Shown here piece after piece: positions 1 through 47,895 of a stretch of DNA of 47,895 bases. The position numbers and the translations under genes are program-made. The notes beneath the pieces are model-generated. The model did not search any database. It was given only the letters and a program-made list of their open reading frames with translations, and was not told the origin of the DNA. The DNA comes from an uncultured Bacilli bacterium. GTDB taxonomy: Bacteria > Bacillota_I > Bacilli_A > RF39 > UBA660. Within the stretch, counting starts at the first letter, position 1, and the number at the start of each line of letters is the position of its first letter. The stretch is from contig CALVYB010000004.1 in NCBI GenBank assembly GCA_944371955.1, positions 1 to 47,895 of the forward strand, read 5' to 3'.

Positions 1-102
1 TAGTCCTTGACTAAAACGAGTGAAAGATTAAATTTCAGTTTCAAATCTTTAGGCGCAATTTACTTTTTCATTTCACATAAATATATTGTTTAGTAAATTA
101 GA

Positions 103-131
103 TTTACTTTTATGAATTAATCTGATATAAT
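103..131 (+). promoter_or_regulatory. Probable promoter of the first coiled-coil gene
   Basis: A perfect TATAAT at 126-131 is preceded by TG one base upstream (extended -10). A weak -35 (TTTACT, 103-108) lies 17 bases away. It sits about 38 bases before the ATG at 169, which has an AGGAG ribosome site at 153-157. Nothing recognisable was seen in bases 1-100. Confidence 0.55.
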
Positions 132-168
132 TATGGCATAAAAACTGGATTAGTAGGAGAAATATATT

Positions 169-1242
169 ATGAGAAAAGATGATGGCCTAGTATTAGAAAA
201 TACAAACCTTACTCATGAAAGTATGATAAGATCTGAATGGACTACAATTATTAATGAAATTTTCCCTAAAAAATATTCTTGCTTTTTTGATTTATTTACC
301 GATTTAAAAGAATTAAGTACAATTTTAGCACAGTTAAGTTACATGGATAGTGTTAAGTATAGAAGAATAGAAAATCAACAGGAGGAAGAATTAAATTTAG
401 AAAAAACAAAAAAAATGGCAATATTAGACCAAATGGTCGAACAAATTAGGCAAACTAGAAATTTAGTGAGTCAAGGAAGGGCTACAGATATAAACGGATT
501 AAGTGCAATGCTGCAAAGTTGTTTGGCAGATTTTATGAATACAAAAGAAAATCATGTACATGTTGATTCACAAGTGATTGATATTAATAATTCATTGGCA
601 GACTACCAACAACGATTGCAAGAAACAATTCAAAAATTAGATGCAAATTACAATAGTTGTAATAATTTATATACTAGTTTGATGCAAAATGTTCATGTTG
701 GCAAAAGACAAAAGGAACATTTAAAGTATTTATACTTGTCAGCTCGTAAAGCTAGAGAAAGACATGGTATAACCAATGAAATGCCAGCTTTTGAAGCAAT
801 TTGCTCGATTACTGAAGCTTATGTTGAATGTGTAAAAGCTATTTATTCAAATACTTTGGGATTAGTACAGCAGACAAGAGATTCATATAAAAAGAGAGAG
901 CTGACGACGGATAGTTTTAGTAAAGATTGTAGAAATTTCAATCTAGAATTAATGGAGAATGCCTATGCTGCAATCTATGAAGATTTACCGCGAATGCTAA
1001 CAATTCCAGAAAATGCCGATGAAATCAAAATTTTTTCAGTTTCGACTCTATTAGGATATCGATTGCTGGAAAAATTATTAACAGGAAAGGATATATCCAA
1101 TCAAGACTTAGAAATGTATCAAAGTTTAGAAGGCACTCAAAATTTATCAGCATTACATTCCTATAGATTTGATTTGGGCACTTTAAGGTCATTGATTATT
1201 AAGCGAGATTATAAAATGACTCCTGGTACAAAAAAAGTTTAG
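169..1242 (+). CDS. Unrecognised cytoplasmic coiled-coil protein, 357 aa
   Basis: I do not recognise this protein. It has no signal peptide and no membrane segment, and it reads as almost wholly alpha-helical. A Glu/Gln/Lys-rich stretch at about residues 60-110 and another at about 130-170 look like coiled coils. Cysteines are scattered rather than paired as metal sites. The start at 169 is supported by AGGAG and an upstream extended -10 promoter. It stands alone as a monocistronic plus-strand gene, so it is transcribed against the direction of the replication fork, unlike most of the window. The next 900 bases hold transposon debris, so it may belong to an accessory segment. Function unknown; that it is a real gene is likely from its length and start signals. 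Confidence 0.7.
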   Translation: MRKDDGLVLENTNLTHESMIRSEWTTIINEIFPKKYSCFFDLFTDLKELSTILAQLSYMDSVKYRRIENQQEEELNLEKTKKMAILDQMVEQIRQTRNLVSQGRATDINGLSAMLQSCLADFMNTKENHVHVDSQVIDINNSLADYQQRLQETIQKLDANYNSCNNLYTSLMQNVHVGKRQKEHLKYLYLSARKARERHGITNEMPAFEAICSITEAYVECVKAIYSNTLGLVQQTRDSYKKRELTTDSFSKDCRNFNLELMENAYAAIYEDLPRMLTIPENADEIKIFSVSTLLGYRLLEKLLTGKDISNQDLEMYQSLEGTQNLSALHSYRFDLGTLRSLIIKRDYKMTPGTKKV

Positions 1243-1510
1243 AATTTATTTTAAATTACGGTTAATTATACTAGCTTATTAATTTTTATTTCTGTTGACT
1301 GATTTAAATTATTTACCTTCAATATCTAAAAAATACTTTAGAACCCTACTTTAGAGCAATCATTTATGCTTGGAATTTTAACTATAATTAAGTGTATAAA
1401 TATGTATGTAAAATGCGGTTAACAAAATAAATGGAGTAATCTTCATCATAATAAATTAAAATCTTTTACTCAGGCCATTAGCAAATAGTCAACTGTTTGC
1501 GAAACGCTTT
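1243..1510. other. AT-rich spacer with no gene seen
   Basis: This stretch lies between the coiled-coil gene and the transposase fossil. No open frame with a ribosome site, no tRNA-like structure and no convincing terminator was found. It may contain the decayed end of the insertion sequence whose transposase fossil begins at about 1511, but no terminal inverted repeat could be recognised. Confidence 0.4.
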
Positions 1511-2166
1511 TTAATCGGAGGATTTTAGCCTATAATTTGTAGGTGATAGTCCTTTTAATTTTAATTTAAATCTATCATAATTGTAATAATAAATTGGTCA
1601 GCAAGTACTTTTATCAGATTGTCTAATGTTTTATCATTTTCTTATGGGGCTAAAGCATTTCTGCCTTAAGGATTCCAAAGAAATTTCTCATCATACTATT
1701 ATTCGGGCTATTTTTCTCACAAAATATGCTTTGTTTTATACTATTATTTTTCAGTTTTCTATTACTACACTTAATCTAAATGAAAGATCAATTCGTCAAG
1801 TTCATCTTTCTTATAAAATTCTTTGTTGAGCATGTCATTTGATTATTCTTGCTTTGGTTATTTAGAACTATTCTCAAATACAGTTCCTCTATTATAGCCA
1901 TCTAATATTGAAAACAAATAATATTTTTCTCCACGAAAATTAATTTCTGTTATGTTTATATACCATTTTTTGTTAGTTTTATCCACATTAAAATCTTTTC
2001 CATTTAAATTATCCACAGTTCCTTTATAAGATAAATACTTTCTTTTATCTCTTTTTAATGATTTTAACATTAATTTTAATATTATTCTATAAACTTTTTT
2101 AATTGACATTATAACTTTGTGTAGCGTTACAATTGATGTGACACTATTAGTATAGAAAAAAAGCAA
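1511..2166 (-). pseudogene. Decayed IS3-family (IS150-like) transposase OrfB
   Basis: Three minus-strand pieces in different frames line up, in order, with an IS3-family DDE transposase. At 1858-2166 the piece has YLSYKGT, then KKWYINITEI and SILDGYN, matching the usual W-TDIT region around the first catalytic Asp; here that Asp is Asn. At about 1653-1706 the piece reads NSMMRNFFG, where the family has a catalytic Glu before NFF and this copy has Arg. At 1511-1590 it reads YYYNYDRFKLKLKGLSP and ends shortly after. The frames are broken by shifts and stops. The element is therefore dead by both frame and catalytic-residue loss. The first piece opens only with an arbitrary TTG, so its N terminus is also lost. 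The family call rests on motif recognition. Confidence 0.8.
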
Positions 2167-2222
2167 TAAGTTGTATGAAATATTAATTGAAACAAAAAAT
2201 TATACGAAAGAACTTATTGCTT
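2161..2222. repeat. 12-bp perfect inverted repeat between two transposase fossils
   Basis: AAGCAATAAGTT at 2161-2172 is repeated in inverse at 2211-2222 with a 38-base spacer. It lies exactly between the minus-strand IS3-type fossil and the plus-strand transposase fragment. It could be the remnant of insertion-sequence ends or a decayed terminator; the long spacer makes a strong terminator unlikely. Confidence 0.5.
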
Positions 2223-2363
2223 ATGTCAAGCATATCGCAAATTCAGCGTTATACTCCACATGAATTAAACACAAAATATTATTCTGTTAATTTATATGGA
2301 AAAGGCTATTCCGTATCCTTCGTATGCAGAAGATATAAAATCTCTAAATTTAAGGTAAAATGA
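2223..2363 (+). pseudogene. N-terminal fragment of a second transposase (helix-turn-helix part)
   Basis: A 46-codon frame (ATG 2223, TGA 2363) reads like the helix-turn-helix start of a Firmicutes DDE-type transposase: SISQIQRYTPHELN, then YGKGYSVSFVCRRYKISK. Family members continue for several hundred residues with the integrase core, which is missing here. No good ribosome site precedes it. It faces away from the IS3-type fossil, so two different elements seem to have been inserted and lost at this place. The match is from memory of the family and is less certain than the IS3 call. Confidence 0.55.
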
Positions 2364-2537
2364 CACTTATTATTATTGATAACAATGTCAAGAATATATT
2401 TAATATTCAAATTTTGAAAATCATGTAACTTAGAAAAATATTGAAAAAGAACAATTTTGCCATTCTCTTACATTTTTATCAAAATTATCCTCTTTACTAT
2501 TCGAAAAATCTTTATTTACCAAAAGTTTACTTAAATA

Positions 2538-3836
2538 TCATTCGATATCCTTTTTTATTGTGATTTGTTGTATATAATAATTGTCTATTATTTCTTGCTT
2601 TTGTTCAAGCCAACAATTCTCTTTAATTATTTTTTCTGCAAAATATAACCCGTTTCCCCTACCTTCTCCTTTGGAAGAAACTCCTTTTTTATTTCTATCT
2701 TTCATGTTCTTATGTTTTTTAAAAGTATTGGAAAAAACAAAACTCACTTTATTCTTTAATTCATAAACTTCTATAGAGACTATCTTCTTTCTGCTTTCAG
2801 TGGCTGCTTCAATAGCATTGTCAAAATAAATACCGATTAGCTTGCATAAAACTCGAATATCTTTTTCAGATAGTTTATTTAATAATCCTTTTTCTTCAAT
2901 GCAAACATCCGTGGTCAAATTAACTTTATGCTTTTGGGCTATTGCCGCTTTATAATACATCAAGCCCTTAATTCCGCCTTTTGGAAGGTTCTTAAAATTT
3001 GTAACAGCTTGAGTTTCTATATTAATATTATCCTCTAATATTTCATCTATTTTAGATTTAACTTTTCTTTCTTTGGTTAACCCCCGAAGAACCGCAAGTT
3101 GATTTTTATACTCGTGACGATTTAATTGTTCTTTTTCTATCCAGTCTTCAAAGTTTTGAATATATGAAAATAAAGTATCGTATTCATCACTCAATCTATT
3201 ATACTCATTCCTGCTCCTAACAAATATAAAAGTTATGATTATAAATATTATAAATACTATAATATTTATAATGTACTTTTTATTAAAAAATTCAGCTAGA
3301 CCAATGTTATTCAGAAGATAACTAAAATATATAATAAGAAGAACGAAAAACAACATATTACTTATTAATTTTCTTCTTTGTATGTTATCATAAAAATTAT
3401 GTAACATATTTACAACCTTTGGGTAACTAATAATAGTTATACTTAATATACTAACACAAAAATTAGTTACTACAATTAAAATAGGATCTGTTCTAATTAA
3501 CTTTATAGAGAACTGGGACATAAATAAAGATGATATGATTAAGTCTGATAAAAATAACACAAACATCATTAAACTACAACTTATCAAAGCCTCTTCCTTT
3601 TTTAAATCAAAGATTATCTTATATAATATTACATACAAGAAAAAGACACTTATACTATATAAGCCACTATAATGAATCGGGTATAAAATACAAATAATTA
3701 AAACTTGTAATAGCAACAATAGTCCTTTAGTCGCATTTATCTTTTGGAATTTTAGATTTACTATCCTATTGATTATATAAAAAACACTTATGGTCATCGT
3801 GGCAGTTCCTACTATTCTAGCCAACACCTCTAACAC
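2538..3836 (-). CDS. AgrC-like sensor histidine kinase (GHKL ATPase)
   Basis: A membrane sensor kinase of the peptide-quorum-sensing AgrC type. About six hydrophobic segments fill the first 210 or so residues. A coiled linker follows, then the H-box HEYKNQL with the phospho-accepting His, the N-box YFDNAIEAA and the G-box GRGNGLYFAEK of the GHKL ATPase. The usual partner is the LytTR regulator immediately upstream, which it overlaps. An open frame extends to 3890, but that would overlap the regulator by 74 bases. A GTG at 3836, ten bases after GGGAG, gives a 20-base overlap and starts just before the first membrane segment, so I prefer it. No agrB or agrD gene is visible nearby, so the ligand is unknown. 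Confidence 0.85.
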   Translation of the reverse strand: MLEVLARIVGTATMTISVFYIINRIVNLKFQKINATKGLLLLLQVLIICILYPIHYSGLYSISVFFLYVILYKIIFDLKKEEALISCSLMMFVLFLSDLIISSLFMSQFSIKLIRTDPILIVVTNFCVSILSITIISYPKVVNMLHNFYDNIQRRKLISNMLFFVLLIIYFSYLLNNIGLAEFFNKKYIINIIVFIIFIIITFIFVRSRNEYNRLSDEYDTLFSYIQNFEDWIEKEQLNRHEYKNQLAVLRGLTKERKVKSKIDEILEDNINIETQAVTNFKNLPKGGIKGLMYYKAAIAQKHKVNLTTDVCIEEKGLLNKLSEKDIRVLCKLIGIYFDNAIEAATESRKKIVSIEVYELKNKVSFVFSNTFKKHKNMKDRNKKGVSSKGEGRGNGLYFAEKIIKENCWLEQKQEIIDNYYIQQITIKKDIE

Positions 3837-4548
3837 GATTAAACATCTCCCTTTTTTTACTTCTTGAAATTTCATTGAATTCTTCACCATTTTTTAAAAC
3901 GGCTACATTTTTGCTAAGATTATAGCATTGAACTTGTTCAATATTAATTGCTATTCCTCTATTGCATTTAAAAAATCTTTTATCTAGTTTTTCTAGAACT
4001 TCATTTAATGTCCCTTGAATTAAATAATCTCCATCTTTTGTATGTATTATGCACCTCTTACTATCAATTTCCTTTTCTATAGTTATAATATTTCTATATT
4101 CAAGATTATAAGCTACATTTTTATAGGTATATTTTAATGATTTATACTTATTATCGTAATGTTTTAGACAAATTAATAGTGCATCTTGTAATTTTTTCTC
4201 TGGATGGTCTAACTTATTAATAAAATCTACTAACATCAATCTTTTACCTAATGCTTCATATTTATATTCTGCATACCCAGAAATCATAATAATCATTGAT
4301 ACCCAATCATCATATTCTTCTCTAATTTTTCTAGCAGCATTTATTCCAGATCCTGTATCCGTTTTAATATCTAATAAATAAACCTTAAAACCTTTTATTT
4401 TCTGTATTTCATTATCCCATTTTTTATCATAACGATTAAAAGTATAACATTTATATTCTAAATCATATTTCATCATGAATTTATCTATTTGGTGCTGATA
4501 TTCTTTTAATAGTTCTGGTTCATCTTCGCAAATTATAAAATTTATCAT
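3817..4548 (-). CDS. AgrA-like LytTR-family response regulator
   Basis: A two-component regulator with an N-terminal receiver and a C-terminal LytTR DNA-binding domain. The receiver shows the acidic cluster CEDE near the start, the phospho-acceptor Asp in VYLLDIK, a Ser in MISGYAE in the usual Thr/Ser position and the Lys in FINKLD. The LytTR part (about residues 140-240) has the typical FFKCNRGIAINI segment. The start at 4548 is preceded by GAGGAG seven bases upstream; the longer frame to 4575 lacks a suitable site. It is the first gene of a two-gene operon with the kinase and probably activates targets at LytTR direct repeats, which I could not locate. Confidence 0.88.
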   Translation of the reverse strand: MINFIICEDEPELLKEYQHQIDKFMMKYDLEYKCYTFNRYDKKWDNEIQKIKGFKVYLLDIKTDTGSGINAARKIREEYDDWVSMIIMISGYAEYKYEALGKRLMLVDFINKLDHPEKKLQDALLICLKHYDNKYKSLKYTYKNVAYNLEYRNIITIEKEIDSKRCIIHTKDGDYLIQGTLNEVLEKLDKRFFKCNRGIAINIEQVQCYNLSKNVAVLKNGEEFNEISRSKKREMFNRVRGVG

Positions 4549-4593
4549 ACCAATCTCCTCATAACTAATTTCCATATTTTTCCATCTATTATA

Positions 4594-4621
4594 GAAATAA
4601 AAACTGCTATGCTAGCAGTTT
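4594..4621 (-). terminator. Terminator of the TagO-type gene
   Basis: AAACTGCTA (4601-4609) pairs with the inverse at 4612-4620. On the minus strand the hairpin is followed by TTTTATTT. It stands just beyond the stop codon of the glycosyltransferase gene and separates it from the Agr-like pair. Confidence 0.8.
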
Positions 4622-4624
4622 GTT

Positions 4625-5725
4625 TTAGGATTTTTTCTTTTTATGTTTAAAGGAGGTTATTTTTTCCTCTATTTTTTTCGTTCTGGTAGGTGTTTTATCA
4701 GATATTATTGTAGTATGTAAAACAAACCATAGAACAATAATAAATATGATAATGTATACTATTTTTCCTAAAACAGGATCTTTAATCGTATAAAGAATAG
4801 ATGCCGCTGCAAACAGTAAATTTATACCATAAATAATCAACACTGTTGTTCTTTGAGAAAAGTTCATACCTAATAATTGATGATGTAAGTGTTTTTTGTC
4901 CGCTTGAAACGGAGGTTGCCCTTTTAATAATCTTCTTATGATGGCAAACGATGTATCCAAAATCGGTATTCCTAAAATCATTAGTGGTACAAAGAATGAT
5001 GTTAAAGCTGGACCTTTAAATTCCAATAATGTGATTATAGATATTATAAAGCCCATGAATGTTGCACAGTCTCCTGCGAATATCTTGGCAGGATAAAAAT
5101 TGTGTAATAAAAAACCTAATGTTGATCCTAACATAATAAATGTTAAAATCATAACTAAACTGCCACCGCGGCCTTGGTAAAAACCGATGATACCAATAGT
5201 TAAATAAAATATTGAACAAATACCTCCACTTAATCCATCTGCACCATCTATTAAATTAATAATATTAGTACATGCTACAATAAACAAAATTGTAACCCAA
5301 GGAGCAAGTAGTCCAAAATCTAAAGAAAAGCCGAAGGCTGTAATATTAGCTAAAGTTATTTGACCATAAAATACAATAATACACGCAGCTATTATATGTC
5401 CAATCATTTTTTGATAAGCTCTGATAGGTTTTATATCATCCATAATTCCCGTCAATATAATAATAAAACTGCCAATTAATATAGAATTCATTCGGATACT
5501 TTGTTCACCAAATAGCATATATCCAAATAAAAAACCTAAAAATATTCCTACGCCACCTAACATAGGCGTTTCTTTTTTATGAATATGTCTATGTCCTTCA
5601 TCAGCTCGAGGAACATCAATTGCTCCAACATGTATAGCAATCTTTTTCATAATAGGCATGATTATCGCTGTAAATAGAAAGGTAATCAATACTATTTTAC
5701 TAGCTTCAAGGATTTGTTCTTTCAT
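4625..5725 (-). CDS. tagO: Undecaprenyl-phosphate N-acetylhexosamine-1-phosphate transferase (TagO/WecA type)
   Basis: An integral membrane enzyme that moves a sugar-1-phosphate from a UDP-sugar to undecaprenyl phosphate, the first step of teichoic-acid or other secondary wall polymer synthesis. The sequence has about ten or eleven membrane segments, the early LGGVGIF, the Asp-rich DDIKPI loop, NLIDGADGLSGG, AGDCATFMGF, and the cytoplasmic HHQLLGMNFSQR loop typical of WecA/TagO rather than MraY. The ATG at 5725 is eight bases after AGGAAG; an upstream GTG overlaps the ribosome site. It has its own TATAAT just upstream and a terminator behind. It follows mbl, consistent with wall synthesis along the cell cylinder. 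Substrate choice (GlcNAc or another sugar) is inferred. Confidence 0.88.
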   Translation of the reverse strand: MKEQILEASKIVLITFLFTAIIMPIMKKIAIHVGAIDVPRADEGHRHIHKKETPMLGGVGIFLGFLFGYMLFGEQSIRMNSILIGSFIIILTGIMDDIKPIRAYQKMIGHIIAACIIVFYGQITLANITAFGFSLDFGLLAPWVTILFIVACTNIINLIDGADGLSGGICSIFYLTIGIIGFYQGRGGSLVMILTFIMLGSTLGFLLHNFYPAKIFAGDCATFMGFIISIITLLEFKGPALTSFFVPLMILGIPILDTSFAIIRRLLKGQPPFQADKKHLHHQLLGMNFSQRTTVLIIYGINLLFAAASILYTIKDPVLGKIVYIIIFIIVLWFVLHTTIISDKTPTRTKKIEEKITSFKHKKKKS

Positions 5726-5745
5726 TTTTGTCACTTCCTACTAAA

Positions 5746-5751
5746 ATTATA
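5746..5751 (-). promoter_or_regulatory. -10 box before the TagO-type gene
   Basis: A perfect TATAAT on the minus strand, about 20 bases before the ATG at 5725. The -35 is weak. It follows the mbl terminator, so the gene is probably transcribed separately. Confidence 0.5.
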
Positions 5752-5770
5752 GCAGAATTATTTTTATTAG

Positions 5771-5796
5771 AAAAGAAAAAAACCAATTTTATTGGT
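5771..5796 (-). terminator. Terminator of mbl
   Basis: ACCAAT (5782-5787) pairs with ATTGGT (5791-5796). On the minus strand the short hairpin is followed by TTTTTTCTTTT. It overlaps the stop codon of mbl. Confidence 0.7.
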
Positions 5797-6784
5797 CTTC
5801 TTCTAATAGTGTAATTTTGTTTAATAATGTTCCTGTTCCCTCGGCTACGCAAGTTAGTGGAGACTCAGCAATCAGTATAGGGACTTGCAACTCTTTTTCT
5901 AAAACTTCCGGCAATCCTTTTAGCATTGCTCCTCCTCCAGTTAAGATAATTCCTTTCTCTACTATATCTCCTGACAATTCTGGTGGAGTTTGCTCTAAAA
6001 CATTTGTGGTTGCTTTTATAATCTTTTTGATACTCTCCTCTAAAGCTAATTTTGTTTCATCTTGTGTTATTTCAATTGTATCTGGTAATCCTGTAATTAA
6101 ATTTCTGCCTCTTACTTCTAATTTTTCTTTTTTATTGGCATCAAATATATTAGAAAAATTTATTTTGATATCTTCGGCAGTTCTTTCTCCAATTAGCAGT
6201 TTGTATTTTTCTTTTATGTACTTTATAATATCTTGGTCAAATACATTCCCTGCAATACGGACAGAAGCAGACGATACAATATCATTTAAAGATAAAATTG
6301 CGATATCTGTTGTTCCGCCACCTATATCTATTACCATATTAGCTGTTGGTTTTGAAATATCCATACCAGCCCCTATAGCCGCGACCTTTGGTTCTTCTTC
6401 AATATAAACCTTTCTTGCTCCAGTTCTCTCTGCAGCTTCTTTAATAGCATTTTTTTCTACTGGAGTAATGTTGGTAGGACAACATATCAAAATTCTTGGT
6501 CTAGAAAAAAGTTTTTTTGCTTTTATTTTCTTTATAAATGTATTTAGCATAATCTCGGTTATTTCAAAATCAGCAATAACACCATCCTTCATAGGTTTTA
6601 TTGCCTTTACCTTTCCAGGTGTCCTACCTAGCATTTCATTTGCTTCAGTTCCTACAGCAATCACATTTTTAGAGTCTGTATCTATAGCAACTATACTTGG
6701 TTCGTTTAATACTATTCCTTGTCCTTTAACATATATTAAAACGTTGGCTGTTCCTAAATCTATTCCTATATCTTTTGTCCACAT
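5789..6784 (-). CDS. mbl: MreB/Mbl rod-shape actin homologue
   Basis: A bacterial actin that polymerises under the membrane and guides side-wall synthesis. It opens with DIGIDLGTANVLIYVKG, the phosphate-1 loop of MreB proteins, and has NMVIDIGGGTTDIA (phosphate 2) and ILTGGGAMLKGL (adenosine loop). Length (331 aa) is typical. The start at 6784 has GGAAG eight bases upstream; an earlier in-frame ATG at 6808 has none. Placement directly after a SpoIIQ-like gene recalls the Bacillus spoIIQ-spoIIID-mbl order, so I choose Mbl over MreB, but sequence alone does not settle which paralogue it is. Confidence 0.9.
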   Translation of the reverse strand: MWTKDIGIDLGTANVLIYVKGQGIVLNEPSIVAIDTDSKNVIAVGTEANEMLGRTPGKVKAIKPMKDGVIADFEITEIMLNTFIKKIKAKKLFSRPRILICCPTNITPVEKNAIKEAAERTGARKVYIEEEPKVAAIGAGMDISKPTANMVIDIGGGTTDIAILSLNDIVSSASVRIAGNVFDQDIIKYIKEKYKLLIGERTAEDIKINFSNIFDANKKEKLEVRGRNLITGLPDTIEITQDETKLALEESIKKIIKATTNVLEQTPPELSGDIVEKGIILTGGGAMLKGLPEVLEKELQVPILIAESPLTCVAEGTGTLLNKITLLEEDQ

Positions 6785-6882
6785 ATATGTCACTTCCTTT
6801 TCTATCATTAATATTTTATCATAAAACCTTAATTTTATAATATAATATATTCATATTTTTTTTTATTTATGAAAAAAAGAGT

Positions 6883-7527
6883 CTATTGCTCTTTTTCTTC
6901 AGAAGTTTGTAATTCCTTGTTTAGATATATCGTTGGATCTACCACTTTCCCATTGATATACAATTCAAAATGCAAGTGATTCCCCATATCTTTATCCAAT
7001 TCGTTAGTTCCGCTTTTTCCTATTACTTGCCCTTGATTTATCACATCACCCTTTTTTACATTTACTTCCGATAGGCTTTGATAAATGCTTACATATCCAT
7101 TGTCATGCTTAATTTCTACTACTTTCCCTAATGTTTCATCTTCTTTTACATCAGTAACACTACCATCTAATACCGCTACAACCTCAAAAGTTTCTTCTCT
7201 TACGAAGTCTGTTCCTGAGTTTTGCATATATGTATTATCATGATATATAATTGACTTTTCTTGTGTGGCTGAGTCGCCTTTGTAATCATAATAATTTTTT
7301 CCTATCTTAATATCTGTGTCTTTATATGGGTTAATCATTATAGTACTTTCTTTTATTACTGGCTCTTCTTCTTCAAGCACTGTATTTGTTACATAGCTCG
7401 TTAATTCGTCAGATGGTTTATTTTTATTTAAGTTAACTCTTAGCATAGCGGTTGCAAACATTACCCCAATAATTCCTACAATCATTAATGTTGGCAAGAC
7501 ATATGGTTTTAATTTTCTTCTTCTCAT
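6883..7527 (-). CDS. spoIIQ: SpoIIQ-like M23-family protein with degenerate zinc site
   Basis: In spore formers SpoIIQ is a forespore membrane protein that docks with SpoIIIAH across the intermembrane space during engulfment. Here residues 10-30 form one membrane segment. YYDYKGD and a TYMQNSGTDF segment match the Bacillus SpoIIQ pattern, and the M23/LytM fold ends with NHLHFELY. The first zinc-binding His of active LytM enzymes is replaced by Asn in QNSGTDF, as I recall for the Bacillus SpoIIQ, so a structural rather than hydrolytic role is likely. The ATG at 7527 is six bases after AGGTGA; a GTG at 7536 falls inside that site. The neighbour mbl supports the name. Whether the organism actually sporulates cannot be told here. 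Confidence 0.82.
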   Translation of the reverse strand: MRRRKLKPYVLPTLMIVGIIGVMFATAMLRVNLNKNKPSDELTSYVTNTVLEEEEPVIKESTIMINPYKDTDIKIGKNYYDYKGDSATQEKSIIYHDNTYMQNSGTDFVREETFEVVAVLDGSVTDVKEDETLGKVVEIKHDNGYVSIYQSLSEVNVKKGDVINQGQVIGKSGTNELDKDMGNHLHFELYINGKVVDPTIYLNKELQTSEEKEQ

Positions 7528-7552
7528 TTTTTTCACCTCATTATAAGTTTTG

Positions 7553-7609
7553 ACAAAAAAAAAGGATTTATACTTCTTTTAAAATATTTTTGAAGAAATA
7601 AATAAATCC
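7553..7609 (-). terminator. Terminator of the rpiB-DUF1146 unit
   Basis: GGATTTAT (7564-7571) pairs with ATAAATCC (7602-7609), with inner CTTCTT/GAAGAA pairing. On the minus strand a run of nine T follows. The stem overlaps the 3' end of the DUF1146 gene. Confidence 0.7.
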
Positions 7610-7776
7610 ATTAAAAAATTAGTAACTAAATAAATTAGTGATATTCCTAATAAAAAATAAAATATTCTTGCTTGTATTTCTCGGTTCTTTTTAAAAATAC
7701 GATTAATATTCACAGCTTCCATAGACCAAATAACTACTATTGTTACAAATGCATATAATAATAATTTACCTAACAT
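7579..7776 (-). CDS. DUF1146 (YwzB-like) small membrane protein
   Basis: A 65-residue protein with two membrane segments (about 5-22 and 38-60) joined by a basic loop. The loop NINRIFKKNREIQARI followed by a YFLLGISLIYLVTNF helix is the pattern of the DUF1146/YwzB family, whose function is not known. Its first codons overlap the end of rpiB by seven bases, so the two are translationally coupled. In Bacillus, ywzB lies near murAA and spoIIQ, and here the SpoIIQ-like gene is the next one downstream, which supports the assignment. Confidence 0.8.
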   Translation of the reverse strand: MLGKLLLYAFVTIVVIWSMEAVNINRIFKKNREIQARIFYFLLGISLIYLVTNFLMDLFISSKIF

Positions 7777-8216
7777 TGTTCTTCCTCATATTGTGCTATT
7801 TTCTGTCTTCTGCGTATATGTTTTTCTTCTTCTGATGTTTTTGTTTCTACAAATTTCTCTATTAATTCTATTGCTTTATCTATGGGCATCTTTTCACCAA
7901 ACGCTATTATATTTGAGTCATTATCTACTCTTGTAGCAATCGCTTCTTCTATTGTATCTACTTTTGCACAACGCACACCTTTTACTTTATTACAAGCTAT
8001 GCTAATTCCAATTCCCGTTCCGCAGATTGCTATTCCAAAATCCACATCTTTATCTACCACCAAATTTCCTAATTTAAAAGCATAATCTGGATAATCTACT
8101 GATTCTTCAGATGTTGTTCCACAATCTGTAATTTCATATTTATTTATTAGTCTATCAATAATTTGCTCTTTTAAAACATATCCTCTATGATCACTAGCTA
8201 TTCCTATTTTTATCAT
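7770..8216 (-). CDS. rpiB: Ribose-5-phosphate isomerase B
   Basis: Interconverts ribose 5-phosphate and ribulose 5-phosphate in the pentose phosphate pathway, in the cytoplasm. IGIASDHRGY at the N terminus, DYPDYA, and the active-site loop ICGTGIGISIACNK with its Cys are all present. The start at 8216 follows AAGGAAA; a longer frame to 8234 begins inside that site. At 148 residues it matches the family, ending in a charged Glu/Arg-rich tail. Members of the RpiB/LacAB family can act on related sugar phosphates (galactose 6-phosphate, allose 6-phosphate), but the lone copy here is best read as RpiB. Confidence 0.93.
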   Translation of the reverse strand: MIKIGIASDHRGYVLKEQIIDRLINKYEITDCGTTSEESVDYPDYAFKLGNLVVDKDVDFGIAICGTGIGISIACNKVKGVRCAKVDTIEEAIATRVDNDSNIIAFGEKMPIDKAIELIEKFVETKTSEEEKHIRRRQKIAQYEEEQC

Positions 8217-8249
8217 ATAGTTTCCTTCTTTCATTTATATCTATTTTTT

Positions 8250-8278
8250 ATTATATCACTAAATTGTTTTTCTAGTAA
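8250..8278 (-). promoter_or_regulatory. Promoter of rpiB
   Basis: TATAAT (8250-8255) carries an upstream TG (extended -10) and a 17-base spacer to TTACTA (8273-8278). It lies just downstream of a cluster of DnaA-box-like sites. Confidence 0.55.
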
Positions 8279-8288
8279 TATTAATATA

Positions 8289-8380
8289 TTTTCCACAGTT
8301 CTTGTGGATTCTATCATTTGGAAGTTGTAGACTGATCAAATAGTTATCCACATTCAAGTAATCCCTCATGTTTATCCCCA
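8289..8380. promoter_or_regulatory. Cluster of DnaA-box-like sites between rpmE and rpiB
   Basis: This non-coding gap holds TTTTCCACA (8289-8297), TGTGGATTC (8303-8311, inverted), a perfect TTATCCACA (8344-8352) and TTATCCCCA (8372-8380). The first two form a small inverted repeat. The consensus DnaA box is TTATCCACA. The cluster lies about 37 kb from dnaA. It might titrate DnaA or make rpiB respond to DnaA; that is inference. Confidence 0.45.
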
Positions 8381-8390
8381 TATTTTTAAA

Positions 8391-8418
8391 AATAAAAACT
8401 GCTATTATTCAGCAGTTT
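8391..8418 (-). terminator. Terminator of rpmE
   Basis: AAACTGCT (8397-8404) pairs with AGCAGTTT (8411-8418). On the minus strand the hairpin runs into TTTTATTTTT. It overlaps the end of rpmE. Confidence 0.8.
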
Positions 8419-8623
8419 CTTGTTTCTCAAATCCATATTTCTTGTTAAATTTATCAACACGTCCAGCACGAGATGCTCTACTTTGTTTTCCAGTATAGAA
8501 TGGATGACATTTTGAACATACTTCAACAGTAATACTGTCTTTTGTTGATTTGCAAGTAAATGTTTCTCCGCATGCACAAGTTACTGTACAGTCTTTTACC
8601 TCTGGATGAATTCCTTTTTTCAT
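8405..8623 (-). CDS. rpmE: Ribosomal protein bL31, zinc-binding type
   Basis: A protein of the large ribosomal subunit at the central protuberance, bridging to the small subunit. At 72 residues it opens MKKGIHPEV and has the four cysteines of the C+ (zinc) form: two in VTCACGE and two in [14 protein letters not shown]. The start at 8623 has a strong GGAAGGAG. It is monocistronic, with its own promoter and terminator. Zinc-binding L31 is the form usually replaced by a zinc-free paralogue under zinc shortage; no such paralogue is in the window. Confidence 0.96.
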
Positions 8624-8639
8624 ATTATCTCTCCTTCCG

Positions 8640-8708
8640 CCATGATTTTAAAAATCATAGTAATTAAACTAGCGTTATTAGTATATCAGTTATTCTTTTT
8701 ATTTGCAA
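8640..8708 (-). promoter_or_regulatory. rpmE promoter and 5' leader hairpin
   Basis: TTGCAA (8703-8708) and TATACT (8680-8685) are 17 bases apart. The transcript then has an ATGATTTT/AAAATCAT hairpin (about 8642-8658) just before the ribosome site. Such a leader could be an autoregulatory L31 site, but I cannot match a known consensus. Confidence 0.6.
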
Positions 8709-8862
8709 GTGTTTTGTAATAAAATATATCGGTTTTATGCTTAATGTATATTACTATTTTAGTAAACCACAATAGGCGGTGGGTGTGCTTATTTAGAAAG
8801 GCTTATCTTAAATATCTAAAAAACAGAAGTGATTGTAAAAGCATTAACCATCAGATGGTGTA

Positions 8863-10068
8863 TTAAAATTCGATTTCTTGATAATAAATTTTTCCGTCAT
8901 CCATAAGAACATAAATATTATTGTTCAAAGTAGATGCTCCTGCCATATCAACAATCTTCCCAGTATTATTTAATTTAGAAATATCTTCTAGTTTTTTCAT
9001 GGCGTAAGTGTTCCTGCTTTTCGCTTGTATTTCGTCAGTTATATATACATTATTATCAATAACAAAAACTAAATAGTCAGACACTTGAAAAATATCTTTT
9101 ATTTCGCTTGCTTTATGACCATCCGGCAATTGAAAAGATATTTCTAAATCATCGCTTGAATCTAGAATATCGCTTCCCGGCACATAAGAATATAAAACCT
9201 CTTGTTCACCAATTTTACTGTAAATTGGTCTAGATAAATTATTGCCAACATCAGCAGAGGCATAAATCTTATCCACATTAGTTAAATATGGTGTTTTGGA
9301 AGTAGCTCGTAAACCTCCAACTGATGAATATTTTCCAACACTGACATATGCTTCATTTATCCAATAAGCCTCATTATTTTTTGTTATAAAATATACACAA
9401 TACCCATATTTATTACTTATAACAACGTTTAATTTATCACCTATTAATTCGTCTCCATAAGATGTTTGGACTCTATTTAAAACTGATTGACTATGAAATT
9501 CTAATTTATTGGTATCATTATTTATTTCATAATATTTAACAGTATAGTTATTATCATTTTTTCTTACTATATTAAGTGTGCTACCCCAACTTTCTTCTGG
9601 AATGAAATCAGTATCCTTATTAAAATCAATATTTTCAAAAACGACGTTGTCAGTTTTTTTATCCGCTTCATAAAGATTTATTTTATTTTTATTAATATAG
9701 TAAACACTTTCTCCTATTTCTGGACTATCAAAAAATATAATACTGCTAGGTTTATTGGGAAATTTTATTTTTTGGCTATAAATTCCAAAATCTGTGGAAA
9801 AAAATTTATTGTTAGCAACTATCACTGGGGCTGTTCCACCGTTGTCAATATGCGTTATGTGTCCTTGCACTTCATTTAAAAACTCTATGTTTTCTTCCTC
9901 ATCATATAGTTTGTTAAGTAATTTGATACTTTCTGTTTCATACTTCCCAAATGCCATATTATTCTGTGAATTAGCATTTGCATTTTCTTTTTTCCCACAT
10001 CCTGTTATTACTAATAATATAACTAAAATAAAAATAGGCAAAATAGGCAAATTTTTTTTAATGTTCAT
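8863..10068 (-). CDS. Unrecognised lipoprotein, 401 aa
   Basis: A secreted, membrane-anchored protein. Residues 1-24 form a lipoprotein signal with a basic start, a hydrophobic core and the lipobox VITGC, followed by KKEN and an Asn-rich spacer. The rest is rich in short beta-strand-like segments with repeated Tyr-x-Asn/Lys patterns, for example VYYINKNKINLY, CVYFITKNNEAYWI and NNIYVLMDDGKIYY. This could be a beta-propeller but I cannot name a family. The ATG at 10068 is six bases after a perfect AGGAGG; the open frame to 10128 has no such site. It stands alone between rpmE and the SGNH gene, with long spacers on both sides. Function unknown. Confidence 0.8.
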   Translation of the reverse strand: MNIKKNLPILPIFILVILLVITGCGKKENANANSQNNMAFGKYETESIKLLNKLYDEEENIEFLNEVQGHITHIDNGGTAPVIVANNKFFSTDFGIYSQKIKFPNKPSSIIFFDSPEIGESVYYINKNKINLYEADKKTDNVVFENIDFNKDTDFIPEESWGSTLNIVRKNDNNYTVKYYEINNDTNKLEFHSQSVLNRVQTSYGDELIGDKLNVVISNKYGYCVYFITKNNEAYWINEAYVSVGKYSSVGGLRATSKTPYLTNVDKIYASADVGNNLSRPIYSKIGEQEVLYSYVPGSDILDSSDDLEISFQLPDGHKASEIKDIFQVSDYLVFVIDNNVYITDEIQAKSRNTYAMKKLEDISKLNNTGKIVDMAGASTLNNNIYVLMDDGKIYYQEIEF

Positions 10069-10418
10069 ATTATTCCTCCTACTACTAAATTGTCTCTTAT
10101 AATTAAGTTCATATCTAACAAAATTCAACTATAAATATAAGGAAAATTAAAACTATAGACAATTCAATACCACTTTTTTATTATCTCGTAAAATTATTTG
10201 AAATTTACTAATATTACTTTACTGTTCTATTATTCTTACAGCAGCTTATATAACTTATCCAATCTAATTACCTTATTAATTATGTTATACTATATTATCA
10301 TATTTAAATCAATATCATATAAATATTTCAGTGCTATCATAATTAATATGTAATATTATTTTTTAGTAAATAAACATTAAAATTATCATCTATTTATTAC
10401 TATAAGTAACTTTTATTT
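10069..10418. other. 350-base AT-rich spacer, no gene seen
   Basis: Between the lipoprotein gene and the 3' end of the SGNH-like gene. It is rich in A/T runs with no credible open frame or tRNA. The end near 10070-10130 must carry the lipoprotein promoter, but no strong -35/-10 pair stands out. No clear terminator for the SGNH gene was found. Confidence 0.4.
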
Positions 10419-11141
10419 TTAATTTATGTTATTGAACATTATAAGTTTTTTTATTGCTTTTTGTGCTATTTTTTCATATCCTTGTTTTCCTGGATAAATA
10501 CTTTCAGAATATAAAAAATCTTGGTTATTTATTACATCTTCTGTTGAAATGTATGTAATGGTATCAATATTTTTATATATAGTATCTAACATTTTTAAGC
10601 CTTTGTTTATATATTCATTTTCTATTGGTATGGTTGGGTAGCCTATAACGTATATTTCTTTTGGATAATATGTTTTTATTTCTTTTATTAATTTTTCTAT
10701 ATCTTTTTCTATAGATTTCATTATTTTTTGTAGCCTATACTCATTCATATTAGGTGTTATAGCAATATGATAAATAATGTCATTTAACCCAATTGTTAGT
10801 GTGACCAGATCAGACTCTCTTAATGTTTGTTTTATATTTTTTTCTACTTTATTAGTGGTTATTTTTTCATTTGTAACAATTGTTTCATATAGATGATTTA
10901 TGGATTGGTCTTTTACTGCGAAGTCTTTGCTATATAGATTTAATTTTTTTTCCTTTTGCAGCTCATCTCTGATAAAATCACTATAGCCATAATCTTCCTG
11001 TCCATAAGAATTTATACCATATGCATAACCATCCCCTAATGATGTATAATTAAAATAATTATGATGATTGGTCTTGTATATTAAAAAGATAATAAAAATA
11101 ATTAATAAAAATATGATTAACTTATAATGTTTTTTTATCAT
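10419..11141 (-). CDS. SGNH/GDSL-fold protein lacking catalytic Ser and His
   Basis: The fold is that of SGNH hydrolases, secreted or membrane-anchored esterases and acyl hydrolases. Residues 6-22 form a membrane anchor, so the domain faces outside. Block I reads SLGDGYAYG, where the family has GDS with the nucleophile Ser: here it is Gly. Block III is intact as TIGLNDI. Block V reads SIYPGKQGYEKIA, where the family has D-x-x-H-P: Tyr replaces His and the Asp is absent. Each of the Ser and His changes can be one base (GGT for AGT, TAT for CAT). The frame is otherwise clean, with GGAGG before ATG, which suggests a maintained non-enzymatic role or very recent loss. It follows murA after a terminator. 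Confidence 0.78.
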   Translation of the reverse strand: MIKKHYKLIIFLLIIFIIFLIYKTNHHNYFNYTSLGDGYAYGINSYGQEDYGYSDFIRDELQKEKKLNLYSKDFAVKDQSINHLYETIVTNEKITTNKVEKNIKQTLRESDLVTLTIGLNDIIYHIAITPNMNEYRLQKIMKSIEKDIEKLIKEIKTYYPKEIYVIGYPTIPIENEYINKGLKMLDTIYKNIDTITYISTEDVINNQDFLYSESIYPGKQGYEKIAQKAIKKLIMFNNIN

Positions 11142-11149
11142 ATTGCCTC

Positions 11150-11185
11150 CAAAAAAAAGAAATATAACTAATTAATTATATTTCT
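11150..11185 (-). terminator. Terminator of fba-murA
   Basis: AGAAATATAA (11158-11167) pairs with TTATATTTCT (11176-11185), and on the minus strand eight T follow. The stem includes the murA stop codon. It separates murA from the SGNH-like gene 34 bases on. Confidence 0.8.
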
Positions 11186-12429
11186 CTTATTTTAATTTTA
11201 GCACCTACGCTAGTCAGTTTTTCTACTATTTGTTCATATCCCCTCAAGATATGTTCAGCATTTGCTATTGTTGTAGTTCCCTCTGCGAGTAGTCCCGCTG
11301 CTACCATAGCTGCTCCGGCACGTAAATCAGTTGCAACTACTGAGGTCCCTGCCAACTTAGTTGGTCCAATAATTGTTGCGGTTTGATTTTTTACTGTGAC
11401 ATCTGCTCCTAAATCTTTTAAATAGGGAATATGCATAAATCTATTTTCAAATATTGTTTCTGTTACCTTTGATTTTCCATTACATTGAGTTAGTAAAACT
11501 GTAAATGGTTGTTGTAAGTCGGTTGGAAAGCCAGGATATACTAACGTTTTTATTGTAGTTGACTTATAATTATTCGATTTAGAAATCATCACATAGTCTG
11601 TTCCCACTTCTAATTCTGTGCCGATTTCTTCTAATTTTGAAAGCAGTGAGTCTACATGTTCTGGTATTATATTATCTATTTTTAGATTTTTCCCGCATAA
11701 AGCTCCAATAATAATATATGTTCCCGCTTCAATTCTATCCGGTATTACTTCATGAAAACACTTATGTAGTGTTTCTACACCTTCTATTTTAATCGTTGAA
11801 GTTCCGGCACCACTAATACGAGCTCCCATATTATTTAAGAAGGTAGCAACATTTACTATTTCTGGCTCTTTCGCAGCATTATCTATTACTGTAGTACCTT
11901 TTGCTTTCACTGCAGCCAACATTATATTTATTGTTGCGCCGACTGAAGCTATATCCAAATAAATATTAGCTCCGTGAAGTTCTTCTGCTTCAACAATATA
12001 TTTGTTCTTTTCATTTTTTATAGTAGCGCCTAGTGCTTCAAAGCCTTTTAAATGTAAATCAATTGGTCTAGCTCCAATGGAACATCCACCTGGAAAATAC
12101 ATTACTGCTTTTTTATACTTTCCTAATAACGCTCCCATAAAATAGTATGATGCTCGTAATTTTTTAGAAAACTTTTCTTCAATTTCAATATTTATCATGT
12201 TCTTAGGATTAATTATAATGCTCTCGCTTGCTCTTTTCACTTCAACATTTAATTCATTTAATATATCACACAAAGCATCTGTATCTGTTATTTCTGGGAC
12301 ATTACAAATGGTTGCTTCTTCATCTGTCAAAATTGCTGCTGGTATTAATGCTACAGTAGCATTTTTAGCACCACTTATTCGGATTGTTCCGTTTAATTCT
12401 CTGTTGCCTTCTATTTCCATTAATTTCAT
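11176..12429 (-). CDS. murA: UDP-N-acetylglucosamine 1-carboxyvinyltransferase
   Basis: Catalyses the first committed step of peptidoglycan synthesis: transfer of enolpyruvate from PEP to UDP-GlcNAc. Lys22 in ISGAKNA and the reactive Cys116 in PGGCSIGARPIDLH are present, so the fosfomycin-target cysteine is kept. DLRAGAAMVAAGLLAEG near the C terminus is also typical. Length (417 aa) is normal. The start has AGGAGG six bases ahead. It lies 29 bases after fba, the same pairing as murAB (murZ) near fbaA in Bacillus, so by position this may be the MurZ-type paralogue; whether another murA exists outside the window is unknown. Confidence 0.96.
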   Translation of the reverse strand: MKLMEIEGNRELNGTIRISGAKNATVALIPAAILTDEEATICNVPEITDTDALCDILNELNVEVKRASESIIINPKNMINIEIEEKFSKKLRASYYFMGALLGKYKKAVMYFPGGCSIGARPIDLHLKGFEALGATIKNEKNKYIVEAEELHGANIYLDIASVGATINIMLAAVKAKGTTVIDNAAKEPEIVNVATFLNNMGARISGAGTSTIKIEGVETLHKCFHEVIPDRIEAGTYIIIGALCGKNLKIDNIIPEHVDSLLSKLEEIGTELEVGTDYVMISKSNNYKSTTIKTLVYPGFPTDLQQPFTVLLTQCNGKSKVTETIFENRFMHIPYLKDLGADVTVKNQTATIIGPTKLAGTSVVATDLRAGAAMVAAGLLAEGTTTIANAEHILRGYEQIVEKLTSVGAKIKIREI

Positions 12430-12458
12430 TTTATACCTCCTTGTGGCTTTACTATATT

Positions 12459-13304
12459 TTATCGTTTAGTACCAAATAGAGTTACTATTTCTTCAATTCG
12501 TTTCTTTATAGCCTGTTCTCCACTACCAATAATCTTTCTTGGATCATATGCTTCTTTATTTTCTGTTAAAAATTTTCTTACTGCTTTACTCCACACTGAT
12601 TGCAAGTCTGTATTAATGTTAATTTTTGAAATTCCGCATGAGATTGCTTTTTTAATTTTATCATCAGGTATTCCTGTTCCCCCATGTAATACTAGAGGAA
12701 TTGGTAAATTTTCATTTATAATTTTCATCGTTTCAAAATCTAAATTTGGCTCTCCCTTGTAAAACCCATGAACACTTCCTAACGCCGGAGCTAAAGAGTC
12801 GATGCCAGTATTTTGATATAAAGTTAAGCAATCTTCTAAAGTGGCATTCGTAGCACTTGAAGTAATGTTGTCTTCTGTGCCTCCAATATGTCCCACTTCG
12901 GCTTCTACACTTACCCCTTTAGAATGAGCATATTCAACAACATCTCTTGTTATTTTTATATTTTCTTCTAACTCATATCTAGAGGCGTCAATCATTACTG
13001 AGGTAAAACCTGCGTCAATAGCCTTCATACAGGTTTCTTTACTACTTCCGTGATCGACATGTAAGCAAACAGGAATTGTTATATTTAAATCTTTTAGCAA
13101 TCCTTTTACCATTCCACTTATTGTATTAAATCCACCCATATATTTTGCCGCACCTTCACTTACGCCTAAAATTACAGGTACTTGCAATTCGTTACATTTT
13201 TCTAAAATATATTTAGTCCATTCCAAATCATTAATATTAAGATGTGGAACCGCATATTTTCCTTTTTTCGCACTCATTAACATTTCATTAAAGTTTACTA
13301 ACAT
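12459..13304 (-). CDS. fba: Class II fructose-1,6-bisphosphate aldolase
   Basis: Zinc-dependent glycolytic enzyme splitting fructose 1,6-bisphosphate into two triose phosphates. The metal-site motif CLHVDHGSS, the EAEVGHIGG loop, and VLHGGTGIPDD (phosphate-binding and metal-binding His) are present. At 281 residues it is a standard FbaA. Close relatives act on tagatose 1,6-bisphosphate, and sequence inspection alone does not exclude this, but the lone gene with a strong sigma-A promoter next to murA fits the housekeeping aldolase. It is the first gene of the fba-murA operon. Confidence 0.94.
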   Translation of the reverse strand: MLVNFNEMLMSAKKGKYAVPHLNINDLEWTKYILEKCNELQVPVILGVSEGAAKYMGGFNTISGMVKGLLKDLNITIPVCLHVDHGSSKETCMKAIDAGFTSVMIDASRYELEENIKITRDVVEYAHSKGVSVEAEVGHIGGTEDNITSSATNATLEDCLTLYQNTGIDSLAPALGSVHGFYKGEPNLDFETMKIINENLPIPLVLHGGTGIPDDKIKKAISCGISKININTDLQSVWSKAVRKFLTENKEAYDPRKIIGSGEQAIKKRIEEIVTLFGTKR

Positions 13305-13325
13305 ATTCTGCCACCTTTCATATAT

Positions 13326-13354
13326 ATCATAAGCAATATTGTCTTGTTTGTCAA
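13326..13354 (-). promoter_or_regulatory. Promoter of fba-murA
   Basis: A consensus TTGACA (13349-13354), a 17-base spacer and TATGAT (13326-13331), ending about 22 bases before the fba start. One of the best promoters in the window. Confidence 0.75.
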
Positions 13355-13378
13355 AAGAAAAAGAAAGAATACCTTTCT
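13355..13378 (-). terminator. Terminator after mntP
   Basis: AGAAAG (13362-13367) pairs with CTTTCT (13373-13378), followed on the minus strand by TTTTTCTTTT. It lies about 60 bases beyond the mntP stop and immediately before the fba promoter. Confidence 0.55.
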
Positions 13379-13437
13379 ATTTAGAACTAATATTATTATA
13401 TTTTATACGTGAGTGCAACTACAATCTTTTCTATAAA

Positions 13438-13971
13438 TTAAAATAGCAAATATTTTAACCCCAATATTAATAATATTGTAATTCCAATATATTCTGATTT
13501 ATTTTCGAAGCGATGAGCTAATTTATCTCCTAAGTGTACTCCTAATAGAGTAAATATAAAACTCACAAGTGCAAAGATAAGGCAAGCAGAATCTATACAT
13601 TTAGTAGTTAACGATAGAGCTATTCCTACTGAAAAACTGTCTATGCTTACTGTAAAAGAAAAAACAATTATAGAAATCATATTTGTTATTGTCCCAGTTT
13701 TCTTATCTTTTCTTGAGAATAACATTTCCATTGATAAAATTATAAATATAATTCCCACTAAATAATTTGCTTTGAATATATAATTCAATAACACTTCTGT
13801 ACCTAATAACGCACCTATTTTCGGCATACAAAAATGGAATATTCCTACCATTAAACTTAAAAGTATTTTTTTATTTATTGGTATATTGGTGGTACCATAT
13901 GCCATAGCTAAAGAAAACGCATCCATGCTTAAACCTATTGCCATAAAAAAATATATAAGGTTATCATTCAT
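13438..13971 (-). CDS. mntP: Manganese efflux pump MntP-like
   Basis: A membrane exporter of Mn(II). Its 177 residues form six membrane segments in two repeats, each with the family's buried Asp motif: LSMDAFSLAM in helix 1 and VSIDSFSVGI in helix 4. MntP genes often have a manganese-sensing yybP-ykoY riboswitch, but only 34 bases separate this gene from spoIIR, so no riboswitch fits and the gene is probably co-transcribed with spoIIR. The same spoIIR-mntP neighbourhood is found in Bacillus. The related YtaF family is an alternative but the Asp pattern favours MntP. Confidence 0.88.
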   Translation of the reverse strand: MNDNLIYFFMAIGLSMDAFSLAMAYGTTNIPINKKILLSLMVGIFHFCMPKIGALLGTEVLLNYIFKANYLVGIIFIILSMEMLFSRKDKKTGTITNMISIIVFSFTVSIDSFSVGIALSLTTKCIDSACLIFALVSFIFTLLGVHLGDKLAHRFENKSEYIGITILLILGLKYLLF

Positions 13972-14005
13972 ATTATCACCTTATATATTTTATTTATCTA
14001 ATTAT

Positions 14006-14524
14006 CTAAAAATACTTATTGATTAATTCTTTTACAAAAGAAGTATATTCTACATTTTCTGGAGCTTCTTCTGTATCTAATAAACATAGTGGCGGAAATA
14101 ATACACACCAGAAATTTTCTCCCAAACCATCACCTAAAGTAATTACTAGTGACTCGTATTCTCCTTCTTCATAAACAATCCCTTTATACTCTTTCTGAGG
14201 GAAATAATTCATTCCATAATCGATTGAAAATGATTCTTCATTTTCTTGTTGTTTTAGTGTTTCTGCAACAACTTTTGAAAAAGATGGAATTTGTTTTTTT
14301 ATATTTTCTCTAGAATTTTGTAAAGAAGTATCTAAAGTTGTTATTTTTTTTATTTCTGTACTTAAATTATTAACTATTTTCTTTTTTATCGCTTGATCTT
14401 CTTTGGTATTACTATTAGCAATCACTCTGAATCTGATTGCTTCTTTAGGAATTATTACTTTTTCTTCTTTATTTATTACTAATATTGTGGTTATGATTGC
14501 TAAAACGATGACTATTTTTTTCAT
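14006..14524 (-). CDS. spoIIR: Stage II sporulation protein R
   Basis: In spore formers this is a secreted signalling protein made in the forespore that triggers SpoIIGA to process pro-sigma-E in the mother cell. Residues 3-18 are a signal or anchor segment. The conserved IRFRVIANSNTKEDQA, the YFPQKEYKG segment, and the C-terminal ENFWCVLFPPLC are diagnostic of SpoIIR. It has GGAAG before the ATG. It follows prmC by 57 bases and precedes mntP, the order found in Bacillus. The protein appears intact, which supports a sporulation programme, or at least a recent one. Confidence 0.95.
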   Translation of the reverse strand: MKKIVIVLAIITTILVINKEEKVIIPKEAIRFRVIANSNTKEDQAIKKKIVNNLSTEIKKITTLDTSLQNSRENIKKQIPSFSKVVAETLKQQENEESFSIDYGMNYFPQKEYKGIVYEEGEYESLVITLGDGLGENFWCVLFPPLCLLDTEEAPENVEYTSFVKELINKYF

Positions 14525-14581
14525 TTATTTCTTCCTTTCAACTTTATAATGAAAGGAAATAAATTTTTTTATTCAAGAAAT

Positions 14582-15406
14582 TTAATTTATTCCAAAAAAT
14601 ATAAAGAACATTCTGTCTTTGCCAGATAAATCTTGTTTTACTTCTGTTCTGGTGTTTGGCAAATAATCTTGCGCTAATTTTTGAATATCATTTGCTTGTG
14701 TCATACCAATCTCAAACGCAACTAAGCAACGTTCTTTCATATGAGGCTTTATATTTTTTAATATCTTTTTATAGCAATCCAAGCCATCTTCTCCTGCATA
14801 TAAAGCTATATGTGGCTCGTTTTCTTTGACTATACTCTCTATTTCTTCTTTGGTCTTAATATATGGTGGATTACTAATAATTACATCATACTTTTTATTC
14901 ACAGATTCAAACATATCACTTTGAATTATATTGGCCTTTGATTGTAATTTTTCACAGTTTTTGTTAGTTACTTCCAATGCTTGTTTACTTATATCAATTA
15001 AATCCACAGATTTTGTGGAAACTTTTTTTTCAATAGTAAGACCTATTACACCACTACCACAACCTAAATCTATAATATCCACAGGATTTGTGAAAAATTG
15101 TTTAATATAAGAAATAGTGTTTTCCACAAGCTCTTCCGTTTCAAATCTGGGAATTAATACTCTTTCATCAATATAAAAATTATTTCCATAAAAATTTACA
15201 TTTCCTAATACATATTGTATTGGTTTATTATTTTCTAATGCGGAGATTTCTTCCTTGATTAATTTTACTTTTTCTTCTGGTATTATTCTATCTAAATAAT
15301 TTAATAATTCTAATGGATTACAACCTAGAGCTTCAGCAATTAATATTTTAGCATGACTGGAATGGATGTGTTGCTTAGCAAAAAACAGAAGATTTTCTAC
15401 TGTCAT
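14582..15406 (-). CDS. prmC: Release-factor glutamine methyltransferase
   Basis: Methylates the glutamine of the GGQ motif of release factors RF1 and RF2, using S-adenosylmethionine. An N-terminal helical domain (1-75) is followed by the Rossmann fold with DLGCGSGVIGL (SAM binding) and the signature SNPPYIK that cradles the target Gln. Length (274 aa) is usual. Its start codon shares a base with the prfA stop (TAATG), so it is translationally coupled to its substrate's gene. A set of DnaA-box-like words lies inside the gene at about 15000-15129. Confidence 0.96.
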   Translation of the reverse strand: MTVENLLFFAKQHIHSSHAKILIAEALGCNPLELLNYLDRIIPEEKVKLIKEEISALENNKPIQYVLGNVNFYGNNFYIDERVLIPRFETEELVENTISYIKQFFTNPVDIIDLGCGSGVIGLTIEKKVSTKSVDLIDISKQALEVTNKNCEKLQSKANIIQSDMFESVNKKYDVIISNPPYIKTKEEIESIVKENEPHIALYAGEDGLDCYKKILKNIKPHMKERCLVAFEIGMTQANDIQKLAQDYLPNTRTEVKQDLSGKDRMFFIFFGIN

Positions 15407-16473
15407 TACTCTTCTGTTTCTCCTTTTAATTTTCGTTTTTGATCTTCTTGAATTAATGCATTAATTACATCATCTAAGTCTCCATCCATAACCCTATCTA
15501 GATTTTTAGTAGTAAAACCGATTCTATGATCTGTCACACGATTTTGAGGATAGTTATAAGTCCTGATTTTTTCTGCACGATCACCGGTACCAATTTTATT
15601 TCTTCTTTCCGCTCCAGCAGCTTCTTGTTGTTCTCTTAACTGCATTTCATAAAGTCTAGTTTTTAATACTTTCATTGCTTGCTCTTTATTTTGAATCTGA
15701 CTTCTTTCATTTTGACAAGTAACAACTGTATTGGTTGGCAAATGGGTAATTCTTACCGCAGAGTCTGTAGTATTTACTCCTTGCCCTCCACAACCACTTG
15801 AACGATAAATATCAATCCGTAAATCGCTAGGATTAATTTCAATTTCAATATCTTCGTCAGCTTCTGGCATTACTAATACAGTAGCCGTAGATGTCTGAAG
15901 TCTTCCATTAGCTTCTGTTACCGGAACCCTCTGCACTCTATGTGAACCGCTTTCATACTTTAATAAAGAATAAGCATTTGTTCCTTTAACAATAAATTCA
16001 ATTTGACTAAATCCTCCAGCTGTTCCGTCAACTGAGTTATATACTTGATATGAGAATCCTTTTTTTTCTGCATATCTTGTATACATTCTGAATAAATCTC
16101 CAGCAAAAATATTGGCTTCATCTCCTCCAGCGGCTCCTCTGATTTCGATAACAACATTCTTATCATCATTAGGATCTTTAGGAATTAATAAAACCTCCAA
16201 TTCCCCATCTAGCTGTCCTTTTTCTGATTCTAAGGCTTTTAATTCTTCTTTCGCTATTTCTCCTAGTTCTGGGTCTTTAGTCATTTCTTTTGTACTTTCT
16301 ATTTCTTCTAATACTTTTTTGTATCTTTTATAGCAATTAACCACTGCTTCTAAAGACGCCATTTCTTTTGAATATTCTCTTGTTTTTTTTATATCACTTA
16401 AAACTTCAGGCTTTGTTAATTCCTCTTGTAAATAATTATATTTTTCTAATGTTGCTTCTAATCTTTCGATCAT
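15406..16473 (-). CDS. prfA: Peptide chain release factor 1
   Basis: Recognises UAA and UAG stop codons and triggers peptide release. The GGQ loop is in SSGCGGQGVNTTDSAVR, with the family's codon-recognition region upstream. At 355 residues it is full length. A good GGGTGAG ribosome site precedes the ATG. It heads the prfA-prmC-spoIIR-mntP series and lies 63 bases after rpoE's terminator. Confidence 0.97.
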   Translation of the reverse strand: MIERLEATLEKYNYLQEELTKPEVLSDIKKTREYSKEMASLEAVVNCYKRYKKVLEEIESTKEMTKDPELGEIAKEELKALESEKGQLDGELEVLLIPKDPNDDKNVVIEIRGAAGGDEANIFAGDLFRMYTRYAEKKGFSYQVYNSVDGTAGGFSQIEFIVKGTNAYSLLKYESGSHRVQRVPVTEANGRLQTSTATVLVMPEADEDIEIEINPSDLRIDIYRSSGCGGQGVNTTDSAVRITHLPTNTVVTCQNERSQIQNKEQAMKVLKTRLYEMQLREQQEAAGAERRNKIGTGDRAEKIRTYNYPQNRVTDHRIGFTTKNLDRVMDGDLDDVINALIQEDQKRKLKGETEE

Positions 16474-16520
16474 GATCTCACCCTTTCTTGGTAATCACTG
16501 GTATTATAACATAATTTTAT

Positions 16521-16550
16521 GAAGAAAAAAACTAGATTATTGTTCTAGTT
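16521..16550 (-). terminator. Terminator of rpoE
   Basis: AACTAGA (16530-16536) pairs with TCTAGTT (16544-16550). On the minus strand the hairpin is followed by TTTTTTTCTTC. It overlaps the rpoE stop codon. Confidence 0.8.
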
Positions 16551-16992
16551 CTAATTCATCTTCGTCTATTACTACTAAATCTTTTAGTTCTTCATTAGTA
16601 TCTTCGTCATATTCTTCATCTGTATCATCGTAACTATCTTCTTCGATTTCGTCTATTTCTTCTTTTTCTGGTTCATTTTCAGAATCATCATCATCATCAT
16701 CTTCTTCTTCTTCATCATCCGTTATTTTAGCAACTTTATCTGATGTATGACGACTTCTCAAATCCCATTTTCCGTCATCTAATAAGATAAATCTTTTATC
16801 TGTAGAAAGCGCTGTATAATAATCCCCTATTTTATTTTCAAAAGTACTCTCTGGTAATTCTAGTAATTTAATAATTTCTTTAAATAAATCAGCTGTATTA
16901 ATTGGCTTTTGACTTTCTTCTAAGATTAAGTTAGTAATATCTTTATTTGACAATAATTCTAAATCCTCTTTTTTCATTTTACTAAGACTCAT
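16537..16992 (-). CDS. rpoE: RNA polymerase delta subunit
   Basis: An accessory subunit of Firmicutes RNA polymerase that aids promoter selectivity and enzyme recycling. The N-terminal 75 residues form the winged-helix HARE domain (LSKMKKEDLELLS, FILLDDGKWDLRSRH). The C-terminal half is a very acidic disordered tail with long Glu/Asp runs, as is typical. 151 residues, with GGAGGG before the ATG. It is monocistronic. A TATAAT at 17018-17023 is a likely -10. Confidence 0.94.
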   Translation of the reverse strand: MSLSKMKKEDLELLSNKDITNLILEESQKPINTADLFKEIIKLLELPESTFENKIGDYYTALSTDKRFILLDDGKWDLRSRHTSDKVAKITDDEEEEDDDDDDSENEPEKEEIDEIEEDSYDDTDEEYDEDTNEELKDLVVIDEDELELEQ

Positions 16993-17101
16993 AATGCCCT
17001 CCTATATTCAAAAACATTATATGCTCAATTTTATAATTTGTTATGGTAAAAAAATTACCAATAAACTTATAACATATATCTATTAGACATGCAACACTTT
17101 T

Positions 17102-18850
17102 TTACATTTTTTCTGGAACTTTTATTGCTAGAACATCTAATAATGTCATGTTAATATCATAAACAATTTTTGTTAAAGTTAACCAAGATTTTTGAAGTTC
17201 TTTATCTTCCTCTGTTAAAATCTTATTTTCAGCATAGAATTTATTATATAAAGAAGTTAGTTTGTAAATATATTCTGTTATATCATTTAAGCTTCTAGAG
17301 TCTAGAGATTTATTTAAAATAATTGGTAATCTTAAGATGGTTAGCGCTATATCTTTTTCTGTTTCTGTTTTAAATTTAGTTATTTTACCAATTTCTAAAG
17401 TAGAGGCTTTTGTTAATAGCGACTTCATACGAATTGTAGAATATAAAAGATACGGTCCTGTTTTACCTTCTAAATCAGCAAACTTTTCAGGTTCAAAAAT
17501 ATAGTCGGTTCCCCTAAAAGGTAACAAATCAGCATATTTTAGAGCAGCTATAGCTACTGTTTTAGCAACTTCTTCTTTTTCATCTTCTTCAACTGTATCT
17601 GGATTAATTCTTTTTTTTGTCTCTTGTTCTACTAGATTAATTAATCCTTTTAAACTCATTACTCCACCATCTCTAGTTTTGAATGGTTTACCATCTTTAC
17701 CATTCATGGTACCAAAACCAATATGTTCTAATCCAACTCTATCTTCTACTAATTTTACTTTTCTGGCAGCACGGAATACTTGATCAAAATGTAAACTTTG
17801 TCTTGCATCCACACAATACCATATTTCGTCAGGATTTATTTCTTTTTGACGTTGAAGTATGGTTGCTAAATCTGTAGTTTCATAAGAAACAGTTCCATTG
17901 GAACGTTTATATAAAAGTGGTGGCATTGGAGATGTGTCAGTTTCTTCTTTTACTTCAATGATTTGCGCTCCTTCGCTCTCTATTAAGACATTGCTTTTTT
18001 CATATATCTCATCTAATTCCTGTAAATATTCGGCAGCATCACTTTCACCTAACCATAATTCGAAATTTACATTTAACATATCATAAACTTGTTTAATGTC
18101 TTTTTTTGAAATTTCCACTACTTTTTTCCACAAGTCATAGTATCCTCTTTCGTGGTTTTGAATTTTAAATGTAATAGCCCTTGCTTCCTCTAAATATCCC
18201 TCATCTTCTTTTGATTTATTAGACGCATATGGATAAATTTCTTCTAAATCGCTATTCGTAACTGGAAGATCTATTTCACTAAAATCTCCTGTGTATGATT
18301 CATCAAAATAAGGAAGATTAGGATATCTTTTTTTTATTTCTAAAACCACAAGTCCTAGTGGTCTACCGTAATCACCTAAATGAGCATCACCTACAACATC
18401 ATAACCAAGTAGTGTTGCTAATCGTTTTAAAGCCTCCCCTATATTCGCACTTCTTAGGTGACCTACATGTAAAGCTTTTGCAACATTCGCTCCTCCATAA
18501 TCCAAGACTATTTTCTTTCTTGGCCTTGTATCAATATTTAAGTTTTTGTCTTCATAAACTTTTGTTAATAAGTCTCCTAAATATTCGTCTGTTAAGGTTA
18601 TATTAATGAATCCCGGGCCAGCAATATTTAAATTTGTAAACCTGCCGTCTTCTGACAAACTTTTTACAATATCTTCCGCTATTATTCTCGGAGCTTTTTT
18701 ATATATTTTTGCTAGAGTCATAGCATCATTTAATTGAAATTGTCCCAAATCTCTTCTTCCGGAAGGTTGTAGTACTAAATCTTGTAATTCATATCCTGAT
18801 TTTTCTACTATTGTTTTTATATCCTCATTTAATTTTTTTATTATACTCAT
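17102..18850 (-). CDS. argS: Arginyl-tRNA synthetase
   Basis: Class I aminoacyl-tRNA synthetase charging tRNA-Arg. The N-terminal add-1 domain (about 1-100) precedes GGANVAKALHVGHLRSANIG, whose HVGH is the HIGH motif. The KMSK loop is degenerate (FKTRDGGVMSLKGL), which is common in ArgRS. The C-terminal anticodon-binding DALR domain is complete. 582 residues. Its ATG overlaps the stop of the DUF1934 gene by four bases (ATGA), so the two are coupled, as in Bacillus ywiB-argS. Confidence 0.97.
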   Translation of the reverse strand: MSIIKKLNEDIKTIVEKSGYELQDLVLQPSGRRDLGQFQLNDAMTLAKIYKKAPRIIAEDIVKSLSEDGRFTNLNIAGPGFINITLTDEYLGDLLTKVYEDKNLNIDTRPRKKIVLDYGGANVAKALHVGHLRSANIGEALKRLATLLGYDVVGDAHLGDYGRPLGLVVLEIKKRYPNLPYFDESYTGDFSEIDLPVTNSDLEEIYPYASNKSKEDEGYLEEARAITFKIQNHERGYYDLWKKVVEISKKDIKQVYDMLNVNFELWLGESDAAEYLQELDEIYEKSNVLIESEGAQIIEVKEETDTSPMPPLLYKRSNGTVSYETTDLATILQRQKEINPDEIWYCVDARQSLHFDQVFRAARKVKLVEDRVGLEHIGFGTMNGKDGKPFKTRDGGVMSLKGLINLVEQETKKRINPDTVEEDEKEEVAKTVAIAALKYADLLPFRGTDYIFEPEKFADLEGKTGPYLLYSTIRMKSLLTKASTLEIGKITKFKTETEKDIALTILRLPIILNKSLDSRSLNDITEYIYKLTSLYNKFYAENKILTEEDKELQKSWLTLTKIVYDINMTLLDVLAIKVPEKM

Positions 18851-19203
18851 TCTATCACCTCTAATTTGTATTTATAATTTTCATTTTCTAATTCGTATTC
18901 TATCTCTATATTTTTATTTTCTCGAATCAATCTTTTTGTCCTAATATTTACTAATATGTTTTTATTTAAGTCTTTTACCTTTATTATCCCTTGCGTACTA
19001 TTTTGTTCTTCAAATGGATATTCCATCCATAAATTAGCATTTTCTCGTCGGAGTTTTGATTCTTTTAATTGGATAGTGGTTTTTGTTTTATCATCTTCTA
19101 AATATACTATTTCTTGTAACTCAGGATGAAAAATTGCTTTATATGTGTTATTCATTGATTGCTCTGGAGTTATTAAGATGACCTTTATATTAATTTTTGG
19201 CAT
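18847..19203 (-). CDS. DUF1934 (YwiB-like) beta-barrel protein
   Basis: A small cytoplasmic protein of unknown function. The strand-rich pattern (KINIKVILITPEQ, TTIQLKESKLRREN, IEYELENENYKYKLEVIE) and its fixed position just ahead of argS fit the DUF1934/YwiB family of calycin-like barrels. The ATG at 19203 is nine bases after AAGGG; the open frame reaching 19221 starts with TTG. An extended -10 promoter lies about 30 bases upstream, divergent from the PBP gene. Confidence 0.8.
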   Translation of the reverse strand: MPKINIKVILITPEQSMNNTYKAIFHPELQEIVYLEDDKTKTTIQLKESKLRRENANLWMEYPFEEQNSTQGIIKVKDLNKNILVNIRTKRLIRENKNIEIEYELENENYKYKLEVIE

Positions 19204-19233
19204 TTTTTTCATCCCTTTCAATTTCTAGTTTAG

Positions 19234-19242
19234 ATTATACCA
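19234..19242 (-). promoter_or_regulatory. Extended -10 promoter of the DUF1934-argS operon
   Basis: TGGTATAAT on the minus strand (TATAAT at 19234-19239), about 30 bases before the start. No good -35 is seen. The PBP gene is transcribed the other way from the same gap. Confidence 0.5.
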
Positions 19243-19336
19243 TAATTCATTTTATTTGCCTATTATTTTTGAATTGCTTAGTTATATACATATTTTTCTT
19301 GTAACTTCAAATAATACTAAAGAAAGGAATGATTCC

Positions 19337-21310
19337 ATGCGTTTTTTGAAAATTATTGGAAAATTGACTTGTATTTTTATTGTTGTAATTTTACTTGCTT
19401 TTATTGGCATACGTCTTTATGTTAAGCTCTCACCTAAAGTAGTTATTAATACTACTAATAGTGTTTTTTTGTATGATAAAAACGAAGAAGTATTTTTTCA
19501 GGGAAATAACGAAAAAGAGTGGGTATCTCTAGATGATATTTCTCCCTATGTGATTGATGCTACTATTTATACAGAAGATAAAAATTTTTATCAGCATCAT
19601 GGTTTTGATTATTTGCGTATTTTAAAAGCGTTTTATGTTAACCTTACTAGTGGTAGCACTAAACAAGGTGCTTCTACCATTACTCAACAATATGCTAAAA
19701 ACTTATTTTTGTCTTTTGATAAAACATGGAAAAGAAAATGGGATGAGATGTGGTATACAATAAAAATTGAATCCACTTATTCTAAAGATGAAATATTGGA
19801 GGGATACCTTAACACCATTAATTATGGACATGGGATGTATGGAATCGAAAATGCTAGTAATTATTACTTCGGTAAGAGTGCAAAAGATTTGAATCTAGCT
19901 GAAGCTACTATTTTAACTGGAATTCCTAAATCCCCTTCAAACTTTTCACCATTAGTAAATTTAGAAGCGGCTAAAAATAGACAATTACTTATTCTAAATT
20001 TATTGGTAGAAAATGGAATTATTACAGCAGAAGAAAAAGATCAAGCTTATAATCAGGAACTAAAATTTTTAGGAGAAAAAGAAAGAGACGAGTTAACTAC
20101 TGTCATGTATTATCATGATGCTGTTATGGATGAGCTAGAATCCATAGATAATATTCCTAAATCTTACTCTGATACTAGCGGGTTAAAGATTTATACCAAT
20201 CTAGATTTAGATTTACAGAAAAAGGTTGAAGAGAACATTAAAGAGTCTATTCCAGAGGAATCTGAGATACAAACGTCTGCTGTATTAATGAATCCAGATA
20301 CTGGCGGGGTTTTAGCTTTAGTTGGTGGCAAAGATTACAATGAATCATCATTTAATAGAGCAACTGACTCTTTAAGACAAGTCGGTTCAACAATGAAGCC
20401 TTATCTTTATTATGCTGCTTTGGAAAATGGTTTTACTTCTAGTTCTGCATTCACTAGCGAAAAAACTACCTTTGTTTTTAACGACCAGGAAGATTACACA
20501 CCACAAAATTATAATCAAACATATGGAAACAAGCCTATATCGATGGGGACAGCTATTGCTTATTCAGAAAATATTTATGCCGTTAAAACTCATCTTTTTT
20601 TAGGAGGAGATGCATTAATAAATGTAGCTAGACGGGTTGGTATTACCGCTAAATTAGAAAATGTACCTTCTTTACCTCTAGGAACTAATGAAATCAATAT
20701 ACTAGAAATGGCTGCTGGGTATTCAGCATTTGCAAATTTGGGCAATAAAGTCACACCACATTTTATCGAAAGAGTTGAAGATTCTGATGGTACAGTTTTA
20801 TATGAAGCTAAAAATACTAAAGAAGCAGTTTTAAATCCTAGTATTACTTTTATTTTAAATAATTTATTAACTGCCACTTATGATAGTGACTACATTGATT
20901 ATAATTATCCTACCGCAATTGGACTAGCTTCCAAACTTACCCATACATATGCTTTAAAAAGTGGTACTACTGCAACCGACAATTGGAATATCGGGTTTAA
21001 TAATAATATTGTGTGTGCTGTTTGGGTAGGGTATGATGATAATCAACCTTTAAAAACTAGTGAATATAAATATGCACAAAATATATGGTATCAATCTATA
21101 GAATATTATGAAAGAAACGTTGAGGCTGGAAAAGAGTGGTACGAAATGCCTAAAAATGTTTCTGCGGTATTGGTTGAACCAATTTCTGGTCGTTTAGCAA
21201 CTGATGCTGATAAAAAGAAAAAAATGATGTATTTTATTAAAGGGACAGAACCTGTAGATACTAGTCAAGAAGTATTTGATTCTAAAGTGGAAAATGTCCA
21301 ACCTTCCTAA
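19337..21310 (+). CDS. Class A penicillin-binding protein (bifunctional PBP1)
   Basis: Builds peptidoglycan outside the membrane by glycan polymerisation and crosslinking. One membrane anchor (about 6-28) is followed by the GT51 domain, with the catalytic Glu in TEDKNFYQHHGFD and QGASTITQQYAKNL, then the transpeptidase domain with SxxK (STMK, Ser351), SxN (SEN, from 410) and the KTG-type triad KSGT (from 541). 657 residues with only a short C-terminal tail. The ATG at 19337 follows GAAAGGAAT; an open frame from 19256 starts with TTG and is not preferred. It runs head-on to replication together with the next two genes. An imperfect CTCCTTT/AAAGGAG inverted repeat lies just behind it at about 21318-21363. 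Confidence 0.94.
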   Translation: MRFLKIIGKLTCIFIVVILLAFIGIRLYVKLSPKVVINTTNSVFLYDKNEEVFFQGNNEKEWVSLDDISPYVIDATIYTEDKNFYQHHGFDYLRILKAFYVNLTSGSTKQGASTITQQYAKNLFLSFDKTWKRKWDEMWYTIKIESTYSKDEILEGYLNTINYGHGMYGIENASNYYFGKSAKDLNLAEATILTGIPKSPSNFSPLVNLEAAKNRQLLILNLLVENGIITAEEKDQAYNQELKFLGEKERDELTTVMYYHDAVMDELESIDNIPKSYSDTSGLKIYTNLDLDLQKKVEENIKESIPEESEIQTSAVLMNPDTGGVLALVGGKDYNESSFNRATDSLRQVGSTMKPYLYYAALENGFTSSSAFTSEKTTFVFNDQEDYTPQNYNQTYGNKPISMGTAIAYSENIYAVKTHLFLGGDALINVARRVGITAKLENVPSLPLGTNEINILEMAAGYSAFANLGNKVTPHFIERVEDSDGTVLYEAKNTKEAVLNPSITFILNNLLTATYDSDYIDYNYPTAIGLASKLTHTYALKSGTTATDNWNIGFNNNIVCAVWVGYDDNQPLKTSEYKYAQNIWYQSIEYYERNVEAGKEWYEMPKNVSAVLVEPISGRLATDADKKKKMMYFIKGTEPVDTSQEVFDSKVENVQPS

Positions 21311-21488
21311 TTGTTACTTCTCCTTTTTAATTTATATCTTATTGATATGACTTTCTAAAGGAGTATCATAAATTAATTTGAATAAATAATAAATTTTTTC
21401 AGAAATAAAATTGACAATTTTCTCGGTTTTATTTTTGTTTTATTTTCTTTTGAGTTTTTGTTTGATATAATAATTAAGAGGTGATAAG

Positions 21489-22022
21489 ATGATAGAAACT
21501 GTTTTGGGGTGTTTGGTTATAGTTTCGTTAATAGGTATCATATTTATTGTATATCATAATAAATTTAAATTTTCTGTAATAAAAATTGAGGAAGCAGAAA
21601 ACAACATCGACCTCTTTTTACAAAGAAAATTGGAGTTACTTAAACGTTCCAGACAAGTTGTTATTAAAGAATTAAAATCAGAAAACTTTTTAGAACAATT
21701 AGATAGTGACACTATTTCTGATTTAAATCACTTTGAGTTAAATGATTTATTAAAGAAAACTTATAATGAATTTTTTCAAACTTTAGATGATAATGAGAAA
21801 TTATTCAAAAGTGAATCTTTAGTTCACATTATTGATGATTTAAATTCTAATGAAATTGACTTAGTAGCGGCTATAAAATTCTATAATGATACAGTGGTTA
21901 TGTTTAATCAATTAATTGTATCTTTTCCGTCTAATATTATTCGCTTGTTCTTTGGGTATAGAAAAAAGGAATTTTATAGTCATGAAAAAAGGGAAATTTA
22001 TAAGATTTTAAAAGAAAACTAG
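21489..22022 (+). CDS. LemA-family membrane-anchored protein (divergent)
   Basis: A single N-terminal membrane segment (about 3-23) is followed by a helical domain. The start YHNKFKF, the central KFYNDTVVMFNQLIVSFPSN and the final FGYRKKEFY match the LemA family, whose function is poorly defined. At 177 residues it is near the usual LemA length but diverges in the middle. The start has AGAGGTG. It is 15 bases ahead of pta, so the two likely form one unit. A TGATATAAT extended -10 at 21463-21471 would give a very short leader. Family assignment is fair, role unknown. Confidence 0.72.
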   Translation: MIETVLGCLVIVSLIGIIFIVYHNKFKFSVIKIEEAENNIDLFLQRKLELLKRSRQVVIKELKSENFLEQLDSDTISDLNHFELNDLLKKTYNEFFQTLDDNEKLFKSESLVHIIDDLNSNEIDLVAAIKFYNDTVVMFNQLIVSFPSNIIRLFFGYRKKEFYSHEKREIYKILKEN

Positions 22023-22036
22023 AAAGAAGGTTTATT

Positions 22037-23032
22037 ATGTCATTTATTGATACTATAAAAGAAAGAGCTAAAAAAGATAAAAAAACTATCGTTTTGCCCG
22101 AAACGATGGATCGTAGGATTATGGAAGCTACTGAAAAGATTTTAAAAGAGGAGATAGCTAATATTATATTGATTGGTAAAGATGAAGAAATAACTGAAAA
22201 AGCTAAAGGGTTTGACATTAGTAAAGCCACTGTCATTAATCCTTTTACTTCTCCTTTAACAGATGAATTAGTAGAAAAATTGGTCGATATTCGGAAAAAT
22301 AAAGGACTTACATATGATGAAGCTAAAAAGTTATTATTAGAAGATTATATGTATTATGCTTGCATGTTAGTCAAAACTGGTAGAGCTGATGGTGTTGTTA
22401 GTGGAGCTTGTCATTCAACTGCAAATACATTGCGTCCTGCTTTACAAATCATAAAAACCAAACCAGGAACTATGTTGGTATCTGCATTTTTCTTAATGAC
22501 TGTACCAAATTGTCAATATGGAGAAAATGGTACTTTTATATTTGCAGATAGCGGATTAGAACAAAATCCTTCACCAGAAAGACTAGCAGCTATTGCAGCG
22601 TCAAGTGCTGAAACATTTAAATTATTAGTTCAAAAGGAACCTATTGTAGCAATGTTATCTCATTCTACTATGGGAAGTGCTTCTCATCCTGATGTGGATA
22701 AAGTCGTAAATGCTGTTAAAATTGCCAAAGAGGTTTACCCCCAATATAAAATTGATGGAGAATTGCAATTAGATGCCGCTATTGTACCAGAAGTAGCAGC
22801 ATCTAAAGCACCTGATAGTCCCGTTGCCGGACGTGCAAATGTACTAGTATTTCCTGATTTAGATGCTGGTAATATTGGATATAAATTGGTTCAAAGACTA
22901 GCTAAAGCTGAGGCATATGGACCTGTGACACAAGGGATTGCTGCACCAGTCAATGACTTATCAAGAGGATGTTCTTCTGATGATATTGTTGGTGTTGTTG
23001 CTATTACAGCTGTACAAGCACAAAATAAATAG
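22037..23032 (+). CDS. pta: Phosphate acetyltransferase
   Basis: Interconverts acetyl-CoA and acetyl phosphate; with acetate kinase it yields ATP from acetyl-CoA in fermentation. The N-terminal VLPETMDRRIM, the GACHSTANTLRPALQ segment and the C-terminal RANVLVFPDLDAGNIGYKL are typical. 331 residues, the short Pta form without the regulatory P-loop domain. The kinase gene is not in the window. A strong terminator follows directly. Confidence 0.97.
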   Translation: MSFIDTIKERAKKDKKTIVLPETMDRRIMEATEKILKEEIANIILIGKDEEITEKAKGFDISKATVINPFTSPLTDELVEKLVDIRKNKGLTYDEAKKLLLEDYMYYACMLVKTGRADGVVSGACHSTANTLRPALQIIKTKPGTMLVSAFFLMTVPNCQYGENGTFIFADSGLEQNPSPERLAAIAASSAETFKLLVQKEPIVAMLSHSTMGSASHPDVDKVVNAVKIAKEVYPQYKIDGELQLDAAIVPEVAASKAPDSPVAGRANVLVFPDLDAGNIGYKLVQRLAKAEAYGPVTQGIAAPVNDLSRGCSSDDIVGVVAITAVQAQNK

Positions 23033-23060
23033 AAGAAAGCTATATTTGCTTTCTTCTTTT
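23031..23060. terminator. Strong terminator after pta, perhaps bidirectional
   Basis: AGAAGAAAGC (23031-23040) pairs with GCTTTCTTCT (23048-23057), followed by TTTTTGTT on the plus strand. On the minus strand it also ends near ung, though with a weaker T run. Confidence 0.9.
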
Positions 23061-23106
23061 TGTTCTATAGTTTTTTTATTTGATTTCTTTAATATGATAA
23101 AGTTCT

Positions 23107-23769
23107 CTATTCTACTTTCCAGTTAATTTCTTTTAATCCATTACTCTTTAGAAAATCGTTAGTTTTAGAAAACGGTTTGCTACCAAAAAATCCGTTATAT
23201 GCTGAAAATGGTGATGGATGTGCTGACTCAATTACATAATGGATAGGATTGGTTATTAGTTTTTTCTTTGCTCTTGCATAACTTCCCCATAATATGAATA
23301 CTACAGGGGTAGTTTTTTTATTAATTATTTTGATTACTTGATCAGTGAATTGTTCCCAACCATGATTTTTATGTGATGTTGGGGTGTGAGCCTCTACTGT
23401 TAATACTGCATTTAGTAATAAAACACCTTCTTTAGCCCAGGGTTTTAATGAATTATGTTTCGGAAATGGTATTCCTAAATCACTTTCTAGTTCTTTAAAA
23501 ATGTTTTTTAAAGATGGAGGTTTCAACACTTCATTGCTTACTGAAAAGGATAATCCTTCTGCTTGATTTGGACCATGATATGGATCTTGTCCTAATATTA
23601 CCACTTTTACATTGTCAAAATCTGTGTATCTAAAAGCGTTAAAAACATCACTTTGTTTTGGATATATAGTTTTTGTTTTATATTCTTCTTTAACAAAGTT
23701 CATTAGATTTACAAAATATTCTTTTTGATACTCTTCGACTAATAATTTGTCCCATACATTGCCTATCAT
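23107..23769 (-). CDS. ung: Uracil-DNA glycosylase, family 1
   Basis: Removes uracil from DNA in base-excision repair. The water-activating GQDPYHG motif and the HPSPFSAY Leu-loop region near the C terminus identify family 1. 220 residues, complete. AGAGGT precedes the ATG. It is 17 bases after rlmH and closes the leftward operon that starts at or before dnaB. Confidence 0.97.
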   Translation of the reverse strand: MIGNVWDKLLVEEYQKEYFVNLMNFVKEEYKTKTIYPKQSDVFNAFRYTDFDNVKVVILGQDPYHGPNQAEGLSFSVSNEVLKPPSLKNIFKELESDLGIPFPKHNSLKPWAKEGVLLLNAVLTVEAHTPTSHKNHGWEQFTDQVIKIINKKTTPVVFILWGSYARAKKKLITNPIHYVIESAHPSPFSAYNGFFGSKPFSKTNDFLKSNGLKEINWKVE

Positions 23770-23786
23770 AAAAATACCTCTTTTCT

Positions 23787-24242
23787 CTATTTATGATAAC
23801 TTTCATTATTTATTATTTTAAAAGATCTGTAAATTTGTTCAAGTAACATAACTCTGAATAATTGATGAGGAAAAGTTAATCTAGAGAAGGATAAATGATA
23901 TTTTGATAAATTCTTAATAGATTTATCAATTCCATAGCTTCCACCTATAATAAACGTAATATTACTACTTACTATCATAATTTTTTGTATTTGTTCTGAA
24001 AATTCTTCTGAAGTTAACTCTTTTCCTTCAATCTCTAAAGTTATAATATAATCTTTTTCTGTTAGATGTTTTTTTATCTTTTCTGCTTCTTTTTGCATTG
24101 CTTGTAGGGGTGGTAATAACCCTTCATCTTTCACTTCTATTATTTTTATATCCGTATATTTTTTTAGTCTTTTTTCATATTCTTGAAGAGCTTCTTTTAA
24201 ATAGTTTTCTTTTAAAGCTCCTACTGTAATTATTTTAATCAT
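23787..24242 (-). CDS. rlmH: 23S rRNA (pseudouridine1915-N3)-methyltransferase
   Basis: A SPOUT-fold enzyme methylating pseudouridine 1915 in helix 69 of 23S rRNA on the 70S ribosome. The knot motif FIIGGSYGID and the C-terminal LTFPHQLFRVMLLEQIYR segment are diagnostic. 151 residues. It begins one base after walJ, whose last codons carry its AGAGG ribosome site, in the Bacillus-like walJ-rlmH order. Confidence 0.97.
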   Translation of the reverse strand: MIKIITVGALKENYLKEALQEYEKRLKKYTDIKIIEVKDEGLLPPLQAMQKEAEKIKKHLTEKDYIITLEIEGKELTSEEFSEQIQKIMIVSSNITFIIGGSYGIDKSIKNLSKYHLSFSRLTFPHQLFRVMLLEQIYRSFKIINNESYHK

Positions 24243-24243
24243 T

Positions 24244-24999
24244 TTATACCTCTATCATAGGACTTTCTTCCGTCTGCCTAGCAATCAATATATTTATATT
24301 TGTTGAACCCAACTCTTCATTTACTGCCTCTAAGGCTTTTTCTTCTGTGTTGTTTTTCTCACTTAAATGTGCAAGGATTATATATTTAGTATTTTTACCA
24401 ATGATTTTTTTTAAATATTTGGCAGTTGTTTTATTAGATAGATGCCCTCTATCGCTAATCACTCTTTCTTTTAAAAATCTTGGATAAGGCCCATCCATGA
24501 GCATTATTTCATCATGGTTGGATTCAATTATATAAATATCTTTTTCTACCATTCTAGCCAAATATTTTCTGTTTATATATCCAGTATCCGTTACATATAC
24601 AAGAGATTTGTTTTGATAGGTAATGATATATCCTACAGAGCAAGGGGCATCGTGTGAGGTATGAATCAATTCTATTTGTACATCTTGTATATTAAATTTA
24701 TCACTTATAAATTCACAACGATATTTGGGAACTATTTCTTCTAATTCTTCAAACATTTTTTCTGGTATATACACCTTTAGATTAGTATGGTTTATTAAGG
24801 ACTTCAAGCCATTTATATGGTCTTTATGACTATGTGTAATTAAAATTCCTGTAAATTGCTCAAAAGAAAGGGAATTTTCTTCTAATCTCCTTTTTAGAGT
24901 TAAGTAAGAAATTCCCATGTCTATAATTATATTAGTATTCTCACATAATACTATGGAACAATTTCCTTTTGAGCCACTAGCTATCGTTTTTACTTTCAT
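24244..24999 (-). CDS. walJ: WalJ/YycJ-type metallo-beta-lactamase-fold hydrolase
   Basis: A two-metal hydrolase of the MBL fold, known as YycJ or WalJ beside the WalRK system and linked to coordination of division and replication. THSHKDH (about residue 55) is the HxHxDH metal motif, and further ligands appear as VTDTG and LAHLSEKN. The start has no clear ribosome site and lies one base after the M23 gene, so translation is probably coupled. The usual upstream genes walR, walK, walH and walI are not here. Confidence 0.9.
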   Translation of the reverse strand: MKVKTIASGSKGNCSIVLCENTNIIIDMGISYLTLKRRLEENSLSFEQFTGILITHSHKDHINGLKSLINHTNLKVYIPEKMFEELEEIVPKYRCEFISDKFNIQDVQIELIHTSHDAPCSVGYIITYQNKSLVYVTDTGYINRKYLARMVEKDIYIIESNHDEIMLMDGPYPRFLKERVISDRGHLSNKTTAKYLKKIIGKNTKYIILAHLSEKNNTEEKALEAVNEELGSTNINILIARQTEESPMIEV

Positions 25000-25000
25000 T

Positions 25001-26488
25001 TTAGTAGAACGATAATGGATTTAGCGGTGTTCCACCGCGATATGGGAATCCTCTCCAAATAGCAAAGTGTAAATGAACTCCAGAAGCAGCTCCTGTCATC
25101 CCCATACTTCCTATTACTTGGCCTTTTACTACATAGTCACCTACTTTAACTTTTCTTGAACCCGATACCATATGAGCGTAAAGTGTATAATATCCATTTC
25201 CATGATCGACCGTAACATATTCACCATTATCGTATTTATATGATGATTGTACAACAATTCCATCTTTGGCGGCAAAGATATTAGATCCATAACCACAACC
25301 TGCTATATCAATTGCATCGTGTAAAGTTCCCCATCTATATCCAAATGGACTTGATATAGAAGAACATGTCGCAGGCCATCCCCATTCACCAGGAGTAGCT
25401 ACAACGCTTCCATATCCATTATAACTTGATTTTTTACCACCTTTTACAACAATTTCGTTAATTGGTTCTTTTAAAACTTCTCCACTGCCTACTGGCGTGA
25501 CAGATACAGTCGCTCCATTAATTTTCTTTACTTTTTGAGTTTTTCTCGTAATTCCCTTAACTCCGGCTTGAGTCACTTGACTGTATCCAACTTCTTTATT
25601 GTTATCATATTGAGTTTCTGTTTGATAATTTGTTTCTTCGTCGAATACAACGTGATCAACTTCTACCACACTTATTTGAGGTTTTAATATACCTAGCGTT
25701 ACTGTTTGTCCAACATATAATAAAGTGTTTGCACTACTAAATTCTGGGTTGGCAATCAAAAATTCTTCTGTTGATATTTTATTGTTGAATGCAATCTGTT
25801 CTATTGTGTCACCTGATTGAACTGTATATTTTTGTTGATCTTTTGTAGTTCCGAACATTAAGTATCTACTTAAAGAATTTGTATCTTGATATATAGTTTT
25901 GTCAACTGGAATGTTTTTTTTGCTGATTGTTATTTTATTTTCTATGTATATTTCGTCCACTCTTTTCCCAGTATCTTTTATTTCTGCTTGTGTATCGTTG
26001 GCATAATTTTCATAATCTGTCTCTGATACGAAAGAGTGAACTACATTATCTACAGCATCTTTAAAGACTTTTTTATCTAATACATATAAAGTCTGTTTTT
26101 TACCTTTAACTTCTGTTCCATCTACCGCTTGCGAATCTACGGCACCAATCGTTATAGCGTAGCCTTTAATGGTAAATGGAGATATATCTTTAATTTTGTT
26201 ATAAATTTCTTTAACGCTTGATATGTCTTTATCAAAAGTTATTTCTTTCTCAATATCTAAATCTTCTGGTAAATAAACTTTACTTACATCAAAACGCTCT
26301 TTTATTTCTTTTTGTTTTTTATCAATATAATTTTCTAATTCTGTTTTGGATTCAATTAATCCAATTGATTCTCCATGCAAATATACTCGATATAGCACTC
26401 TAGGATTAGCTGTGGTATAAGCGGATAATAATGGAAGAGAAAAACCTAAAATTACTATTAAAAATATTTTAGATATCTTTTTCTTCAT
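25001..26488 (-). CDS. Secreted LysM-G5-M23 peptidoglycan peptidase
   Basis: A cell-wall endopeptidase. Residues about 5-27 form a signal peptide or anchor. A long N-terminal strand-rich region (to about 225) precedes a LysM domain (KYTVQSGDTIEQIAFN), which binds peptidoglycan, then a G5-like domain (about 280-350) and a C-terminal M23 domain. The zinc ligands are present as HDAIDIAG (His-x3-Asp) and VHLHFAIW, so the enzyme should be active. The ATG at 26488 is one base after the dnaB stop with AGAGGTG nine bases ahead. In Bacillus the walRKHI genes occupy this place; here a wall hydrolase does. Confidence 0.9.
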   Translation of the reverse strand: MKKKISKIFLIVILGFSLPLLSAYTTANPRVLYRVYLHGESIGLIESKTELENYIDKKQKEIKERFDVSKVYLPEDLDIEKEITFDKDISSVKEIYNKIKDISPFTIKGYAITIGAVDSQAVDGTEVKGKKQTLYVLDKKVFKDAVDNVVHSFVSETDYENYANDTQAEIKDTGKRVDEIYIENKITISKKNIPVDKTIYQDTNSLSRYLMFGTTKDQQKYTVQSGDTIEQIAFNNKISTEEFLIANPEFSSANTLLYVGQTVTLGILKPQISVVEVDHVVFDEETNYQTETQYDNNKEVGYSQVTQAGVKGITRKTQKVKKINGATVSVTPVGSGEVLKEPINEIVVKGGKKSSYNGYGSVVATPGEWGWPATCSSISSPFGYRWGTLHDAIDIAGCGYGSNIFAAKDGIVVQSSYKYDNGEYVTVDHGNGYYTLYAHMVSGSRKVKVGDYVVKGQVIGSMGMTGAASGVHLHFAIWRGFPYRGGTPLNPLSFY

Positions 26489-26489
26489 A

Positions 26490-27839
26490 TTATTCATCAC
26501 CTCTATTTCCTTTACTTAAATTTAGCATAGTAGAGGTGTCTTTTTTAAACAATAATTCTACTGTTGCTGTTGGTCCGTTACGATGTTTTCCGATAATTAA
26601 TTCTACTATACTTGTATTATCTTCGTTTCTAGCTTCTTTTTTATAATAATCATCTCTATATAAAAATGCAACTATATCAGCGTCTTGTTCAATAGATCCA
26701 GACTCACGTAAATCACTCATAATTGGTCTCTTATCTTCACGTGATTCTACACTTCGAGATAATTGAGAAAGGGCTATTACTGGTACTTGTAACTCCATAG
26801 CTAATGTCTTTAAACTTCTAGAAATATCGGATACTTCTTGTTGTCTATTAGCTCCATAATTTTTTCCACCAGAAATTAGCTGTAGGTAGTCTATTACCAC
26901 TAAAGCTAGTCCCTTTTCGCTAGATGCCAATCTCCGGCACTTAGCTCTAATTTCTCCAATTGTAATTCCCGGTGTATCGTCCATTACTAAATTAGTATTT
27001 GATAATTGCGATACTGCTTCATTTATCCTTTTCCAATCAGGATTCATTAAATTTCCGGTACGTAGCTTAAATCCGTCTACTTGGCCTAATGAAGAAATAA
27101 TTCGCATAGCTAATTGTTCTGCACTCATTTCTAAGTTAAATAACGCTACTGATTTATCTTGGGTCATTGCGGCATGCGTTGCCAAGTTTAAAGCAAAAAC
27201 TGTTTTCCCCATGGCCGGTCTTGCGGCAATTATTATCAATTCGTTAGGGTGTAGTCCTGTTGTTAATTTGTCGATATCATACCATCCTGTTGCAAGTCCT
27301 GTAACTTCTCCTTTGTGCTCTGATAGTCTTTCTAAATCTGACTGAGTCTTTTGTAATATTTCTTTTATTGACCTAAATTCACTTGATTTTCTATTTTTTA
27401 CAATATTTAGTATTTTTTTCTCTGAATTATCTAGTATTTCATTTACTGTTTCGTCTGTTCGATAACCTTCTGACGCTATATCTGTTGCAGTCTCTATTAA
27501 CTTTCTTAATATAGAAGCATCTTCTACATTTTTTATATAATAGTCAATGTTACTTGCGGTTGGAACAAAATTTAAAACCTCTGTTAAATATTCCACTCCG
27601 CCAATTTCTGTTAATTGATTGTTTTTCTTTAAATATCCTGTTACTGTCGTGATGTCTATTGGTGTTTTTTCATCTACTAAAGCAATCATTGCTGCAAATA
27701 TTTTTCCATTTTTCTCATCATAAAAAGAGTCTGGAGTCAAATTTTCGCAGGCTTTTTGAAGTGCGTACTTTGATAAGAAACAAGCCCCTAAAACCGACTG
27801 TTCCGCTTCAATGTTGTTAGGTAATGTTTTTATTGGCAT
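26490..27839 (-). CDS. dnaB: Replicative DNA helicase DnaB (Bacillus DnaC)
   Basis: The hexameric helicase that unwinds DNA at the replication fork. The N-terminal helical domain (about 1-110) is followed by a RecA-type core with Walker A ARPAMGKTVF, Walker B region LVVIDYLQL, and the arginine-finger region KHRNGPT. 449 residues. It follows rplI by ten bases, the conserved Firmicutes order rplI-dnaB, and is followed directly by the M23 wall gene. Confidence 0.97.
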   Translation of the reverse strand: MPIKTLPNNIEAEQSVLGACFLSKYALQKACENLTPDSFYDEKNGKIFAAMIALVDEKTPIDITTVTGYLKKNNQLTEIGGVEYLTEVLNFVPTASNIDYYIKNVEDASILRKLIETATDIASEGYRTDETVNEILDNSEKKILNIVKNRKSSEFRSIKEILQKTQSDLERLSEHKGEVTGLATGWYDIDKLTTGLHPNELIIIAARPAMGKTVFALNLATHAAMTQDKSVALFNLEMSAEQLAMRIISSLGQVDGFKLRTGNLMNPDWKRINEAVSQLSNTNLVMDDTPGITIGEIRAKCRRLASSEKGLALVVIDYLQLISGGKNYGANRQQEVSDISRSLKTLAMELQVPVIALSQLSRSVESREDKRPIMSDLRESGSIEQDADIVAFLYRDDYYKKEARNEDNTSIVELIIGKHRNGPTATVELLFKKDTSTMLNLSKGNRGDE

Positions 27840-27849
27840 TCTTTCACCT

Positions 27850-28290
27850 CTATTTTATGATGTGCGCTTTTACTGTTGCCTTTATTCCGGGATATAAATT
27901 AATATCTACACGATGAAACCCTAAACTCGCCATTGCCGTTGTTAATTCTATTTGACTTTTCTCTATTTTATATCCTGATTTTGCTAAAGCATCCTTCACT
28001 TGTTTTAAGCTAACACTTCCGAAGACTTTGTCTCCCTCGCCTGTTTTCACTTTAAATTCTAAAACTAATTTATCCAACTCTTGTTTTAATTTTTCTGCTT
28101 CTTCTTTATTTTTTTGGTCAGATTTTTCCTTTTCTTGTTTTTCTTTATCTAATTTTGCCATATTTTCTTTATTTTTTATTACGGCATAACCATTTTTTAT
28201 TAAAAAGTTTTCAGCATAACCGTCTTTTACATTTTTTATTTGTCCTTTTTTTCCTTGATTTTTTAAATCTTTAATAAAAATTACTTCCAT
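27850..28290 (-). CDS. rplI: Ribosomal protein bL9
   Basis: Large-subunit protein on the L1 side, with a globular N domain, a long helix and a C domain. VIFIKDLKNQGKKGQIKNVK is the N-terminal signature. Residues about 45-80 form the Lys/Glu-rich helix, and the C domain includes GFHRVDINLYPGI. The ATG at 28290 has GAGGGTG upstream and sits one base after the DHH gene; the longer frame to 28314 would run into that gene. 146 residues. Confidence 0.96.
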   Translation of the reverse strand: MEVIFIKDLKNQGKKGQIKNVKDGYAENFLIKNGYAVIKNKENMAKLDKEKQEKEKSDQKNKEEAEKLKQELDKLVLEFKVKTGEGDKVFGSVSLKQVKDALAKSGYKIEKSQIELTTAMASLGFHRVDINLYPGIKATVKAHIIK

Positions 28291-28291
28291 T

Positions 28292-29281
28292 TTATTCACC
28301 CTCTTCTTTTGCAATTGCCTTTTTCAATTCTTGTTCTACTTTACTAATCGTAGTTTTTTCAAATCTGGCAGCTCCATTATAGTCATTACCACCACCGCCT
28401 AATTTCTCTAGTATCTTTGTTATATTAAAGTTTCCTAAACTTCTGGCGCTTATCCCTATAGTATCTTTACCAATTTTTCCGATTACAAAGGAAGCTTCAA
28501 TATTGTTAAAGAAAAGTAAGGTGTCTGCCACTTTAGCTAAATCTTCTCTTCGATATATGGTATATGGACTAGCCTTGGTAAAAGCTATCTTTTTATTGAT
28601 TGTTTCAATATCTGCTAATAGTTTTTGACGTTCGGTATATTCCTCTACATCTTGTTTTAATAGATATTGTACTTTTTTGGCACTAGCTCCTAGATTAGCT
28701 AAATAGTATGCAGCATAATAAGTTTCTGCCGTAGTTTTTAAAGTAAAGTTATTAGTGTCTAATACAATTCCTGCTAATAATACTGTTGCATAATATGGAT
28801 CTAATTCCACATCATAGAATTCAGTTAATTCCGTAATCATTTCGCAAGTACTTGATACCTCATTATCTTGAATAATAAGTGCATCTTTAATAGTAGTTTT
28901 ACCTAAGTCATGATGATCTATTATAATCTTTTGGTCTATTTTTTTTAATATATCTTTATTTTGAACCAATTCCGTTTTGTTAGTATCCAATACTATTAAA
29001 AGATTCTTTTTATTATTAGGATAAAGATATTTGTCTATTTCTTCTCCATGTATGATAGGAATACAACCATCTAGTTCTTTTAATATTTTTTCCACACCTA
29101 ATTCGTGCTCTTTATCATCTACAATTATATAACAATTCTTTTTACGTTGTTTTAGGATTAAACTTAGACCAATACAGCTTCCTAAAGCGTCTAAATCTAA
29201 ATCTTTGTGTGCCATTAAGAAGATAACCTTAGATTTTTTTATATATCTATTTAATGCTTTACGTTGTTCTATAATCTTCAT
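28292..29281 (-). CDS. Standalone DHH-DHHA1 phosphoesterase, GdpP-like
   Basis: A cytoplasmic phosphoesterase of the DHH family. By position (just ahead of rplI-dnaB) and motifs it corresponds to the catalytic end of GdpP, which hydrolyses cyclic di-AMP. Seen: HKDLDLDALGS, VLDTN, IIDHHDLG, LAGIVLDTNN, and a DHHA1 tail with GGGGNDYNGAA (GdpP proteins usually have GGGH followed by N-x-A). The two membrane helices, PAS and degenerate GGDEF domains of GdpP, some 300 residues, are absent, and the frame starts cleanly with AGGAAAAG. It may therefore act like the soluble DhhP or NrnA types, on pApA or c-di-AMP. Substrate is not settled by sequence. Confidence 0.82.
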   Translation of the reverse strand: MKIIEQRKALNRYIKKSKVIFLMAHKDLDLDALGSCIGLSLILKQRKKNCYIIVDDKEHELGVEKILKELDGCIPIIHGEEIDKYLYPNNKKNLLIVLDTNKTELVQNKDILKKIDQKIIIDHHDLGKTTIKDALIIQDNEVSSTCEMITELTEFYDVELDPYYATVLLAGIVLDTNNFTLKTTAETYYAAYYLANLGASAKKVQYLLKQDVEEYTERQKLLADIETINKKIAFTKASPYTIYRREDLAKVADTLLFFNNIEASFVIGKIGKDTIGISARSLGNFNITKILEKLGGGGNDYNGAARFEKTTISKVEQELKKAIAKEEGE

Positions 29282-29337
29282 CTTTTCCTCCCGTATTCCT
29301 CTTTCTTATTATATAATAATTTCTTTTGTTTGTAAAA

Positions 29338-29363
29338 TGAAAAAGAGTTCTTAAAAGAACTCT
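29338..29363 (-). terminator. Terminator of rpsF-ssb-rpsR
   Basis: AGAGTTC (29344-29350) pairs with GAACTCT (29357-29363). On the minus strand the hairpin is followed by TTTTTCATTTT. It lies directly behind rpsR. Confidence 0.85.
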
Positions 29364-29368
29364 GTTTA

Positions 29369-29584
29369 TTATCTTGTATAAGGCATTAAAGCAATTGCTC
29401 TTGCTCTTTTGATTTGTGTTGAAATATATCTTTGATGACGAGCACAGTTTCCAGTTACTCTTCTTGAAACTATCTTTCCTTTTTCATTTACATATCTTTT
29501 TAATGTTTCAGGATTTTTATAGTCAACTGTCGCACCAGTACACATCATACATACTTTTTTCTTTCTGCGTCCAAATTCTGCCAT
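29369..29584 (-). CDS. rpsR: Ribosomal protein bS18
   Basis: Small-subunit protein that pairs with bS6 on the platform. The 71-residue protein has KKVCMMC and GNCARHQR, the cysteine-containing (zinc-ribbon-like) form, and the ending ALMPYTR. The ATG at 29584 follows GGAGGG; the frame extending to 29623 overlaps ssb and has no suitable site. Third gene of the rpsF-ssb-rpsR operon. Confidence 0.96.
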
Positions 29585-29600
29585 TTGTTTCCCTCCTTTT

Positions 29601-30092
29601 TTAGAATGGTAATTCATCATCACTTATTTCGATACTAGATCCAAAATCAGCGAAAGGATTGCTATCTACATCCATTCCCTTTGGTTCTTTTCCTGTGCCA
29701 AAGTCATAAGGTGTAGGTTCTGCACTGTTTGATGAAACTTGTGCATTACTACTAGCATTTAAATTATTAGATGACCCCTTTGATCCCAAAAATTCAACAT
29801 TATCAGCTATAACTTCTGTTACATAACGTTTTTGACCGTTTTGATCGTCATAGCTTCTGGTTTGGATTCGTCCATCTATTGCTACTTGGCTTCCCTGTGA
29901 CAAATAGTTTTTAACATTTTCTGCTTGTTTTCTCCAAACAACAATGTTAATAAAATCAGCTTCTCTTTCTCCGTTAGCATTAGAAAAGTTTCTGTTTACG
30001 GCTAAAGAAAAAGTGGCAACCGCAGTATTACTTCCTGTATATCTCAATTCGGGGTCTCTAGTTAATCTTCCTATTAAAAATACTTTATTCAT
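29601..30092 (-). CDS. ssb: Single-stranded DNA-binding protein
   Basis: Coats single-stranded DNA in replication and repair. The OB fold occupies residues 1-105 ([30 protein letters not shown]). A Ser/Asn-rich linker follows, then the acidic tip DDELPF that recruits partner proteins. 163 residues. It lies between rpsF and rpsR as in Bacillus ssbA. Confidence 0.97.
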
Positions 30093-30106
30093 ATTCTACC
30101 TCTTTT

Positions 30107-30394
30107 TTAGTCTTCTACTTTTACGATTAAATGACGAAGTAAATTTTCATTAATTCTTACAACACGGTCGAACTCTGCAACTGTTTCTGAAGTTGCTTCT
30201 ACTACGAATAAGTAATAATATCCTGTTTTGAATTTTTTAATTTCGTAAGCCAATTCTCTAGGACCCATTGCTTTTTCTTCTAGAATTTTTGCTTTTCCAT
30301 CTTCTAAAACCTTTTTTAGACTCTCTGCTGTTTTAGTAATTTCTGTTTCTTCCATATCAGGTCTTACGATGAACATAATTTCATATTTTCTCAT
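30107..30394 (-). CDS. rpsF: Ribosomal protein bS6
   Basis: Small-subunit protein binding bS18. MRKYEIMFIVRPD and the KFKTGYYYLFVVEA strand are typical, 95 residues. The start has a perfect AAGGAGG. First gene of the rpsF-ssb-rpsR operon, with a good promoter and a structured leader that may carry the S6:S18 autoregulatory site. Confidence 0.96.
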   Translation of the reverse strand: MRKYEIMFIVRPDMEETEITKTAESLKKVLEDGKAKILEEKAMGPRELAYEIKKFKTGYYYLFVVEATSETVAEFDRVVRINENLLRHLIVKVED

Positions 30395-30489
30395 TTGTTA
30401 CACCTCCTTTTGGACTAATGGCTACAACAGTAGCAAGGAGTATTTAAAATACTCGTTAGTATTATAGCATTTTGTTTTTCTTTTGTCCA
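30395..30489 (-). promoter_or_regulatory. rpsF promoter and structured leader
   Basis: TGGACA (30484-30489), 17 bases, then TATAAT (30461-30466). The transcript begins about 30454, where GAGTATT/AATACTC (30438-30454) can form a hairpin; a second GCTAC/GTAGC stem-loop lies at about 30421-30436. Firmicutes rpsF leaders bind the S6:S18 complex, and this leader is the right length, but I could not verify that motif's conserved bulge. Confidence 0.65.
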
Positions 30490-30626
30490 GTTTAATTTTT
30501 TACTTTTGTTTGGAAAAAAATATTAACCTTGAGTTAAGAATTTTATATAATAATTAGCTTTGACTTTGTCTGGCTATCGAAAAACAATAAATGGATTAAC
30601 TATTTCAAAATATACAGGATAAAGAT

Positions 30627-30656
30627 TAAAAAAGTGAATAATTATATTACTCACTT
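30627..30656 (-). terminator. Terminator of the PgeF-like gene
   Basis: AAGTGAATAAT (30632-30642) pairs with ATTACTCACTT (30646-30656) with one G-U pair. Minus-strand T residues follow. The stem overlaps the end of the coding region. Confidence 0.7.
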
Positions 30657-31444
30657 TCTATTTCTTGATAAAAACAGCCAACAAAATTTTGTCCGATATT
30701 CGAATTTTTGTCTTTTACTTCTTCTGTATGAGAGTAATAGTTTTTATCTTTATATGTATCTACTGAACTTTCTTGAATGTTATTTTTTAATATTCCTTCA
30801 ATTAATAATTGATCTCTTATTGCTGATAACAAATCAATATAATATATATTATTTTTTCTTATAATTGATTTTTTCCAAACTTTTTTATTCGTCGCCCATA
30901 AAGGATATCTGTCATATTGATAGCTTTCTTTCTTTATGCAACTACCTATGTATATGCGTATGTTATTAGGATTACTATTTACTTCTTTTTTTAACGCTTT
31001 TATTATCCATTTGGGAACTTCTCTATTAATTTGACTTGCCCCACAATGTGAAACCGCCACTACCTGTTTTGATATATCCTCGGCTATGACTATAGGGCAG
31101 TCTGCCATTCTATGTCCTATAACAACATTAGGGCAAGATGTGTCTATTAATAAGACATCACACGGTAGTTTTTCATCCCAATAATCTTCTTTTGTTAATA
31201 TATTAGGAGTTATTTTAATATATTGTCCATCGTTATATTGAATGTCTTTTTCTACATCTTTTTGACTAGGCTGAAGTATATGTTTACTGTCAAAATTATA
31301 TTTTTTTCCAATTCTTTCTTTAGTATTTTGAAATGATTCTCTTATTTGTTCTGGAGTCCAACTTGCCGGATAAAATTTTCTGGCTAAACTCATACATCCA
31401 TCTTGTCTGTTGGTTTCAAATATGATTAATTTATATTTTTTCAT
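30647..31444 (-). CDS. Divergent PgeF/YfiH-like laccase-domain protein
   Basis: Resembles the YfiH/PgeF family, single-domain proteins first called polyphenol oxidases and shown in E. coli to remove wrongly added Ser from peptidoglycan precursors. The zinc-site pattern is kept in relaxed form: GHRMADCPIV (Cys), AVSHCGASQIN (His) and the later IYIGSCI. The family's A-H-A-G-W-R-G is altered here to S-H-C-G-A-S-Q. 265 residues is near the usual length. No ribosome site is visible before the ATG, 17 bases after ychF, so it is probably coupled. It sits between ychF and rpsF, where Bacillus has no such gene. Enzyme activity unsure. Confidence 0.7.
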   Translation of the reverse strand: MKKYKLIIFETNRQDGCMSLARKFYPASWTPEQIRESFQNTKERIGKKYNFDSKHILQPSQKDVEKDIQYNDGQYIKITPNILTKEDYWDEKLPCDVLLIDTSCPNVVIGHRMADCPIVIAEDISKQVVAVSHCGASQINREVPKWIIKALKKEVNSNPNNIRIYIGSCIKKESYQYDRYPLWATNKKVWKKSIIRKNNIYYIDLLSAIRDQLLIEGILKNNIQESSVDTYKDKNYYSHTEEVKDKNSNIGQNFVGCFYQEIESE

Positions 31445-31461
31445 AATTTAATCTGAAAGCT

Positions 31462-32562
31462 TTAAACATTAAATCTAAAATGACAAATGTCGCCATCTTC
31501 CATAATATAATCTTTTCCTTCTAGTCTGGCTCTTCCTGCTTCTTTTACTTTCTGTTCATCTCCATATTTCATTAAATCATCATAAGAGATTACTTCTGCT
31601 CGGATAAAGCCTTTTTCAAAGTCTGTATGTATGATTCCTGCACATTGCTTAGCATTCATACCCTTTTTAAATGTCCAAGCTCTTACTTCATCTTTTCCTA
31701 CGGTAAAGTAAGTAGCTAGACCTAAGATATCATAAGTTGCTTGAATTAATTTATCTAGGCCTGATTCCTGTAATCCTAAAGCTTCTAACATTTCTGCTTT
31801 TTCTTCTTCTGTTAATTCACTTAAATCCTCTTCAACTTTGGCACACAAACTAACTACTTGAGCATTTTCTTTTGAAGCATACTCTTTTACTTGTTTTACA
31901 TATTCATTATCAGGATTTCCTAATTCACTTTCTTTGATATTTGCTAAATATATGATTGGTTTTAAAGTTAAAAAACTATATGACTTTATAGATTTTAATT
32001 CATCATCTGTAAATTCTAATTGTCTTAAAGCTATATTTTCTTCTAGAGCTCTTTTTGCTTTTTCTAAAGTTTCAACTTCTATTAAATCGTCTTTATTCTT
32101 GGTGGTACGAGCTTTTTTAGAAACTCTTTCTAATCTGTTATTAATCACATCTAAATCTGCTATTGCAAGTTCTAAATTGATGGTTTCAATATCTCTTATC
32201 GGATCAATGTTTCCGTCTACATGAATAATTTTACCATCATCAAAGCACCGAACTACTTCAACTATAGCATCCACTTCTCTAATATGAGATAAAAATTTAT
32301 TCCCTAATCCTTCTCCTTGGGATGCCCCTTTTACCAAACCTGCTATATCTGTAAATTCATAGGCAGTTGGAATAAATCTATTAGGTTCATACATTTCTTT
32401 TAACTTATCCATTCTTGGATCTCGAACTGTTACCACTCCCACATTAGGTTCTATGGTTGCGAAAGGATAATTTTCCGCTAATATTTTTTGATTTGTAATA
32501 GCATTAAAAAGTGTTGATTTACCAACATTTGGTAATCCAACTATTCCAGCTGTTAAACTCAT
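31462..32562 (-). CDS. ychF: Redox-regulated ATPase/GTPase YchF (Obg-like)
   Basis: A ribosome-associated P-loop ATPase of the Obg superfamily, linked to stress responses. Walker A is GLPNVGKSTLFNAIT, the switch region is ANYPFATIEPNVG, and the C-terminal TGS domain starts near AWTFKKGMNAKQCAG. 366 residues, full length. AGAGGT precedes the ATG. A TGATATAAT extended -10 lies at 32586-32594. Confidence 0.97.
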   Translation of the reverse strand: MSLTAGIVGLPNVGKSTLFNAITNQKILAENYPFATIEPNVGVVTVRDPRMDKLKEMYEPNRFIPTAYEFTDIAGLVKGASQGEGLGNKFLSHIREVDAIVEVVRCFDDGKIIHVDGNIDPIRDIETINLELAIADLDVINNRLERVSKKARTTKNKDDLIEVETLEKAKRALEENIALRQLEFTDDELKSIKSYSFLTLKPIIYLANIKESELGNPDNEYVKQVKEYASKENAQVVSLCAKVEEDLSELTEEEKAEMLEALGLQESGLDKLIQATYDILGLATYFTVGKDEVRAWTFKKGMNAKQCAGIIHTDFEKGFIRAEVISYDDLMKYGDEQKVKEAGRARLEGKDYIMEDGDICHFRFNV

Positions 32563-32846
32563 AAATATACCTCTTTTCTTTTTTTATTATATCATATCAA
32601 ATAGTTGTTTGGCTAATGTAGATAATTATTATTTTAACTTTTATCAGCTTTTTTATTAAGTTCTTATTTTATATATGTACCTTTCAAAATTCCTTCTTTA
32701 TCATTTTTTGTATTCTAGGTATCTAATCATCATATCAAACATCAATCTAAGTAATAACAATTAAACTATGTGCATTCTTTTACAACAAATTAAATTTAAT
32801 AGCTACTGCTGATGATATTTTTTGTATTCATATACTATGAAGAAAA
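32563..32846. other. AT-rich gap between ychF and the AbgT-type gene
   Basis: Contains the ychF extended -10 (TATAAT at 32586-32591, minus strand). No open frame, tRNA or repeat was recognised in the remainder. Its size contrasts with the tight spacing of the flanking operons, and it marks an insertion point relative to the Bacillus order. Confidence 0.45.
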
Positions 32847-32863
32847 AAACACCAAAAGGTGTT
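32841..32863 (-). terminator. Terminator of the mscS-DUF951-abgT unit
   Basis: AACACC (32848-32853), loop AAAA, GGTGTT (32858-32863). On the minus strand it is followed by a run of T. It stands at the end of the transporter gene. Confidence 0.85.
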
Positions 32864-34457
32864 ATAGTGTAGGAAAAACTCCTGGCCCAATAGGTAGCCC
32901 TGTTATATACCAACCTACTACTATCAGAATCCATGTAATAAAAATGATTAAAAAATATGGTGTGATTATTTTTAAAGATTTTCTGATAGTATATGGTTTC
33001 TTTTTATTTAAATTATATATATTTAAATATCCAATATAAATCACAAAAGATGCAAGAATAGGAGTGAATCCATTTGTCATAGAATTTCCTATTCGCATAA
33101 CAATTTGAGCAAACTGAGGAGATATATTAGATTGCATAAACATAGGTACTACTATTGGTGAAAAGATTGCCCATTTTGTTGTAGGACTAGTTACAATCAT
33201 ATTAGACAAAGAAATAATTATTAGCGTAACTACAATTAGAGGAATCCCGCTAAACTCTAAGTGTTCTAATAAGTTAGATAACCAAGATATTATAATTATA
33301 CCTATATTGGATTCTTTAAATACTGCAATGAATTGTGAAGCTACAAATATTAAAACAAAAATATATGCTGTTTTACTAAATTTATTCCCCACTTCTTCAA
33401 TTAAATCTTTATCATTTTTAATAGACTTAGCACCTATACCATAAGCTAAACCTGCAAACACTAATAATAATGTTATTAGATATGTAAAACCTGATTGAAA
33501 ATATGATTTATTTCCAAATAATTGATTCAAATAAGTCTTTTCATTCATATCCAATAACATTCCTGAATATGGTAAATTTGGTATTAACATATATATAAAT
33601 AACACTATTACAATAATGCAAGTAATTGAAGCAAATTTTAATCCTCGTTTTTCATACTTATCTTTTTCTATCTTTTTTTGTTCTTCCTCTTCTAAATTGA
33701 TTACTCTATATTGCTCCGTTTTAGAAAATTCTTCTTCTTTTTTATATTTTCCTATTTTGGGAGCTATTATTTTTTCAATAATTAAAGTTCCAATAACCGA
33801 AATTAAAACTGAAGTTGCTATGATAAAAAATAAGTTTGAAGTTAAAGAAATATGTACTGTATCATCTACTAACCAAGCCGCTGTTTTTGTATATTGCATC
33901 AATGCTACTTCCATAGAACCAACAAATATTGTAACGCCGTAGCCAAAAGCCACTCCGCAAAAGGCTGTTATAATTCCTAAAATTGGATTTCGTCCATTCA
34001 TAAAGTAAATTAATGCCACTAAAGGTATTAAAATTGCATATCCTACTTCATTAATTAAAGAAGATATTGTAGCAACAAAGATAATAATGAACGTAAGAAC
34101 CTCTTTTGGCATTTTCTTAAAAAATCTTCTAGATATAGTTTCGATTAGCCCTGTTGCCTCCGCTATTGTTATACCAATTAACGCTAATAACAAAGTGCCT
34201 ACAGGTGCAAAACTGATAAAGTTAGTTGTTGCATCTCCTATTAAAAATTTCATTCCATCAAAACTAAACAAATTTTTTACCGACACTAAAGTTGACTCTA
34301 ATTCATTGGTAGTGGGATTAATAGTGTTGTAAGTTGCTTGCATTTCCACTGCCGATAAAATACCACTTAATATAATTATTAATAATGTTAAAAATAAAAA
34401 TACTGTGATTGGATGAAAATAAAATTTTTTGAGTTTTAATTTTCTCTTTTCTTGCAT
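32862..34457 (-). CDS. AbgT-family transporter
   Basis: A multi-pass membrane transporter of the AbgT family, whose members import p-aminobenzoyl-glutamate or export sulfonamide-like drugs. About 12 hydrophobic segments; typical features are SFAPVGTLLLALIGITIAEATG near the start, SLINEVGYAILIPL, and the late NMIVTSPTTKWAIFSPIVVP. 531 residues, normal length. AGGAAGG precedes the ATG, three bases after the DUF951 gene, so it is in that operon. Substrate cannot be deduced. Confidence 0.88.
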   Translation of the reverse strand: MQEKRKLKLKKFYFHPITVFLFLTLLIIILSGILSAVEMQATYNTINPTTNELESTLVSVKNLFSFDGMKFLIGDATTNFISFAPVGTLLLALIGITIAEATGLIETISRRFFKKMPKEVLTFIIIFVATISSLINEVGYAILIPLVALIYFMNGRNPILGIITAFCGVAFGYGVTIFVGSMEVALMQYTKTAAWLVDDTVHISLTSNLFFIIATSVLISVIGTLIIEKIIAPKIGKYKKEEEFSKTEQYRVINLEEEEQKKIEKDKYEKRGLKFASITCIIVIVLFIYMLIPNLPYSGMLLDMNEKTYLNQLFGNKSYFQSGFTYLITLLLVFAGLAYGIGAKSIKNDKDLIEEVGNKFSKTAYIFVLIFVASQFIAVFKESNIGIIIISWLSNLLEHLEFSGIPLIVVTLIIISLSNMIVTSPTTKWAIFSPIVVPMFMQSNISPQFAQIVMRIGNSMTNGFTPILASFVIYIGYLNIYNLNKKKPYTIRKSLKIITPYFLIIFITWILIVVGWYITGLPIGPGVFPTL

Positions 34458-34460
34458 ATT

Positions 34461-34655
34461 TTATCCTTCCTGTGTAATTATCTTTTTTAATTTTTTGTTA
34501 AATTCTATTCTAGGTATTAATACTGTTCTTCCACATTTTACACATTTTATTTTTATATCAGCACCTACTCTTGTAATTTCCCATTCGTTTGTTCCACATG
34601 GATGAGGTTTTTTCATTATTACCTTTGTACCGATAGTATAACTATTATTTTCCAT
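34461..34655 (-). CDS. DUF951 (YyzM-like) small protein
   Basis: A 64-residue protein with the family pattern IGTKVIMKKPHPCG, then WEITRVGADIKIKCVKCGRTV, including a CxxC pair that may bind zinc. Found beside ychF and mscS in many Firmicutes (Bacillus yyzM). Function unknown; possibly nucleic-acid binding by its basic surface. Its start overlaps the mscS end by 11 bases. Confidence 0.9.
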   Translation of the reverse strand: MENNSYTIGTKVIMKKPHPCGTNEWEITRVGADIKIKCVKCGRTVLIPRIEFNKKLKKIITQEG

Positions 34656-35457
34656 TTGCCACCTCTATCTGCTGACAAGTAACTTTTATCTTTCTCTTGT
34701 CTAATCTCTTTTTAAATTCGCTGCGTAAAAATCTTTGGGCTGCATAATGCTGTTGCGATTTTGTTTCTACTACAACTCTATATCGCATGTTTGAGTTTTC
34801 AAAATTATCCAAACCCCAAATTTGTATATCTCCTGTTGCATTTGGTACTTTTCCATTAAGCTCTAACCTTATTTCTTCTAACGCTTGTGCTACTTGATCA
34901 GGATTTTCATCATAAGATATTCCCAAATCAATAATTGCTAAGTAGTTATTTAAACTATAATTAATCACGGTGTCTAGTTTATGGTTAGCTACAATTTTAA
35001 CAGCACCTCTATAATCTTTTATTCTTGTTGTTTTTAAACCTAAAAAGATAACTTCTCCCATAAATCCATCATATTCAATAATATCTCCAACTTCAAATTG
35101 GTTTTCTGTTATAATTGAAACTCCAGCAATTAAATCTTTAGCCAAGTCTTGGAAAGCTAAGCCTAAAATGGCAGTTGTTATTCCTAGACCTGCTACTATA
35201 GATTTTACATTGACTCCAAAATTTCCAAGTATTGCTAATAACACTACAACTACTATAGAATATTTGACAACATTCAAAATCACAATTCGTATTGTGTTAG
35301 CTCTTTGTACATGTGGATTTTTCATCTTGCTATTTTTTTGCATCACTTTATTTATTAGTTTCTTTAACACTTCATAAGTAACAAAGCCTATAATAATATA
35401 TACAATGGGGAAGATAATCTGTTCTAATTCGATTGTAATACTATCAAATAATTTCAA
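34645..35457 (-). CDS. mscS: Small-conductance mechanosensitive channel, MscS family
   Basis: Opens under membrane tension to release solutes on osmotic downshock. Three N-terminal membrane segments are followed by the pore helix region (AGLGITTAILGLAFQDLAKDL, split here as VAGLGITTA and LAFQDLAKD) and the beta domain NQFEVGDIIEYDGFMGEV. 270 residues. It begins six bases after parB. Same neighbourhood in Bacillus oriC arms. Confidence 0.93.
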   Translation of the reverse strand: MKLFDSITIELEQIIFPIVYIIIGFVTYEVLKKLINKVMQKNSKMKNPHVQRANTIRIVILNVVKYSIVVVVLLAILGNFGVNVKSIVAGLGITTAILGLAFQDLAKDLIAGVSIITENQFEVGDIIEYDGFMGEVIFLGLKTTRIKDYRGAVKIVANHKLDTVINYSLNNYLAIIDLGISYDENPDQVAQALEEIRLELNGKVPNATGDIQIWGLDNFENSNMRYRVVVETKSQQHYAAQRFLRSEFKKRLDKRKIKVTCQQIEVANGK

Positions 35458-35463
35458 TTAATA

Positions 35464-36354
35464 TTACCCCCTTGTATCTAAATTCATAATTTCTAACAAG
35501 CGATTAAGATCGTTCCCGTTAACAAAACTAATTTCTATTTTATTAGATTTTATTTTTACTCTAGTTCCTAACTTATCACATAATTCGTCTTCTAGATACT
35601 GATATTCATTTGTCTCTTGGGTATGCTTTTTGATTTTATGAGTCCTTTCAAATTTTTCTGTGGATTTAGTTAGGTTTTCTAACTCTCGGACACTCATGCC
35701 ATCGTTTATTATTTTTTCTACTAATTCTTGTTGTTGATTTTCATTTTCTAACTTGCTTAATACTCTAGCATGGCCCATACTAATTTTATTTTCTGAAATT
35801 AAACCCTGAATTGGTTGAGGTAAATTTTGTAAACCAATCATATTCGTAATATAACTTCTACTCTTCCCTAATTTTTTTGCTAATTCTTCTTGCGTAATAT
35901 TTAAAGCTTCTATCAACTTCTTATATGCACGAGATTCTTCTATCGGATTTAGATTTTCTCTTTGTAAATTTTCTAACAAAGCAATTTCCATCATTTCTTC
36001 GTCAGTAAAATCTCTAATAATTGCAGGAATTTCTTCTAAACCCGCCATTGCTGATGCTTTTACACGGCGCTCTCCGGCAATAATTTCATATCCTTTTATA
36101 CTCTTTTTAATAATGATTGGTTGAAATACCCCGTGTTGTTTAATTGAGTCTGCCAACTCTTGTAACGCTTCCTCATTAAACACCTGTCTTGGTTGATATG
36201 GGTTACTTCTTAATTCTGAAATTTTTACATTCGTAATTTCTTCTTTTGGGGTTTCCGTTAAAATTTTTTCTTCCATTTTATCAAATGCAATTGGTTCATT
36301 ATAAAATAGTTCTTCTAAACCTCGTCCTAAAGCTCTTCTTTTATTATTTTCCAT
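35464..36354 (-). CDS. parB: Chromosome partition protein ParB (Spo0J)
   Basis: A CTP-dependent clamp loading at parS to segregate origins. N-terminal RALGRGLEELF, the C-box GERRVKASAM (CTP binding), the helix-turn-helix with KKLGKSRSYITNMIGL and GHARVLSKL, and a C-terminal dimerisation tail are in order. 297 residues. I use the ATG at 36354; a TTG at 36363 is also possible. It overlaps the end of parA by 11 bases. No perfect parS was found in the window. Confidence 0.96.
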   Translation of the reverse strand: MENNKRRALGRGLEELFYNEPIAFDKMEEKILTETPKEEITNVKISELRSNPYQPRQVFNEEALQELADSIKQHGVFQPIIIKKSIKGYEIIAGERRVKASAMAGLEEIPAIIRDFTDEEMMEIALLENLQRENLNPIEESRAYKKLIEALNITQEELAKKLGKSRSYITNMIGLQNLPQPIQGLISENKISMGHARVLSKLENENQQQELVEKIINDGMSVRELENLTKSTEKFERTHKIKKHTQETNEYQYLEDELCDKLGTRVKIKSNKIEISFVNGNDLNRLLEIMNLDTRG

Positions 36355-37129
36355 TTCTTTCAATCACTTCCTTCGCTAGATTTAAGTAAGCTTCACTTCC
36401 GCGACTTTTCGGATCATATGCGATAATTGGTTCTCCGTGTGAAGGCGCTTCAGTTAGGCGAACTAATCTTGGAATTATGGTATTATACACTTTTTCTTTA
36501 AAGAATTTCCTGATATCTTCTACTACTTCAAATCCTAAATTTGTCCTAGAATCTAACATTGTTAATAATACTCCTTCTATATCTAAAGTTGGATTTAAAC
36601 TTTTTTGTGCTAACATTATTGTTTTTAATAATTGAGTAATTCCTTCCAAAGCAAAAAATTCACATTGTACTGGAATTATAACAGAATTAGAAGCTGTCAA
36701 AGCGTTTGTAGTAATTATTCCTAGTGATGGTGGACAATCTATAATTATGTAGTCAAAACTGTCTTTTATGTCAGTTAGATGAATTTTTAACTGTTCTCCT
36801 TTTAAAAATCCTGATTCTTGTTTACTTTTTTCTACTAGTTCTATATCTAACCCGGCTAAATTGATTGTAGCTGGTAATACATATAAATTTTTATATTTTG
36901 TTTTTACCATTGCTTCAGATATTTTACACTCACCTATTAAAACATCATAGACGCTTCTTTCTATCTCTCCTTTATTTATGCCAACACCTGTTGTCGTATT
37001 TCCTTGTGGATCTAAATCAATTAATAACACTTTTTTTCCTAGTACTGCTAAAGAGGCAGAAAGATTGATACTTGTGGTTGTTTTACCTACTCCACCTTTT
37101 TGATTTACTAAAGATATCACTTTCCCCAT
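36344..37129 (-). CDS. parA: Chromosome partition ATPase ParA (Soj)
   Basis: A deviant Walker-A ATPase (KGGVGKTTTSINL) that binds DNA and, in Bacillus, DnaA, to control initiation. YIIIDCPPSLG is the Walker B region. 261 residues. The ATG at 37129 is six bases after AGGTG; an upstream GTG lies inside that site. With parB it forms an operon after the Noc-like gene. Confidence 0.97.
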   Translation of the reverse strand: MGKVISLVNQKGGVGKTTTSINLSASLAVLGKKVLLIDLDPQGNTTTGVGINKGEIERSVYDVLIGECKISEAMVKTKYKNLYVLPATINLAGLDIELVEKSKQESGFLKGEQLKIHLTDIKDSFDYIIIDCPPSLGIITTNALTASNSVIIPVQCEFFALEGITQLLKTIMLAQKSLNPTLDIEGVLLTMLDSRTNLGFEVVEDIRKFFKEKVYNTIIPRLVRLTEAPSHGEPIIAYDPKSRGSEAYLNLAKEVIERNGK

Positions 37130-37200
37130 GTTTATCACCTGTTTCCATTTTTACTAATATATTGTATCAAAGAAATAATTTTTTTTAAATGCTTTTCGAA

Positions 37201-37226
37201 AAAAAAGTAGATTTTTATCTACTTTT
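37201..37226 (-). terminator. Terminator of the Noc-like gene
   Basis: AAAGTAGAT (37204-37212) pairs with ATCTACTTT (37217-37225), with a T run on the minus strand. It overlaps the stop codon. Confidence 0.85.
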
Positions 37227-38688
37227 ATTGTTCTGATATTTTGTCTAATTTTATGATAATTTGGTATGATTTTGAGAAGTTCATTTCTTCCATTTCTGCT
37301 TTTACTCCAGAACTATTTAACTCCTCTACTAAATTTCTTATCATACCTATTGACTGTTGTACTGTAAGCTGGCTGTTTTTTATCGTGTTAAAATTATGAG
37401 CACGAATTTCGTTGAATTCTGGCTGGTTTACATTAGGATTATTTAGTGTTTTTTTACTCTCTATTGAATTAGATGAGAAAGCTAGGTTTTGATTGTTTTT
37501 ATAAAATTTATTTTCCATTTGTGCTAACGGAACAGTCTGTGTTTCTTTAACAGCGTGCACTTCTGTTGGCAAATCTACTGGTATTAAATCTGGAGTTTTA
37601 AAATAATCTTCCACCTTTTCTTGATTACCTTTGCTGCCATCTGTTTTTACTATTTCCTCTGCTGGAGTAATAAATCTAGGCTTTTCTTCCTGATTTGAAT
37701 TTTGTAAAGAAGAGGGCATTATATTTAATAAACTATCTAAATCTGCCGTTTGATTAGATTTAGGGGGATTAATATCTATAGCATTATCTTTAATATTTTG
37801 AATATTTGGAATCGCAGGAGCACTTCCAGGATTAACTCCTCCTACAGGGTTATCGTCCTCATCGTCATCGTTGCTTTTTATTTCTCCGTAATTGATAAAT
37901 CTAGGCGGACGATGTTCTTCGTCAATAGGAGGAGCTATCTTGATTTGTCCATAACTTGATGCATCTTCTGGTAAATCTGCGGTTGGCATTAATGGACTAT
38001 CATTTACAAAAGCAGTTGAATTTATTGGTAATGTTGTATTATTTGACAGTGCATTATTCAATGGTTTGTCCTCCTCTCGTGGGTATACTTTTTTGATTTC
38101 ATCTTCTAACTGGCGAACAGTCATCCTTTCATTTATTATTTTTTTTAACATTTCTTTCTGCTTTTTTGCATCAGGAATATTCAGTAATGCTCTAGCATGA
38201 CGTTCTGATATTTGTTCTTTTAATAGTGCTTCTTGAACTTCATCAGAAAGGCCTAATAATCTTATTTTATTTGCGACAGAAGATTGGCTTTTTCCCATTG
38301 TCTTCGCTAATTCTTCTTGTGTCATTTGATCTAATTCAAGTATTTTTTGATATGTTCTCGCTTCTTCTATTGGATTTAAATCTCGTCTTTGTAAGTTTTC
38401 TAATAATGCCACTTTGGAACTCTCTTTGTCGTCTAAGTTTCTGATAATTGCTGGTATTTTTGTTAGACCGGCCATCGCCGATGCTTTGTATCGACGTTCT
38501 CCAGCAATAATTTCATATTTTCCTTTGACATTTCTTACTATGATTGGTTGTATCACGCCATGTTCTTTAATTGATACTGCAAGCTCTTTTAAAGCTCTCT
38601 CATCAAACATTTCGCGGGGTTGAAATCTGTTTGGTATGATGTCATCTAAATATAGATATACAACTTCATCTCTATTCTGCTCTTGCAT
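37225..38688 (-). CDS. noc: Noc-like second ParB protein with long linker
   Basis: A ParB paralogue. Noc proteins bind NBS sites and the membrane to keep division away from the nucleoid. Residues 1-200 match Noc well: IIPNRFQPREMFDE, GERRYKASAMAGL (CTP site), LLENLQRRDLNPIEEA, and the helix-turn-helix with GKSQSSVANKIRLLG and SERHARALL. Residues about 210-430 are a low-complexity Asn/Pro/Asp-rich linker not seen in typical Noc (about 280 aa). The last 50 residues resume with an ordered LTVQQSIGMIRNLVEEL helix and MNFSKSYQIIIKLDK, probably a dimerisation domain. The start at 38688 has GAGGG six bases ahead. I see no N-terminal amphipathic membrane helix. The name is by similarity and position between rsmG and parA. 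Confidence 0.85.
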   Translation of the reverse strand: MQEQNRDEVVYLYLDDIIPNRFQPREMFDERALKELAVSIKEHGVIQPIIVRNVKGKYEIIAGERRYKASAMAGLTKIPAIIRNLDDKESSKVALLENLQRRDLNPIEEARTYQKILELDQMTQEELAKTMGKSQSSVANKIRLLGLSDEVQEALLKEQISERHARALLNIPDAKKQKEMLKKIINERMTVRQLEDEIKKVYPREEDKPLNNALSNNTTLPINSTAFVNDSPLMPTADLPEDASSYGQIKIAPPIDEEHRPPRFINYGEIKSNDDDEDDNPVGGVNPGSAPAIPNIQNIKDNAIDINPPKSNQTADLDSLLNIMPSSLQNSNQEEKPRFITPAEEIVKTDGSKGNQEKVEDYFKTPDLIPVDLPTEVHAVKETQTVPLAQMENKFYKNNQNLAFSSNSIESKKTLNNPNVNQPEFNEIRAHNFNTIKNSQLTVQQSIGMIRNLVEELNSSGVKAEMEEMNFSKSYQIIIKLDKISEQ

Positions 38689-38786
38689 CCTCATCCCTCA
38701 CTTTTTATTCTTTTCTATAGTCATCCTATGTTATCATTATAGACTATTTTCTTATACCTTTCAAGAAAAAAGAAAAAGAAAAAGGG

Positions 38787-39428
38787 TTAGATTTCCTTTT
38801 TTTCTATAACAACTAAACTTCTATGACTATTTTCAATTGGCAAATAAAACTCTTCTATTTTTGTTAATTTATATTTTTTATTTATCTTATTTTTCACATT
38901 TTCAGTTATTTCTTCTTCAATATTTCCTTTCAATGCAATAAACTTTCCGTTCGTCTTTACTAGATGCATGGTATACTTTAATAGTTTTTCGATATTTGCT
39001 ACTGCTCTTGCTGTAACGACATCAAAAGTTTCATGATAATCTTCTGCTCTTGTATGGATGGCTACAATGTTATCTAAATTTAATTTTGTTATTACTTCTT
39101 GTAAATATTTAACTCTTTTTAATAGTGAATCTAATAAAGTTATTTTTAGATTAGGGTAAAATATTTTTAATACAATTCCTGGAAAACCAGCGCCAGTTCC
39201 TACATCACAAAGAGTATTTACTTTTGTTAGATCTATTTCTTTTACTATAGTTAGACTATCATAAAAATGTTTTAAATAAACCTCTTTTTTTTCTGTTATT
39301 CTAGTAAGGTTTATTTTTTTATTCCATTCTACTAAGAGAAAGTAAAATTCATTCAGTTTATTTAATTGTTCTTTCGTAGGTGTTATACCCAATCTCTCAA
39401 TATAATCAATAAATTCTTCTTCTGTCAT
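38787..39428 (-). CDS. rsmG: 16S rRNA (guanine527-N7)-methyltransferase
   Basis: Methylates G527 of 16S rRNA in the decoding centre region; loss gives low-level streptomycin resistance in other species. CDVGTGAGFPGIVLKI is the SAM-binding loop, and VTARAVANIEKL the family motif. 213 residues, complete. It starts three bases after mnmG, in the standard mnmE-mnmG-rsmG order. Confidence 0.97.
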   Translation of the reverse strand: MTEEEFIDYIERLGITPTKEQLNKLNEFYFLLVEWNKKINLTRITEKKEVYLKHFYDSLTIVKEIDLTKVNTLCDVGTGAGFPGIVLKIFYPNLKITLLDSLLKRVKYLQEVITKLNLDNIVAIHTRAEDYHETFDVVTARAVANIEKLLKYTMHLVKTNGKFIALKGNIEEEITENVKNKINKKYKLTKIEEFYLPIENSHRSLVVIEKKEI

Positions 39429-39431
39429 ATA

Positions 39432-41285
39432 TTAACCATTCCTTTTTAAGTATACCATTAATATAGATATATCTGCTGGATTTACTCCACTAATTCTCGT
39501 AGCTTGACCGATTGTAGTAGGCTTTATTTCTGCCAACTTTTGGCGTGCCTCACTTGCCAAATTAGGGATTAGTTCATAATCTATATTATCTGGTATCTTT
39601 TTTTCTTCTAAAGCTAGCATTTTTTCTGCTTCTTTATTAGCTTTTCTAATGTAGCCTTCATATTTAGCGTTGACTTCTACTTGCTCTTCTTCCTCTAATG
39701 TATATTCTATATCTATAAAATGTTTAATATTTTCAATTGAAATTTCTGGGCGTTTTAAAAAATCGTATAAAGAGATACCGTCTTTTAGTGGAGTTGAAGG
39801 AATCTGCTCTATATATTCATTAACCTCTTTTTTAGGAGTAATTCTTGTTGTTTGAAGAAGGTTAGTTAACTCTTTTATATCTTCTATTTTCTTTTTAAAT
39901 ACTTGGTATTGTTGATCTGATATAAGACCAACTTGGTATCCATAATCTCTTAATCGTAAATCGGCATTATCATTTCTTAATAATAAACGGTATTCAGCAC
40001 GAGAAGTTAACAAACGATATGGATCTTTTACACCCTTGGTTACTAGATCATCAATTAACACCCCTATATAAGACTCGTTTCTTTTTAATATTAAAGGCTC
40101 TTTTCCTTCTAATTTTAAAGCCGCATTAATACCGGCGATTAATCCCTGAGCAGCAGCCTCTTCATACCCACTTGTTCCATTAATTTGCCCTGCTGTATAT
40201 AAATTTTCTATTAACTTTGTTTCTAAGGAGCGTTTTAGCTGTTTAGAATCTATCGCATCATATTCTATAGCATAACCATATTTTAATATTTTGGCATGTT
40301 CTAAGCCAGGTAAACTATGAACCATTAAATCTTGAATTTCGTTTGGCATACTCGTAGAAAAACCTTGAATATAAATATCATCATAAAAAAGACTTTCTGG
40401 TTCTAAGAATAATTGATGTCGTTCCTTATCACTAAATCTTACTACTTTATCCTCTATTGATGGACAATATCTTGGCCCTACACCTTCCACATACCCTCCA
40501 TACATACTAGATTCATTTAGATGTTCTTTTATTATTTCATGCGTCTTGGGTGTTGTGTAAATTAGGTGACAGGATATTTGATCTTTTGGTTCCCTATAAA
40601 CTATGTTATCAAAAGAAAAAGTATGTGGTATAGAATCCCCTTTTTCTTCAGATGTTTTTGAGTAATTTATTGTGTTTTTATCAATTCTTTGGGGAGTTCC
40701 CGTTTTTAATCTTTTTATAGAAAATCCTAAACTTCTTAGGTTGTCACTTAAGAATTTTGATTCTCTTTCTCCATGGGGACCACTAGGTTTGCGTGTGGAA
40801 CCAGTTAATACTACAGCTTTTAAATAGGTCCCTGTTGTTAAAATAACTGAATCTGCCTCTATTATTGTTCCGTCTTCTAGTTCTACTCCCTCTACTTTTT
40901 GATCTTTGACTACTAATTTTTCTACCATTGCTTCTTTAATTGTTAGATTAACAGTGGAATTTAGCGTCTTTAACATTTCTTTTGGATATGTAATTTTATC
41001 TGCTTGGAATCGCAATGCTTGAACAGCTGGACCTTTTTTTGTATTTAACATTTTTGTTTGAAGAGCGGCTTTATCTGCATTTCTTCCCATTTCACCACCT
41101 AAGGCGTCTATTTCCCTTACTACAATACCTTTAGCAGGGCCTCCAATTGATGGATTACAAGGCATATCAGCTATATTATTTATGTTGGAAGTTATTAATA
41201 AGGTAGTATGGCCTTTTCGTGCTGCGGCTAAAGCTGCTTCACATCCAGCATGTCCTCCTCCTACTACTATTATTTCGTATTTCAT
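39432..41285 (-). CDS. mnmG: tRNA uridine-5-carboxymethylaminomethyl modification enzyme MnmG (GidA)
   Basis: FAD enzyme that with MnmE modifies the wobble uridine of several tRNAs. The FAD-binding VGGGHAGCEAALAAARKG starts the protein; MPCNPSIGGPAKG and the C-terminal helical MnmE-binding part are present. 617 residues. AGGAGG precedes the ATG, ten bases after mnmE. Confidence 0.97.
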   Translation of the reverse strand: MKYEIIVVGGGHAGCEAALAAARKGHTTLLITSNINNIADMPCNPSIGGPAKGIVVREIDALGGEMGRNADKAALQTKMLNTKKGPAVQALRFQADKITYPKEMLKTLNSTVNLTIKEAMVEKLVVKDQKVEGVELEDGTIIEADSVILTTGTYLKAVVLTGSTRKPSGPHGERESKFLSDNLRSLGFSIKRLKTGTPQRIDKNTINYSKTSEEKGDSIPHTFSFDNIVYREPKDQISCHLIYTTPKTHEIIKEHLNESSMYGGYVEGVGPRYCPSIEDKVVRFSDKERHQLFLEPESLFYDDIYIQGFSTSMPNEIQDLMVHSLPGLEHAKILKYGYAIEYDAIDSKQLKRSLETKLIENLYTAGQINGTSGYEEAAAQGLIAGINAALKLEGKEPLILKRNESYIGVLIDDLVTKGVKDPYRLLTSRAEYRLLLRNDNADLRLRDYGYQVGLISDQQYQVFKKKIEDIKELTNLLQTTRITPKKEVNEYIEQIPSTPLKDGISLYDFLKRPEISIENIKHFIDIEYTLEEEEQVEVNAKYEGYIRKANKEAEKMLALEEKKIPDNIDYELIPNLASEARQKLAEIKPTTIGQATRISGVNPADISILMVYLKRNG

Positions 41286-41295
41286 ATGATTCCTC

Positions 41296-42651
41296 CTATT
41301 TTCCTACACAGAAATTAGCAAATAAATGATCTAAAATTTCCTCACTATATGTTTCTCCTATGATTTCCCCTAAAAAGTCAAATGCTTCTTTTAAATCTAT
41401 TTCTATCATATCGATTGGTAAATCATTATTTATTCCTTTTTCTGCTTCTATTATACTTTTATAAGCTTGTTTGGCTAGAGATATTTGTCTTGCATTTGTT
41501 AGATAATTTGAGTCTTTTGATTTTAATGTTTCTAATTCAAATAGCTCTATAATTTTTTGTTTTAAATCTTTGATTCCTTCCACTGTATTGGTGTTTGTTT
41601 CTACAACATTTTTTAGATTATACTTAGATATGTCTAATTTTTTATTTAAATCATTTTTATTAATTACAATAATTCTTGGTTTGCCATTTGTTTTATTTAA
41701 AATATTTTCATCTTCTTTGCTTAATTCTTCGTTATTGTTTAATACAACAATTACCAAATCTGCATCATCTATCATGGAAAGACTCTTCTCTACTCCCATC
41801 TGTTCTACTATATCATCGGTCGAGCGAATTCCTGCAGTATCTATAATATTTAGCAAAATCCCGTCTAGATAAATCTCACCTTCCACTATGTCTCGAGTTG
41901 TTCCAGCAATATCTGTCACGATTGCTTTTTCTTGCTCTAAAAGTTTATTTAGAATACTACTTTTACCTACGTTCGGTCTTCCTACAATTACTGTTTTGAT
42001 TCCTTCTTTAATTATTACTGAATTTTTTGATTCTTTAATTACTGTTTCTAAATCTTTTTTCATCTCAGAAATTACTATACTTATTTGTTCTTTCGTTACT
42101 ACTTCTATATCTAAATATTCAGGATAGTCAATATTTACTTCTATACTAGCTAGAAGTTGTTTTAATTTTTTTCTAAATCTTTTTATCATCTTCGAGGTAG
42201 TACCTGTTAATTGAGATAATGCCAATTTATTTGCTTCTTCACTTTTACTCTCTATAATATCCATAACGGCTTCACTTTTTACTAAATCAATTCTTCCATT
42301 TAAAAAAGCTCGCTTTGTAAACTCTCCAGGTTCTGCTAATCTGGCACCATGAAGTAAAAGTGTTTCTAAAATGCGTTTTGTAGAAATTATACCTCCATGA
42401 CAATTTATTTCTACAACATCCTCTGTTGTGTAAGATTTAGGGGATCTCATGATAGATACGAGTACTTCATCAATTATTTCATCTTGGTCAATAATGTGAC
42501 CATAATTAATCGTATGACTTTCTGCTGTTGTTAAGTCTTTCCCTTTAAAGCACTTATTTGCTATTTCTATTGCATCTTTACCACTTAACCTTACGATAGA
42601 TATAGCCCCAACACCTAGTGCTGTGGAGATTGCGGCTATTGTATCATTCAT
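41296..42651 (-). CDS. mnmE: tRNA modification GTPase MnmE (TrmE)
   Basis: GTPase partner of MnmG in wobble-uridine modification. An N-terminal folate-binding domain (about 1-118) is followed by helices carrying an inserted G domain with GRPNVGKSSILN, DTAGI and NKND, and the catalytic C-terminal CVGK (usually CIGK). 451 residues. GGAAG precedes the ATG. It starts the mnmE-mnmG-rsmG operon. Confidence 0.97.
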   Translation of the reverse strand: MNDTIAAISTALGVGAISIVRLSGKDAIEIANKCFKGKDLTTAESHTINYGHIIDQDEIIDEVLVSIMRSPKSYTTEDVVEINCHGGIISTKRILETLLLHGARLAEPGEFTKRAFLNGRIDLVKSEAVMDIIESKSEEANKLALSQLTGTTSKMIKRFRKKLKQLLASIEVNIDYPEYLDIEVVTKEQISIVISEMKKDLETVIKESKNSVIIKEGIKTVIVGRPNVGKSSILNKLLEQEKAIVTDIAGTTRDIVEGEIYLDGILLNIIDTAGIRSTDDIVEQMGVEKSLSMIDDADLVIVVLNNNEELSKEDENILNKTNGKPRIIVINKNDLNKKLDISKYNLKNVVETNTNTVEGIKDLKQKIIELFELETLKSKDSNYLTNARQISLAKQAYKSIIEAEKGINNDLPIDMIEIDLKEAFDFLGEIIGETYSEEILDHLFANFCVGK

Positions 42652-42770
42652 AGTATCACTTCCTTTTTTCTTCGTATATTATAACATATTATTTAAATAC
42701 TTTTTCAAAAAAACGAAAAGATATACTTCAAATTATTGCTGATTCTAATTTTTTTCTAAAATTTACATTA

Positions 42771-42799
42771 TTAAAAAAAGAAGATTTAAGCATCTTCTT
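42771..42799 (-). terminator. Terminator of the rnpA-yidC-jag unit
   Basis: AAGAAGAT (42778-42785) pairs with ATCTTCTT (42792-42799), with a T run on the minus strand. It overlaps the jag stop. Confidence 0.85.
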
Positions 42800-43403
42800 T
42801 GGGTTTGATTACTACATATCGATTTGGCTCTTCGCCTTCACTTTCTGTATAAACCTTTTTATTGTTCGACAATGTATTATGAATAATTCTTCTTTGATAA
42901 GAGTTCATAGAATCCATTTTTGCTTCTATTTTGGTTGTAGCTACTTCTCTAGCAATTTTTTTTGCTAATCTCACTAGAGCTTGCTCATGTTTTTCTTTAT
43001 ATTGATTTACATCTATTAAAAATTTAAAACTCTCCCCTATTTCTTTTTTTACATACTGATTTACTACTATCGATAATGCTTGTAGATTTTTACCATTTTT
43101 TCCTATTAGCAAGGAATCATTATTTGAGTAAATTGTATAAGTTGGTACATCTGCGTTCATTTTCACTTCAATATTTATTGAAAATCCTAAATCTTTCAAT
43201 AATTTATTTAAATAATTTTTGATATCTCTCACAATTTCTCTTTTTTCTATTACTTCAATTTCTATTTTTTTACTTTTAAATAAACCACCCTTAGCAGTTT
43301 CTATTTCTTTTATAACCATATTTTCTTCTAATTCTTGTAATTCTATTTTTGCGTGTTCTATTGCTTCTACTTTAGTCTTACCTGTAAATCTATGCTTTTC
43401 CAT
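42786..43403 (-). CDS. jag: RNA-binding protein Jag/KhpB (Jag-N, KH, R3H)
   Basis: A cytoplasmic RNA-binding protein implicated with KhpA in cell-size and wall control in Firmicutes. Order: Jag-N domain (residues 1-50, KHRFTGKTKVEAIEHA), a KH domain with the GKNGKNLQALS loop, and an R3H domain with YQRRIIHN near the end. 205 residues. Its start overlaps the end of yidC by 14 bases, the same pairing as spoIIIJ-jag. Confidence 0.95.
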   Translation of the reverse strand: MEKHRFTGKTKVEAIEHAKIELQELEENMVIKEIETAKGGLFKSKKIEIEVIEKREIVRDIKNYLNKLLKDLGFSINIEVKMNADVPTYTIYSNNDSLLIGKNGKNLQALSIVVNQYVKKEIGESFKFLIDVNQYKEKHEQALVRLAKKIAREVATTKIEAKMDSMNSYQRRIIHNTLSNNKKVYTESEGEEPNRYVVIKPKEDA

Positions 43404-44322
43404 GTACTTCTTTACTCCTTTTTACCACTATATTTTGAGCTATTGTTAATAAGTTAGAAGTTACCCAATATATTCCTAAAGCTGATGGCATGAATAATGC
43501 AGTAATTATAATAATCATACTCATCATAATTGGCATCATCTTCATACTTGGATCAATATTAGTATTAGAAAGGTTCATTTTAAACGAATAAAATGTTGTT
43601 CCGGCAATTAGTAACATTAGAATAATATAAACAATGAATGTTGAAGAAGTTACACCAACCATTGGTGTTGTACCTAATTGCAATCCTAAAAATTTTCCTT
43701 CAAAAATAGCTGGGGTTCTTTGTACTGCTTCAAAGAAAGCAATAAATAATGGAAATTGTAACATTGCAAAAATACATCCAGACATTGGGCTAATATTATA
43801 TTTTTTATAAATCATCATCATTTCTTGACTTTGCTTCATCATAGATTCTTGATCTTGTTTACCTTTATATTTTTTTGTGATTTTCTCTATTTCTGGTTGG
43901 GCTTTTTTCATCATTTCTGATTGTAATGCAGTTTTTTTAGTTAATGGAAAGCTTATTAATCTAATAATTATACTAATAATAATTAATGAGATTGCATAAT
44001 TTCCAACAATTCTTCCTAACCATAAAAGAATAAATGCTAAAGGTTTTACAAAGATGCTAGTCCATAGTCCTTCGTATTTTCCAGATGTTATTTTGAATTC
44101 ATCACAAGTTGGTAATTTTTCTATTTTTATATTATTCTCTTTATATAATTTTCTGTTTTCTTTATCTGTAGGTTGACAAATTATATTTGCTGTTAAATTC
44201 TGCCCTGTTGTTTTATTTTGCACTGGTTTTTTATTTTCATCTACCAATGTTGTTGTACACCCTGTTGTTAATAATAGTAGTAATAATACAATTAGAATCT
44301 TAAATTTGTTTTTCTTTTTCAT
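43390..44322 (-). CDS. yidC: Membrane protein insertase YidC/SpoIIIJ
   Basis: Inserts proteins into the membrane alone or with SecYEG. A lipoprotein signal ends in LLTTGC (Cys22), as usual in Gram-positive YidC. Five or so membrane segments follow; the groove Arg is in IIIRLISFPLTKK. The basic C terminus is short, which is the YidC1/SpoIIIJ type. 310 residues. Overlaps rnpA by four bases (ATGA). Confidence 0.95.
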   Translation of the reverse strand: MKKKNKFKILIVLLLLLLTTGCTTTLVDENKKPVQNKTTGQNLTANIICQPTDKENRKLYKENNIKIEKLPTCDEFKITSGKYEGLWTSIFVKPLAFILLWLGRIVGNYAISLIIISIIIRLISFPLTKKTALQSEMMKKAQPEIEKITKKYKGKQDQESMMKQSQEMMMIYKKYNISPMSGCIFAMLQFPLFIAFFEAVQRTPAIFEGKFLGLQLGTTPMVGVTSSTFIVYIILMLLIAGTTFYSFKMNLSNTNIDPSMKMMPIMMSMIIIITALFMPSALGIYWVTSNLLTIAQNIVVKRSKEVHGKA

Positions 44323-44654
44323 TTTTTGTCCTTTCCTTCGATTAAAAGGGACTTTAAATTACTATTTAGTTCTTGATATTCTAAATACTTTCCCTTCTCT
44401 CTCAATATTATAATATAATCTTTATTTTTTATATATCCTTTTTCTAAATTATCGATAATGGAACGTATTTGTCTTTTTTTTCTATTTCTGTATACAGCAT
44501 TTCCTAGTTTTTTGCCTACTGATATTCCATATCTAGCATATGGCAAATCATTTGTTACAGAATAGATGATAAAGATATCATTTTTTCTTCGGTTTTTAGA
44601 TTTAATGATTCTATCAAAATCATATTTATGTTTTACTATAAATAACTTTTTCAC
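44319..44654 (-). CDS. rnpA: Ribonuclease P protein component
   Basis: Protein subunit of RNase P, which trims tRNA 5' ends together with rnpB RNA. The RNR motif appears as GNAVYRNRKKRQIRS with the preceding GISVGKKLGNA. 111 residues. The start codon is GTG, with AGAGGTG well placed. It lies between rpmH and yidC. Confidence 0.95.
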   Translation of the reverse strand: MKKLFIVKHKYDFDRIIKSKNRRKNDIFIIYSVTNDLPYARYGISVGKKLGNAVYRNRKKRQIRSIIDNLEKGYIKNKDYIIILREKGKYLEYQELNSNLKSLLIEGKDKK

Positions 44655-44673
44655 TTTATCACCTCTTTATAAG

Positions 44674-44699
44674 TAAAAAACCACTGTTTAAGCAGCGGT
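44674..44699 (-). terminator. Terminator or attenuator between rpmH and rnpA
   Basis: ACCACTG (44680-44686) pairs with CAGCGGT (44693-44699) with a G-U pair, and on the minus strand a run of T follows. It probably lowers rnpA-yidC-jag expression relative to rpmH. Confidence 0.8.
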
Positions 44700-44702
44700 A
44701 AA

Positions 44703-44825
44703 TTATTTACAAAGGCTTTTACGTCCTTTGCGACGACGACGATTCAAAATGTTTGTTTTTTTACGTGCGAAAAATCCTAATCTTTTTGATTTTTTACGAT
44801 TGTTTGGTTGATATGTTCTTTTCAT
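44703..44825 (-). CDS. rpmH: Ribosomal protein bL34
   Basis: A very short, very basic large-subunit protein of 40 residues: starts MKRTYQPNNRKKSKRLGF, then an Arg-rich segment, and ends GRKSLCK. Bacterial L34 is about 44 residues, so this one is slightly short. A strong GGAGGTGGAG precedes the ATG. It is divergent from dnaA, the classic rpmH-oriC-dnaA arrangement. Confidence 0.97.
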   Translation of the reverse strand: MKRTYQPNNRKKSKRLGFFARKKTNILNRRRRKGRKSLCK

Positions 44826-44857
44826 CTTCTCTCCACCTCCAGACATAAATCTACATT

Positions 44858-44887
44858 ATTATAATAATAATCCACTTGTTTTGTCAA
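44858..44887 (-). promoter_or_regulatory. Promoter of rpmH
   Basis: TTGACA (44882-44887), an 18-base spacer and TATAAT (44858-44863) on the minus strand, both perfect consensus. It lies about 33 bases before the rpmH ATG. Confidence 0.85.
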
Positions 44888-45109
44888 TGATTACTTGCAA
44901 ATTTAGTTCTTTTTGTTTTTACACAATTTCCACAATGCTGTGAATTTAGTTTTTTGCACCTGTTACAAAAAATCTGTGGAAACTGTGGAAATTACATATT
45001 TTACCTTTTATTTCTAGGTTCTTTTATGTTAATTATTTTGTGGATAACTTGTGATTTCTTTTTTTTTTATTTTTTTTCTTTCTTTTTTGCACAAATTGAG
45101 CTAAACTAT

Positions 45110-45118
45110 TGGTATAAT
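45110..45118 (+). promoter_or_regulatory. Promoter of dnaA (extended -10)
   Basis: TGGTATAAT, a TATAAT with the TG extension, ends 25 bases before the dnaA ATG. The nearest -35 candidates are poorly spaced. The perfect DnaA box at 45039-45047 lies upstream and could allow autorepression. Confidence 0.65.
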
Positions 45119-45143
45119 TTTTACTTGTGGGGGAGATGGTTTA

Positions 45144-46535
45144 ATGAATGTGGATATTTTGTGGTCTAAATTTCTAACTGAAGTTAAAGACGATTTGACC
45201 TCTCTTTCTTTTGATACATGGTTTAAAGATACAACATTATATAAATTAGATAATGGAAAAGCCTATATTATAGTTCCTATGCCAATTCATAAAAAGCATT
45301 TAGCGGATAATTATTCTGAATTGATTTTAAATCACTTAAATAATATTACTGGAACTAATTTTGAACTTTTATTTTTATTAAAAGAAGAAATAGAGGAGGA
45401 AGAAGTAACACAAAAGACAGCAGAAGAAGAGGATTTTAATCAAAATCATAATGATTCTGTAGGGGTTCCTCATAATCCAGCTCAATCAAATTTAAAAAGT
45501 AAGTATACCTTCAATAACTTTATTGTTGGTAATAGTAATAAATTCGCTCACGCTGCAGCCTTATCTGTTGCGGAAAATCCTGGAAATATGTATAATCCTT
45601 TATTTATTTATGGAAATAGTGGATTGGGGAAAACGCATTTAATGCATGCTATTGGTAATTATATTATAGAAAATAGTAATAGAAGAGTGCTTTATGTTAC
45701 CTCTGATCAATTTATTCAGGATTTTATAGGCATTAATAAAAAAGATGAAAAAGGTACTAATTTTAATTATGTTGATTTTTTTAAGAATAAATATCGAAAT
45801 ATAGATGTACTGATTATTGATGATATTCAATTTTTAGGTGGAGCTACACAAACGCAACAAGAATTTTTTCACACTTTTAATAGTTTATATAACGATAGTA
45901 AACAAATTATCATATCTTCTGATAGGTCTCCAGATGATTTAAAATTATTAGAAGATCGGTTAAGAACTAGATTTTGTTGGGGGTTAACTGTTAATATCTT
46001 TCCTCCAGATTTTTCTCTGAGAACTGAAATTTTAAAGAAGAAAATTATTGCAGGTAATTTTGAAAAAGAGATTCCTGATGATGTAGTAGAGTATATAGCC
46101 TCTAATATAGGAACTGATGTTAGACAACTTGAAGGATCTATTACAAGATTGATAGCCTATTCTACTATTATGGGAGGTGTTGAGATTACTTTAGATTTAG
46201 CTATTGAAGCATTAAAAGATTTTATTAGTAAAGGAATGGGAGAAAAGAATGATATTCAAAGAATACAAAAAATTGTTTCTGAATATTTTCAAATTTCTGT
46301 TGAAGATATTCGTAGCAAAAAAAGAAGTTCCAATATTTCCTTTCCTAGACAAATCGCTATGTATCTTTGTAGAACTATGACTAATGAATCTTTTCCTAAA
46401 ATAGGAACAGAATTTGGTGGAAAAGACCATACTACCGTTATGCATTCTGTTGAAAAAATTGAAAAAGAGATAAAAGTCAATAGAGATTTGGCTAATATTA
46501 TTGAAAAGTTGAAAAAAGATATTGGAGTTGTGTAA
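45144..46535 (+). CDS. dnaA: Chromosomal replication initiator DnaA
   Basis: Binds DnaA boxes, forms a filament and opens oriC. Domain I (1-85) holds SFDTWFKDT. A linker follows, then the AAA+ domain with Walker A GNSGLGKTHLMHAIG, Walker B LIIDDIQFLGG, and the C-terminal DNA-binding domain IV with FGGKDHTTVMHSVEKI, the box-recognition signature. 463 residues. The start has a GGGGGAG site. It leads into dnaN and runs with replication. Confidence 0.98.
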   Translation: MNVDILWSKFLTEVKDDLTSLSFDTWFKDTTLYKLDNGKAYIIVPMPIHKKHLADNYSELILNHLNNITGTNFELLFLLKEEIEEEEVTQKTAEEEDFNQNHNDSVGVPHNPAQSNLKSKYTFNNFIVGNSNKFAHAAALSVAENPGNMYNPLFIYGNSGLGKTHLMHAIGNYIIENSNRRVLYVTSDQFIQDFIGINKKDEKGTNFNYVDFFKNKYRNIDVLIIDDIQFLGGATQTQQEFFHTFNSLYNDSKQIIISSDRSPDDLKLLEDRLRTRFCWGLTVNIFPPDFSLRTEILKKKIIAGNFEKEIPDDVVEYIASNIGTDVRQLEGSITRLIAYSTIMGGVEITLDLAIEALKDFISKGMGEKNDIQRIQKIVSEYFQISVEDIRSKKRSSNISFPRQIAMYLCRTMTNESFPKIGTEFGGKDHTTVMHSVEKIEKEIKVNRDLANIIEKLKKDIGVV

Positions 46536-46667
46536 AAAATGGGATAATTTTTTGTTTTTCCACAATTAAAAATATGATAAAATCATTATATAAGTTAATA
46601 AATTTTTACTTTTTCACTTTTTCCACAGTAATAATAATAAAAACAAAAAAAGAAAGAAGGAATATAT
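46536..46667. other. oriC: Origin of replication, downstream part (dnaA-dnaN gap)
   Basis: Two near-perfect boxes, TTTTCCACA at 46556-46564 and 46619-46627, flank a 54-base, almost wholly A/T stretch (46565-46618). This is the likely DNA-unwinding element. It also contains the dnaN ribosome site (GAAGG). Confidence 0.75.
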
Positions 46668-47795
46668 ATGAAATTAACAATCAAAAAAGAATTATTATTA
46701 AATGCGCTTAATAAAGTATCTAAAGCTATTTCTACAAAAAATCTTATTCCAGTATTAGCTGGTATTAAATTTGAATTGAAAAAGAAAAAATTAACTCTAA
46801 CAGCTAGTGATAATGATATTACTATTCAAACTACTATTGAATCTGCTAATGACGATGATTTTAAAATAGAACAAGAAGGTAGTATTATTATTCAAGGCAA
46901 GTATATACTTGATATTGTAAGAAAATTGCCTGATAAATATATTAATATAGAAGTTATTGATGAATTAAAAATAGTAATCTATACTGAAAATAGTGAATTT
47001 AATTTAAATGGTATTAATGAAAGTGAATATCCTAATATAGGTTTAGAAGAAAGTAAAAAGAAAGTGCTTATAAAAGCTTCTGTATTTAAAGATATAGTTA
47101 ATCAAACTGCTTTTGCAGCATCAAATGAAGAAAGTAAACCAGTTCTTACAGGAATTAATTTTAATATAGTAGGGGATATTTTAGAATGTAACTCTACTGA
47201 TTCATATCGATTGGCTAGAAAAATTGTAAAATTAAATACTATTAGTGAAGAAAATTATAATATTGTTATTCCTAGTCATAATATTTTAGAATTTTCTAGA
47301 ATTATAGATGATGAAGATAGTGATATTGAATTACATATTTTTAACAATAAAATTTTATTTAAAACTGGTAACTTAAAATTTGAATCTCGTTTAATTAATG
47401 GCACTTATCCTAATACTTCTAATTTATTACCGGATGATTCTTATTTAGTTGTTAGTACTAATTTAAATGCCTTCTACGACGTAATTGATCGTGTAAGTAT
47501 ATTAACTAGTGATAAGGAAAAAAATATCGTTACATTGGAAACTAATGGGGATATGTTGATATTAAAAAGTTCTTCTGTAGAAATTGGTAGAGTAGAAGAA
47601 AAGATGCCTATAACAAAAAATAATAGTGAAAATATAAAAATATCATTTAGTGCAAAATACATGATGGAGGCATTAAAAAGCTTTTCCACAGAAACTGTTG
47701 ATATTCATTTCGTAGGTGAGATAAAACCGATTTTAATAAAATCTAGTGAAGATGAAACTTTAACTCAATTAGTTTTACCAATTCGTACTTATTAA
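46668..47795 (+). CDS. dnaN: DNA polymerase III beta clamp
   Basis: The sliding clamp that tethers the replicase. Three domains of about 125 residues each, starting MKLTIKKELLLNALNKVSKA and closing with the C-terminal LVLPIRTY that contributes to the partner-binding cleft (usual family ending L-P-x-R). 375 residues, full length. It follows dnaA by 132 bases, across the AT-rich downstream half of oriC. Two terminators follow it. Confidence 0.98.
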   Translation: MKLTIKKELLLNALNKVSKAISTKNLIPVLAGIKFELKKKKLTLTASDNDITIQTTIESANDDDFKIEQEGSIIIQGKYILDIVRKLPDKYINIEVIDELKIVIYTENSEFNLNGINESEYPNIGLEESKKKVLIKASVFKDIVNQTAFAASNEESKPVLTGINFNIVGDILECNSTDSYRLARKIVKLNTISEENYNIVIPSHNILEFSRIIDDEDSDIELHIFNNKILFKTGNLKFESRLINGTYPNTSNLLPDDSYLVVSTNLNAFYDVIDRVSILTSDKEKNIVTLETNGDMLILKSSSVEIGRVEEKMPITKNNSENIKISFSAKYMMEALKSFSTETVDIHFVGEIKPILIKSSEDETLTQLVLPIRTY

Positions 47796-47797
47796 AA

Positions 47798-47826
47798 AAA
47801 TCTACAAAATTTGTAGATTTTTTACA
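47798..47826 (+). terminator. First terminator after dnaN
   Basis: AAATCTACAA (47798-47807) pairs with TTGTAGATTT (47811-47820), followed by TTTT. It lies directly behind the dnaN stop. Confidence 0.85.
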
Positions 47827-47868
47827 GACTGTTGACAAAGTAAATTTTGTTAATAGTCTTTTTATTTT
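47827..47868 (+). terminator. Second terminator after dnaN
   Basis: GACTGTTGACAAA (47827-47839) pairs with TTTGTTAATAGTC (47846-47858) with two G-U pairs, followed by TTTTTATTTT. A TATAAT at about 47882-47887 is a likely -10 for the next gene, whose start is beyond the window. Confidence 0.75.
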
Positions 47869-47895
47869 AAATAATTTGTTGTATAATTACTATGT

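Follow-up and report, generated by a model that had tools for sequence, protein, structure and literature searches.

The window analyzed here, a 47,895-nucleotide stretch of DNA from the 1.1-Mb genome of an uncultured Bacilli bacterium, probably of an RF39-like order, carries on its reverse strand an open reading frame (positions 10419 to 11141) for a 240-amino-acid membrane-anchored pseudo-SGNH protein, recognized from the reading frame, a PF00657 match, an AF2 model, and Foldseek. The frame opens with an ATG behind GGAGGC and runs for 240 codons with zero internal stops, in keeping with the clean frame and good ribosome site noted in the original prediction. An N-terminal transmembrane helix is predicted at residues 4 to 25 (11067 to 11132, reverse strand) from the AF2 helix and from conservation. 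Block I reads LGDG, with Gly (GGT) at codon 38 (11028 to 11030, reverse strand) in the place of the catalytic Ser, and block V reads ESIYPG, with Tyr (TAT) at codon 216 (10494 to 10496, reverse strand) in the place of the catalytic His; the loss of both residues, first proposed from the presence of GDG rather than GDS and from the missing His, was thus confirmed. Block III and the rest of the frame had been described as intact. Block III (G118-L-N120-D121; 10779 to 10790, reverse strand) does keep the oxyanion Asn, and block II is degenerate (VKDQSI) at a site that is mostly Gly in intact relatives. Of the residues expected in an SGNH enzyme, the block III Asn120 is therefore present, while the block I Ser, block II Gly, and block V His are absent.

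The Pfam family PF00657 (Lipase_GDSL) matched the protein with 29.1 bits (E value of 1.4e-6), above the cut-off of 23.6, which takes its SGNH assignment beyond chance. PF13472 scored 28.0 bits, under its cut-off of 32.9, and no NCBIfam family was matched. The AF2 model, made with an alignment of 83 orthologues, has a pLDDT of 93.9 and a pTM of 0.87, and shows one transmembrane helix followed by a complete SGNH domain with a three-layer fold; the confidence for this dead protein equals that for an intact orthologue. The top Foldseek matches were 7e16 (E value of 1.3e-11) and 8ik1 (E value of 2.4e-10), with TM-scores on the target of 0.76 and 0.75, respectively, and many SGNH hydrolases were also matched. 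By structure prediction, the SGNH fold is present behind a single membrane anchor, as had been proposed, and the nearest solved structure is a Geobacillus GDSL esterase.

Immediately upstream (34 bp) lies murA (11176 to 12429), a neighbor conserved family-wide, and the gene that usually follows downstream in relatives is rpmE, encoding ribosomal protein L31 (8408 to 8647), both on the reverse strand. In the window genome a gene for a 421-amino-acid protein (8863 to 10128, reverse strand) is found between the SGNH gene and rpmE; its product matched no Pfam or NCBIfam family and is a probable lipoprotein (TGCGKK), and several other members of the genus have rpmE straight after the SGNH gene. The position directly after murA, part of the original prediction, extends well beyond this genome, as the order murA-SGNH-L31 is conserved across the family. 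MurA was present in 86 of the 89 loci read with flanks, the other three having contig ends beside the gene, and among the loci listed no more than some 65 bp separate the end of murA from the SGNH frame. This conserved position identifies the SGNH genes as positional orthologues rather than scattered paralogues. What it documents is co-location, not wall function, and it gives a weak hint of the wall link that had been suggested. The window also encodes SpoIIQ and SpoIIR (6883 to 7536 and 14006 to 14524), and Spo0A is encoded elsewhere (L206) in the same 1.1-Mb genome, suggesting that the sporulation program is retained in a reduced genome. Three further loci of this genome (L030, L031, and L033) encode two SGNH proteins in which the GDS and His motifs are intact and a third that is SGNH-like; one of the three adjoins an AT3 acyltransferase and an LtaS-like sulfatase.

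Within the genus of the window, 13 orthologues sharing 47 to 92% identity were compared. Nucleophile and base are replaced in every member read: position 38 is Gly in 13 of 13, and position 216 is Tyr in 10 and Phe in 3, so close orthologues keep neither GDS nor the His. Gly38 is one of 57 invariant sites among 230, although its codon varies (GGT, GGC, and GGA), indicating that the Gly persists despite changes in the DNA. The only Ser and His residues invariant in the genus are S45, in a loop, and H26, in the linker beside the transmembrane helix; by alignment, no other Ser/His pair is conserved at the catalytic positions. No frame breaks were identified among the 13 orthologues.

The whole protein is under purifying selection. 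Omega for the genus was estimated at 0.069 (lnL of -5509, against -6012 with omega fixed at 1, a difference of 503), an approximate value as dS is near saturation in most comparisons. Two less saturated pairs gave similar ratios, at 0.031/0.39 for L006 and L009 (dN/dS of ~0.08) and 0.026/0.59 for L078 and L188 from another dead genus (dN/dS of ~0.04). Elsewhere in the family, omega was 0.045 to 0.128 in genera that have lost both residues and 0.026 to 0.053 in intact genera, subject to the same approximation; genus g66, in which the Ser is kept and position 216 is Phe, gave 1.000, probably because the estimate did not converge, and was left out. The low omega and the 13 concordant members indicate that the protein is functional and that the loss is old. 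Of the two explanations first offered, a kept binding or structural role is therefore supported, and a very recent loss is excluded. A sequencing artifact, also considered, was ruled out by the same concordance and by dN/dS. With the catalytic residues of the homologous active family missing and the gene retained by selection, the protein has two hallmarks of a pseudoenzyme.

Codon usage and near relatives give some indication of the route taken. The proposed one-base step from Ser (AGY) to Gly (GGY) is plausible because Ser is encoded by AGC or AGT in most Ser-keeping near relatives of the genus, although by TCN in most of the family. Three of these near relatives (L042, L043, and L071) keep the Ser and already have Tyr at the His position, which suggests that the His was lost before the Ser in the lineage of the window.

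To place these losses in the family, a profile search was made of 386 sampled family genomes, with a match found in 278, a few weak matches among these probably being other SGNH proteins. From about 70 genera, 161 orthologues were read; 62 have both Ser and His, and 99 have lost one or both. The pairs at positions 38 and 216 included Gly/Tyr (n = 25), Ser/Tyr (n = 14), Ser/Phe (n = 8), and Gly/Phe (n = 8), with many other pairs in the remaining orthologues and Glu, Asp, Ala, Tyr, Phe, Asn, Gln, His, or Met at position 38. Of about 90 cases of His loss, 77 have Tyr or Phe as the replacement. Tyr is one transition away from CAT, but a change of His to Phe takes more than one step, so position 216 may favor an aromatic residue. 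The catalytic state is uniform in most genera and mixed in a few (g76, g5, g52, and g152). In g76, two members (L036 and L135) are Ser/His and a third (L136) is Ser/Phe, a recent His loss that could serve as a natural comparison set. In several family genomes the interval is empty, with no gene between murA and L31 (for example, L114, L115, L119, and L127), and in L116, L120, L126, and L131 a shortened or highly diverged transmembrane protein occupies the SGNH position after murA, some of these being weakly matched by the family profile.

The intact orthologues also bear on the motif used for block V. D-x-x-H, taken at first as the block V pattern, is not a rule of this family; most intact orthologues are without Asp at the usual place three residues before the His (H-3), and the Asp is mostly at H-2 instead. 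A review (PMC9487903) notes that some bacterial proteins have Ser-His dyads and lack the block V Asp, and the usual absence of the H-3 Asp in the intact orthologues fits such dyads.

To count the changes of state, a gene tree was built without the two catalytic columns. On this tree the intact or dead label changes 13 times, with at least 6 changes forced by supported branches, and on an independent MurA plus FbaA tree it changes 14 times, with at least 5 forced; the exact number is uncertain, given the modest support for inner branches and the length of some branches. The Ser/His state has thus changed several separate times in the family. A single origin of the dead state was rejected, since placing all dead rows in one clade on the MurA plus FbaA tree gave a p-AU of 3e-77, with the dead set defined by residues and not by the tree. 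The trees do not orient the changes, which we read as losses because Ser and His are present in a class-level relative (L207) and in solved enzymes, and because repeated regain of both residues is implausible. From these sequences we infer that catalysis was ancestral and later became dispensable.

A comparison of conservation between 62 intact and 64 both-lost sequences identified the sites that the dead members have released. Conservation collapses in the dead members at positions 38, 75, 170, 171, 204, 210, 215, and 216, which lie mostly in catalytic blocks or adjoining stretches. Sites still conserved in the dead members (I21, Y22, D37, G42, Y53, I88, N91, G118, N120, D121, Y222, and I225) correspond to the end of the membrane segment, the core, and the oxyanion block III; I21 and Y22, at the end of the transmembrane helix, are conserved in intact and dead members alike. 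Asp37 is probably structural, as it is invariant in intact members as well. Statements made here about the pocket rest on the alignment and the known SGNH topology.

Taken together, these observations make it likely that the product is a conserved pseudo-hydrolase, which crosses the membrane once and carries an SGNH domain that is intact in fold but catalytically dead, and that selection maintains it for a non-catalytic role. The opposing view, that catalysis was lost under relaxed selection and that the gene, now without function, is on its way out, could draw on the small genomes, on the mixed state of g76 (two species with Ser and His, one with Phe at 216), and on the series across the family from intact through dead and shortened to absent copies. 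Such decay is very unlikely in the face of the omega of 0.069 in a dead genus (omega of 1 rejected by 503 lnL units), 13 unbroken frames, a Gly38 held through synonymous changes, and changes that fall on pocket residues while core and membrane residues stay. Marginally less probable still is an enzyme working by another route, with a different nucleophile or base moved into the pocket. Asp37, Asn120, and Asp121 are indeed kept in the dead members, but Asp37 is equally invariant in intact ones, the genus-invariant S45 and H26 are off the catalytic positions in the alignment, and no common new chemistry emerges when position 38 is Gly, Ala, Glu, Asp, Tyr, Phe, Asn, or Gln depending on lineage and position 216 is mostly Tyr or Phe.

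Two further explanations, each improbable though less so than decay, are compatible with a kept non-catalytic role. The protein could have been a sporulation- or acylation-linked enzyme that lost catalysis along with its substrate pathway, in line with spoIIR and spoIIQ nearby in the window and with the partial loss of sporulation in RF39 and related orders (PMC10868615). However, Spo0A is encoded in the window genome and, among those sampled, in 37 of 41 with a dead copy and 29 of 32 with an intact one, and the dead state showed no association with loss of Spo0A, MBOAT (P = 0.64), or AT3 acyltransferase (P = 0.11) genes in a test that ignores phylogeny. Alternatively, as a special case of the pseudo-hydrolase, the dead protein could tune or localize an active SGNH enzyme in the same cell, for which the two intact SGNH proteins and the SGNH-like third of this genome would be candidates; these are encoded elsewhere in the genome, and the repeated loss has no known link to them.

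For the favored pseudo-hydrolase, the N-terminal helix would tether the SGNH domain and the conserved membrane segment would position it. The single helix is preceded by lysines, a topology that would place the domain on the outer face of the membrane. Once catalysis had become dispensable, the former pocket and surface could bind a putative envelope ligand or protein partner at the membrane surface, in a binding or scaffolding role. The ancestral substrate might have been a glycerolipid, a weak hint given by the PlsC-type fusion in the nearest class-level relative. A tentative extension, to which we give slightly less than an even chance, is that the main function of the murA-linked protein never needed catalysis, the protein being a membrane-tethered scaffold or sensor with hydrolysis as an optional layer dropped many times. 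The absence or shortening of the gene in some genomes indicates that some lineages can do without even the non-catalytic role.

Pseudoenzymes are usually viewed as paralogues freed by duplication. Repeated catalytic loss in a positionally conserved gene under selection implies instead a second, non-catalytic function common to enzyme and pseudoenzyme, and a comparison of sister species makes this shared function testable. If the main function never needed catalysis, intact and dead sister species would be natural replicates of the conversion of an enzyme into a pseudoenzyme. For roughly half of the family proteins, an automatic "GDSL lipase/esterase" label would be incorrect.

Among known proteins, the Geobacillus GDSL esterase EstL5 (7e16 and 8ik1), which may be YpmR-like, is the top Foldseek match of the window protein and also of an intact orthologue, and its entries were the only PDB relatives found by sequence that carry the GDSL name. 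EstL5, whose structure contains bound PMSF, is a Ser/His enzyme, whereas the window protein has neither residue. The identity of EstL5 is 17 to 18% to the window protein and 26% to the intact orthologue. The murA-linked orthologues with Ser and His (for example, L103 and L034) have the same place after murA, a similar length, and the same transmembrane helix and fold, but unlike the window protein they keep GDS and HP and are putative enzymes. An order-wide search returned only members of the same family, and a search of 23 genomes from other families of the class yielded one full relative and one fragment. The full relative (L207, 589 to 1998), the nearest found at class level, has a PlsC-type acyltransferase (PF01553) fused ahead of the SGNH domain and keeps Ser and His (GDSIT and NFHLS); it differs from the window protein in this fusion, in having no such transmembrane anchor, and in that murA is not adjacent in the stretch read. 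A passage of the review PMC9487903 cites a carbohydrate esterase active site with divergent catalytic and non-catalytic binding functions. The Arabidopsis GDSL pseudoenzyme At1g54030 has the same block I change of Ser to Gly and is reported to have no lipase activity and a new cellular role (PMC4757993), but it is a single eukaryotic case, unlike the recurrent loss among orthologues described here. In the literature searched, which was not complete, no bacterial SGNH orthologue was found described as having lost its catalytic residues repeatedly. Single dead GDSL proteins are known; the novelty here lies in a bacterial gene of conserved position that has lost catalysis repeatedly while under strong purifying selection.
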